Positions 1-45,196 of a stretch of DNA of 45,196 bases are shown here, in pieces. The number at the start of each line of letters is the position of its first letter. Positions within the stretch are counted from its first letter, which is position 1. The DNA lies in the NCBI GenBank assembly GCA_020721645.1, contig DYMH01000014.1, positions 1 to 45,196 of the forward strand, given 5' to 3'. The notes beneath the pieces were generated by a model. The model saw nothing but the letters and a program-made list of their open reading frames with translations, made no database searches and was not told the origin of the DNA. The DNA is from Draconibacterium orientale. Lineage in GTDB: Bacteria > Bacteroidota > Bacteroidia > Bacteroidales > JAADGE01. A program made the translations under genes and the position numbers.

Positions 1-56
1 TAATAAATCGTATTGCAATTAATAATAAAAAAAAAATACGGAATTGAGTTTTTTTC

Positions 57-222
57 CAATGTCGTTCAGTTAAGCATGTGTTCGGCTGAGGCTCTGCCTC
101 AGTCGGGCATATTTTGCAAGGCTCTGCCTTGCTTTGACAGACAGGCAGAGCTTGTCATGATAAATCGACTTAGGCAGAGCCTAAGCCGAACAGCAAATAC
201 ATTTCATAATCAAACGACATTG
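57..222. repeat. Nested palindromic repeat (166 bp) with four internal hairpins
   Basis: The outer ends are a perfect 10-bp inverted repeat, CAATGTCGTT at 57-66 and AACGACATTG at 213-222. Inside, a near-perfect inverted repeat pairs TGTTCGGCT-AGGCTCTGCCT (about 80-101) with AGGCAGAGCCT-AGCCGAACA (171-192). Four smaller palindromes sit within, each built on the AGGCTCTGCCT theme: 86-102, 117-131, 136-156 and 169-185. The whole can fold as one long cruciform or as a row of four hairpins. An open frame runs through it on the plus strand, but its sequence only reflects the palindromes and is not a gene. It may be a REP/MITE-like element; no other copy was seen in this window. It lies upstream of the rpmE2 promoter. 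Confidence 0.85.
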
Positions 223-323
223 ATTTTTTTTTCTGCCATTCTCCAAAAATAAGTCGTTTATAATTCATATCTTTGCTGCAAATCAGGTGTTTGTAAAATA
301 TATATAAAAATGTTGAAAAATTT

Positions 324-354
324 TTTGCAAATTTCAGAAAGACAGCTAAATTTG
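324..354 (+). promoter_or_regulatory. Bacteroidota-type promoter for rpmE2
   Basis: TTTG at 324-327 (-33 box), 19 bases, then TAAATTTG at 347-354 (-7 box) is an exact match to the Bacteroidota sigma-A consensus TTTG-N19-TAnnTTTG. Transcription should start near 361, giving a 5' leader of about 50 nt before the rpmE2 ATG at 410. A second exact -7 box, TATCTTTG at 268-275, has no matching -33 element. Confidence 0.75.
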
Positions 355-409
355 CAGTCCGAAACTATATGAAAAATTTTGGAATATCACATAAAATAAA
401 GATAAAGCA

Positions 410-673
410 ATGAAAAAAGGAATTCACCCCGAAAATTATCGTCTCGTAGCATTTAAAGATATGTCGAACGGTCATACTTTCATCACAAAATCAACCGTTA
501 ATACAAAAGAAGATATTGAAATCGACGGTACTACATATCCTTTGGTAAAAATTGAAATTTCCAACACATCACACCCTTATTTCACCGGAAAAATGAAATT
601 GGTGGACAGTGCCGGTCGTATCGACAAATTCAAAAAACGCTATTCTCAGCATTTGACAAAACCGAACGAATAA
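410..673 (+). CDS. rpmE2: 50S ribosomal protein L31 type B
   Basis: This 87-residue protein has the type-B L31 layout: an N-terminal MKKGIHPENYR, a central NGHTF and a C-terminal FKKRYSQ. Type B (L31B, also called YkgM-like) lacks the zinc-binding cysteines of the primary L31, and no cysteine is present here. L31 sits at the 50S central protuberance and bridges to the 30S subunit. Full length for the family. The ATG at 410 follows an A-rich leader without a Shine-Dalgarno site, usual for Bacteroidota. It is a single-gene unit with its own consensus promoter upstream and an intrinsic terminator at 704-729. In many bacteria the zinc-free form is induced by zinc limitation, but no Zur-like operator is recognisable here. 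Confidence 0.96.
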   Translation: MKKGIHPENYRLVAFKDMSNGHTFITKSTVNTKEDIEIDGTTYPLVKIEISNTSHPYFTGKMKLVDSAGRIDKFKKRYSQHLTKPNE

Positions 674-703
674 TTTTTTCTTCATATTAAATAGTAACAT
701 GGA

Positions 704-729
704 AGACTCTGGCAGCAGAGTCTTTTTTT
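704..729 (+). terminator. Intrinsic terminator of rpmE2
   Basis: AGACTCTG (704-711), loop GCAG, CAGAGTCT (716-723), followed by a run of T. The perfect 8-bp stem with a tetraloop lies 31 bases after the rpmE2 stop. Confidence 0.85.
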
Positions 730-844
730 CTTTGTAAAATAATGAAATTTTATTCTTTATTTTGAATTTTAAAATGTAATTTAATGGTTTCATGAAAAAA
801 AAATTTTTTTACATATTTTTCTCTTAATTTAGAATTTTATTGCT

Positions 845-2032
845 ATGAATCCAATACTTTTCGATGACCAATTTCGCGATAATTTTTTGCCCCTCACTTT
901 TACACGTCCCGTTGCCGAATTGCGATTGGGGATTTTAACACTTACCAAAAAATGGGAATGGTACCTTAAAAGCCACGTTTCTCATTTAACACAAAATTAT
1001 CTGAAAATTAAATATCCGACAGTTATCACACTTAATAATTTGATGATAAACGCACGGATTATCCCGAATGCCAAATTAACAGCAGAAATATTTTCGTTAA
1101 AAAAAGGAGAAGCTCTGGTGTCCGGCAATTTGATTGTCGCAGCACTTATCGCTGAGCATAAAATCGAAGAATTTCAGCCCGATTCACAAGAAGGATACAA
1201 AATTCGTGAAGTACAATCGACTTTCGATAAAATTTCAGATATTTGGGAACTGTTCAGTACGGCAGGCAGAGAGATAGAACACGATTTTAGCTTGATAACC
1301 AAAGACCGAAAATCAGAACCTTTGAGCAAAACAGTGAACACCCTGAATCCCGAACGTATTTTTCTGGAAAAAGGTGCAAAAGTTGAATTTGCCACACTCA
1401 ATCCGGGCGAAGGTTTTATTTACATCGGAAAAGATGCCGAAATAATGGAAGGTGCTTTGATACGCGGCTCGTTTGCTCTGGGAACGCACAGTGCAGTGAA
1501 AATGGGTGCTAAAATCTACGGTCCCACGGTTGTCGGTCCGCATTCCAAAGTAGGTGGCGAAATCAATAATTCTGTCATTTTCGGATATTCAAACAAAGGA
1601 CATGACGGATTTTTGGGCAATTCCGTTTTGGGCGAATGGTGCAATATCGGTGCCGACAGCAACAATTCAAATCTGAAAAATAATTATGCCGATGTCAAAT
1701 TATGGAATTACAAAAAGAAAGGATTTGTAAACACCGGCTTGCAATTTTGCGGACTTATCATGGGCGACCATTCAAAATGCGGCATTAATACCATGTTTAA
1801 CACAGGAACCGTGGTGGGAGTGAGTGCAAATATTTTCGGCGATGGATTTCCGCGTAATTTCGTTCCTTCGTTTTCGTGGGGCGGAGCTGCCGGATTCACA
1901 ACATATTCAATACCAAAGGCTTTTGAAACCGCCGAAAAAGTTTTTTCACGACGAGAATTGGTTTTCGATAAAATTGAGCAAGATATTTTGAAAAATGTTT
2001 TTGAGCAAACCGCCGAGTTTAGAGCAAAATAA
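845..2032 (+). CDS. GlmU-like sugar nucleotidyltransferase/acetyltransferase
   Basis: This 395-residue protein opens with the signature of the Bacteroidota GlmU-like family (TIGR03991 type): an NPILFDD start followed by LTFTRPVAELRLGI and the KKWE segment. The N-terminal part (about 1-160) is a divergent nucleotidyltransferase domain. The C-terminal part (about 175-370) has the isoleucine/valine/glycine-rich hexapeptide pattern of a left-handed beta-helix (for example IYIGKDAEIMEGALIRGS), as in acetyltransferases. By analogy with GlmU it probably makes UDP-GlcNAc or a related nucleotide sugar for envelope synthesis in the cytoplasm; the exact substrate is inferred, not shown. A thioredoxin gene follows after 36 bases and may be co-transcribed. 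Confidence 0.88.
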   Translation: MNPILFDDQFRDNFLPLTFTRPVAELRLGILTLTKKWEWYLKSHVSHLTQNYLKIKYPTVITLNNLMINARIIPNAKLTAEIFSLKKGEALVSGNLIVAALIAEHKIEEFQPDSQEGYKIREVQSTFDKISDIWELFSTAGREIEHDFSLITKDRKSEPLSKTVNTLNPERIFLEKGAKVEFATLNPGEGFIYIGKDAEIMEGALIRGSFALGTHSAVKMGAKIYGPTVVGPHSKVGGEINNSVIFGYSNKGHDGFLGNSVLGEWCNIGADSNNSNLKNNYADVKLWNYKKKGFVNTGLQFCGLIMGDHSKCGINTMFNTGTVVGVSANIFGDGFPRNFVPSFSWGGAAGFTTYSIPKAFETAEKVFSRRELVFDKIEQDILKNVFEQTAEFRAK

Positions 2033-2068
2033 TTGAAATTTAGTATCAAAAAATTAAAATGACAAAAG

Positions 2069-2407
2069 ATGAATATAAACGAGTCGATTAACGGAACAGA
2101 AGAATTTGCAAATTTGATAGATGAGAACGCAGGAATTCTTTTCTATTTTTCGCACGATGAATGCAATGTTTGCAAGGTTTTAAAACCCAAAGTAGCAGAA
2201 TTAATTAAGAAAAAATTTCCGCTCATGAAAATGTTTTATGTTGATGTACGCAAACAAGCCGAAATCGCAGGACAAAACTCGGTGTTCACAGTCCCAACAA
2301 TTCTTCTGTTTTTTGGAGGCAAAGAATATTCGCGCCGAAGCCGCAACGTTGGTATCGAAGAACTTGCCGAACTCATTGAAAGACCCTATAAATTGATGTT
2401 TGAATAA
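2069..2407 (+). CDS. Thioredoxin family protein
   Basis: This 112-residue single thioredoxin fold has an atypical CxxC at residues 32-35 (CNVC) instead of CGPC. A cis-proline is at residue 76 in the usual TVPT context. There is no signal peptide, so it should act in the cytoplasm as a thiol reductant. The NV dipeptide between the cysteines suggests a redox potential different from canonical TrxA, and the normal WCGPC tryptophan is absent. This looks like an accessory thioredoxin rather than the main one. It follows the GlmU-like gene at short distance and is closed by a terminator at 2415-2448. Confidence 0.88.
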   Translation: MNINESINGTEEFANLIDENAGILFYFSHDECNVCKVLKPKVAELIKKKFPLMKMFYVDVRKQAEIAGQNSVFTVPTILLFFGGKEYSRRSRNVGIEELAELIERPYKLMFE

Positions 2408-2414
2408 AATTAAC

Positions 2415-2448
2415 AAAAATCCACCACTAATGTCGATGGATTTTTTTT
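2415..2448 (+). terminator. Intrinsic terminator after the thioredoxin gene
   Basis: AAAAATCCA (2415-2423) pairs with TGGATTTTT (2437-2445), and T residues continue to 2448. It starts 7 bases after the thioredoxin stop. Confidence 0.7.
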
Positions 2449-2546
2449 AGCAGGTTTTCGTTGAATTATTCTTCGGAAATTAAACTTTTTCGCGGAATTT
2501 CACGTTTATCAACTTTCAAATCGCATCAATTTAAACCAAATTACCA

Positions 2547-3818
2547 ATGAATCAGATTCGTATTTTTAGTATTTTATTCTTTTTGATATTTCCGACTGGT
2601 GAAATCATATCGCAAACCAACTTTCGCTGCGAAAATGCGGTTTACGACCAAAACATCAAAACCGTTATTTTTCATCGCAACGAAACCGATTTCAATTATC
2701 CGGTCATCAATCTGAATACCAACGAGCAATTACAACTCAAATTCGATGACCTGTCCGCTGACACCAAGTCTCTTTATTACACTCTGATTCATTGCAATTC
2801 GGATTGGACACCATCGAATCTCCTGCCAATCGAATATTTAAAAGGATTTGCCGAAAATCCAATCAACGATTATCAATTTTCGTTCAACACCTTGATTCCT
2901 TATAATCATTATGAATTGGTGTTTCCAAACGATGATGCACAACCAATACTGTCCGGAAATTATCTTTTAGTTGTTTATGAAGATAATGATATTGATAAAC
3001 CGCTCATTACACGCCGTTTTTGGATTGTCGATTCCAAAGCAACGGTCGATGCACAAGTTAAGCAATCGACTTTGGTTGCTATGATACAAACAAATCAGGA
3101 AATAACGATGACCGTTAATACTTTTAAAGAAGGTGCGGCAGAACGTGTTTCGATGTACATCTCTCAAAATGGGCGACCTGATTATATCTTAGAAAATATT
3201 CGCCCCAATTTTGTCCAAAATTTCCAATTGATTTTTAACAATCCTCGAATTTTAAATTTTCCCGGAGGCAACGAATTTCATTATTTTAACAGCAAAGACC
3301 ACGAAAATGCTGTTGAACCAATCTCTTCCATTGAATTTGAATCGCCTTATTATACTTTTAAGTTGATTTCGCATAAAGACGAATCCTATTTTCCGTATTC
3401 ATATCACCCCGATTTGAACGGCGAACGTTTGATAACTGCCGAAAGGGTGGACAATCCGGATTTGGAAGCCGATTATGTCTATGTAGATTTTAATTTGATT
3501 TTCGATAAGCCTTTGGAAACCGGCGATTTTTATGTTTCGGGTGCGTTTACCGATTTTCGCTTATCGGACGAAACCCGCATGGAGTACAACGAAAAGACGA
3601 AATCGTACTCCTTGCGATTGCTGCTCAAACAAGGTTATTATAATTATGAATATGTTTTTGCAAAAAGTATAAACCACTTGTCCGATAATACTTTAACACA
3701 AGGAAGCCACTACGAAACCGAAAACAATTATTTGATATTTGTCTATTATCGAAATCCCGGAAATTCGTATGATGAGTTGATTGGGGTACAAGTTGTTAAT
3801 TCGATAAAAAAGTTATAA
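2547..3818 (+). CDS. Type IX secretion system plug protein (DUF5103)
   Basis: This 423-residue protein has an N-terminal signal peptide (hydrophobic FSILFFLIF, likely cleaved after about residue 22). The DUF5103 architecture follows: an N-terminal beta-sandwich with the DLSADTKSLYYTLIHCNSDW segment typical of the family, and a long beta-rich C-terminal half. Members of this family have been identified as the periplasmic plug that closes the SprA translocon pore of the T9SS when no cargo is engaged. The match here rests on family sequence features, not on genome context. With porQ at 15406-16482 it indicates that this organism runs a T9SS, although no other Por/Gld component and no cargo with a T9SS C-terminal domain is in the window. 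It is a single gene closed by a strong terminator. Confidence 0.87.
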   Translation: MNQIRIFSILFFLIFPTGEIISQTNFRCENAVYDQNIKTVIFHRNETDFNYPVINLNTNEQLQLKFDDLSADTKSLYYTLIHCNSDWTPSNLLPIEYLKGFAENPINDYQFSFNTLIPYNHYELVFPNDDAQPILSGNYLLVVYEDNDIDKPLITRRFWIVDSKATVDAQVKQSTLVAMIQTNQEITMTVNTFKEGAAERVSMYISQNGRPDYILENIRPNFVQNFQLIFNNPRILNFPGGNEFHYFNSKDHENAVEPISSIEFESPYYTFKLISHKDESYFPYSYHPDLNGERLITAERVDNPDLEADYVYVDFNLIFDKPLETGDFYVSGAFTDFRLSDETRMEYNEKTKSYSLRLLLKQGYYNYEYVFAKSINHLSDNTLTQGSHYETENNYLIFVYYRNPGNSYDELIGVQVVNSIKKL

Positions 3819-3822
3819 AAAG

Positions 3823-3858
3823 AAAAACCCGAGCATGAACTCGGGTTTTTCTTTTTTT
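3823..3858. terminator. Bidirectional intrinsic terminator
   Basis: AAAAACCCGAG (3823-3833) pairs with CTCGGGTTTTT (3840-3850) across a 6-base loop and is followed on the plus strand by a long T run. The plus-strand A tract before the stem gives a T tract on the minus strand. It can therefore serve both the plug gene (plus) and the SPT-like gene (minus), whose transcript would first run through repeat B1. Confidence 0.88.
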
Positions 3859-3860
3859 TA

Positions 3861-3951
3861 TAAGTAATAAGACAGATTTATTTGTATATTATAATGTCCG
3901 TATTCTTTTAAAAATCAATTTATTACTTTATTAACCATTAACCATTACTTA
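3861..3951 (-). repeat. Family B repeat, copy B1 (91 bp)
   Basis: The minus strand begins TAAGTAATGG (from 3951) and ends ATTACTTA (at 3861), giving 8-bp terminal inverted repeats. It contains the family core near AAAGTAATAAATTGATTTTT and the AGAATACGGACATTATAA block. It fills the convergent gap between the shared terminator and the stop of the SPT-like gene (3955). Related copies are at 12877-12974, 21377-21474, 37890-37980 and 44780-44870. Confidence 0.88.
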
Positions 3952-3954
3952 TCA

Positions 3955-5199
3955 TTAATTTGCAGCCGTAACTTCATCGGCAGTATAAATACCGTTGGCA
4001 AGTTTTTCGGCAACTTCCGAAAATGCTTTTATTGTTCTTTCAACGTGTTCTATTGTGTGGTCGGCTGTTGGAATGATACGAAGCATGATTTTCCCTTTCG
4101 GAATAACCGGATATATAACCGCCGAGCAGAAAATTTTATAATTGCTGCGTAAATCTTTCATAATATTAGTTACCATTGCCACATTTCCATTGAAAAATAC
4201 AGGTGTAACCGGCGATTCGCTCACGCCCAAGTCGAAGCCTTTTGCCTTCAAACCGTTTTGTAAGGTATTTACAACATTCCAAAGTTTTTCGCGTAATTCG
4301 GGTTTGGTTTTCAAGAGTTCCAATCGTTTCAAAGCTCCGATAACCATTGGCATTGGCAAGGATTTTGCGAAAATTTGAGAACGCATTGTATATTGTAAAT
4401 AGTCAATAACATAGGTTTCGGCTGCTACAAAAGCACCAATTCCTGCCATCGATTTGGCAAAAGTTGAGAAATATAAATCCACCTTATCCTGAACGCCGAA
4501 ATGTTCGCCCGTTCCGGCTCCGGTTTTTCCCATAGTGCCAAATCCGTGAGCATCATCAACTAAAAGTCGAAAATCGAATCGGTCTTTGAGGTCGGTAATA
4601 CCTTTTAAATTTCCCAAATCGCCTTCCATACCAAAAACGCCTTCGGTGATAACCAAAATTCCGCCGCCTGTTGTTTCGGCAAATTTTGTTGCGTGTTGGA
4701 GTTGTTTTTCCAAACTGCTCATGTCGTTGTGTTTATAGACAAAACGTTTTCCCATGTGCAGGCGGCAACCGTCCAAAATACTGGCATGAGAATCGGAATC
4801 GTAAACTATAACATCGTTTCGGTTCAGTACGGCATCAATTATCGAAACAATTCCTTGATAGCCGTAATTGAGCAAATATCCGCGTTCTTTGCCAACGAAA
4901 TCGGCTAATTTTTGTTCCAATTCTTCGTGAAAAACGGTTTGTCCGCTCATCATTCGGGCACCCATCGGATATGCCATGCCGTATTTTGCTGCCGCATCGG
5001 CATCAGCTTTGCGAACTTCCGGGTGGTTTGCCAAACCCAGATAGTTGTTCAAACTCCAAACCAACACATCGTTGCCCTGAAATTTCATTATCGGGTTAAT
5101 TTCGCCTTCCAATTTAGGAAAAGTATAATATCCGTGACCCACTTTTTGGTATTTTCCAAGGTCGGTGTCACCAATTTGTAATTTTTTAAATAAGTCCAC
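3955..5199 (-). CDS. Alpha-oxoamine synthase, probable serine palmitoyltransferase
   Basis: This 414-residue PLP enzyme of fold type I belongs to the KBL/BioF/SPT family. It has the GARMMSG substrate-loop motif, His138 in DSHAS that stacks on PLP, Asp215-Asp216-His218 in VDDAHGFG, and the PLP lysine Lys249 in STFAKS. It condenses an amino acid with an acyl-CoA (or acyl-ACP) and releases CO2. In Bacteroidota this length and sequence type is usually the serine palmitoyltransferase that starts sphingolipid synthesis. 2-Amino-3-ketobutyrate CoA ligase or BioF are the alternatives. No bio or tdh gene is adjacent, which favours SPT but does not prove it. The start is GTG at 5197-5199; a -7 box lies at 5232-5239. 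Confidence 0.85.
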   Translation of the reverse strand: MDLFKKLQIGDTDLGKYQKVGHGYYTFPKLEGEINPIMKFQGNDVLVWSLNNYLGLANHPEVRKADADAAAKYGMAYPMGARMMSGQTVFHEELEQKLADFVGKERGYLLNYGYQGIVSIIDAVLNRNDVIVYDSDSHASILDGCRLHMGKRFVYKHNDMSSLEKQLQHATKFAETTGGGILVITEGVFGMEGDLGNLKGITDLKDRFDFRLLVDDAHGFGTMGKTGAGTGEHFGVQDKVDLYFSTFAKSMAGIGAFVAAETYVIDYLQYTMRSQIFAKSLPMPMVIGALKRLELLKTKPELREKLWNVVNTLQNGLKAKGFDLGVSESPVTPVFFNGNVAMVTNIMKDLRSNYKIFCSAVIYPVIPKGKIMLRIIPTADHTIEHVERTIKAFSEVAEKLANGIYTADEVTAAN

Positions 5200-5231
5200 T
5201 TGATTATTATTTTAGATTTACAATAATTTGG

Positions 5232-5239
5232 CAAATATA
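5232..5239 (-). promoter_or_regulatory. -7 box of the SPT-like gene
   Basis: The minus strand reads TATATTTG, an exact TAnnTTTG match, 33 bases before the GTG start. The nearest -33 TTTG (plus-strand CAAA at 5256-5259) is only 16 bases away, so the promoter is less than ideal. Confidence 0.5.
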
Positions 5240-5362
5240 TAAATAAGTTGTGATACAAAAGGAACGACTATGGTGTTTTTTTAATTTCTAAATGTTTTAA
5301 TTTTCACATTTTCACATCTATGTTATACAATCAATGATTCGTAAAACATTACTTGACGAAAA

Positions 5363-5393
5363 TTTGAAAACCGGTTAAATAATCGTAAATTTG
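5363..5393 (+). promoter_or_regulatory. Consensus promoter of the Rpn-family gene
   Basis: TTTG at 5363-5366, 19 bases, then TAAATTTG at 5386-5393 is an exact match to the Bacteroidota consensus. The start of transcription would be near 5400, only about 11 bases before the ATG at 5411, or 23 before the in-frame ATG at 5423. Confidence 0.75.
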
Positions 5394-5410
5394 CTTTAAT
5401 AATAAATTTA

Positions 5411-6448
5411 ATGATAAATAAGATGTTAACTTCAACAAAATCACATATTAGATTCGATTGGGCTGCAAAAAAAATTCTTCGCAGTAAAGCAAATTTTGGA
5501 ATTTTAGAAGGTTTTTTGTCGGAATTATTTCAAGAAGATGTTAAAATAAAATCTCTTATATCCGAAGAAGGAAATAAAGAAACTCAGGACGACAAAAGTA
5601 ATCGAGTTGATATTCTGATAGAAAACACAAAAGGCGAAATAATAATTGTAGAAATTCAAAATACGAGAGAACTTGACTATCTTTTCAGAGTATTATTTGG
5701 TACTTCAAAAGCAATAACTGAATATATGAAAGAAGGTTCCCCTTATGCAATGGTAAAAAAAGTGATTACTATTAGTATTATTTATTTTAACTTTGGACAA
5801 GGTAAGGATTATCTGTATAAAGGACTTACAAAATTTGAAGGTGTAAATCAACATGATATATTTGAATTATCAGACGAACAAAAAGCATTATTCAATAAAG
5901 AAACTGTTTCAGATATTTTTCCATTTCATTATTTAATTCGTGTAAACCAATTTGATGATGTTGCAAAAAATACAATTGACGAATGGATATATTTCTTTAA
6001 AAACAGCGAGATAAAAGATGAATTTAAAGCCAAAGGATTACAAGAAGCACGAGAAAAACTCAAAACAATATCAATGACTCCTGCACAATTGGCAGAATAT
6101 AATAATTATTTGGATATTTTAAGTTCAAATGCAAGTATTGCTCAAACAATTGCTTGGGAAATTGAATGGGAAAAACAAAAAGCTGAAAAACAACTGCAAG
6201 AAGCTGAAAAACAACTGCAAGAAGCTGAAAAACAACTGCAAGAAGCTGAAAAACAACTGCAAGAAGCAGACAAACAACTGCAAGAAGCAGGCAAACAACT
6301 GCAAGAAGCAGACAAACAAAAAGAATTTGAATTAAAACAGCAACGAATTGAATTAGCAAAAATAATGATTATCAAAGGGGAAAGTAGTGATACAATTTCA
6401 GAATATACAGAATTATCAGTTGATGAAATTGAAATCTTGCGTAATTAA
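5411..6448 (+). CDS. Rpn family PD-(D/E)XK nuclease / putative transposase
   Basis: This 345-residue protein has an N-terminal PD-(D/E)XK nuclease domain of the Rpn/PDDEXK_2 type. Asp67 lies in RVDIL and Glu81-x-Gln83 in VEIQN, matching the D...ExQ catalytic pattern. The SHIRFDWAAKKIL opening is typical. Relatives promote RecA-independent recombination in E. coli and have been linked to phage defence and mobility. Residues 260-301 are six tandem heptads of the form KQLQEA(E/D/G) within a charged coiled coil of about residues 250-320. A short C-terminal segment with IIKGESSDTISEYTELS resembles the degenerate helix-turn-helix often found at the end of these proteins. It stands alone between unrelated housekeeping genes. 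The start is ATG 5411 or ATG 5423. Confidence 0.88.
   Translation: MINKMLTSTKSHIRFDWAAKKILRSKANFGILEGFLSELFQEDVKIKSLISEEGNKETQDDKSNRVDILIENTKGEIIIVEIQNTRELDYLFRVLFGTSKAITEYMKEGSPYAMVKKVITISIIYFNFGQGKDYLYKGLTKFEGVNQHDIFELSDEQKALFNKETVSDIFPFHYLIRVNQFDDVAKNTIDEWIYFFKNSEIKDEFKAKGLQEAREKLKTISMTPAQLAEYNNYLDILSSNASIAQTIAWEIEWEKQKAEKQLQEAEKQLQEAEKQLQEAEKQLQEADKQLQEAGKQLQEADKQKEFELKQQRIELAKIMIIKGESSDTISEYTELSVDEIEILRN
6188..6313 (+). repeat. In-frame 21-bp minisatellite in the Rpn gene
   Basis: Six uninterrupted copies of a 21-bp unit (AAACAACTGCAAGAAGCTGA plus one base) encode KQLQEA followed by E, E, E, D, G, D. The first three units are identical. Copies 4-6 differ only at the alanine codon (GCT to GCA) and the last codon (GAC or GGC). 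Each unit is one coiled-coil heptad, so gain or loss of units keeps both frame and register. Confidence 0.95.
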
Positions 6449-6689
6449 TTGAATAACAAATAGATAATCATATGCCTAACAAAAAAAAATGAAACCTTAT
6501 GAATTGATCTGTTTTGATTTTTTATTCTAATAACCAATAGTTATACTTTTAAGTCATTATAATATCCAAAACAACATTTTTTATATTTGCATATAACCTT
6601 TGTTTATATAGAGTGAACATTAAAAAAATAGGAATTTGCTTGAACTTCTACACATTTTCACATTCCCAAATTTTCACATTTTCTAATTT

Positions 6690-8612
6690 TCAGTATAAAT
6701 ATTCAAAGCCGCTTTTGTAGGCGTTTATCGAAGTACAATAATCGACAAATTGTTGGTAAAACGAGTTGTTGCAAATTGTTCCGCTGTCGCCTACAACGAC
6801 CAATTTTTTTCGTGCTCTGGTCATGGCAACATTCATGCGGCGAATATCTGCCAAAAAACCGATTTCCGATTTTTCGTTCGAGCGTACCAAGCTAATGTAG
6901 ATGATGTCGCGTTCCTGTCCCTGAAATGAATCGACGGTGTTGATTGACATTTTTGAACGAATATCGTCCGAAAATAATTCGTCTTCCGCCAGCAAAGATT
7001 TTAAAAGAACTGTTTGTGCACTGTACGGCGAAATGATTCCGATGTTTTCAATTTTTTCGATTTGTCCGTTATATTCGAGTTGATTTAGGTAGTGTGTTAG
7101 ATGTTTTTTCAACAAATCTGCCTCTTCCGGGTTGTACCGACTTTTTGTTTCTCCGTTGGATTGCTCGCCGAATCCGCAACCGGCGGTATCAATAAATTCT
7201 ATCGGCATATCTTCTCCAAAAATTTTCCAATCGGCAACTTTTGCGTTGGCAGTTAGTTTGTTGTTGTAAAAATATCGACTCGAAAATGCCATAATTTGGC
7301 TGTTCATGCGATATTGTTCAGCCAGCATCACATCGGCAGTATTTCGCTGAATGGCTTTCTCGAAAAGAGTAATTTCCAAACCGCCTTTTGCGGCTGCAAA
7401 GGATTTTACCGTTGGCGGCAATTGGTGGTGGTCGCCGGCAAAAATAATTCGTTCCGATTTTATAATTGGAATCCACGCTGCAGGTTCCAACGACTGAGCG
7501 GCTTCGTCAATAAAAACAGTTTTAAATCGTTTGCCTTTCAAAGATTGATTTGCTGCTCCTACCAATGTGCAGGCAATAACTTGGGCATTTTCGACAATAT
7601 CGTTCGCGATAAAAAATTCGAGTTGTGCTGCTTCTTTTTTCAGTTTGTGGGCTTCCGAAATTAACAATCGACGCTGTTCTCGCTCTTCCTGTCCGAAATT
7701 GCGTTTGTATTTGTATGCTAAGTTGAAATATTCCTGCGATTGTTTTCGTGCCGATTTTAAATCTTTGTAGTAGTGATGCTGTGTAATGCGGGCATCGAGA
7801 GTGTGGCGTAAAATATTTTCTGTAACCCTTGCCGGGTGTCCGATTCTGACAACATCAACACCCTGAATATCTAATTTTTCGACCAATAAATCGACTGCTG
7901 CATTGCTTGGTGCACAGACTAATATTTGGCGTTCTTTTTTCAAGGTTTGCAGAATCGCCTGAATAATTGTTGTGGTTTTTCCGGTTCCGGGCGGACCGTG
8001 AATAATGGCAGTATCCAAAGCACTTAAAACCAAATTTAAGGCATTATTCTGACTTTCGTTAAGCCACGGAAGAATTGTGTCGTTTTCTTTGTAAAATCGT
8101 GCTTCGCCTGTTCCGAGCAGGATATTGAGAAGTTCTCCGACACGCCCCACGGCATTTTCCGACAGATATTTGAGGGCAAATTCCATTTCACGGTATGAAT
8201 TTTCATCGAACAACAATTGCACACCCAAATTTTTATCCGAAAGCCAATCCGGAATTTCATCGCTGTTTAGGGTGATAATCATTTCGTTGTCTCTCAATTG
8301 ATTGATTACACCGGTAACTGCATCTTGCATCTCATTTTCGGTGTTTGAAAACAGGCTGACTAATTTGCCCGACTGAAAAAAATGGGCGTGTGTATGTTCT
8401 TTTGGGCGAGAAATGCGAACAAGCAAACGTTCGCCCATATCAAACGTTGTTCGCTCGGTTTTCACAGGATACCAGCAAATGCCTTCTTTGCGGCGGTCTG
8501 ATATTGAAGTGCCGGAAATTTTAAGTTGAAATTGATACAAATCTTCTTCTTTTTCCTTTTGAAGAAGATTTTTTAAATTGTCAATTTCTTTGATAATTTC
8601 TTTGCTTGGCAT
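6690..8612 (-). CDS. SF1B (UPF1/IGHMBP2-type) helicase
   Basis: This 640-residue superfamily 1 helicase has Walker A GPPGTGKT at residues 206-213 and DEAA (motif II) at 369-372. The later motifs are a QYRM segment, VDSFQGQERDIIYISL (motif V) and MTRARKKLVVVGD (motif VI). The N-terminal 150 residues form the beta-barrel/stalk region seen in IGHMBP2-like proteins. These enzymes unwind DNA or RNA 5' to 3'; the bacterial role is poorly known. The ATG lies 31 bases downstream of the stop of the M3 peptidase gene on the same strand, so the two are probably co-transcribed. There is no nuclease domain fused to it, unlike some anti-phage helicases of this group, and its neighbours are housekeeping genes. 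Confidence 0.92.
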   Translation of the reverse strand: MPSKEIIKEIDNLKNLLQKEKEEDLYQFQLKISGTSISDRRKEGICWYPVKTERTTFDMGERLLVRISRPKEHTHAHFFQSGKLVSLFSNTENEMQDAVTGVINQLRDNEMIITLNSDEIPDWLSDKNLGVQLLFDENSYREMEFALKYLSENAVGRVGELLNILLGTGEARFYKENDTILPWLNESQNNALNLVLSALDTAIIHGPPGTGKTTTIIQAILQTLKKERQILVCAPSNAAVDLLVEKLDIQGVDVVRIGHPARVTENILRHTLDARITQHHYYKDLKSARKQSQEYFNLAYKYKRNFGQEEREQRRLLISEAHKLKKEAAQLEFFIANDIVENAQVIACTLVGAANQSLKGKRFKTVFIDEAAQSLEPAAWIPIIKSERIIFAGDHHQLPPTVKSFAAAKGGLEITLFEKAIQRNTADVMLAEQYRMNSQIMAFSSRYFYNNKLTANAKVADWKIFGEDMPIEFIDTAGCGFGEQSNGETKSRYNPEEADLLKKHLTHYLNQLEYNGQIEKIENIGIISPYSAQTVLLKSLLAEDELFSDDIRSKMSINTVDSFQGQERDIIYISLVRSNEKSEIGFLADIRRMNVAMTRARKKLVVVGDSGTICNNSFYQQFVDYCTSINAYKSGFEYLY

Positions 8613-8643
8613 AGAGATAGCAGTTCGTAAAAAAGTGATTTTT

Positions 8644-10335
8644 TTAAATTTTCAGCAATTCTTGTTTTACAAAATCCATTAAATCGGCAATATAATTTTT
8701 GCTGAAATTAAATTCGATGCCGGCGGTTTTGTAAATTTCGGGAATAGGAGCGGAGTAGCCCAATTTCAGAGCGTTTTCGTAATTCGATAAAGCTTTTTCC
8801 GGATTTATTTTGTAATTACGCCATACTGCAATTGCACCAAGTTGAGCAAATCCGTATTCGATATAATAAAACGGTATTTCGAAGATGTGCAACTGTTTTT
8901 GCCATGTATTTTTGTAAAAATTTTCGTATCCTGTCCAATCTATAACACTTCCGTTAAATTCCGACCATGTTTTTGCCCACATTTGTTCGCGTTCTTCGGT
9001 CGAATGATTCGGATTCAGATACAAGAGATGTTGAAATTTATCGACAGCTGCAATCCATGGCAATGTGTTGAGAACGCCTTCCAATTGATGTTTTTTGGCT
9101 CGGCGATACTCGTTTTCTGAATCGAAAAAGTCTCGCATATTTTCCATCGAAATCAATTCCATCGACATCGAAGCCAATTCGGCAACTTCGGAAGGAAGAT
9201 TTTTGAAATCGACCAATTCCAAATTGCTGCTCAGAAACGAATGAACAGCGTGTCCGCCTTCGTGCATAATGGTTTCAACATCTCTCAAATTGCCGGTGGC
9301 ATTGGTGAAAATGAATGGGATATTGCTTTCGTAGAGCGGATAATTGTAGCCGCCCGGAGCTTTCCCTTTACGCGAATCCAAATCGAGGAACCCGCCGTTG
9401 CGCATGGTACGAAGGAAATCGCCGTACAAAGGATTTATTTTATCGAAAACGGCAATGGTTTTTGTGAGCAATTCTTCACCGGTTTCAAAGGCTTTGAAGG
9501 GCGGAAGCAAATGTTCATCGACTTCGGTATCGTAGGGTTTGAGGCTCGAATATGCGAGTGTATGGCATCGTTTTTCTAAAATTTCGGCATTTATCGGAAC
9601 CACGCATTCTTTCACCGATTCGTGAAACCGGAAACAATCTTCTACGGTGTAGTCGAAGCGATTAAGTGCTTGATGTTTATAGTCTCTGTAATTTGAAAAA
9701 CCGGCGTTTGCTGCAATTTTTTGTCGCATGGCAATCAGAGTTGTCATCAAATTGTTGAGTTTTTCGGAATCCTGTAAGCGGCGATTGTTTATCAACTCAA
9801 AAATTTCTTTGCGAGTTTCCCGGTTTGTGTCTTTAAAAAAATTTCCGGCTTTGGGCAAAGTCATTTCTTCGCTGCGAAAAACAACGGTCATGGCACCGGC
9901 AATGCTTCCGTATTCTTGTTCTTTTTGTTGCAATTCGGCAAAAATAGGTATGTTTTCTTTGCGAAAGAGTTCAATTTGCCGTTTGCGGGAACGAATGGGA
10001 ACAAAATATTTCTTTTTATCCAAAGAATCCAAAAACGGCGATTCGATGAGTTTTTTATCCAAAACATCGTTATATTCTGCAACTTTTGGCTCTATTTCGG
10101 CGATAAAAAAATTAAAACTCTCGGACAGTTCTTTATTTTCGGTATCGCAACTCATTTTGATATAACGCCATGCCAAATTTTCTTCCAAAAAAGATTCTGT
10201 TTCACTACGGTCGTGCCACCATTTCAGGAGTTCTTCGGAAGAGTGAATTTCTCGTGTCTTTAAATTTTCGAGAAAAGGTTCAACATCGTTCCAAGTAGTA
10301 ATTTGTTGTTTTTCGGGGATATAAGTTCTTGTCAT
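8644..10335 (-). CDS. M3 family oligoendopeptidase (PepF-like)
   Basis: This 563-residue cytoplasmic zinc metallopeptidase has the M3 active site HEGGH at residues 358-362. The zinc-binding histidines are His358 and His362 and the catalytic glutamate is Glu359; the third ligand is expected about 25-30 residues later in the EVAELASMSMELIS stretch. There is no signal peptide. It degrades short peptides. Length fits the PepF/M3B clade (about 560-600). It is followed by the helicase gene after 31 bases and preceded by acpH on the same strand after 59 bases, forming a loose minus-strand cluster. Confidence 0.93.
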   Translation of the reverse strand: MTRTYIPEKQQITTWNDVEPFLENLKTREIHSSEELLKWWHDRSETESFLEENLAWRYIKMSCDTENKELSESFNFFIAEIEPKVAEYNDVLDKKLIESPFLDSLDKKKYFVPIRSRKRQIELFRKENIPIFAELQQKEQEYGSIAGAMTVVFRSEEMTLPKAGNFFKDTNRETRKEIFELINNRRLQDSEKLNNLMTTLIAMRQKIAANAGFSNYRDYKHQALNRFDYTVEDCFRFHESVKECVVPINAEILEKRCHTLAYSSLKPYDTEVDEHLLPPFKAFETGEELLTKTIAVFDKINPLYGDFLRTMRNGGFLDLDSRKGKAPGGYNYPLYESNIPFIFTNATGNLRDVETIMHEGGHAVHSFLSSNLELVDFKNLPSEVAELASMSMELISMENMRDFFDSENEYRRAKKHQLEGVLNTLPWIAAVDKFQHLLYLNPNHSTEEREQMWAKTWSEFNGSVIDWTGYENFYKNTWQKQLHIFEIPFYYIEYGFAQLGAIAVWRNYKINPEKALSNYENALKLGYSAPIPEIYKTAGIEFNFSKNYIADLMDFVKQELLKI

Positions 10336-10394
10336 TTTTGAGTGATTAGATTAATATAAATATAGAGCGAATAAAATTTTTCTTTTTGATAAGG

Positions 10395-10979
10395 TTACAA
10401 TTCGTTTAATTTTATCTGACAATATTTTATTATTTCCGGGAAAAACAATCGGAAATCATTTTTATAATCGTCATAATTTTCCCGTAATAAAATCATTGCT
10501 TTTTCGGTAAAATCGGGGAGGGACGTTCTTTGCGACATGATTTCGACCGCAATTTTTATCCCATTTTCTGTTTGATAAGATAACAGGCGGTTCGATGCTT
10601 TAAAAAAAGGCAGAAATTTTTGTACCTGCGGCGGCAAAAGTTCATTATGTTGATATAAAACAGTATAAAAATTTTGTGAAAAATCATTCAAATTCATATC
10701 GCTGAATTGGTGCCACAAAACAGCCATAAAATGATCGTAAAAAATATCCGTAACAACACCTGCATATTTGCCGTAAACTTGTGCCGTAATTGCTCTCGAA
10801 CGCCGATAAACACTATGTGTATCGGTAAATGAATCGATGGAGCGATGCAAGATAATTCCTTTTTTTATTTTTTCGGGATATTTTTCGTAAGCACGACCTT
10901 TAACCCAATCGCCGATAAAATTACCGACTTGTATTTGGCTGTCCGAACCGGAAAGATAAATATGTGCTAAAAAATTCAT
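10395..10979 (-). CDS. acpH: Acyl carrier protein phosphodiesterase
   Basis: This 194-residue protein begins MNFLAHIYLSG, the hallmark of AcpH. It carries the conserved GNFIGDWVKG, HRSIDSFTDTH and DIFYDHFMA blocks with the histidine and aspartate residues of this HD-like phosphohydrolase fold. It removes the 4'-phosphopantetheine arm from holo-ACP, giving apo-ACP. Full length for the family. It is divergent from the Lnb-domain gene at 11062, with 82 bases between them. Confidence 0.9.
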   Translation of the reverse strand: MNFLAHIYLSGSDSQIQVGNFIGDWVKGRAYEKYPEKIKKGIILHRSIDSFTDTHSVYRRSRAITAQVYGKYAGVVTDIFYDHFMAVLWHQFSDMNLNDFSQNFYTVLYQHNELLPPQVQKFLPFFKASNRLLSYQTENGIKIAVEIMSQRTSLPDFTEKAMILLRENYDDYKNDFRLFFPEIIKYCQIKLNEL

Positions 10980-11061
10980 CGTCCAAAATTAAACCTTTCC
11001 GGTTCATTTTTCAAGTAGGTCGAAATTTTTATTTACTTTCGCCTTCAAAAAATAGATTATA

Positions 11062-12237
11062 ATGAAGAAAACACTTTTCATTCTCGTAATTTTGGTTTTG
11101 AGTTTGCTGAAACTTTCGGCACAAAATCTGTCCGAAAATGTAGAGATTAGCATCATTACATGTGCTCCGGGCGAAGAATTGTACTCCGCTTTCGGGCATT
11201 CGGCAATTCGCATCAACGACAAAGAAACAGGAATTGACTTGGTCTATAATTACGGAACTTTCGATTTTGATACGCCGAATTTTTACCTCAAATTTATGGG
11301 CGGACGGCTCGATTATATGTTGAGTGTTGTTCCGTTTCGATATTTTATTATCGAATATTCAAATCAGCAACGTTGGGTAAAGGCACAGGTTTTGAATTTG
11401 ACGGCAAATCAGAAACAAAAAATATTTGGTTTTTTACAAAACAATGCACGCCCCGAAAATAAATTCTATCGCTACGATTTCTTTTTCGATAATTGTGCCA
11501 CCCGAATCAAAGACGTTGTGAGAGATGCTTTGGGCGATGAATTGAAGTTAGGAACTGTTACGCTTCCCCCAAATGCAAGTTTTCGAGATTTAATTCAGCC
11601 ATATTTGGTCGAACGGCAATGGGGGCGTTTCGGTATCAACCTCGGGCTCGGAATGCCTACCGACAGGATTGCAACGGTCGAAGAATCGACTTTTTTGCCC
11701 GATTATCTCAATCGGGTAGTGGGAGCTTCAAAAGTAATGGAAAACGGCATCGAAAAACCATTGGTTATTTCCGAAATTTTTGTTTATAAGCCTGAAAAAG
11801 AAAATATTATAAAGGCTTTCCCACTCACGCCGCAACTGTTGTTTTACGGTTTTTTATTGATTGTTGTTTTATTTTCGCTCTTTGAATTTCGCAGTCGTAA
11901 AACGTATTTCGTAATCGATTCGCTCTTGTTTTTCTTCACCGGACTTGTGGGTATTGTCATTCTTATTTTGTGGACAGCCACCGAACACACAACTGTTGTA
12001 AACAATTGGAATTTGATATGGGCACTTCCAACGCATTTCATTATGGCATTCTTCCTTGTTCGCCGGAAAAGAATAACATTCATTCGATATTATTTTGGAA
12101 TATCTGCATTTTTAGCCGTTTTAGGTCTTATTTTTCTTCCGTTCTGTCCACAAGGTTTAGATTCTGCAATTTTGCCGATAATTTTAGCCGAACTGATACG
12201 TTCGACCATGATTTGGTATCGAATTACTCGAAAATAA
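11062..12237 (+). CDS. Lnb N-terminal domain (DUF4105) membrane protein
   Basis: This 391-residue protein has a signal peptide (residues 1-20) and a periplasmic DUF4105 domain (about 25-250), now named the Lnb N-terminal domain. His46 in SAFGHSAIR and Cys145 in FFDNCATR are the conserved residues that form the probable papain-like catalytic pair. The C-terminal third (about 260-385) has four or five transmembrane helices. In Enterococcus, Lnb moves an acyl chain within lipoproteins to make lyso-form lipoproteins. Bacteroidota homologues are candidates for lipoprotein N-acylation, but the role here is inferred from the family only. No lipoprotein-processing gene is adjacent. Confidence 0.85.
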   Translation: MKKTLFILVILVLSLLKLSAQNLSENVEISIITCAPGEELYSAFGHSAIRINDKETGIDLVYNYGTFDFDTPNFYLKFMGGRLDYMLSVVPFRYFIIEYSNQQRWVKAQVLNLTANQKQKIFGFLQNNARPENKFYRYDFFFDNCATRIKDVVRDALGDELKLGTVTLPPNASFRDLIQPYLVERQWGRFGINLGLGMPTDRIATVEESTFLPDYLNRVVGASKVMENGIEKPLVISEIFVYKPEKENIIKAFPLTPQLLFYGFLLIVVLFSLFEFRSRKTYFVIDSLLFFFTGLVGIVILILWTATEHTTVVNNWNLIWALPTHFIMAFFLVRRKRITFIRYYFGISAFLAVLGLIFLPFCPQGLDSAILPIILAELIRSTMIWYRITRK

Positions 12238-12316
12238 GACATTGTGTCATACATAAAATCTGAAAAATGCCAATTTGACGTGTTATTTTATCGAAATATG
12301 TAAAAATTTCCTCTTT

Positions 12317-12346
12317 TTTGCCCCGGAATATTGTTTGATATTTTTG
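12317..12346 (+). promoter_or_regulatory. Promoter of hsp20
   Basis: TTTG at 12317-12320, 18 bases, then TATTTTTG at 12339-12346 (TAnnTTTG). This predicts transcription from about 12353 and a leader of about 50 nt containing the Shine-Dalgarno site. No CIRCE-type inverted repeat is visible. Confidence 0.6.
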
Positions 12347-12388
12347 ATATTGAAAACAAAAAAATATTTAATAACAATTTAAAATTAC

Positions 12389-12394
12389 AGGAGG
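12389..12394 (+). promoter_or_regulatory. Strong Shine-Dalgarno site of hsp20
   Basis: AGGAGG lies 9 bases before the ATG at 12404. The other genes checked in this window have A-rich leaders without such a site, so this stands out. Confidence 0.85.
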
Positions 12395-12403
12395 AAACAA
12401 GTT

Positions 12404-12835
12404 ATGACACTAATCAAAAGAAACATCAATTCGCCGTTTTTACCGGATTGGTTAGAAGATTTTTTTCCGAGCGAAATGCCTCAATTTGGAAAATTGAACA
12501 CCTCTGTGGTGCCGCGAGTTAATATTTTTGAAACCGATGTTTCGTTCAGAATTGAATTGGCGGCTCCGGGTTTGAAAAAAGAAGATTATAAAATTCAGCT
12601 GAACAACGATGTATTGAGTATTTCGGCAGAAAAATCGGAACAAAAATCGGACGAATCGGAAAAATGCACTAAAAAGGAATTTTCGTACACCTCATTTTCA
12701 CGGTCGTTTACTTTGCCCGAAAGTGCCGATAAAGAAAGTATTTCGGCAAAAACAGAAGACGGAATATTAAAAATATCTGTCAAGAAAAAAGACGAAAGCA
12801 TCGTAAAACCCACACGGGAAATCGAAATTCAGTAA
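12404..12835 (+). CDS. Hsp20/alpha-crystallin small heat-shock protein
   Basis: This 143-residue small heat-shock protein has a short N-terminal arm including SPFLPDWLEDFF and an alpha-crystallin domain from about residue 38 to 135. The end of the domain has the typical GILKISVKKK strand. It is an ATP-independent holdase that keeps unfolded proteins soluble for refolding. It is monocistronic, with its own promoter, a perfect AGGAGG site and a bidirectional terminator downstream. The strong ribosome site is unusual for this phylum and fits a gene that must be translated very fast after stress. Confidence 0.95.
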   Translation: MTLIKRNINSPFLPDWLEDFFPSEMPQFGKLNTSVVPRVNIFETDVSFRIELAAPGLKKEDYKIQLNNDVLSISAEKSEQKSDESEKCTKKEFSYTSFSRSFTLPESADKESISAKTEDGILKISVKKKDESIVKPTREIEIQ

Positions 12836-12840
12836 TTTGC

Positions 12841-12876
12841 AAAAAAGAAGCTGTCCATTTGGGCAGCTTTTTTATT
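12841..12876. terminator. Bidirectional terminator between hsp20 and add
   Basis: AAGCTGTCC (12848-12856), loop ATTT, GGGCAGCTT (12861-12869) with one G-T pair, then a T-rich tail. The A tract at 12841-12846 becomes a T tract for minus-strand transcripts, so the hairpin can end both hsp20 and the add operon after it runs through repeat B2. Confidence 0.85.
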
Positions 12877-12974
12877 TAAGTAATCCTCCGGATTTATTTT
12901 TATTATATAATGTCCGTATTCTTATCAAAATCAAATTATTACTTCATTAATCATTAACAATTAACCATTACTTA
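12877..12974 (-). repeat. Family B repeat, copy B2 (98 bp)
   Basis: The minus strand starts TAAGTAATGG at 12974 and ends GATTACTTA at 12877, and carries the core GAAGTAATAATTTGATTTTG. Its first three bases (TAA) are the stop codon of the add gene, so the element begins exactly at the stop. It lies between that stop and the shared terminator and would be transcribed as add 3' UTR. Confidence 0.9.
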
Positions 12975-14030
12975 GATGTAATCTTTCCGAACATACATGC
13001 CTAAAGCTTCCAATTCGTCTGAAACACGATGGATTAGTTTTACTTTTTCGTTTAAAGGCAAAAAAGCGGATTTGAAACCATTGATAATAAGGTATTTAAT
13101 CTCGTCTGGGGTGAATTTGAACCGTTCAACAGCCAAAAGATATTCCGATGTTAAATCGGTGCCGGAAATCAATCGATTATCGGTATTCAGCGTAACACGC
13201 AAACCGTAGTCGAAGTAAAATTTTAATGGGTGATTTTCAAAATTTTTAACGGATTTTGTTTGAACGTTCGAAGAAACGCAAATTTCGAGTGGAATGCGAT
13301 GGTCGTTCACATAATTGAGTAAATCGCCGTTTTCGCGAAGCCGGGTTCCGTGTCCGATGCGGTTTGCACTGATAGAGTGCAACGCCTGATGAATGGATTC
13401 GGGTCCGTAAGCTTCGCCTGCATGAACTGTTGTGTTGATATTGTTGCTCACAATCAGATAAAATGCTTCTTTATGGTCTTTTGCAGGAAAATTTTCTTCG
13501 GCTCCGGCTAAATCGAAGCCGACAATTCCTCTGTTTTTATAGGCGACACATAATTCGGCAAGTGTGAGTGTTGTTTGAGGAGCGTAGTGCCTCAAACCGC
13601 AAATAATTATGCCGATAATGATGTCGAATTTTTTTTCGGCTTCAATTTTTCCTTTAATCACAGCATCAACTACTTCTGTTAATTTCAAATCTTTTTCGAT
13701 GTGTAAAATCGGTGAAAATCGAATTTCAAGATACCGTATATTTTCGTTTGCACAATCTTCGGCTAATTCGTAGGTTGCACGGGTTAAGGAATCTTTGGTT
13801 TGTAAAACTGAGCAAGTTACCGCAAAAGGTTTCAAATAATCTTCGAGACTTTTACAATCGGGTCCGGCTTCGAGGTATTTTTTCAAGCTAACCGGCTCTG
13901 TTTCGGGAAGTTCTACGTTTTGTTCTTTTGCCAATTCGATGATTGTTTCTACACGCATCGAACCGTCGAGATGGCAATGCAACTCGGCTTTCGGCAGTCG
14001 GTGTAAAAATTCGCGGGTTAATTCTATCAT
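12972..14030 (-). CDS. add: Adenosine deaminase
   Basis: This 352-residue amidohydrolase has zinc ligands His18 and His20 in HCHLDGSM, His203 in VHAGE and Asp284 in LNTDNR, with the catalytic Glu206. The family blocks RIGHGTRL and GTDLTSEY are present. It hydrolyses adenosine (or deoxyadenosine) to inosine and ammonia in purine salvage. Full length. It is the last gene of a minus-strand cluster (porQ, cmk, DUF3267, add), separated from the DUF3267 gene by 113 bases, so it may have its own promoter. Its stop codon coincides with the first three bases of repeat B2. Confidence 0.94.
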   Translation of the reverse strand: MIELTREFLHRLPKAELHCHLDGSMRVETIIELAKEQNVELPETEPVSLKKYLEAGPDCKSLEDYLKPFAVTCSVLQTKDSLTRATYELAEDCANENIRYLEIRFSPILHIEKDLKLTEVVDAVIKGKIEAEKKFDIIIGIIICGLRHYAPQTTLTLAELCVAYKNRGIVGFDLAGAEENFPAKDHKEAFYLIVSNNINTTVHAGEAYGPESIHQALHSISANRIGHGTRLRENGDLLNYVNDHRIPLEICVSSNVQTKSVKNFENHPLKFYFDYGLRVTLNTDNRLISGTDLTSEYLLAVERFKFTPDEIKYLIINGFKSAFLPLNEKVKLIHRVSDELEALGMYVRKDYI

Positions 14031-14143
14031 ACGTTTATTTTTTTTACGTTTCGATTATTTAATTTGTACTGAAAACGTGTTATTTATCTTTTTTTAGGTA
14101 ATTTTTTATATCCTACATCACATCACCTCATCAAATCATCACA

Positions 14144-14698
14144 TCATTTATCGTAAATCCAACAACCTGCTTTGGTAGCATGGTCGAGAACATATTTGTC
14201 TTTTTTTTCGTTTCGCAATATCCAAATCATCATAAAATCGGCACCTGCACCCATAATGTAGATAATGCCGAAGGCAAAAAAATCGAAACGTCCGATAATA
14301 AAGGCGAGCGTTAATGGTAAAATTCCTAAAATAACACCGGGTGCAGCTGCCGCAATCAGATAATAGCGGAGTTTCAATGCTTTGGTACATGTACAGTAGG
14401 GCGACATGTATTCCCACATCACGCCGAATTTTACGGAACGAAAGCCTGATGGGGCAAATATCGAAAAAAATAATCCGTGAAGCAATTCGTGTATCGGAAT
14501 ACCTAAAATAATTGCAACAGTAAATTGCCAATTCATCATCGACCTGAAAATGTATGAAAATTTGAATGTATCGCTCCAAATAACAAAAAACGGAATGCTC
14601 AATATAATGCCGCCCAAAATTGAATATCCAAGTGTCTGAATGCTCACTTTGCCGACATCTAAGGTTATTTCTCGTTTTGAATCGGGTTCAAAATCCAT
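14144..14698 (-). CDS. DUF3267 putative membrane zinc metalloprotease
   Basis: This 184-residue membrane protein has four predicted transmembrane segments (about 22-42, 56-80, 107-130, 132-155). The second contains the zincin-like HELLH at residues 70-74, the defining motif of DUF3267. The family is a putative site-2-protease-like metallopeptidase of unknown substrate. The second histidine-containing ligand region is not clearly identifiable. The gene follows cmk by 15 bases and is very probably part of the porQ-cmk transcript. A sporulation or signalling role known for some Firmicutes relatives cannot be inferred here. Confidence 0.8.
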   Translation of the reverse strand: MDFEPDSKREITLDVGKVSIQTLGYSILGGIILSIPFFVIWSDTFKFSYIFRSMMNWQFTVAIILGIPIHELLHGLFFSIFAPSGFRSVKFGVMWEYMSPYCTCTKALKLRYYLIAAAAPGVILGILPLTLAFIIGRFDFFAFGIIYIMGAGADFMMIWILRNEKKDKYVLDHATKAGCWIYDK

Positions 14699-14713
14699 GT
14701 GTTTCCGGTTGGA

Positions 14714-15409
14714 TTAAAGACATTTTTCGACCAATTGAAAGGCAATCAAATTTTGTTCTTCAATTGTGTAACGACTGTTATCTATTACAACAGCGTCTTT
14801 GCTTTGTATTAAAGGACTTTCTTCTCGTGTACTGTCGATACGGTCGCGTGTTGTCAGATTGTTGAGGATTTCCTGAAAGCTGACTTGGTCGCCTTTGGCA
14901 ATCAATTCTTTAAAGCGTCTTTCGGCACGTATTTCGACTTGGGCAGTGAGAAATATTTTGAGTTCTGCATTGGGAAAAACAACTGTTCCAATGTCCCGTC
15001 CGTCCATTACAATACCGCCATCTTTGCCCATGCCTTGTTGCAATGCAACCATTTTTTGTCGTACAAATTTAAGCTCGGCAATCAAACTCACAAAATTTGA
15101 AACTTCAATGCTGCGAATCTCATTTTCAACACAGTGTCCGTTCAGGTATGTGTCCGATTTTTTTTTTGTTTCGTTGTATTTAAAATCAATAATGATTTTA
15201 TTCAGGTTCAAATCATTTTCTAAAATATCTTTTTTAATATCTTTGGAATCAATGAGTTGATTTTGAATTGCGTAAAGTGTTACAGCACGATACATGGCAC
15301 CGGAATCAATATATTTGTATGCGAAATGTGTTGCAATGGCTTTTGCCAAGGTACTTTTCCCGCACGAAGAATGTCCGTCAACGGCGATGGTGATTTTTTT
15401 TAATGTCAT
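14714..15409 (-). CDS. cmk: Cytidylate kinase
   Basis: This 231-residue kinase has the P-loop GHSSCGKST at residues 12-20 and the (d)CMP-binding DSGAMYRAVT block. The central MDGRDIGTVVFPNA motif and the RDRIDSTREESPL region are also present. It phosphorylates CMP and dCMP with ATP. Full length. Its ATG overlaps the porQ stop (ATGA), which indicates translational coupling to the upstream T9SS gene. porQ next to cmk is a recurrent arrangement in Bacteroidota. Confidence 0.95.
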   Translation of the reverse strand: MTLKKITIAVDGHSSCGKSTLAKAIATHFAYKYIDSGAMYRAVTLYAIQNQLIDSKDIKKDILENDLNLNKIIIDFKYNETKKKSDTYLNGHCVENEIRSIEVSNFVSLIAELKFVRQKMVALQQGMGKDGGIVMDGRDIGTVVFPNAELKIFLTAQVEIRAERRFKELIAKGDQVSFQEILNNLTTRDRIDSTREESPLIQSKDAVVIDNSRYTIEEQNLIAFQLVEKCL

Positions 15410-16482
15410 GGTTGTATTTTTGCAACTGATTTTTTAGAGAGTTCGTTAATAAAAAGGCTCAAAGAAAAATGATTGGAGGCTCCTGCGGCATGATAAATTG
15501 CCCGCCCGTAGCTGAGCGAAAATCGCTTTAATTTTAAACCAAAACCCCACGAAAAACCTGTGGCACCGCCGGAATCGAGCAGGCTCAATTCTTTTCTCAT
15601 TTTATGATTGTAGGCTGCCGAAACATAAAATGATTTAAACGGAACGAGTTCTACTCCAACTATTAAATGTCGCATACCGTTATCCAAAAATCGACTTAAT
15701 TTTGTGCCGTTCTGACTTTTATCCGCAATGGGCGATGTACTTTCGCTTGGTATTTCATACAATAAATTCCATTTGTACAAGTGATGTGCCGTAAGATGAA
15801 TGCGAAACGGGGCATGAGCCGTTTTTTTTGATAATCCGACTTGTAAATCGAAGGGTAATTTTTCGTAATGTCCCGGATAGTATGGTGTTATTTGTGTTCC
15901 GATATTTTTAACCGTCAAACCTGCTGAAAGTTGTTTTTCGCGGTCGAAATAATTTAAACCCAAATCGCTTGCAATTCCAAACGATTTATAGGTTTCTAAC
16001 TGAGAAATTACGGGTTTTATGTTCACTCCGGCTGTTAATTTGGCGGTCAATTTTTTCGACCATATCAAATTGAAAGCATATTCGGAAGCTTTAAAGTCGC
16101 CTGTAATTTGACCTGTTTCATCGGCAGCGATAAATTTCCCGTAATCAACATAATGTATTCCTGCCGAAAATGAGCCATATTTATTCAAATTCATCGCATA
16201 ACCGGAATAGCCGTATTTGATGTCGGCAAAGTAGGAAATGTAGTTGAGAATGAAGTGATTGTCCATGTCTTCATTCAAGATTGCCGGATTATGGAATGTT
16301 AAATTCAAATCGGCATCGTTCAACGAAACATTGATACCACCTAAACCCGCAACACGTGCCGAATTTGTGAGTTCCAAAAACTTGTAAACTCCATTTCCGC
16401 CCGTTTGAGATTGTGCCGACAATGAAATTATCAGAGAGATAAATACGAATATTGTCGCTTTGAACTTTTGATAGAGACGCAT
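15406..16482 (-). CDS. porQ: Type IX secretion system protein PorQ
   Basis: This 358-residue outer-membrane beta-barrel protein has a signal peptide (residues 1-25, ending SLSAQS). The diagnostic PorQ start of the mature protein follows: GGNGVYKFLELTNSARVAGLGG, here described as residues 28-49, with the LTFHNPAILN block after it. PorQ works with PorU, PorV and PorZ in the T9SS attachment complex that cleaves cargo C-terminal signals and anchors cargo to A-LPS or a similar lipid. The other members are not in this window. It is the first gene of the porQ-cmk-DUF3267 unit and overlaps cmk by 4 bases. Confidence 0.92.
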   Translation of the reverse strand: MRLYQKFKATIFVFISLIISLSAQSQTGGNGVYKFLELTNSARVAGLGGINVSLNDADLNLTFHNPAILNEDMDNHFILNYISYFADIKYGYSGYAMNLNKYGSFSAGIHYVDYGKFIAADETGQITGDFKASEYAFNLIWSKKLTAKLTAGVNIKPVISQLETYKSFGIASDLGLNYFDREKQLSAGLTVKNIGTQITPYYPGHYEKLPFDLQVGLSKKTAHAPFRIHLTAHHLYKWNLLYEIPSESTSPIADKSQNGTKLSRFLDNGMRHLIVGVELVPFKSFYVSAAYNHKMRKELSLLDSGGATGFSWGFGLKLKRFSLSYGRAIYHAAGASNHFSLSLFINELSKKSVAKIQP

Positions 16483-16722
16483 AGTGAAATTTTAATAATA
16501 ATAATGATGTGTTGATAATATTCAAACTAACACAGAACGATAAAAAACGAAAAGTATTTTATTTGGGTGATTTTTTGAAAAAACAAATATAATATTTTTA
16601 AAATCATTTTATTGATTCAAATTTGTGTATATTTGGGGACAAACATCAATTTTTAGTTATTTTACGGTTTACAAATGAGCCAAGTATAAAAAAGAATAAA
16701 ATTTGAAAGTGAAAAGTATATG

Positions 16723-16744
16723 TTATTGATAAACAGTAATTTAT
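16723..16744 (+). repeat. Dispersed 22-bp repeat D, copy D1
   Basis: This 22-bp sequence starts TTATTGATAAACAGTAATTT and matches 44691-44712 at 21 of 22 positions. Both copies are in gene-free AT-rich DNA. Confidence 0.7.
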
Positions 16745-16771
16745 GTAAAAATATGGATTTAGGTTAAAGTC

Positions 16772-16832
16772 CTTATTTTCAGTATTATAACTTTATTGAC
16801 TTTCTACTTTATAACTTTTTAAAGTGAACTCA
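16772..16832 (+). repeat. Dispersed 61-bp repeat C, copy C1
   Basis: It begins CTTATTTTCAG and ends ACTCA. It aligns without gaps to 38020-38080 with 53 of 61 positions identical, including the block ATAACTTTTTAAA. It ends 26 bases before the GTG start of trpG/pabA. Confidence 0.75.
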
Positions 16833-16858
16833 CAAATTCTATTAAAATCCATTACAAA

Positions 16859-17428
16859 GTGCGTATTCTCATTATAGACAACTACGATTCGTTCACATAC
16901 AATTTAGTTCATTATGTCGAAAAAATTGCCCAACGTTCGGTCGATGTGTATCGAAACGATGAAATTTCGCCAAAAGAAGTTGTTCGTTACAATAAAATTA
17001 TTTTATCGCCCGGACCCGGATTGCCCGAAGACGCCGGCATTATGAAAGAATTAATAAAAAATTACGCATCAACGATTTCCATTTTCGGCGTATGCTTGGG
17101 AATGCAGGCTATTGCCGAAGTTTTTGGAGGCAAATTGTATAATCTCAATACAGTTTATCATGGTGTTGCATCGAATATTCAAATTACCGATTGCGATGAA
17201 AAAATTTACCGAAACATTCCCAATGGCTTTGAAGCCGGGCGATACCATTCGTGGATGGTCCAAAAAGAATCGCTGCCCGAATGTTTGAAAATCACGGCTG
17301 TTGACGAAAACAAACAGATTATGTCGCTCAGGCATAAAGAGTTTGATGTTTGCGGTGTGCAATATCATCCCGAATCAATTATGACACCTTTTGGCGAAAA
17401 AATCATCAGAAATTGGTTGCATCAATAA
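16859..17428 (+). CDS. Anthranilate/aminodeoxychorismate synthase glutamine amidotransferase
   Basis: This 189-residue class I glutamine amidotransferase has an N-terminal ILIIDNYDSFTYNL, oxyanion loop SPGPG (50-54), nucleophile Cys79 in GVCLGMQ, and His170/Glu172 in QYHPESI. It supplies ammonia from glutamine to a chorismate-using partner, either TrpE (tryptophan) or PabB (folate). Neither partner is adjacent, so trpG and pabA cannot be distinguished; aroA, which leads to chorismate, follows after 104 bases. The start is GTG at 16859; the frame has no other start before the conserved RILIIDNYD. Confidence 0.9.
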   Translation: MRILIIDNYDSFTYNLVHYVEKIAQRSVDVYRNDEISPKEVVRYNKIILSPGPGLPEDAGIMKELIKNYASTISIFGVCLGMQAIAEVFGGKLYNLNTVYHGVASNIQITDCDEKIYRNIPNGFEAGRYHSWMVQKESLPECLKITAVDENKQIMSLRHKEFDVCGVQYHPESIMTPFGEKIIRNWLHQ

Positions 17429-17532
17429 ACTTCGGGAATATTCTATTTTTCAAAAAAACATCAACTTTTTAGAAATACATAAAAATGTAATCATATTTTA
17501 GTATATTTGAATCTTATATTAAAAATTTTATT

Positions 17533-18777
17533 TTGATACAAAAAACGATATATCCCGGCAAAATTAAAGGCACATTATTTGCTCCGAGTTCCAAAAGTAC
17601 AATGCAGCGTGCCTTGGTAGCAGCATTATTGTCGGAAGGCGTTTCGGAAATCGAATTTCATTCGTTGTGTAATGATGTTTTATCGGTACTTGCGGTAATT
17701 GAAGATTTAGGAGCCGAAATTACACGAATCGACAATAAATTCATCATTAAAGGTGGTATAAATCCGCAAAAACTAACAATAAATTGCGGAGAATCGGGCT
17801 TATGCAGTCGGATTTTCAGTTCGGTTGCAGCAAGCACAGGGCAAAAAATATCCATTACGGGCAAAGGCAGTTTGTTGAAACGAAATTTGACAATTCCTGT
17901 TGAAGAATTTCAAGCGTTAGGCATACATATCGAAACAACCGACGGGCATTTGCCACTTACAGTTTGCGGAACACTGAAAGGAGGAATCATTGAAATAGAC
18001 GGTTCGCATACTTCACAAGTTCTGAGCGGCTTGCTCATGGCACTGCCTTTGGCTGCCGAAGATTCGGAAATACATGTAAAAAATATAAACAGCAAGCCGT
18101 ATATTGATTTAACAATTGATATGTTGAGTGAATTTGGCATTTGGGTGATGAACCAAAATTACGAAATTTTTAAAATCACCGGCAATCAAAAATATCGCCC
18201 CGCAAAATATATTTCGGAAGGCGATTGGAGCGGTGCCGCATTCTTTTTAGTCGCCGCCGCACTTGCCGGAGAAGTTACGATACGCAATCTGTCCGTCTTT
18301 TCAAAACAAGCCGACCGGGCAATTATCGAAGCACTCAAACGAGCCGGAGCAGCCGTGTCGATAAGCGAAGACGGCATTCATGTTAAAAAAAATCAACTTA
18401 AAGCTTTCGCATTCGATGCTTCGAATTGTCCCGATTTGTTTCCTCCTTTGGTTGCCTTAGCCTCCGGTTGCGAAGGAATTACGACACTGACAGGCGTTGA
18501 TAGGTTGCCTCTCAAAGAAAGTAACCGAGCTAAAACATTACTCAGCGAATTTTCTAAAATAGGAATCAAAATACAAATTGAAGGTAATTTAATGAACATT
18601 GAAGGCGGCAGACTACAGTCAGCAAACGTTGATTCGCATAATGACCATCGAATTGCAATGGCTATGGCTGTTGCAGCATTAGGCGGACAGGGAGCAATTA
18701 AAATAGAAAACGCTCAATGTGTCGAAAAATCGTATGCCGAATTCTGGGACGATTTGGGAAAATTAAAATTTTGTTGA
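17533..18777 (+). CDS. aroA: 3-phosphoshikimate 1-carboxyvinyltransferase (EPSP synthase)
   Basis: This 414-residue enzyme transfers enolpyruvate from PEP to shikimate-3-phosphate in the sixth step of the shikimate pathway. Visible motifs are the N-terminal APSSKSTMQRA substrate loop, ESGLCSRIF, DGSHTSQVLSGLLMA and the C-terminal DHRIAMA. LKESNRA carries the active-site Lys-Glu pair. The NCGESGLC loop replaces the longer GNAGT(A/T)MR of plant and E. coli enzymes, as is normal in Bacteroidota. The start is TTG at 17533, directly before IQKTIYPG; the frame has no upstream ATG. It is probably co-transcribed with the amidotransferase, both serving chorismate use. Confidence 0.93.
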   Translation: MIQKTIYPGKIKGTLFAPSSKSTMQRALVAALLSEGVSEIEFHSLCNDVLSVLAVIEDLGAEITRIDNKFIIKGGINPQKLTINCGESGLCSRIFSSVAASTGQKISITGKGSLLKRNLTIPVEEFQALGIHIETTDGHLPLTVCGTLKGGIIEIDGSHTSQVLSGLLMALPLAAEDSEIHVKNINSKPYIDLTIDMLSEFGIWVMNQNYEIFKITGNQKYRPAKYISEGDWSGAAFFLVAAALAGEVTIRNLSVFSKQADRAIIEALKRAGAAVSISEDGIHVKKNQLKAFAFDASNCPDLFPPLVALASGCEGITTLTGVDRLPLKESNRAKTLLSEFSKIGIKIQIEGNLMNIEGGRLQSANVDSHNDHRIAMAMAVAALGGQGAIKIENAQCVEKSYAEFWDDLGKLKFC

Positions 18778-18857
18778 AACTTAAGATTTTTTTTGCTTTG
18801 AGAGCAAAATATTTTCAAAAAAAATGTATATTTACCTATCCAACCCTAAAATATACA

Positions 18858-19907
18858 ATGATGAAAAGAGTTCAAATTTCCATTTTAGCAGTTATTCTCG
18901 TGTTTGTTTCGCATGAAATTAAAGCCCAATTTCCATCGAATGTTCGAGAAATTACAAGTATTCCGAATAAATCGGTGAATGTGAAAGGAAATCTTTCCGA
19001 AGGTTTTATTATGGAAGATTTGTCGTGGGCTTCAACAAGTTCAAACGCATGTTTTCCGGCAACTCAAAACGCCAAATTTAGAGGCAATCATGTGCTTTAC
19101 GGCACGGTGATTCCGCCGTATTCGGAAATGACAATTACGGTAATTCCCGATGATAAAAGTGCAAATTTCAGTATTTACGGATATCAAGTAGGAACGAGTA
19201 ATTATTCGGTCGTTCCGAATCTGCAATCGTGCGTGGCGTGTGAAGCTGAGCATAAATGGGACTATCAAAAAGTAGGAAAAACGCAAGACCATACCCGAAG
19301 TATTTATTTTAATTCAATCGAAGGTTCGTACAATATTTTTATCGGCGTTGTAGGGGCAAATGGCTTACAAACAGGCGGATACACATTGAAAATTGATTTG
19401 GTTTCGCAAGAAGATAATTCCGCCAATCAAAAGCCTCTGAAAATGTACACCGCAAAAAGTGAAAAAGGTAAAGCACTTGGTTATAAAGGCGATTTGAAAG
19501 ACGGCGTAAAAATCTACGATTTATCGTGGGCTTCAAAAAGTAATGTCGCATGTTTCCCCGGAACTCAAAATACGAAGTTTAACGGCAATCATATCATTTA
19601 CATCACAGAATTGCCCGCCAATTCAAACATGGCGATAACTGTTGTTCCGGACGACCCCAAGAAAAACATGAGCATATACGCCTACACCACTTTGCCCGGA
19701 AATACCGATATGGTTCCCAACCTTGGAAGCTGTATCGAATGCGAAGCCGAACATAAATGGGATTATCAGAAACGAGGCAAAACACAAGATCACACGAGAA
19801 CCGTTAATCTCAGCTCAATGGGCAGCGATTACCGAGTTGTCATTGGAGTTGCCGGTGCCGATGGATTAGACAACGGAAGTTTTGTTATTAAAATAAAAAC
19901 CGAATAA
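18858..19907 (+). CDS. Secreted protein with two tandem Cys-motif domains, function unknown
   Basis: The 349-residue product starts at ATG 18858; the open frame extends upstream into aroA, but the signal peptide (residues 2-23, ending IKA-Q) fixes the start here. Two copies of a domain of about 150 residues follow (about 38-182 and 205-349). Each has DLSWAS, ACFP.TQN.KF.GNH, a PDD turn, VPNL.SC..CEAEHKWDYQK, GKTQDHTR and a final YxxxIGVxGAxGL....G..xxI strand. Conserved cysteines are 65, 125, 128 and 232, 292, 295. The closing strand resembles pre-peptidase C-terminal (PPC-like) beta-sandwiches, but I do not recognise a named family. It has no T9SS C-terminal domain. It follows aroA by 80 bases and ends at a terminator. 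Confidence 0.82.
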   Translation: MMKRVQISILAVILVFVSHEIKAQFPSNVREITSIPNKSVNVKGNLSEGFIMEDLSWASTSSNACFPATQNAKFRGNHVLYGTVIPPYSEMTITVIPDDKSANFSIYGYQVGTSNYSVVPNLQSCVACEAEHKWDYQKVGKTQDHTRSIYFNSIEGSYNIFIGVVGANGLQTGGYTLKIDLVSQEDNSANQKPLKMYTAKSEKGKALGYKGDLKDGVKIYDLSWASKSNVACFPGTQNTKFNGNHIIYITELPANSNMAITVVPDDPKKNMSIYAYTTLPGNTDMVPNLGSCIECEAEHKWDYQKRGKTQDHTRTVNLSSMGSDYRVVIGVAGADGLDNGSFVIKIKTE

Positions 19908-19927
19908 AATTTTTTTTAAGTGAAATT

Positions 19928-19970
19928 ACCCGTTTGTTGAAGTATAAACGCTTTAACGAATGGGTTTTTT
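19928..19970 (+). terminator. Intrinsic terminator after the tandem-domain protein
   Basis: ACCCGTTTGTT (19928-19938) pairs with AACGAATGGGT (19955-19965), an 11-bp stem with two G-T pairs and a 16-base loop, followed by TTTTTT. Confidence 0.75.
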
Positions 19971-20017
19971 ATTCCTTTGAGTGTTTTTGTATTCGGATTT
20001 TACACAATTACAGGCAA

Positions 20018-20668
20018 TTAGACCTCAGCACTATTTTTGTAAGCATACAAAATATGTCTTTTTCCTTGCGGACCGGGCAAGCGATTTACGATGAAACCTG
20101 CACTTCGTAATGCTTGTTTTACAGTTCCTTTTGATGAATATGTAGATAATATTCCGGGTGAATTGAGCGAATGAAACAATTTTGTAAAAAGTTCCCGTGT
20201 CCATAATTCGGGCTGTGTTTCGGGCGAAAAGGCATCGTAAAAAATAACATCGGGATTTCTGTCAAACTCGAAATCTATTATATCGGTTTTAATTTTCAAT
20301 AAAAACAAACCGGCATCAATTTCAGCCTTAACATTCCATTTTGATTTTATAATCTTTTGATATAAAGCAGAATCGGTTTCGGATAATAATATATTTTCTT
20401 CAATAGGATATTTTTCGACCGAAAAATAAAAAAGCGAAATGTGATTATTTTTTGCAAATTCAAAAGCCAATAAAGCATTCAAACCCGAACCGAAACCCAC
20501 TTCAAAAACACAAATTTCGGTTTTTCCGGTTTGTTCAAATAGTTTACGAAGTGCCTCAATATAAACCAAATTGCTCTCACTTTTTGCTCCGTGCAGCGAG
20601 TGATAATTTTCCGAAAATTGCTCTGAATAATATGTGAACGACCCGTCGGAAGTCGGAATTTTTTGCAT
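20018..20668 (-). CDS. mnmD: tRNA (mnm5s2U34)-methyltransferase MnmD
   Basis: This 216-residue stand-alone MnmD domain carries out the last methylation to mnm5(s2)U34 in tRNAs; E. coli has it fused to MnmC1 in MnmC. The N-terminal TSDGSFTYYSEQFSENYHS-x-HGA region, SAM-binding VFEVGFGSGLNALL and the catalytic-face DVIFYDAFSPETQPELW are all present. The frame can be read from TTG at 20689, but ATG at 20668 gives the usual N-terminus (MQKIPTSDGS) and is chosen. It is a single minus-strand gene convergent with the preceding secreted-protein gene and divergent from the tlpA-like gene. Confidence 0.9.
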   Translation of the reverse strand: MQKIPTSDGSFTYYSEQFSENYHSLHGAKSESNLVYIEALRKLFEQTGKTEICVFEVGFGSGLNALLAFEFAKNNHISLFYFSVEKYPIEENILLSETDSALYQKIIKSKWNVKAEIDAGLFLLKIKTDIIDFEFDRNPDVIFYDAFSPETQPELWTRELFTKLFHSLNSPGILSTYSSKGTVKQALRSAGFIVNRLPGPQGKRHILYAYKNSAEV

Positions 20669-20755
20669 CAGATTGATTATTATGAACAAAATAAGTTTTA
20701 ATAAATTGCAAGTATCGTTTTTTTCGGTTTATTTTACAAATCTAATAATTCGTAT

Positions 20756-21370
20756 ATGAACATGATTGAAAAATTCAAAGAAAAGTGGCGAAAGAAGACA
20801 ATTTTTGCCAAAGTTACCGATATATTTTTTTATTTATTAATTATCGCAGTCATTATTCCGGCAACCCGTGTCGAAGTGATGGGGTTTGTAAACAGGATTC
20901 GTGCTGCTGTTGTTCAACCTTCGGTAAAATCGGAAAAAGAAGTTCAAACGTTAAGCGACAACGATTACCGTTGGCAACTTTATAAGCCCGACGGCACTTC
21001 GGTTGATTTCAACCAAATGAAAGGAAAAGTTGTTTTCCTAAATTTTTGGGCAACATGGTGTCCGCCTTGTATTGGCGAAATGCCAGATATTGAAGAACTG
21101 TACAAGAAATTTGAACACAATCCAAATGTTGTATTTTGCCTTGTAACGTCTGATGATAAAACGAAAGTTGCCGAATTTCTCAAAAGAAAAAAATATTCGT
21201 TTCCTGTATATTTCAGCGGCAGCGAGGTACCTGCACAGCTCTCATCAAATTCTCTGCCGACAACATTTTTAATATCCAAAACCGGGAAAATCCTTATCAA
21301 AGAAATTGGAGCATCGAATTGGGGCGGCGATAAAATGGAAAAAGTTGTGAACGACTTGGCTAAGGAATAA
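20756..21370 (+). CDS. Membrane-anchored TlpA-like thiol-disulfide oxidoreductase
   Basis: This 204-residue protein has an uncleaved N-terminal transmembrane anchor (about 20-37) and a periplasmic TlpA/ResA-type thioredoxin domain. The active site is CPPC at residues 102-105 in FWATWCPPC and the cis-proline is in LPTTF. It probably keeps protein thiols reduced in the periplasm, for example for cytochrome c maturation or envelope repair; its substrate is unknown. ATG at 20756 or the in-frame ATG two codons later. Its stop lies 6 bases before repeat B3. Confidence 0.9.
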   Translation: MNMIEKFKEKWRKKTIFAKVTDIFFYLLIIAVIIPATRVEVMGFVNRIRAAVVQPSVKSEKEVQTLSDNDYRWQLYKPDGTSVDFNQMKGKVVFLNFWATWCPPCIGEMPDIEELYKKFEHNPNVVFCLVTSDDKTKVAEFLKRKKYSFPVYFSGSEVPAQLSSNSLPTTFLISKTGKILIKEIGASNWGGDKMEKVVNDLAKE

Positions 21371-21376
21371 AGCAGA

Positions 21377-21474
21377 TAAATAATGGTTAATTATTAATGG
21401 TTAATGAAGTAATAATTTGATTTTGATAAGAATACGGATATTATAATTTACAAATAAATCCGGACGATTACTTA
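21377..21474 (+). repeat. Family B repeat, copy B3 (98 bp)
   Basis: It starts TAAATAATGG and ends CGATTACTTA, with the family core GAAGTAATAATTTGATTTTG and the AGAATACGGATATTATAA block. It fills essentially the entire convergent gap, from 6 bases after the tlpA-like stop to the base next to the UPF0104 stop at 21475. No separate hairpin terminator exists here, so the element itself is the only sequence between the two gene ends. Confidence 0.9.
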
Positions 21475-22425
21475 TTACAATTTTGCCCGAACAAAGAAAA
21501 CAGCCCCCAGTGCCGTTGGAAAAGCAATGTTTATAATCCAAACAGTAAAAGTTGCAGCAATGATACCCATATCGTTAGCCGCAAAAAATCCGATAAACCA
21601 CAGTGCCGCCGAGCCGCGAATGCCCAGTTCGGTGAGTGTTACCGTGGGAATTAGTGCAAGGACGAAATATGTGAGGGCAATTCCCAAAAAAGCATGAATT
21701 GCACTGATTTCGACATGGAAAAATCGAAGTAACAAAAAATATTGCGTTACAAATATCAAATATCGAAGTATCGATAATCCAATTGCAAAAAGCATTGTTT
21801 TTAAAGAATATTCGGAAGCAAAAAGGAGATTTTCGGAATATTTTTTCAAAAAATGAATTTTCGATAAATATATCGCAAAATTTTTCATTCTAACCAATAT
21901 CAGCAGCAAAACAGAGATAATGATAAGTCCGACAATTAACATCAAAATACTGTTGAGGCTGTTTATGTTTTTAAAAATACCGCCAAAACGGATTGCTACA
22001 ACCGAAAAGGAAATCAATCCGAAAAACAAACTTACCGTGAGCTGAGCCATGCTGCCGGCAGCCGTTGATAATATTCCGGCAGGGCGATTTTTTCTTTTCA
22101 AAACAAATATTCTTCCTGCCCATTCGCCAATGCGATTGGGGGTGATGATTCCCGTTACAAGCCCTGTGAACACAGCTTTCAGTGATGTAAATATTGAAAT
22201 TTTTTCAATATGCGAAATCAATATTTGCCATTTTTTGGCTTCCGAAAGCCAATTTAATGTTGTTAGAAAAATTACAAGCATCAGCAGGCAGTAGTTCGGC
22301 GAATCAAAGGATTCGACAAATGTAAAATTGCCTTTTGATATTCGCTGAAAAATATATCCCAAAGACAAAAGAAGTATCAGAATTTTAATAAATATTTTTA
22401 CTGTTTTTTGCCTCTTCCTTTTCAC
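21475..22425 (-). CDS. UPF0104 / LPG synthase transmembrane-region family protein
   Basis: This is a polytopic membrane protein with seven or eight hydrophobic segments. It belongs to the lysylphosphatidylglycerol-synthase TM (AglD/MprF N-domain) family, with GLVTGIITPNRIGEWAGR and a late TVTLTELGIRGS block. There is no C-terminal aminoacyl transferase domain. In this family the membrane part is often a flippase-like unit; a role in lipid or glycan transport is inferred only. The frame continues upstream to a TTG at 22506, but the first 27 residues are basic and unlike the family. GTG at 22425 (316 residues) places the first membrane helix as usual. The start is uncertain. Confidence 0.78.
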   Translation of the reverse strand: MKRKRQKTVKIFIKILILLLSLGYIFQRISKGNFTFVESFDSPNYCLLMLVIFLTTLNWLSEAKKWQILISHIEKISIFTSLKAVFTGLVTGIITPNRIGEWAGRIFVLKRKNRPAGILSTAAGSMAQLTVSLFFGLISFSVVAIRFGGIFKNINSLNSILMLIVGLIIISVLLLILVRMKNFAIYLSKIHFLKKYSENLLFASEYSLKTMLFAIGLSILRYLIFVTQYFLLLRFFHVEISAIHAFLGIALTYFVLALIPTVTLTELGIRGSAALWFIGFFAANDMGIIAATFTVWIINIAFPTALGAVFFVRAKL

Positions 22426-22547
22426 AATCGTTCGTTTGAATTGAAACCTTGTATAATATTCGGTAAAAATAGTTGATTTTAAAAAACGAAAAAAATGACG
22501 CTGCAAATCAGCTTATTTTTCGATAAATTTTGAAATTTAAAAATGTG

Positions 22548-22578
22548 TTTGATATTGAATAAAATTTTATTAAATTGC
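22548..22578 (+). promoter_or_regulatory. Possible promoter of the PPK2 gene
   Basis: TTTG at 22548-22551, exactly 19 bases, then TAAATTGC at 22571-22578. Spacing is ideal but the -7 box differs from TAnnTTTG at two positions. Confidence 0.4.
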
Positions 22579-22602
22579 AATAATATATTAAAATATTAAA
22601 CC

Positions 22603-23433
22603 ATGGAAAAAAATAAAAAAGAAACCCCAAAGCCCATTGTTTTGATAAACGGGAAACCGAAAATAGATAAAAAATTCTACAACAGTGAATTGTCGCGATT
22701 GCAGATAGAATTAGCAAAATTTCAACGCTGGATAAAAGACCGGGATTTAAAATTGGTCATCATTTTTGAAGGTCGCGATGCGGCCGGAAAGGGAGGTACA
22801 ATAAAAACCATTACACAAAGTTTAAATCCTCGAAGTTGCCGTGTCGTAGCTTTGGGAACGCCAACCGAGAAAGAAAAATCGCAATGGTATTTTCAGCGTT
22901 ATGTTCCGCATTTACCTTCGGGCGGCGAAATGGTTTTGTTCGACCGCAGCTGGTACAACAGAGCCGGTGTGGAGCGGGTAATGGGCTTTTGCTCCGATGA
23001 AGAATATTGGGAGTTTTTGCGTGCCTGCCCCAATTATGAGCGAATGTTGATACGCTCGAACATTCTGTTGGTAAAATATTGGTTCTCGGTAAGCGAAGCA
23101 GAGCAGGAAATACGTTTTCAGGCTCGTATCGGCGACCCGACAAAACGTTGGAAAATCAGCCCGATGGACATTGCTTCGCGCGATAAATGGATGGACTATT
23201 CGCGTGCCAAAGACGAAATGTTTGCCTACACCGATACAAAAATATCACCATGGTACGTGGTCGAAGCCGATGATAAACGCCGCTCGCGTCTGAACTGTAT
23301 CAGTCATCTGTTGTCAATTGTTCCGTATCAAGATATTCCGGTTCCGGAAATCACTCTTAATCCACGCAAAGAGCATAAAGGCTACATTCGCCCACCAAAA
23401 AACGAACAAACATTTGTTCCGGATATTTATTAA
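22603..23433 (+). CDS. ppk2: Polyphosphate kinase 2
   Basis: This 276-residue PPK2-family protein is of the single-domain class. Walker A GRDAAGKGGT spans residues 57-66 and Walker B with the lid start is FDRSWYNRAGVE at 113-124. The family blocks WYFQRYVPHLP and SPMDIASRDKW are present. It uses polyphosphate to phosphorylate nucleoside di- or monophosphates (or the reverse) in the cytoplasm. Whether it prefers ADP or GDP cannot be read off the sequence. It has a possible own promoter and is followed by the RlmI-like methyltransferase gene after 104 bases. Confidence 0.93.
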   Translation: MEKNKKETPKPIVLINGKPKIDKKFYNSELSRLQIELAKFQRWIKDRDLKLVIIFEGRDAAGKGGTIKTITQSLNPRSCRVVALGTPTEKEKSQWYFQRYVPHLPSGGEMVLFDRSWYNRAGVERVMGFCSDEEYWEFLRACPNYERMLIRSNILLVKYWFSVSEAEQEIRFQARIGDPTKRWKISPMDIASRDKWMDYSRAKDEMFAYTDTKISPWYVVEADDKRRSRLNCISHLLSIVPYQDIPVPEITLNPRKEHKGYIRPPKNEQTFVPDIY

Positions 23434-23456
23434 AACCGAATATTTATAAATAGATT

Positions 23457-23493
23457 TCCACATTTCCACATTTCCACATTTTCACATTTCTCT
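23457..23493. repeat. CACATTT-type simple repeat between PPK2 and the methyltransferase gene
   Basis: Four consecutive copies of a TTTCCACA/TTTTCACA unit (about 8 bp). Similar tracts occur at about 5300-5320 and 6648-6690, and in the opposite orientation near 44655-44690. All are between genes. Confidence 0.7.
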
Positions 23494-23507
23494 TAATCAA
23501 ATTTTCC

Positions 23508-23515
23508 TATCTTTG
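23508..23515 (+). promoter_or_regulatory. -7 box of the RNA-modification cluster
   Basis: TATCTTTG is an exact TAnnTTTG match, 22 bases before the ATG at 23538. A -33 TTTG is not present at the right distance. Confidence 0.5.
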
Positions 23516-23537
23516 CCGAAAAATAGAGCATTTTTTC

Positions 23538-24437
23538 ATGAAATTATTTCAGCCGGTAGAATTTAAAGATTACCAACTCATTGATTGCGGCAATTTTGAG
23601 AAATTAGAACGATTTGGCGATTATACCTTGATACGCCCCGAGCCGCAAGCCGTTTGGCTTCCAAAACTGAGTCGCGAAACGTGGTTGAAAGCGGCACATG
23701 CACAATTTCAACGCGAAAAACAAAAAACATCGTATCGTGCGGGGACAAGCGAGAACGGCGGCTGGTCGATATTAAAAAAAATGCCCGCATCGTGGGTTGT
23801 AAATTGTCCGTTGCCGCAAGGAGGTTTTAAAATGAAATTGTCGATGACCTCGTTCGGGCACATCGGAATGTTTCCCGAACAAGCTTCGAATTGGGCATAT
23901 ATTTATAATTCGGTGAAATCGATGTCGGTGCAAAAAACTCGCATACTCAATCTTTTTGCATACACAGGCGGTGCAACTTTTGCTGCCAATGCAGCAGGTG
24001 CCGATGTTACGCATTTAGATGCCGTGAAACCCGTGGTGAATTGGTCGCGCGAAAACATGGAACTCAGCGGACAGAAAGACATTCGATGGATTGTGGACGA
24101 TGCCCTGAAATTTTTGCACCGAGAAGTGAAACGCGGAAAAACATATCACGGAATCATACTCGACCCACCGGCTTACGGACGCGGTCCGACCGGCGAAAAA
24201 TGGGTTTTGGAAGAAGGCATCAATGAATTATTAAAATTGTGTTCTCAAATATTAGAAAAAAACAATAATTTTCTTATTCTAAACCTTTATTCGCTCGGAT
24301 TTTCGTCGCTGATAGCTCAAAATTTACTCGAATCATATTTCCCTACAGTTGAAAGCGAATTCGGCGAATTTTATTTGCAGGCAAAATCGGGAATTCGTTT
24401 ACCGCTCGGAACTTTTGCCAGATTCAGAGGAATATAA
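23538..24437 (+). CDS. Class I SAM methyltransferase, RlmI-like (rRNA m5C)
   Basis: This 299-residue methyltransferase has SAM motif I in LNLFAYTGGATFAA, motif II with the acidic HLDAVK, and motif IV LDPPAYGRG. The order and spacing match the RlmI/YccW and RlmK group that modifies 23S rRNA. The N-terminal PUA domain of RlmI is missing; instead there is a short beta domain (1-110). The second catalytic cysteine region is probably in the KLCSQ segment, but this is less certain. It is the first of three closely spaced plus-strand RNA-modification genes (gaps of 57 and 53 bases). Confidence 0.85.
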   Translation: MKLFQPVEFKDYQLIDCGNFEKLERFGDYTLIRPEPQAVWLPKLSRETWLKAAHAQFQREKQKTSYRAGTSENGGWSILKKMPASWVVNCPLPQGGFKMKLSMTSFGHIGMFPEQASNWAYIYNSVKSMSVQKTRILNLFAYTGGATFAANAAGADVTHLDAVKPVVNWSRENMELSGQKDIRWIVDDALKFLHREVKRGKTYHGIILDPPAYGRGPTGEKWVLEEGINELLKLCSQILEKNNNFLILNLYSLGFSSLIAQNLLESYFPTVESEFGEFYLQAKSGIRLPLGTFARFRGI

Positions 24438-24494
24438 ACAAAGCATTTAATATTTCTTGTTATCGAATTCATTTTCCAAATACTGACTAATTTT

Positions 24495-25403
24495 ATGAAG
24501 TACAAAATAAAAAAAACTGCCGGACTGCTCGAAACTGTCTTGGAAATATACAAAGGCGTGTCGAAACAGAAGGCAAAACAAATACTTTCGCATTCCGAAT
24601 TCATTCTTGACGGAAAAAAAATCGACCGACATCCGAATACCCAAGTTGGCGAAGGAAGTTTTCTGGAAATCAATTCGATAGATAAAAGCAACGGCAAAAC
24701 AAAATTGCCTACGCGAGCACGCCCGATTTCGATTTATTTTGAAGACGATTATTTTCTTGTAGCTCTAAAACCTGCGTCCATTCTGTCGTGCGGAAGCAAG
24801 ACCGAAAAAATGAATTATTCTTTTCATAAAGAACTCGAAAAATTTATGACCGAACGAGATGACAAAAAAACACGCTTGTGGGTTGTTCATCGAATCGACC
24901 GCGAAGTTGAAGGTTTGAATTTGTTTGCCAAAACCGAAGAATATCAAACAATGATAAAAGAAAACTGGCAGCATGTTATAAAAAAATATCTTGCCTTAAC
25001 CGAAAATCGACCCAAAACCGATACCGGTTTTATTGAGAGTTGGTTGAAAGATACGGCAGAACAAAAGGTGATAGAACTAAAAAAAGAAACTGCCGATTCC
25101 AAATTTGCAAAAACCGAATACACGTATTTGCGTGCCGAAAAAAAATTCCACCTCCTCGAAATAAAACTTCATACGGGCAGGAAAAATCAGATACGCGTGC
25201 ATTTATCTGGCATTGGTTGTCCGATTGTGGGAGACAGAAAATACGGAGCTTCGCCAAAGCCCGAACGACAGATTCGATTGGCGGCATATCATATTGAATT
25301 TAAACATCCTGTAACCGGAAAAACCGTTGAGTTGAAATATCAACCTGCCGCAAAATTTTTCAATCCATCGAACAAAGAAGACGAAAAGTATAAAATTTTA
25401 TAG
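24495..25403 (+). CDS. RluA-family pseudouridine synthase
   Basis: This 302-residue synthase has an S4-like RNA-binding part at the N-terminus (about 10-60). The RluA catalytic domain has Asp135 in HRIDREVEG (consensus HRLDxxTSG) as the nucleophile. Later blocks are the KKYLALTE strand, LHTGRKNQIRVHL and GDRKYG. It converts uridine to pseudouridine in rRNA or tRNA; the site is unknown. The EVEG ending of motif II in place of (T)SG is a visible deviation. It lies between the RlmI-like and TrmH-like genes and is probably co-transcribed. Confidence 0.88.
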   Translation: MKYKIKKTAGLLETVLEIYKGVSKQKAKQILSHSEFILDGKKIDRHPNTQVGEGSFLEINSIDKSNGKTKLPTRARPISIYFEDDYFLVALKPASILSCGSKTEKMNYSFHKELEKFMTERDDKKTRLWVVHRIDREVEGLNLFAKTEEYQTMIKENWQHVIKKYLALTENRPKTDTGFIESWLKDTAEQKVIELKKETADSKFAKTEYTYLRAEKKFHLLEIKLHTGRKNQIRVHLSGIGCPIVGDRKYGASPKPERQIRLAAYHIEFKHPVTGKTVELKYQPAAKFFNPSNKEDEKYKIL

Positions 25404-25456
25404 TTAGATATGAGATATTAGACACAAGACAAAAGACACAAGAAATTTAAATAGGA

Positions 25457-26266
25457 ATGAATTTTAAAATTACCGATACGATAACAAGTCGTCAAAATCC
25501 AAAAATAAAGAACACGCTTTTATTGCAAAAAGCAAGCGAACGTCGAAAGCAAAATATTTTTGTGATTGAGGGTTTGAAAGAAATTGAAAAAGCCGCCGGA
25601 AAAGGCTATGAATTTGAGACTGTTTTCTTTTGTTCAAAACTCATTTCGGCAAAAGAATTAGAAAGAATTTTACCCGAAAACGGTGCACTGCACATTTACG
25701 AAGTCAGTCCCGAAGTTTTTGAGAAGATGGCTTATCGCGAAAATTCGGGCGGCGTTGTGGTATTGGCACGCCCGAAAAATCATCGCCTCGAAAACCTGAA
25801 ACTCAGAACGAATCCTTTGATTTTAGTTATCGAAAGCGTGGAAAAACCCGGCAATCTCGGGGCTTTGTATCGCACTGCCGATGCAGCAGGAATTGATGCA
25901 GTGCTGATTTGCGACCCGAAAACCGATTTGTACAATGCCAATGCCGTGCGTGCCTCGCTGGGCTGTGTTTTTACAATACCGACAGCACTTACCGACAGTA
26001 AAACGGCGATAGAATTTCTGAAAAAAAATCAAATTAAAATTTTTGCAACATATTTGCAGGCTGCTGTTCCGTATCACACGGTAGATTTTACCCAATCTTC
26101 GGCAATTGTTATGGGTACGGAAGCTACCGGAATTTCACAGGTTTGGGTCGATTCTGCCGACAAAAACATCATTATTCCGATGCGAGGCGAAGCCGATTCG
26201 ATGAATGTTTCGACTTCGGCGGCTGTTGTTATTTTTGAAGCGTGTCGGCAAAGAGGATTTAAGTAA
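25457..26266 (+). CDS. TrmH-family (SPOUT) RNA 2'-O-methyltransferase
   Basis: This 269-residue protein has an N-terminal substrate-binding domain (SRQNPKIKN start, about 1-95). A SPOUT knot domain follows with its three motifs: NLGALYRTADAAG, IVMGTEATGIS and IPMRGEADSMNVSTSAAVV. It methylates a ribose 2'-OH in rRNA or tRNA with SAM, as RlmB and TrmH do; the exact site is not evident. It is the third gene of the RNA-modification cluster. Its stop lies 4 bases before the 8-bp duplication that flanks mobile element A1, so A1 sits in the 3' end of this transcript. Confidence 0.9.
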   Translation: MNFKITDTITSRQNPKIKNTLLLQKASERRKQNIFVIEGLKEIEKAAGKGYEFETVFFCSKLISAKELERILPENGALHIYEVSPEVFEKMAYRENSGGVVVLARPKNHRLENLKLRTNPLILVIESVEKPGNLGALYRTADAAGIDAVLICDPKTDLYNANAVRASLGCVFTIPTALTDSKTAIEFLKKNQIKIFATYLQAAVPYHTVDFTQSSAIVMGTEATGISQVWVDSADKNIIIPMRGEADSMNVSTSAAVVIFEACRQRGFK

Positions 26267-26278
26267 TATTTTAATTTA

Positions 26279-26520
26279 TAGACTTACATACATAAACAAT
26301 ATCATACAAACCATGAGGCTGTTCAAAAGTTGAATTTTAGTAGTATGTGTAAAATATTTTGGCATTTCATAACTGTCTCGATTTTCATCGTAGAGACGTG
26401 TTGCACACGTCTCAAACACAAATACGTGTAAAATATTTTGGCATTTCATAACTGTTTTCTGCGTGCATCAAACTTCGAGAGTCCCTTGATTTGAGTGTAT
26501 TGGTTAAGTAAATAAGTCTA
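26279..26520. mobile_element. MITE-like element A1 (242 bp) with 8-bp target duplication
   Basis: The ends form an imperfect 23-bp terminal inverted repeat (26279-26301 and 26498-26520, 19 of 23 positions matching), both starting TAGACTTA from the outside. The element is flanked by TTAATTTA on each side (26271-26278 and 26521-26528), a perfect 8-bp direct repeat as left by transposition. It has no coding capacity. Internally there is a perfect 30-bp direct repeat (26347-26376 and 26426-26455) around a palindrome (26393-26413). The copy at 45144 is identical to the first 53 bases. The right duplication supplies the TAA stop of miaA. Confidence 0.88.
26393..26413. repeat. Palindrome nested inside element A1
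   Basis: GAGACGTGT, loop TGC, ACACGTCTC: a perfect 9-bp stem. The GTAGAGACG...CGTCTC type of palindrome is a familiar dispersed element in Bacteroidota and cyanobacteria. Here it sits between two 30-bp direct repeats, as if it inserted and duplicated adjoining sequence. Confidence 0.85.
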
Positions 26521-26525
26521 TTAAT

Positions 26526-27461
26526 TTATTCTGCTTTAAGCCATGTCGTAATCATATTTATTTTTTTCTCGTCTTCCAAATATCCGTCTAATTTATGAAT
26601 CACAAAACCTTCGTTTTCCATTTTGCGAAACCATGTCATCTGGCGTTTCGAGAATTGATGAATTGCCGTTTCGAGAGCCGAAAACATTTCGTTGTAGGTG
26701 TATTTACCTAAAAGAAAATCGCTTAAATATTTGTATTCCAAACCGTAATATTGAAGTGTTTCTATCGGAACTCCCGAATCCAGAAGTCGATTTACTTCGT
26801 TGAGCATTCCGTTTTCGAGTCTTTGTTTCAAACGCTCTGTAATTCGGCGACGGCGTGAATCTCGGTCGAAAACCACTTGAATGTTCAGACTGTTGATTTG
26901 TGGAAAATCGGTTTCCGTTTCCGGATTTTTTTCGTAAAACAAAGCAATTTCAACAGCACGAAGCAAGCGTTTTCGGTTCGAGGTATCGCTGATGTTATGC
27001 AAGGAACGGTGTGAATTTAAAATTTCGGTCAATTCTTCATCGCTTTTTTTTGTTAGTTCGGCTCTCAAATTCTCATCAACAGGCACATTAATCAGTCTAT
27101 AGCCTTTCAGAACGGCTTCGATATACATTCCGGTTCCGCCGCAAAGAATCGGGAATTTTTCGCGCGAACGAATATCTTCAAAAACCTTTAAAAAATCGCG
27201 TTGATACTCGAAAACATTGTATTTTTCGCCGGCATCGGCAATGTCGATTAAATGGTAGGGAATCAATTTCCCGTTTCGTGTATATTCCGACAAATCTTTT
27301 CCCGTGCCGATGTCCATTCCGCGATACACTTGGCGCGAATCGGCACTTATAATTTCGCCGCCCAAACGCTCGGCTGCCAAAACAGCCAAAGATGTTTTTC
27401 CTCCGGCTGTTGCTCCGAAAACAGAAAGCAGATTGTATTTTGTTTGAGATTCGTTTTTCAT
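26526..27461 (-). CDS. miaA: tRNA dimethylallyltransferase
   Basis: This 311-residue enzyme adds a dimethylallyl group to A37 of tRNAs reading UNN codons. The P-loop GATAGGKTS is at residues 16-24, followed by the ISADSRQVYRGMDIGTGK signature. The Cys-Gly-Gly-Thr-Gly-Met-Tyr block, PVDENLRAEL and the C-terminal KRQMTWFRK are present. ATG at 27461 is chosen; the frame also allows a TTG three codons upstream. The stop codon lies inside the right 8-bp duplication of element A1. It is divergent from smpB with 76 bases between them. Confidence 0.95.
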   Translation of the reverse strand: MKNESQTKYNLLSVFGATAGGKTSLAVLAAERLGGEIISADSRQVYRGMDIGTGKDLSEYTRNGKLIPYHLIDIADAGEKYNVFEYQRDFLKVFEDIRSREKFPILCGGTGMYIEAVLKGYRLINVPVDENLRAELTKKSDEELTEILNSHRSLHNISDTSNRKRLLRAVEIALFYEKNPETETDFPQINSLNIQVVFDRDSRRRRITERLKQRLENGMLNEVNRLLDSGVPIETLQYYGLEYKYLSDFLLGKYTYNEMFSALETAIHQFSKRQMTWFRKMENEGFVIHKLDGYLEDEKKINMITTWLKAE

Positions 27462-27506
27462 CGGATTCAAAATTAATAATTCCGAAGGATTTTCTTAGAA
27501 AAAATT

Positions 27507-27514
27507 TACCTTTG
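27507..27514 (+). promoter_or_regulatory. -7 box of smpB
   Basis: TACCTTTG matches TAnnTTTG exactly, 23 bases before the ATG at 27538. No -33 TTTG lies 19 bases upstream. Confidence 0.5.
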
Positions 27515-27537
27515 CATTTGAAAAATTTCTATCGGAT

Positions 27538-28011
27538 ATGGCAAAAACTATCGACATAAAAAACCGTAAAGCGTGGCACGACTACGAATTATCGGATAAA
27601 TATACAGCCGGAATCGAACTTTCGGGCACCGAAATCAAGTCGATACGAGCCGGAAAAGCAAGTTTGTCCGACTCTTATTGCTTTTTTCTGCCCGTTCCGC
27701 AAAAGCCTTTGGTTTTTGAATTGTGGGTGAAAATGCACATTGCCGAATACGAATACGGAACATATAACAACCACGAACCCAAGCGCGAACGCCGCTTATT
27801 GTTGAATCGACGAGAACTTAACAAATTGTATAAAGCAGTGAAAGCCACCGGGCTAACGATTATTCCGACTCGAATGTTCATCAACGATAAAGGTTTTGCG
27901 AAATTGGAAATTGCCGTAGCACGTGGGAAAAAATTTCACGACAAACGCGAATCGCTTAAAACAAAAGATGCAGGTAGGGAAATGGATAAAATGCGTAAAA
28001 TTAAAGCTTAA
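27538..28011 (+). CDS. smpB: SsrA-binding protein
   Basis: This 157-residue SmpB is complete. It has an N-terminal [30 protein letters not shown] and [10 protein letters not shown], and a lysine-rich C-terminal tail (DKMRKIKA) that enters the decoding centre. It binds tmRNA and is needed for trans-translation and rescue of stalled ribosomes. The tmRNA gene itself was not found nearby. Single plus-strand gene, convergent with ispH (34 bases between stops, no clear hairpin). Confidence 0.96.
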
Positions 28012-28045
28012 TTTCTTTGTGCACGAAACGAAATATAGAAACAAT

Positions 28046-28927
28046 TTATTTTTCGATGAGTTTGAAAATTTCATCGTGTATCTTTTCCATTAACCAACGC
28101 GGTGTTGATGTCGCTCCGCAAATGCCGACGGTTTCAATTCCTGCAAACCATGCCGGATTCAAATCATCGCTGTCGGAAACAAAATAACTGCTGGGATTTT
28201 GTTTTCGACACACATCAAAAAGGACTTTGCCGTTAGAACTTTTGATGCCGCTCACAAAAATAATTACTTCGTGGCTGAGCGAAAATGTTTTCAACTCAAC
28301 ATCTCGTTTGGACACCTGACTGCAAATGGTTTTGTTGGCAATAAATTGAATATCTTCCTTGCCGGTTGCTGCTTTCATGCGACATTTAATTTCTTCTGTA
28401 ATTTTTTCGTAGCCTTCGAGGCTTTTGGTGGTTTGAGAAAAAATATTTATGGGTTTCGAGAAATCGATTGAATCCAAATCGCTAAAATCCGAAATCACAA
28501 TGCCATTGCCTTGTGTTTGACCCAATAATCCGTTCACTTCGGCATGTCCTTTTTTGCCGTAAATCACAACCTGTCCTTCAATTTTGTTGATAGCATCGAA
28601 ACCCGTTTTGATATTGTTTTGAAGTCTCAAAACCACAGGACACGAGGCATCGAGAAGTTTAATATTATTTTCGAGAGCTATTCGATAGGTTTCCGGCGGT
28701 TCGCCGTGTGCACGAATCAACACTTTGCAATCATGCAATCCTTTTAATTGTTCGTGGTCGATTGTTTTCAAACCTTTTTTGCGAAGGCGTTCTACTTCTA
28801 CATTGTTGTGTACAATATCGCCCAAGCAATATAATGTTTCTAAATTCGATAACTCTTCTTCGGCACGCTGAATAGCATACACAACCCCGAAACAAAAACC
28901 CGAATTGGAGTCAATGGTTATTGTCAT
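28046..28927 (-). CDS. ispH: 4-hydroxy-3-methylbut-2-enyl diphosphate reductase
   Basis: This 293-residue enzyme has the three cysteines that hold the 4Fe-4S cluster: Cys12 in GFCFGV, Cys96 in DASCPVV and Cys202 in KTICSQ. Substrate-contacting residues are His40, His74 in RAHGEPP, and His128/Glu130 in GHAEVNG. It makes IPP and DMAPP in the last step of the MEP pathway, so this organism uses the non-mevalonate route. Full length and monocistronic, or first with the following secreted-protein gene upstream on the same strand (23 bases apart). Confidence 0.95.
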   Translation of the reverse strand: MTITIDSNSGFCFGVVYAIQRAEEELSNLETLYCLGDIVHNNVEVERLRKKGLKTIDHEQLKGLHDCKVLIRAHGEPPETYRIALENNIKLLDASCPVVLRLQNNIKTGFDAINKIEGQVVIYGKKGHAEVNGLLGQTQGNGIVISDFSDLDSIDFSKPINIFSQTTKSLEGYEKITEEIKCRMKAATGKEDIQFIANKTICSQVSKRDVELKTFSLSHEVIIFVSGIKSSNGKVLFDVCRKQNPSSYFVSDSDDLNPAWFAGIETVGICGATSTPRWLMEKIHDEIFKLIEK

Positions 28928-28950
28928 TTTCTGAGCAAGTATTAACAGTT

Positions 28951-30027
28951 CTAATTAAAGTCGTCATCATCGTAAGAGAACTCAAAATGTTCTGAATTTG
29001 CATCATTTTCATCGTTGTAATCTGTATTTCCCGAAAATTCAGTATCAAAAGTCAAAGTCATTGGAATTGATATTATGGTGGGAGATGCTCCATATTTTGT
29101 TTGCGGAATCTCGAAAGTCAGATTCGACAGACAGGCGGACGAAGCTGCCGTGTATTCTTTCTCGAAGAGCCGTAGATATTTTTCAAGAACTTGCTTGTCG
29201 GCAATATTTTTTAGTGTCAAATATTTTCTAAAAAAAACCGGAACAATGTGGGTTTCCATCAGCAAGCCATGTTCATCGATAATGAATTGAATGTTAATTT
29301 TCCCGATAATTTGATGTCGTTTCGCTAAGGAAGGATATTTCATTTTTGATTGCAAACAATTTAAAAATTGTTCGGTCATTGGTTTGCTTAAAACTGTATT
29401 CGTAATTTCATCGGCAGAACTTATACTGTAATAATTCTGTAATTCAAATTCTTGGTCTGCAATTTTTTGTACTTCGGCTGTATCCAATTCGATAATGGTA
29501 AGATACAGTGGATTTTTGATTTTAACTTTTAACAGCGGACTTGTGAACAAAAATAAGGTGTGATAACGATAATCGGGATTTTCGGTGTCCAGGGTCTTTT
29601 TTGTAAAAAACAAGGTGGAGGTTTTACCCGAATTGTATCTGTAAACATCGCAATCCGTTCCTTTGAAGCTTGCCGCAGTGTCTAATTTTGTGAGATTTTG
29701 CAACGAATCCGGGGCGATATGCCTCATGGAATAGAACATTTGTTTGCCCGAGCGGAAATATTTCAAACCTTTTTCGGCAAAGCATAAAGATGTTTCAAAA
29801 GTATCTGTATTATTGTATCTTACTGATTTGTACAAACCTTTTTTTACAAAAACTTTCATTTGTGTCCCGTTTCGTTCACCCAAACTTTTAATGTTAATAT
29901 TTTTATTCTTTGGGAGATACATGATGTTGTAGGTCAAGATTCCTTCAAATTTTTGGGAAAAAACGGGGCTGATTCCTGTAAATAGAAAGGAAAAATAAAT
30001 TATCAACGAAAATTTCAGTGTTTTCAT
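28951..30027 (-). CDS. Secreted protein with TonB-C-like C-terminal region, function unknown
   Basis: This 358-residue protein has a clear signal peptide (residues 1-24, ending PVFSQ). The N-terminal part (about 25-190, starting KFEGILTYNI) resembles the GLPGLI/DUF4412 type of periplasmic beta-rich proteins. The segment from about residue 225 (MKYPSLAKRHQIIGKINIQFIIDEHG) has the pattern of a TonB C-terminal domain: YP..A....I.GK..V.F.I...G. It continues to about 335 and ends in an acidic tail rich in D and E. There is no transmembrane anchor beyond the signal peptide, so it cannot act as a normal TonB. Both domain calls are by pattern only. It lies 23 bases upstream of ispH. Confidence 0.7.
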   Translation of the reverse strand: MKTLKFSLIIYFSFLFTGISPVFSQKFEGILTYNIMYLPKNKNINIKSLGERNGTQMKVFVKKGLYKSVRYNNTDTFETSLCFAEKGLKYFRSGKQMFYSMRHIAPDSLQNLTKLDTAASFKGTDCDVYRYNSGKTSTLFFTKKTLDTENPDYRYHTLFLFTSPLLKVKIKNPLYLTIIELDTAEVQKIADQEFELQNYYSISSADEITNTVLSKPMTEQFLNCLQSKMKYPSLAKRHQIIGKINIQFIIDEHGLLMETHIVPVFFRKYLTLKNIADKQVLEKYLRLFEKEYTAASSACLSNLTFEIPQTKYGASPTIISIPMTLTFDTEFSGNTDYNDENDANSEHFEFSYDDDDFN

Positions 30028-30145
30028 TTTTTTAATTTATAATATGAATGATAATTCAGACACTTTGTTTTTCGTGCAAAATGCCTTAGAAAATTTTATG
30101 CAATTCCGAAAATGTGAATCAAGAAATGAGACCCATTATTTTTCT

Positions 30146-30628
30146 TTAATCCAGAAATTTATCATCGAAATGCAGCGGTAATAGTGATTTGGCACTTTCT
30201 ATAACGCGAATAATGTTTTTACCTATCAGAATTATTTTTATGGGATTTTTGAAACGGGTTTCTGTTTCCACAAGCACTTGGCGACATGCACCGCATGGAG
30301 GAGTTGGAGATTCGGGGAAATCATTTTTTGCAAAAACACTCACTGCCAAAGCTTTTACCGGAACTGTCGGGAACAGCGAATTGGCATAAAAAATTGCCAC
30401 TCTCTCTGCACATAATCCCGAGGGATATGCTGCATTTTCTTGATTAGTTCCGCAAATTATTTCGCCGTTTTCGAGCAAAACCGATGCACTTACCCGGAAA
30501 TTGGAGTAGGGGGCGTAAGCATTTTTTAGTGCTTCTTTCGATTTTTGAATCAATATTTTTTCCTCTTCCGAAAAATTATCAACCGAATTATATTCTAAAA
30601 CAGTCGTTTTTATTTCAATTTTTTTCAT
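30146..30628 (-). CDS. cdd: Cytidine deaminase
   Basis: This 160-residue zinc deaminase has Cys73 and Glu75 in GLCAERVA and Cys112/Cys115 in PPCGACRQ, the full set of catalytic and zinc residues. The YSNFRVSA motif binds substrate. It converts cytidine and deoxycytidine to uridines in pyrimidine salvage. ATG at 30628 is preferred to the in-frame TTG at 30649. It is tandem with the secreted-protein gene downstream (118 bases). Confidence 0.94.
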   Translation of the reverse strand: MKKIEIKTTVLEYNSVDNFSEEEKILIQKSKEALKNAYAPYSNFRVSASVLLENGEIICGTNQENAAYPSGLCAERVAIFYANSLFPTVPVKALAVSVFAKNDFPESPTPPCGACRQVLVETETRFKNPIKIILIGKNIIRVIESAKSLLPLHFDDKFLD

Positions 30629-30861
30629 ATTTCGTTCTATTTTACTCAATTTGTTTCTGTAATATATTACTTTGATTTTTTTGATGTGCTGATATGTCGA
30701 TTAGTCTTAATATCAAATAGTTAAACAAATTGTAAAACGCAATTTATGACCGTGCTTAGTATAATTAATCATTGCAATGAGTTTTTCTTATTTGATATTC
30801 AAATAATTAACTTTGAGTTAAGGTTTTTTGATAAAGAAGACAGCCCGTCAAGCTGTCTTAT

Positions 30862-30900
30862 AAAAAAAGGAATTTAGAAGCTGCGTTCGTAAATTCCTTT
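30862..30900 (-). terminator. Intrinsic terminator of pepD
   Basis: On the minus strand AAAGGAATTT (30900-30891) pairs with AAATTCCTTT (30875-30866) across a 15-base loop, followed by a T run. It lies 12 bases after the pepD stop. A second perfect 8-bp hairpin without a T run (30837-30844 with 30852-30859) follows. Confidence 0.8.
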
Positions 30901-30912
30901 ATCTGTGTTGAT

Positions 30913-32373
30913 TTATTTTGAAGGGATATTTTTGAGTGTTTCTGTTAAAAATTCCCAAAATTTCTTAACCGAAGCGATATGAACTTTTTCATCAGGCGAG
31001 TGTGGGAAACGAATTGTAGGTCCAAACGAAATCATGTCCCATTTTGGATATACACCGCCCAACAAACCACATTCTAAGCCGGCATGAATAATTTTCACTT
31101 CCGGCACTTTGCCGAATTGTTTGTTGTACATCTCTTTCATGGTGTTAAGAATCGAAGAGTTGAAATCAGGTCGCCAGCCCGGGTATTCGCCTTCGTGAGT
31201 TACTTGGGCACCGGCAAGTGTGAAAATACTTTCAATTTCTTCTTTTAAATTATCTTTTGCCGAATCAACCGAGCTTCTTACTAAATTTCCGATAAGAATT
31301 TTCCCTTTTTCCGATTTAACGATTGCCAAATTAGTCGAAGTTTCGGGAATTTCCGGCATATTGTCCACAAAACGAACTGCTCCGTGAATGGTACTGCGTA
31401 TAGCAAAAATCAAATTTTTTGTGGTTTTTTTATCCATTACAAATTTCGGAGTTTCGCTTTTTTCTAATTTAAAAATAAATCCGGGATCCACTTCTTTCAA
31501 TTCGGTCTTAATAATATTTTCAAATTCAAGGGCGTATTTTTGAAGTTTTGAGGCTTCCGAATTCGCAACCGTAATCACTGCAAAAGCTTCGCGGGGGATT
31601 GCATTGCGAAGCGAACCTCCGTCGATTGATGATAAGCGTATTTCATGATTTTTTAAAGCATGCCATAAAAATCTGAAAATGATTTTGTTAGCATTCCCAC
31701 GTTGTAAAGGAATATCCACGCCCGAGTGTCCGCCTTTCAAACCGGAAACAGATACTTTAAAAGCTGTTGATTTTGCGGGAACATCTTTCTTTTCATAGGT
31801 CATAACGGCTGATGTATCGACGCCGCCTGCACAACCAATATAGAGTTCGCCTTCATCTTCCGAATCGAGGTTCATTAAAATATCACCGTACAACATGCCG
31901 GCTTTTAACCCGAATGCTCCCGTCATGCCGGTTTCTTCATCACACGTGAAAAGGGCTTCAATGGGACCGTGAGGTAAATCTTTCGATTCCAAAATCGACA
32001 TAATTGCAGCAACTCCCATGCCATTGTCGGCTCCCAAAGTTGTTCCTTTGGCTGTTACCCAGTCGCCGTCAACAAAAGCTTGAATCGGGTCCTTTTTAAA
32101 ATCATGTATTGTGTCCGAATTTTTTTGCGGAACCATATCCAAATGCCCTTGTAATATCACTCCTCTACGTTTCTCCAAACCTTTTGTTGCAGGTTTGCGA
32201 ATGATGATGTTGCCAACTTCGTCTTTGATTGTTTCCAATCCAAGTTTTTCGCCGAAAGACATCATAAATTCCTGAATTTTATCTTCGCTTTTCGAGGGGC
32301 GGGGAATTTGAGTTAAAGAGACGAAATTTTTCCAAACCTGTTTAGGTTCTAATTTTAAGAGTTCTTTATTCAT
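30913..32373 (-). CDS. pepD: Aminoacyl-histidine dipeptidase (M20 family)
   Basis: This 486-residue M20C peptidase has zinc ligands His77 and catalytic Asp79 in QGHLDMVPQ, Asp116 in LGADNGMG, and Glu146-Glu147 in CDEETGM. The C-terminal histidine is probably in FGPTIRFPHSPDE. A dimerisation/lid domain (about 200-390) interrupts the catalytic domain as usual. It cleaves Xaa-His dipeptides such as carnosine and other short peptides in the cytoplasm. Full length, monocistronic, with a -7 box at 32410-32417 and a terminator. Confidence 0.94.
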   Translation of the reverse strand: MNKELLKLEPKQVWKNFVSLTQIPRPSKSEDKIQEFMMSFGEKLGLETIKDEVGNIIIRKPATKGLEKRRGVILQGHLDMVPQKNSDTIHDFKKDPIQAFVDGDWVTAKGTTLGADNGMGVAAIMSILESKDLPHGPIEALFTCDEETGMTGAFGLKAGMLYGDILMNLDSEDEGELYIGCAGGVDTSAVMTYEKKDVPAKSTAFKVSVSGLKGGHSGVDIPLQRGNANKIIFRFLWHALKNHEIRLSSIDGGSLRNAIPREAFAVITVANSEASKLQKYALEFENIIKTELKEVDPGFIFKLEKSETPKFVMDKKTTKNLIFAIRSTIHGAVRFVDNMPEIPETSTNLAIVKSEKGKILIGNLVRSSVDSAKDNLKEEIESIFTLAGAQVTHEGEYPGWRPDFNSSILNTMKEMYNKQFGKVPEVKIIHAGLECGLLGGVYPKWDMISFGPTIRFPHSPDEKVHIASVKKFWEFLTETLKNIPSK

Positions 32374-32923
32374 ATTATGTTGTATTTTTTGTTTTTATAT
32401 ATTTTGTCCCAAATATAGATTTTTTATTTTGATTCAGGAAAGATTTTATACGATTTTAATTTGTGAATGAATTTATTTTCGTTTTTTGTTTTCGTATAAT
32501 TCTGAAATATACAATATTGCCGGTTTGGGTACTTAAAATAGTGTTTTTCAACGCAAGTTCGTCATATTAATAAGAATGACTTGTTGATGTATCTTTTTAA
32601 TAAAATTTTTCCGACATTAAACAGTGTTCCTATTATCGGTGTTACTCTTTTTTTTCTTGTAAAAACTCATTTTCTCATTATAATTTCTTGAAAAAAGAAA
32701 AATATTTTGTCGGACTTTATTATTTGCGGCTTTCAATATTATAACGTTTGAGAAGAGGAAACCGGCTGTTTTATTCATACGGGCATCGATGCTGCGACTC
32801 AGGATTTTATATTTTCAAAAAAAAAATTACTATCTTTCGGCAATTTTCAGAACGAGGGTGTCGATACAATTTTGCCTGAAACATTCCGACTTTATAAACG
32901 ATTCATTAATTAATTTGATAAAC
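32374..32923. other. Long divergent gene-free region upstream of the ketosynthase gene
   Basis: 550 bp between the starts of pepD and the ketosynthase gene. I see the pepD -7 box (32410-32417) and a near-consensus TATCTTTC at 32831-32838 that could drive the ketosynthase gene. No repeat family found elsewhere in the window, no tRNA and no protein-like frame was seen. The open frame extending the ketosynthase upstream to 32789 is not protein-like. Confidence 0.6.
32410..32417 (-). promoter_or_regulatory. -7 box of pepD
   Basis: The minus strand reads TATATTTG (TAnnTTTG), 37 bases before the pepD ATG. No -33 box at the canonical distance. Confidence 0.5.
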
Positions 32924-34000
32924 ATGAAGTATCTCAACAGTGTAATAACCGGCACCGGACGCTATATTCCAACCGAAATAGTAAAAAACAGCGATTTCTT
33001 GAATCATGAATTTTACGATGAAAATAATAATAAACTCGATGCTCCCGGAAATGTTATTATCGACAAATTCGTTGAAATTACAGGAATTCAGGAACGCCGC
33101 TATGTAACTCCCGAATTGCATTCTTCGGACATTGCCGCAATTGCAGCCGAAAGAGCCATAGAAAATGCAAATATCGACCCCGAAACTCTCGATTATATTA
33201 TTGTTGCCCATAATTTTGGTGATGTAATTATTGATACCATTCAAACCGATGCGGTTCCGAGCTTGGCTTCCAGGGTAAAACACAAATTACAAATCGAAAA
33301 TCCGTATTGTATTGCTTACGACATACTTTTCGGTTGCCCCGGCTGGATTCAGGGGGTTATACAAGCCGATGCCTTTATAAAAGCCGGAATTGCAAAAAAA
33401 GTATTAGTCATCGGCAGCGAAACTCTGTCGCGGGTTATCGACCCACACGACAGAGATTCTATGATATATGCCGACGGAGCCGGAGCAACGGTTGTGGAAG
33501 CTGTTGAAAGCGATGAAAAGAAAGGATTTTTGGCTTCATCGGCAGTTTCGCATACCAAAAACGAAGCATATTATCTGTTTATGGGAAAATCCAACAAGCC
33601 CGATTCTGATAAAAAAATCAGATATATAAAAATGTTCGGACGGAAAATATATGAATACGCACTTTCAAACGTACCGCCCGCAATGAAATTAGCTTTGGAA
33701 CGTGCCGAAGTTGATATTACGGAAGTGAAAAAGGTATTAATTCATCAAGCAAACGAAAAAATGGACGAGGCAATGATAAAACGTCTCTATAAATTGTATA
33801 AAATCAACGAAGTGCCCGAAAAAATAATGCCAATGAGCATTCATCGCCTCGGAAACAGTTCGGTGGCAACCGTCCCGACACTTTTCGACCGTTTGCGGCG
33901 CGATGAATGTGCAACACACGAAATCAACGAGGGCGATATACTCGTTTTTGCCTCAGTGGGTGCAGGAATGAATGCAAATTCGTTTGTTTATAGATATTAG
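32924..34000 (+). CDS. 3-oxoacyl-ACP synthase III-like ketosynthase
   Basis: This 358-residue thiolase-fold enzyme of the FabH type has the full catalytic triad: Cys138 in LFGCPGW, His274 in IHQANEK and Asn311 in LGNSS. ATG at 32924 gives the normal start (NSVITGTGRYIPTE). The longer frame from 32789 adds 45 residues with no family character. FabH begins fatty acid synthesis by condensing acetyl-CoA with malonyl-ACP. This protein has an insertion around residues 30-45 (DENNNKLDAPGNV) typical of a Bacteroidota subgroup beside classical FabH, and no other fab gene is adjacent. It may therefore make a specialised acyl chain rather than be the housekeeping FabH. Confidence 0.87.
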   Translation: MKYLNSVITGTGRYIPTEIVKNSDFLNHEFYDENNNKLDAPGNVIIDKFVEITGIQERRYVTPELHSSDIAAIAAERAIENANIDPETLDYIIVAHNFGDVIIDTIQTDAVPSLASRVKHKLQIENPYCIAYDILFGCPGWIQGVIQADAFIKAGIAKKVLVIGSETLSRVIDPHDRDSMIYADGAGATVVEAVESDEKKGFLASSAVSHTKNEAYYLFMGKSNKPDSDKKIRYIKMFGRKIYEYALSNVPPAMKLALERAEVDITEVKKVLIHQANEKMDEAMIKRLYKLYKINEVPEKIMPMSIHRLGNSSVATVPTLFDRLRRDECATHEINEGDILVFASVGAGMNANSFVYRY

Positions 34001-34133
34001 CAAACAGAATCGTTGTTTGTAAATGTATCCACACATTTTATTTTAGAAATCAATCTGTTTTTATCGATACGAAAACTGTTTTCAGACATATTATTAAATA
34101 GATTTTCAGATAGGAAGTTTTTAATTTTTATTC

Positions 34134-34141
34134 TAATTTTG
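34134..34141 (+). promoter_or_regulatory. Possible -7 box of nifJ
   Basis: TAATTTTG matches TAnnTTTG. It would give a leader of about 110 nt. No correctly placed -33 TTTG. Confidence 0.4.
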
Positions 34142-34258
34142 TACCATTCAAAAAAAATATATTTAAAATCAAAACGAACTATCGTTATTTAAAGAAGAAT
34201 CAATAAATTAATCTGTAGTTTTTAAATACAAACTACAATCTACTAATTAATAAACATC

Positions 34259-37200
34259 ATGGCAAAAAAATTCATTACTTGTGAAGGAAACTACGCCGCA
34301 GCCCACGTTGCATATATGTTTAGCGAAGTTGCCGCAATTTATCCTATCACACCTTCGTCGGATATGGCGGAATATGTCGATACATGGTCGGCACACGGTA
34401 AAAAAAATCTATTCGGAACAACAGTAAAAGTTGCCGAAATGCAATCGGAAGGCGGAGCTGCCGGTGCAGTACACGGTTCGCTTCAAGCAGGTTCTTTAAC
34501 ATCAACTTACACCGCTTCTCAGGGTCTTCTTTTGATGATTCCTAACATGTACAAAATGGCAGGCGAATTGTTACCGGCTGTTTTCCATGTCAGTGCAAGA
34601 AGTTTGGCGGCTCAGGCATTATCAATTTTTGGCGACCACAGTGATGTGATGTCGTGTCGGCAAGCCGGATTTGCGATGTTGGCAACTTCGAGTGCACAGC
34701 AAATCATGGACATTGCGCCTATTGCACATTTGGCTGCAATTAAAACACGAATTCCGTTTATGCACTTTTTCGATGGTTTTAGAACATCACACGAAATAAC
34801 AAAAGTTGAATTACCCGATGAAGCCGAATTGTACAAACTCATCGACCAAAAAGCACTTCAAGAATTTCGCGACCGTGCTTTGAGTTCAACAGCCCCGGTT
34901 ACACGCGGAACAGCTCAAAATCCCGATATTTATTTTCAAGCCCGCGAAGCCGCTTCGCATCTCTACGACCCGATTGCCGATGTGGTGAACGACTACATGA
35001 AAGAAATCACACGAATGACCGGTCGCCCCTATGCACCTTTCAGCTATTTCGGCGATGCCGATGCCGAAAACGTGATTGTGGCGATGGGTTCGGTAACTCA
35101 AACAATCAAGGAAGTTATTGAATATCTGAAAGAAAAAGAAGGTAAAAAAGTCGGCTTAATGATTGTTCATTTATATCGACCTTTCTCCGCAAAATATTTC
35201 ATGCAAGCACTTCCCAAAACAGTTAAAAAAATTACTGTATTGGACAGAACAAAAGAGCCCGGTGCAAACGGCGATCCTTTGTATTTAGATGTTGTTGAAT
35301 TATATGCCGGCATCAACAATGCACCGCAAATACTTGCCGGTCGTTATGGATTAAGCTCCAAAGACACGACTCCTGCTCAAATTATTTCGGTTTATCAAAA
35401 CATGGAACGCAATGAACCAAAAAACAAATTTGTGATTGGTATTGTGGACGATGTTAAATTTACAAATCTTCCTTTACTTCCGGAAATCAGTACGGTTCCC
35501 AAAGGAACTTTTGAAGGAAAATTCTGGGGTTTGGGTGCCGATGGAACCGTTGGTGCAAACAAAAATTCGATTAAAATAATAGGAGATCATACCACAAAAT
35601 ATGTTCAGGGATATTTTGCCTACGATTCAAAAAAATCAGGCGGAATCACTGTTTCACATTTACGTTTCGGCGATAAATTGATACGTTCCACATATTTGGT
35701 CAAACAACCCGATTTTGTTGCTTGTTCCATGCCGAATTATTTGTACAAATACGATGTTCTCGAAGGCATCAAAAAAGGCGGTTCTTTCCTTATGAACAGC
35801 ACTTGGAGTGTCGAAGAAACAATTAATCACTTGCCCGAAAATGTTAAAAAATCTTTGGCAGTGAATGAAATAAATTTCTATATTATCAATGCAACGGATA
35901 TTGCATCGGAAATTGGTTTGGGCGGAAGAACAAATACCATTATGCAAGCCGCATTTTTCAAGGTTTCAAATGTCATTCCCTACGAATTGGCAGTAGAACA
36001 AATGAAAAATGCCATTTATAAAACCTACGGCAAAAAAGGCGATAAAATAGTTCAAATGAACTATGCAGCTGTTGATAAGGGCGGCGAAAATATCGTTAAA
36101 ATCACTGTTCCCGGCGAATGGAAAAATTTAGAAGGCAAAACCGAATTTACAAAAACAGCAAATAATGTTCCTGATTTTGTGAAAAACATTATGAATCCAA
36201 TCAATGCTTTGAAAGGCGATGAGTTGCCTGTCAGTGCATTCTTGGGTCGCGAAGACGGAACTTTCCCTGCCGGAACCACACAATACGAAAAACGCGGTAT
36301 CGCAGTTACTGTTCCCACGTGGATTGCCTCAAATTGTATTCAATGCAACCAATGTGCTTATGTTTGTCCTCACGCTTGCATTCGCCCCTTCTTGGCAACC
36401 GAAGAAGAAGCCAAAAACGCTCCGGCAGGCACCGATTTCGTTAAAGGTATCGGACAAACGAAAGATTATCAATTCCGTATCCAAGTAAGCACATTAGACT
36501 GTACCGGTTGCGGTTCATGTGCCGACGTTTGTCCGTCGAAAGAAAAATCATTGGTAATGGTTACTTTGGACGATAAATTGAAAGGTGAAGAAGAACGTTG
36601 GAGCTATTTCCACAATACGGTTGGATATAAAGATACCGTTTTGGAAAAAGACAAAGCAATAAAAAACACGCAATTTGCACGTCCTCTGTTCGAGTTCTCC
36701 GGGGCTTGTGCCGGTTGCGGCGAAACACCGTATATCAAATTAGCAACACAATTGTACGGCGATTCGATGACCATTTCCAACGCAACAGGTTGTTCTTCAA
36801 TTTACGGCGGAACAGCTCCGGCAACACCCTATGTTGCAAACGAAAACGGTGAAGGTCCGGCTTGGGCAAATTCATTGTTTGAAGATAACGCAGAATATGG
36901 CTACGGAATCGCAATTTCGAACCGAAAACAGCGAGAAACCATCGAATTGATTATGAAAGAAGCAATTTCGACCGGAGTTTCGGCTGAAATAAAAGCTGTT
37001 TTTGAAGAATGGATTGCAGTTCGCGAAAAAACCGGAGAATCCAAGATACTTGCTCCCAAAGTGATTGCTGCACTGCAAAACGAAAAAGCAGAATATGCTC
37101 AAAAAATCCTCGCAGTTAAAAAATATTTGACCAAACAGTCGATTTGGATTATTGGCGGCGACGGCTGGGCTTACGACATCGGATACGGCGGATTAGACCA

Positions 37201-37801
37201 CGTACTGGCTTCCGGCGAGGACATCAACGTTTTAGTTTTGGATACCGAAGTGTATTCAAACACCGGCGGACAGTCTTCAAAATCATCGCCCACAGCTTCG
37301 GTTGCCAAATTTGCAGCTTCCGGTAAACGTGTTCGTAAAAAAGACCTCGGAGCAATAACGATGACTTACGGTTACATATACACCGCACAAATTGCCATGG
37401 GAGCAAATCAAGGTCAAACTTTGAAAGCCATGAAAGAAGCCGAAGCATATCCCGGACCATCATTAATTATTGCATATTCGCCTTGTATTGCACACGGACT
37501 GCGAGCCGGAATGGATAAGGTACAAGACGAAGAAAAACGAGCCGTAGAATGTGGTTATTGGACTTTGTATCGTTACAATCCTTTGTTGGAAGAAGAAGGC
37601 AAAAATCCTTTTGTTTTAGATTCGCGACCACCGAAATATGAGCTCTTTAAGGATTTCCTTTTGGGAGAAGTTCGTTTTAATACTTTGAAACAATCGTTCC
37701 CCGAAGATGCTGAAATGCTCTTTGCAGCAGCACAAAGTGATTCGGAATGGCGATTTAATTATTTTAAAAAATTGTCTGAAACAAATTATTTCAAAGAATA
37801 A
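34259..37801 (+). CDS. nifJ: Pyruvate:ferredoxin (flavodoxin) oxidoreductase
   Basis: This 1180-residue single-chain PFOR has all domains in order. The N-terminal pyrimidine-binding domain contains YPITPSSDMAEY, then come the transketolase-C-like and gamma domains. Two 4Fe-4S motifs follow (CIQCNQCAYVCP from Cys693 and CTGCGSCADVCP from Cys748). The TPP domain starts with CAGCGETPY (Cys817) and GGDGWAYDIGYGG. It oxidises pyruvate to acetyl-CoA and CO2, reducing ferredoxin, and is oxygen-sensitive, which points to anaerobic metabolism. Full length. It is monocistronic with a strong terminator at 37812-37843. Confidence 0.97.
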   Translation: MAKKFITCEGNYAAAHVAYMFSEVAAIYPITPSSDMAEYVDTWSAHGKKNLFGTTVKVAEMQSEGGAAGAVHGSLQAGSLTSTYTASQGLLLMIPNMYKMAGELLPAVFHVSARSLAAQALSIFGDHSDVMSCRQAGFAMLATSSAQQIMDIAPIAHLAAIKTRIPFMHFFDGFRTSHEITKVELPDEAELYKLIDQKALQEFRDRALSSTAPVTRGTAQNPDIYFQAREAASHLYDPIADVVNDYMKEITRMTGRPYAPFSYFGDADAENVIVAMGSVTQTIKEVIEYLKEKEGKKVGLMIVHLYRPFSAKYFMQALPKTVKKITVLDRTKEPGANGDPLYLDVVELYAGINNAPQILAGRYGLSSKDTTPAQIISVYQNMERNEPKNKFVIGIVDDVKFTNLPLLPEISTVPKGTFEGKFWGLGADGTVGANKNSIKIIGDHTTKYVQGYFAYDSKKSGGITVSHLRFGDKLIRSTYLVKQPDFVACSMPNYLYKYDVLEGIKKGGSFLMNSTWSVEETINHLPENVKKSLAVNEINFYIINATDIASEIGLGGRTNTIMQAAFFKVSNVIPYELAVEQMKNAIYKTYGKKGDKIVQMNYAAVDKGGENIVKITVPGEWKNLEGKTEFTKTANNVPDFVKNIMNPINALKGDELPVSAFLGREDGTFPAGTTQYEKRGIAVTVPTWIASNCIQCNQCAYVCPHACIRPFLATEEEAKNAPAGTDFVKGIGQTKDYQFRIQVSTLDCTGCGSCADVCPSKEKSLVMVTLDDKLKGEEERWSYFHNTVGYKDTVLEKDKAIKNTQFARPLFEFSGACAGCGETPYIKLATQLYGDSMTISNATGCSSIYGGTAPATPYVANENGEGPAWANSLFEDNAEYGYGIAISNRKQRETIELIMKEAISTGVSAEIKAVFEEWIAVREKTGESKILAPKVIAALQNEKAEYAQKILAVKKYLTKQSIWIIGGDGWAYDIGYGGLDHVLASGEDINVLVLDTEVYSNTGGQSSKSSPTASVAKFAASGKRVRKKDLGAITMTYGYIYTAQIAMGANQGQTLKAMKEAEAYPGPSLIIAYSPCIAHGLRAGMDKVQDEEKRAVECGYWTLYRYNPLLEEEGKNPFVLDSRPPKYELFKDFLLGEVRFNTLKQSFPEDAEMLFAAAQSDSEWRFNYFKKLSETNYFKE

Positions 37802-37811
37802 GTAAACAAAG

Positions 37812-37843
37812 AAAGTCCCGAGCATAAGTTCGGGACTTTTTAC
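37812..37843 (+). terminator. Intrinsic terminator of nifJ
   Basis: AAAGTCCCGA (37812-37821) pairs perfectly with TCGGGACTTT (37830-37839) across an 8-base loop, with a T run after it, 10 bases past the nifJ stop. Confidence 0.88.
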
Positions 37844-37889
37844 AAATTATTTGTTGGGGATCTGTTTGTCTTTGTTATTTGAAATCAAA

Positions 37890-37980
37890 TAAGTAATTAA
37901 TAATTGTTATCGAAGTAATAATTTGATTTTGATAAGAATACGAAAATTATAAAATACAAGCAACTCTGTCCGAATACATA
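37890..37980 (+). repeat. Family B repeat, copy B4 (91 bp)
   Basis: It starts TAAGTAATTA and carries the core GAAGTAATAATTTGATTTTG and AGAATACG block. The right end has decayed to GAATACATA where other copies have GATTACTTA. It lies after the nifJ terminator. Confidence 0.82.
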
Positions 37981-38019
37981 AAACGGCTTTACAGATCATA
38001 TTACAATTATCTTTAAATT

Positions 38020-38080
38020 CTTATTTTCAGCATTATAACTTTATAATCTTTCAACTTCATAACTTTTTAAACTGGACTCA
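38020..38080 (+). repeat. Dispersed 61-bp repeat C, copy C2
   Basis: It aligns gap-free to 16772-16832 with 53 of 61 identical positions and begins CTTATTTTCAG. Confidence 0.75.
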
Positions 38081-38105
38081 ATCAAGTTTTTATAAAACGA
38101 TGACG

Positions 38106-38145
38106 AAGTGGTTTCGGATTTCCGGAGCCTCTTTTTATTTTTTTT
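38106..38145 (+). terminator. Orphan intrinsic terminator-like hairpin
   Basis: GGTTTCGG (38110-38117), loop ATTT, CCGGAGCC (38122-38129): an 8-bp stem with two G-T pairs. It can be extended after one mismatch and is followed by a long T-rich tract. The nearest upstream gene, nifJ, ends 300 bases earlier and has its own terminator. Confidence 0.65.
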
Positions 38146-38320
38146 AATGAAGAAAATTGCATGTTTGAGACAAATAATTAATTTTAATAATTTGAACAAT
38201 AGTAAGTTCCTTTCAAGTATAAATAAAAATAATACTCAACAAATGATAAGATAAGAGTAAAATTGTTAAATTATACTTTACAAATTGGCTTGAACATCAA
38301 ATTGTTTTGACAATAAAATA

Positions 38321-38351
38321 TTTGATTCAATAAGAATTTTATTTATATTTG
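38321..38351 (+). promoter_or_regulatory. Consensus promoter of the MerR-family gene
   Basis: TTTG at 38321-38324, 19 bases, TATATTTG at 38344-38351: an exact consensus match. Transcription would start near 38358, which rules out the in-frame ATG at 38349 as the translation start and supports ATG 38424. Confidence 0.78.
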
Positions 38352-38423
38352 TTTGAAAAGTTTTTTTTCGGAAGTTTTATAAAAACTATTCAAACAAAAA
38401 ACCAAAACAAAATCAATGCTTCT

Positions 38424-38759
38424 ATGGACGAAGAAGAACCTAAAATCGAAAAACTTTTTTTTACAATCGGAGAAGTTGCCGAGCAATTTAAAGTAAATAC
38501 TTCGTTGATTCGCTATTGGGAAAAAGAATTTACAATACTCAAACCCAAGAAAAATAAAAAGGGCAATCGACTTTTTACTCAAAAAGACATCGACAATTTG
38601 CATTTGATCTATCACTACGTCAAAGAGCGAGGAATGACATTAAGCGGTGCAAAGCTAAAAATGAAGGACAATCGAGAGGATACAGTCAATAATTTTGAGG
38701 CGGTGAAAAAATTGAAAGACATTCGACAACAACTTCTCGAAATAAAAGACGCAATGTAG
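38424..38759 (+). CDS. MerR-family transcriptional regulator
   Basis: This 111-residue protein has a MerR-type winged helix: LFFTIGEVAEQFKVNTSLIRYWEKEF forms the helix-turn-helix region (residues about 10-36) and the wing is in KGNRLFTQKDID. A short helix that could dimerise lies at 85-111. There is no ligand-binding domain and no cysteine metal site, so it belongs to the short MerR-like group common in Bacteroidota rather than to metal sensors. Targets are unknown. The start was moved from 38349 to 38424 because the longer frame begins inside the -7 promoter box. Confidence 0.9.
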   Translation: MDEEEPKIEKLFFTIGEVAEQFKVNTSLIRYWEKEFTILKPKKNKKGNRLFTQKDIDNLHLIYHYVKERGMTLSGAKLKMKDNREDTVNNFEAVKKLKDIRQQLLEIKDAM

Positions 38760-38893
38760 TTGCTTAAAAAAAGTGAAAAAATATTTCGGATTATACTAAA
38801 AACAGTTTATTTGGTTACTTTTATATATTTGTAAGTATTTAATAATTAGCACATAATCACATCAAATAATCAATTATTCAGAGTATATCAAAA

Positions 38894-39994
38894 TCAGAAA
38901 CAATATCCAAAGCCAAATTCAATAAAATCGGCAGCCGAAAAGTATGTTTTTAAAGTGATATTCGCTAACAGATGTTTTGAGAATTTGTATCGAAATCCAA
39001 ATCGACTGTAAACATACTGATAAGTGTAAGGTCGCCACAACAAATAGGTGCCGAATTGCATGGTAAAACTGACCTTTCCGAAAACGTAATCGCCCGAAAT
39101 ATGTAACCCCGGATAAACGGGGTCTTTCTTTTTGGTGTCGGTATCCGTTTCGCTGATATTTTGTGGTTCGAGTGCTTGGTCGAAAAACAAGTCCAACCCA
39201 CCGCCTCGTGCAAATTTGGCTGTTATTTGTTTAGAATATTCAGCCGAAACAGAACCTACAATGTATTCCTTTTTGCCCACAATATCAAGTTGATGAACAC
39301 CGGTTGTGAGAATTACAAAATAATTTGTAATGCTTTGGAATGGTATTTTTTCGAGATTTCCTAACTTTTTTGAGCGATTTTTATCCAAGATAACACCTGC
39401 CGAAATCCCTACAAGATTGATTCCCTGATTCGGTATTTTAATAGCTCCGTTTGAGTAATGTGTGATTCCGATTCCTGCCAGAAACTTGATGTTTCTTGTT
39501 AAATTTATTTCCGTTTCGAAACCTGCAAAGATGTGAATATTAAAATGACTGCCGATGACGGTATTCAATACATTGCTGTCTGTATCGAAATGTTTGGTTA
39601 AATATGCAATTCCTTCGGCAAATTTGTAATTAACCGAAAATTTTTTTCGCTCGAAAATCGGGTGGCGAATAAAAAAAAATGTGCTGTATGCTTTTCCTAA
39701 TATTTGAGGGTTATTGAAATCCGAAAACATGAAACCCATTCCGACAATTGGAAATCGATGCACTTTTTGCCATATTTTAGAAGTGTCCGAGCGAAAACCT
39801 AATGAAACTTCTGCCGAGCTCACAAATCCTTTTGCCAAATATTGAATTGATTTATGATGCGGTATGATAAATCCGCTACGGATATTACATTCAGGAGCCC
39901 GAAAGAAACGATTTTGCCCGAAAATTTTACTCGAAAAAGAAAAACTTATAAATAAGATTAGCAGATATTTGAAAAAGTTTTTTTCAGCGAGCAT
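38894..39994 (-). CDS. Acyloxyacyl hydrolase / PagL-like lipid A 3-O-deacylase
   Basis: This 366-residue outer-membrane beta-barrel protein has a signal peptide (about 1-26, ending KIFGQ). The PagL-type active site is in GITHYSNGAI: His179 and Ser181 followed by Asn182, matching the H-x-S-N motif of the deacylase. It is predicted to remove the acyl chain at position 3 of lipid A in the outer membrane. The Bacteroidota members are about twice as long as Pseudomonas PagL; the extra residues are mostly more barrel or periplasmic strands. Its ATG is 2 bases after the stop of the 1097-residue barrel protein, so the two are translated from one message. Confidence 0.86.
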   Translation of the reverse strand: MLAEKNFFKYLLILFISFSFSSKIFGQNRFFRAPECNIRSGFIIPHHKSIQYLAKGFVSSAEVSLGFRSDTSKIWQKVHRFPIVGMGFMFSDFNNPQILGKAYSTFFFIRHPIFERKKFSVNYKFAEGIAYLTKHFDTDSNVLNTVIGSHFNIHIFAGFETEINLTRNIKFLAGIGITHYSNGAIKIPNQGINLVGISAGVILDKNRSKKLGNLEKIPFQSITNYFVILTTGVHQLDIVGKKEYIVGSVSAEYSKQITAKFARGGGLDLFFDQALEPQNISETDTDTKKKDPVYPGLHISGDYVFGKVSFTMQFGTYLLWRPYTYQYVYSRFGFRYKFSKHLLANITLKTYFSAADFIEFGFGYCF

Positions 39995-39996
39995 GA

Positions 39997-42900
39997 CTAA
40001 AAATCCAAATCGAGTGAAAAATAAAAAACCTGTGGCATAATAACATCTTTTTCAATTCCCCAAGCCCAATCCAAACGAAAGAAATATCCGAAAAGCCGAC
40101 TTCGCAAACCAAAACCGTAGCCGACCAAAAACGGAGCACGTTCTTTGTCTATCACAACCGTTACAGGACCCTGTTTGACCGTTTCTGTATTGTATTTATT
40201 TTCGGGAGAATAGGGCGTTAATCCCGACCACGCTTCGCCGATGTCGGCAAAACCGATGAGTTGGAAATTGTTCAGAAAGTCGGAATTTAGCGGACGGTTG
40301 GCAATAAAACGAATCAAAGGTAAACGCAATTCATTGTTGATTACCACAAATTGATTGCCGTTTCTCGCATTTTGTATAAAACCACGCATGTTGGTTGCAA
40401 CTGCTTGATAAACATAGTTTTGAGAATAGTTGATGTTCACCGATTTGTCGAACATTGCTTGTGTGGGCGAAAATGTAAACCACCCATCGACACCACCCAA
40501 ATAATATATCAGTTTACTTTTTCCAAACGAAGCACTTCCTGCGATACGACTTGCAAAGACAAGGTTTCGATACACGTTTTTATAGAATCTGAAATCGGCA
40601 CCGACAACAAATAAATCGGTATATTTTTGGTCAACTTCTTGGTAAAATTCGCCAAACACTTTGAATCGGGTTCCTTCGTACAAATTAAGCCCCAAATTCG
40701 AAGTATTGTCGAAAATATATTCGGCTTTCAATCCTGCAAAAAACTGATGCTGCTTTCCCGTCATCAGAGTGGGATAGTCGGTAGATAAAATTTCTGCCTT
40801 ATCGTGCCTGAGCGACATTGTGAGTTTCGTTGCCGCCACTTGATTGTATGGAAATTTCAGCACTGTCATCACTTCATTGGTAAAAACTTTTCCCATGAAA
40901 GGGTAACCTTGCGAGTCGATGTATGATTCTTCGTAAGTTTGCCGGTGATAAATATATTGTTTATCGAGTCTATATTTCAAATCTTCTATACTCAAATAAA
41001 CATCGTAATTGGTGTTCACCAAACCGCCGCGAAAAATCCCGGTAATACGATAATTTTCGAGCACATCATAAACACCTATTTTATTGAACAAACTAAACCC
41101 CGGCGTGAAATAAAATGCACTTCCCGTAAAGGTTTGATACGAATTGTTCAACAAACCGAAATCGACTTGAAACACAAATTTGTCGATGTAAAAATTTGTC
41201 AAATAATTGCGTTGCATTAATTCTGCTGTATCTTTTTTGGTCGTTGTTTTCGCAGTATCTTTTATCGGATAAATATCGTAAAAATTAGAATTTCGGTCTT
41301 TTTCAAAAACATAGTTGTTGATGTCGATATGCAAACTGTCAGGGTGTTCTATGTTTTTTGGCGGATTGTTTTTCAGACTGTCGATTTTTAAATTTTCGAT
41401 TTGTTCGGTTTGTATTGATATTTTTTTAAGACTGTCGGCAGATTTTTCGCGAGAAATGTAATTTCGTTTGTATTCAGTTACAAAATATTTTCCCGGAAGT
41501 GGATTTTCGCTCGAAAAATTAGATTTATACAAATCGGAACGTGTCTTATAAAAAATAATTTGATTTAAACGATTTGTTTGCTTATTTAGGTTGAAATCCA
41601 AGATATTACGCGAATAATTACTCAATTGTTTGCGGTTTGTAAAATAGCGATAATGATCAATGGTATCGATATAACTAATTGTGCTGTCGTATTTTATTAT
41701 TTCTTGGTTGATAATTCCCGTGCGGTCGGTTAAATTCAAGTAGGTATTTTCTTTGTATTCCGAAGGCAGGTCTTCGTTGTCGAACGGGCTTGCAGTGATA
41801 TTTTTTAAAACCGGCGACCGATGTTCGAAGTCGTACAGAAACAAATCGTAGTTATTTTGTAACGATGTTTTTTGTTTTAAGTCGAAACTTAGTGTATCCG
41901 ATACACGATTAGATGCGAAAACGATTTGTTTTGAGTAGTTTACAAATTTTGGATTCATATCATCGGCTACATCATCGGTGATTTTTTCGCGAGTACCGGC
42001 TGCGGTGTTGAAAATATAAATATCGGTTTGATTGTTGATAATTGCCGACATTGCTATATTGTAGCCATCATCGGCATAATCGAACGATAAGACTTTCTGA
42101 AAATATTGCAAATTCCTTTTTTTCAATTCTTTTGTTTCGGGGAAATACGAATACATGACCACGTAGCCTTTTTCTTCGACAATAAAATTGAATATTTTTC
42201 CGGTAGGATGCCAAGCCGTAATCGGATAGGAATAATCGGTGATTTGGTCTAATTTGTGTCCTCGGCGGCGGATAATTTTTTTCTTTCCTTTTTGAACGTT
42301 GTACAAATAAATTTTGTAACGCCCTGATTTATTGGTAACATAGGTGATATATTTTCCATCGGGGCTCGATTTTACATTTTGCAGTCGAGTTGCTTTTTTC
42401 CCTTTGATTAATCTGTTTTCTGTACTCGGATTTTCTTCAAAACCCTGATAGGCTGCAAATTTAACTTGAAAAAAATCGCGCCAAGCCGGGGTCATATCTT
42501 TAACGGAACTACCCAGAACATACATGAATCCGCTGTCCGGATTTTTATTAACTTTTGTAAGGTATAAAATATTTGGAATCACATCTTTACCATAAGTTTC
42601 GGCGATAAAATACCAGATTGAATGTCCGGCAAATCGTGCATCTTCGCCGTGCAAATGATTGACTTTTTTGTATTTTTTCCCATCGAAGCCGTCTTTAATG
42701 AAGTTTTCGGTTTCGGGACTCCAATCTTCGGATAAGTAACTGATAAGCCCCATAATATACCAATCGGGCAAATTGATTAATGTGGAATTTGTTATTTTAC
42801 TTCGCAAACTTCCGCCGTAGAGTATTTCGTTGATAAAAACCTCTGCCAAAGAAGCCGAAATTTGTTTTTCCAAGGCTTTGCGACTGCCCTCATTGTAAAC

Positions 42901-43290
42901 AAATATTTTGTTCGATTGCACACGTTGCACTCCGCCAATATTTGTTTGCACATCGCCGGCAACATAGCCGATATTACTTTCGCGAAATTCGGATAATGAA
43001 TTGTAACACAAAAATATGATTCGAGATTGGAGGCTATATCCGAAGAAATTTTCGTATTCGGCTATTTTTTGTTGAGTGATTTCGGCAACGGTTTGCGAAA
43101 AATCTTTACCTGTTTCGTAAAAGTAGGTGTCGTATTTTTCGTAACGATAAAATCGCCAATAGAAATTGCCGTATTGCACCCTATTTTTCCCAAACGCCAT
43201 TTGATGCCCGTTGTAGAATTGTGCCAAAGAGGGAATCGAGTCGGAGAGAAGCAGAAATATTGCAAATAGTATGATTTTAATGTTTTTCAA
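39997..43290 (-). CDS. Pseudo-peptidase/TolB-propeller/Omp85-like barrel fusion protein
   Basis: This 1097-residue outer-membrane protein has three parts after a signal peptide (1-23). Residues 30-300 resemble the peptidase-MA/gluzincin fold (LPDWYIMGLISYLSED), but the expected HExxH is replaced by a His-less ASLAEVF stretch, so it is probably inactive. Residues about 300-560 are TolB/PD40-type propeller blades (SPDGKYITYVTNKSG and similar). Residues about 690-1097 are a beta-barrel with Omp85-like end motifs (GYGFGLRSRLFGYFFRLDW) and a terminal phenylalanine. The start is TTG at 43290, giving the signal peptide. Similar proteins are often labelled TolB-like in Bacteroidota; the function is unknown. 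It is operonic with the PagL-like gene. Confidence 0.8.
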   Translation of the reverse strand: MKNIKIILFAIFLLLSDSIPSLAQFYNGHQMAFGKNRVQYGNFYWRFYRYEKYDTYFYETGKDFSQTVAEITQQKIAEYENFFGYSLQSRIIFLCYNSLSEFRESNIGYVAGDVQTNIGGVQRVQSNKIFVYNEGSRKALEKQISASLAEVFINEILYGGSLRSKITNSTLINLPDWYIMGLISYLSEDWSPETENFIKDGFDGKKYKKVNHLHGEDARFAGHSIWYFIAETYGKDVIPNILYLTKVNKNPDSGFMYVLGSSVKDMTPAWRDFFQVKFAAYQGFEENPSTENRLIKGKKATRLQNVKSSPDGKYITYVTNKSGRYKIYLYNVQKGKKKIIRRRGHKLDQITDYSYPITAWHPTGKIFNFIVEEKGYVVMYSYFPETKELKKRNLQYFQKVLSFDYADDGYNIAMSAIINNQTDIYIFNTAAGTREKITDDVADDMNPKFVNYSKQIVFASNRVSDTLSFDLKQKTSLQNNYDLFLYDFEHRSPVLKNITASPFDNEDLPSEYKENTYLNLTDRTGIINQEIIKYDSTISYIDTIDHYRYFTNRKQLSNYSRNILDFNLNKQTNRLNQIIFYKTRSDLYKSNFSSENPLPGKYFVTEYKRNYISREKSADSLKKISIQTEQIENLKIDSLKNNPPKNIEHPDSLHIDINNYVFEKDRNSNFYDIYPIKDTAKTTTKKDTAELMQRNYLTNFYIDKFVFQVDFGLLNNSYQTFTGSAFYFTPGFSLFNKIGVYDVLENYRITGIFRGGLVNTNYDVYLSIEDLKYRLDKQYIYHRQTYEESYIDSQGYPFMGKVFTNEVMTVLKFPYNQVAATKLTMSLRHDKAEILSTDYPTLMTGKQHQFFAGLKAEYIFDNTSNLGLNLYEGTRFKVFGEFYQEVDQKYTDLFVVGADFRFYKNVYRNLVFASRIAGSASFGKSKLIYYLGGVDGWFTFSPTQAMFDKSVNINYSQNYVYQAVATNMRGFIQNARNGNQFVVINNELRLPLIRFIANRPLNSDFLNNFQLIGFADIGEAWSGLTPYSPENKYNTETVKQGPVTVVIDKERAPFLVGYGFGLRSRLFGYFFRLDWAWGIEKDVIMPQVFYFSLDLDF

Positions 43291-43318
43291 GATTTTGAGT
43301 TTATCGTGAAATATTTAA

Positions 43319-43326
43319 CAAAACTA
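43319..43326 (-). promoter_or_regulatory. -7 box of the barrel/deacylase operon
   Basis: The minus strand reads TAGTTTTG (TAnnTTTG), 29 bases before the TTG start. No -33 TTTG at the usual distance. Confidence 0.45.
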
Positions 43327-43450
43327 AAAAAAAAAGACGAATTAGTTTATAAAAACTCAAATCATTCAATGAAGAAATATGAGAAAAGTAAAATTTGTTA
43401 AATATTTTGAAAAAATAACAGCAATATCCGCATTCAAAAATAAAAACTTT

Positions 43451-43458
43451 TAACTTTG
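43451..43458 (+). promoter_or_regulatory. -7 box of the DUF1573 gene
   Basis: TAACTTTG matches TAnnTTTG exactly, 44 bases before the ATG at 43503. No good -33 box. Confidence 0.5.
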
Positions 43459-43502
43459 CGTTTACTTGAAAATGATTTTAATTATTAGAATTTATCAAAA
43501 AA

Positions 43503-44621
43503 ATGAAAAACATTAAAATTTTATCAGCATTATTTTTAGGAATAATGTTTTCATCTTTCAGCTTTGCACAAGTGAGTGTTGCGAACATGGTTTTTACCGA
43601 AACAAGTTTCGATTACGGCAAAATTAAAGAAGACGGAGGCGCGGTTTCGCACAAATTTGTGTTTACCAACACAGGTGCCGAGCCCATTCTGATTACCCAA
43701 GTAAAAGCCTCGTGCGGGTGTACAACTCCCGATTGGAGTAAAGAACCTGTCGCACCCGGTGCACAAGGTTTTGTGAGTGCTGTTTACAATCCGCAGGGAC
43801 GCCCCGGCTCGTTTAACAAAAACATTACCGTCAGCTCCAACGCACAAAACAGCCCAATAACCTTGTACATAACGGGCGATGTTTTAAGTAAAGAACTCAC
43901 TGTTGAAGAAATCTATCGTTTTCCGATGGACGAAATTCGTCTGAAATCGAATAATACAAATTTCGGCAAGCTGTTCAGTGATGAGAAAAAAGATATGGAA
44001 ATTGAATTTATCAATACTTCCGGAAGTGCTGTTTCTGTGAGTTTCGACAAACAGCGAACTCCCGTCTATGTATCACTGAAATCTGTTCCGGAAACGGTAA
44101 ATCCGGGCGAAACAGGTAAAATTATTATCACCTACGATGCTTCAAAAGTCGGCGAATGGGACTATGTGAATGCACGCATTGGGTTAAAAGTAAATAATAA
44201 ATCGAATCCTAACAATATTTTATCTGTCAGTTCCACTATTTCCGAAAAATTTTCGGAAGAGCAAATTAAAAATCCGCCTAAAATGGAATTTATAGGCAGT
44301 TCGGATTTTGAATTTGGAACCGTGAAACAAAACGATGTCATCGAGCATATTTTCAAATTTAAAAATACCGGAAAAAGTGATTTAATGATTCGTAAAATTG
44401 GTTCTTCGTGCGGCTGTACCGTTGCTGAGCCTAAAAGCCGAAATATAAAACCGGGCGAAGAAAGTGAGTTGAAAGTAGTGTTCAATACTGCCGGAAAAAG
44501 CGGAAATCAAACTAAAATTATCACACTCATTGTCAACGAACCGGGTGTAACCAATGGGCAGGAAAATTCCCGTAAACTGATAAAAATGTCGGGTATTGTG
44601 AATGTTGTAAATCCTAAATAA
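43503..44621 (+). CDS. DUF1573 domain-containing secreted protein
   Basis: This 372-residue protein has a signal peptide (1-22, SSFSFAQ). Two DUF1573 immunoglobulin-like repeats are visible, each with the SCGC motif: SCGCTTPDW near residue 70 and SSCGCTVAEP near residue 305. A middle beta-sandwich (about 125-250) lies between them. DUF1573 proteins are periplasmic or surface-exposed and very common in Bacteroidota; the paired cysteines may form a disulfide or bind metal. The molecular role is unknown. Monocistronic; no hairpin terminator was seen after it, but a partial family B repeat begins 4 bases past the stop. Confidence 0.88.
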   Translation: MKNIKILSALFLGIMFSSFSFAQVSVANMVFTETSFDYGKIKEDGGAVSHKFVFTNTGAEPILITQVKASCGCTTPDWSKEPVAPGAQGFVSAVYNPQGRPGSFNKNITVSSNAQNSPITLYITGDVLSKELTVEEIYRFPMDEIRLKSNNTNFGKLFSDEKKDMEIEFINTSGSAVSVSFDKQRTPVYVSLKSVPETVNPGETGKIIITYDASKVGEWDYVNARIGLKVNNKSNPNNILSVSSTISEKFSEEQIKNPPKMEFIGSSDFEFGTVKQNDVIEHIFKFKNTGKSDLMIRKIGSSCGCTVAEPKSRNIKPGEESELKVVFNTAGKSGNQTKIITLIVNEPGVTNGQENSRKLIKMSGIVNVVNPK

Positions 44622-44625
44622 TTAT

Positions 44626-44643
44626 TAAGTAATGGTTAATTAC
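44626..44643 (+). repeat. Family B left-end fragment
   Basis: TAAGTAATGGTTAATTAC matches the left end of full family B copies, then similarity stops. It begins 4 bases after the DUF1573 stop codon, the same position full copies take relative to other genes. Confidence 0.65.
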
Positions 44644-44690
44644 AAAAATTCGTTAAAATGAGAAAATATGAAAATTAGAAAATATGTAAA

Positions 44691-44712
44691 TTATTGATAT
44701 ACAGTAATTTAT
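44691..44712 (+). repeat. Dispersed 22-bp repeat D, copy D2
   Basis: Matches 16723-16744 at 21 of 22 positions; starts TTATTGATATACAGTAATTT. Confidence 0.7.
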
Positions 44713-44779
44713 TCGATAGCTATTCTTTTTTATATTTCTTTGATTATCAAATATATGTATTTTTTTACAAAAGTATTGT

Positions 44780-44870
44780 TAAGTAATGGTTAATTGGATA
44801 ATGAAGTAATAATTTGATTTTGAAAAGAATACGCACATTATAAAATACAAATAAATCTGTCCGATTAATA
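44780..44870 (+). repeat. Family B repeat, copy B5 (91 bp)
   Basis: It starts TAAGTAATGGTTAATTGG, carries the core GAAGTAATAATTTGATTTTG and an AGAATACGCACATTATAA block, and ends CCGATTAATA, a decayed form of the CGATTACTTA end. Confidence 0.85.
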
Positions 44871-44970
44871 TTAAAATACACTATTAACCGAGTAAAAATA
44901 GAACGCAGATAACACTGATGATTTTGATTTTAAAAGATATTAATAATCAGTATAAATTTTAAAAAATTTT

Positions 44971-45135
44971 TAGACTTACATACTTAAGCAATACCTCGTA
45001 TTCCTTGCAGGTGTTCAAATGCGGATTTTAACAAGGACACTTAAAATATTTTGGCATTTATTGACTATTTTCGGGTGCTACATAAAATTCAGGAAACCTC
45101 GTGAATCAACGGTATTGGTTAAGTAAATAAGTCTA
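44971..45135. mobile_element. MITE-like element A2 (165 bp)
   Basis: Same ends as A1: TAGACTTACATAC at the left, and the last 24 bases identical to those of A1 at the right (ending AAATAAGTCTA). The interior shares TAAAATATTTTGGCATTT and the TGTTCAAA block with A1, but lacks the second 30-bp repeat and the palindrome. The flanking octamers AAAATTTT (44963-44970) and AACATTTA (45136-45143) agree at 6 of 8 positions, a possible decayed duplication. Confidence 0.82.
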
Positions 45136-45143
45136 AACATTTA

Positions 45144-45196
45144 TAGACTTACATACATAAACAATATCATACAAACCATGAGGCTGTTCAAAAGTT
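45144..45196 (+). mobile_element. Element A3, left end, cut by window edge
   Basis: The 53 visible bases are identical to the first 53 bases of A1 (26279-26331). It begins exactly 8 bases after the right end of A2, in the same orientation. The rest lies outside the window. Confidence 0.88.

Follow-up and report, generated by a model that had tools for sequence, protein, structure and literature searches.

A recently mobile MITE family with 8-bp target duplications in Draconibacterium orientale and its probable IS1595-type partner

The described element that most resembles the one treated here is an IS1595-type MITE of Haloquadratum walsbyi, which is 165 bp long, occurs in 7 copies, and has a 25-bp inverted repeat, an 8-bp direct repeat and the partner insertion sequence (IS) ISHwa6 (PMC3852290). 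Judged by description, the two are alike in IS1595 type, short size and 8-bp repeats, but differ in that the H. walsbyi element has an archaeal host and a known partner, whereas here the partner is inferred and some copies contain repetitive extragenic palindromes (REPs). Members of the IS1595 family are described as usually having 8-bp duplications (PMC8101967), and ISApl4, one of them, as having 39 copies with AT-rich 8-bp repeats (PMC12561309). BrickBuilt of Porphyromonas gingivalis (PMC4596501) is likewise, by its description, an intergenic MITE with internal repeats, although the 23-nt minisatellite is its own. Finally, GTAG-tagged REPs accompanied by RAYT transposases are described (PMC3733652), and these resemble a palindrome nested in our element, which starts with GTAG, is dispersed, and lies beside a Y1-type gene elsewhere in the genome; they differ in that here the palindrome sits inside a MITE with 8-bp duplications. 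Among the titles and abstracts on MITEs with IS1595, Bacteroidetes or nested REPs, neither the present family nor a REP within an IS1595 MITE was found; the family is new as far as these sources go, while an IS1595-type MITE with 8-bp repeats was already known from Haloquadratum.

The window is the whole 45,196-nt stretch of DNA that was analysed, and its genome comprises 3.83 Mb in 285 contigs. The relevant features of the window are as follows.

25457 to 26266, + strand: trmH, SpoU-type methylase gene (Pfam)
26271 to 26278, no strand: left 8-bp duplication copy, TTAATTTA
26279 to 26520, + strand: type I MITE, 242-bp form
26279 to 26301, + strand: left terminal inverted repeat; compared over 24 bases, it departs from the IS left (B) end at 3 positions and from the right (A) end at 5
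26344 to 26376, + strand: internal 33-bp direct repeat, copy 1
26377 to 26455, + strand: 79-bp segment not in the 163-bp form, with the palindrome and the second 33-bp repeat
26390 to 26413, + strand: REP-like palindrome, GTAG-tagged, GTAGAGACGTGTTGCACACGTCTC
26423 to 26455, + strand: internal 33-bp direct repeat, copy 2
26498 to 26520, − strand: right terminal inverted repeat; compared over 24 bases, it departs from the IS right (A) end at 1 position and from the left (B) end at 5
26521 to 26528, no strand: right 8-bp duplication copy, TTAATTTA, with the miaA stop inside
26526 to 27470, − strand: miaA, IPP transferase gene (Pfam)
44971 to 45135, + strand: type II MITE, 165 bp, whose 8-bp flanks, AAAATTTT and AACATTTA, do not match
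45144 to 45196, + strand: left part of a further type I copy, truncated at the contig end

The octamer TTAATTTA stands at 26271-26278 and again at 26521-26528, abutting both tips of the element exactly, and the 242 bp between these arms (26279-26520) terminate in TAGACTTACATACATAAACAATA and TAGACTTATTTACTTAACCAATA, 23-bp inverted repeats identical at 19/23 positions; the original prediction had described just this structure. It had also placed the element between the stop codons of two convergent RNA-modification genes, which holds for trmH and miaA, although the spacing it gave, about 25 bases, does not, the stop-to-stop gap before insertion being 9 bp by the coordinates. Both reading frames are whole after the insertion, and the arm said to form the miaA stop is the right one, within which the TAA lies on the minus strand at 26528-26526. 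The window copy thus combines inverted ends with a flanking duplication, and the list of open reading frames (ORFs) contains none of 80 or more residues inside 26279-26520, leaving the element without a transposase gene. An Rfam scan returned nothing reaching the gathering score, and at the insertion site we detected no terminator-like sites and two promoter-like sites, no different from shuffled sequence. The 242-nt strand folded better than shuffles (z −3.08; 1/200 equally good), a surplus that may be owed to the inverted ends and the palindrome.

Within the window, the 23-base end pattern occurred five times at up to three mismatches, whereas 100 shuffles gave 0.07 occurrences on average. 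The genome-wide search for these ends that the original prediction had asked for gave 93 sites at the same threshold, whereas the reversed pattern gave 18. When the element itself served as a DNA query, 57 matches were returned; many of these hit only the inner palindrome, and copies are better counted by the end pattern. Reading the ends, we obtained 88 distinct combinations of flank and end; dispersed short elements account for 13 left and 13 right ends, and two further types, B and A, for 30 and 32, respectively. Six short elements are complete on one contig, namely the 242-bp window copy, copies of 163 and 340 bp (both on C134) and the 165-bp copies at window 44971-45135, C80 and C93. All but one of these six are flanked by a perfect 8-bp duplication, different in each case (TTAATTTA, AATATTTT, ATTGTTTT, AAAATCTA and AGAATATT). 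The sixth, at 44971-45135 in the window and 8 bp from the neighbouring copy, has unmatched flanks (AAAATTTT / AACATTTA); copies of this kind had been named in advance as evidence against a MITE, and one complete copy in six is of that kind. Ends on separate contigs also share flanks, C283 with C66 (AATAAAAA) and C274 with C227 (TTGATTTT), whereas pairing through AAAATTTT is ambiguous, since several ends have this flank in common.

An inverted repeat and an 8-mer that had both arisen by chance in AT-rich DNA would account for a single site, and the 8-mer does consist of A and T only; however, the ends and the exact duplications recur across the genome, which refutes this explanation, its probability being negligible, and bears out the earlier view, which had set the exact abutment at both repeat ends against the greater likelihood of chance 8-mers in AT-rich DNA. 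It is also highly improbable that we are looking at a fossil repeat which spread via recombination or duplication rather than transposition: although the inner modules vary among copies and the tandem pair in the window has no matching duplication, five copies with five different perfect 8-bp duplications speak against it. A recently transposed MITE, as first suggested from the window copy, is therefore supported by a multi-copy family with the same ends and exact 8-bp duplications in 5/6 complete copies.

Several other sites depart from the regular form. In the tandem pair (44971-45196), the outer left flank AAAATTTT is unlike the 8 bp that separate the type II and type I copies. The 13 right ends include a 92-bp mini-element on C50 and a solo end on C10. 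The 92-bp mini-element (L136, 3655-3746) has the ends TAGACTTA...TAAGTCTA and 8-bp flanks that do not match, while the solo right end (L256, G000:C10, 9137-9226) has an IS-type tip, TAATCAATA, fused to MITE interior. At a composite site (L142, G000:C5, about 21909-22319), a MITE right end occurs together with several palindromes, arranged in another order.

The two remaining end types belong to something longer. Type B has 30 distinct flanks (TAGACTTAATTACATAAATAATATTTATTTTTGCAG...) and type A has 32 (TAGACTTATTTACTTAATCAATACAATTTGCGACC...), and every one of these ends (30/30 and 32/32) reaches a contig end, at a distance of 45 to 53 bases for A and of 37 to 53 bases for B, with one at 81. As all of them run off their contigs, the repeat was collapsed during assembly and its body is missing from the bin. 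When the 8-bp flanks of B and A ends were compared, 22 pairs were found, involving 18/30 B ends and 18/32 A ends, a number that includes AT-only 8-mers with two partners and so does not equal 22 proven insertions. There were 3 pairs at 9 bp, 8 at 7 bp, 9 at 6 bp, 19 at 5 bp and 52 at 4 bp, flank lengths below 8 bp yielding more chance pairs. Shifting one side by a single base reduced the pairs to 7, 2000 column-preserving shuffles of the flanks gave a mean of 3.65 and a maximum of 14, and a same-type flank control gave 4/931. The targets are very AT-rich, with a G+C content of 6.9% compared with 27.7% in the next 17 bases outward. The flank pairing shows that B and A are the left and right ends of one longer element. 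Looking for a full-length element with the same ends, as the original prediction had called for, we found the junctions of about 30 longer elements, whose body and transposase are absent from the bin.

Comparison over 24 bases ties the short elements to this longer one. The right end of the type I MITE is 1 base off A and 5 off B, while its left end is 3 off B and 5 off A, so that type I ends keep their IS sides; the left end of the type II MITE has 3 differences from A and 6 from B, and here the side is not kept. Beyond about 24 bp, no similarity was seen between the MITE and known IS sequence. In our judgement the window segment is most likely a MITE of the IS1595 type, for which an unassembled multi-copy IS supplies the enzyme in trans.

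Transposases of the IS1595 family contain the DDE_Tnp_IS1595 domain, accompanied by a zinc ribbon except in the IS1016 group. The original prediction found no transposase in the window to match the element, and this extends to the whole bin: the IS1595 domain profile (PF12762) gave no match there, nor did the protein of an IS1595 relative, while PF12762 matched in 57/247 genomes of the order. We therefore compared the junctions with elements of IS1595 relatives, which measured about 960-990 bp, had 8-bp duplications like those of the partner and tips such as TAGAGGTCATAAGATAAATG or TTGAGGTGTTTACTTAATTA, and encoded proteins starting MELFKGQNLIEF or MEIYNGEKLLEF; the two that were scanned had both PF12762 and PF12760. 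Aligned with the L179 left end, the B end reached a score of 51 (shuffles 26.1, sd 4.7), and against 4/9 of the relatives' left ends (L176, L179, L183 and L184) none of 200 shuffles was as good. For L173, L177 and L178 the score was reached by 3 to 7 of 200 shuffles, and L175 (39/200) and L156 (60/200) showed no excess over shuffles. Comparisons of the A end with the relatives' right ends were not significant, being reached by 22 to 192 of 200 shuffles. In cross comparisons L179 stood out both ways (B against right, A against left) and L184 for B against right, as would be expected of inverted repeats.

Two further features concern the gene of the longer element. On C244 the B end extends further and opens an ORF, MENIFTGENIL, of which 11 residues are readable and whose start is placed as in the IS1595 relatives. 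At the other side, the gene of 9/10 IS1595 relatives closes with a TAA lying exactly 13 nt inside the right tip (5 nt in the tenth, L156); a TAA stands at the same distance in the A end and may be the stop of its gene. In G232, a genome on one contig with an IS1595 element of the same group, nine 970-bp copies were found, 7/9 with exact 8-bp repeats under a fixed motif; at up to one mismatch this genome had one lone end-like site and zero short copies. The 970-bp copies in G232, L179 and, as it is described, ISApl4 resemble the partner in their AT-rich 8-bp duplications and in an ORF start near the left end. They differ from the window element in being gene-bearing and in their tips, the relatives having TAGAGGTC, TTGAGGTG or TTGAATTA and both the partner and the MITE TAGACTTA, with the window element being gene-less.

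Other transposase families also produce 8-bp duplications, and a true MITE whose partner comes from one of these would fit the lack of the IS body in the bin, a tip (TAGACTTA) unlike those of the IS1595 relatives examined, and right ends without significant similarity. We regard this as unlikely, given that it leaves aside the left-end similarity, which includes the ORF start, and the stop position shared with 9/10 relatives, and given that an IS1595 element, ISApl4, is itself described with AT-rich 8-bp repeats (PMC12561309). On the left-end similarity, ORF start and stop position, the partner is most likely an IS1595-family IS, and its size would be about 1 kb. An IS of this length would fall below the smallest contig noticed in the bin (3,087 bases), and its absence would be due to this. 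The enzyme that moves the MITE, left unnamed by the original prediction, is thereby narrowed by inference to an IS1595-family transposase, although the protein itself was never seen.

Under this preferred reading, the MITE would carry the end sequences of the longer IS, present in about 30 copies with its body collapsed in assembly. The IS transposase, with its zinc ribbon and DDE domain, would bind and cut the TAGACTTA...AATA ends and join them to 8-bp staggered breaks in very AT-rich targets, repair of which would leave the 8-bp duplications. The same enzyme would mobilise the MITE in trans, and one such event would have placed it in the 9-bp trmH-miaA gap.

We also looked for the insertion site and the ends in other genomes. 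MiaA matches were present in 21/21 genomes of the same family, including its own, with only a distant paralogue in G011 and G019. Taking at least 58% identity as the threshold for a miaA orthologue, 15/20 relatives had at least 600 bases downstream, the other five having 205 bases downstream (G007), a cut within the gene (G010 and G020) or no orthologue (G011 and G019). No TrmH match lay downstream of the miaA orthologue in 15/15 of the former, and a TrmH protein search of 30 fetched loci matched the own locus only. With no TrmH match beside miaA, these relatives do not have the trmH-miaA junction in common with the window and offer no empty site for alignment. The end pattern at up to one mismatch occurred in 13/99 relatives, the own genome included; sites in three of the 12 others (G086, G036 and G057) were inspected and contained nothing like the family element, the likeness in G086 lying outside the pattern. 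Among 395 genomes of the class, the exact pattern was found in two, the own genome and G575, the latter with a single site. The A-end pattern had no match in viral contigs, while the B-end pattern matched one genome contig, of 26 kb, in a Sulfuricurvum MAG (L135, G650:C10). The same IS ends border this contig on either side and account for both of the matches in that MAG, and we suppose that the contig is misbinned, perhaps from the own organism or a near relative.

Apart from one substitution and an additional 79 bp (26377-26455), the segment in which the palindrome lies, the window copy equals the 163-bp form. The 21-bp palindrome core had 44 genome matches at up to two mismatches, a site being counted on both strands, and its reversed pattern had none. 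Palindromes of the GTAG type occur elsewhere in the element in the 340-bp form, and the REP segment is found in at least one further copy, the right part of which is on C66 and the left end probably on C283, by the common AATAAAAA. The palindrome also flanks a Y1 transposase gene (PF01797) at G000:C40, the arrangement of a GTAG REP with its RAYT. At this locus (L249, G000:C40:6500-8800) the Y1/RAYT gene lies within arrays of the GTAGAGACG palindrome, with a run of N nearby. One possible but doubtful reading is that two unrelated transposition systems are stacked in these 242 bp: the REP would have entered an IS1595-type MITE through a RAYT-type enzyme and would then have been taken to new places by the IS1595 transposase. 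Stacking would fit the REP-less 163-bp form and the further REP copy, but recombination between copies could also yield such forms.

The repeated ends, 8-bp duplications, AT-rich targets and two end types with pairing flanks show a clean MITE family that has moved recently and strongly prefers 8-bp targets made up of A and T only, an ordinary type of bacterial transposon but a new family. The 62 junctions of one unassembled IS at contig ends, and a window that itself ends inside a MITE copy, explain many of the breaks in this assembly and illustrate that junctions in a draft genome allow a transposon missing from it to be inferred. If the stacking of the two systems is true, the spread of the REP would depend partly on a DDE transposase.
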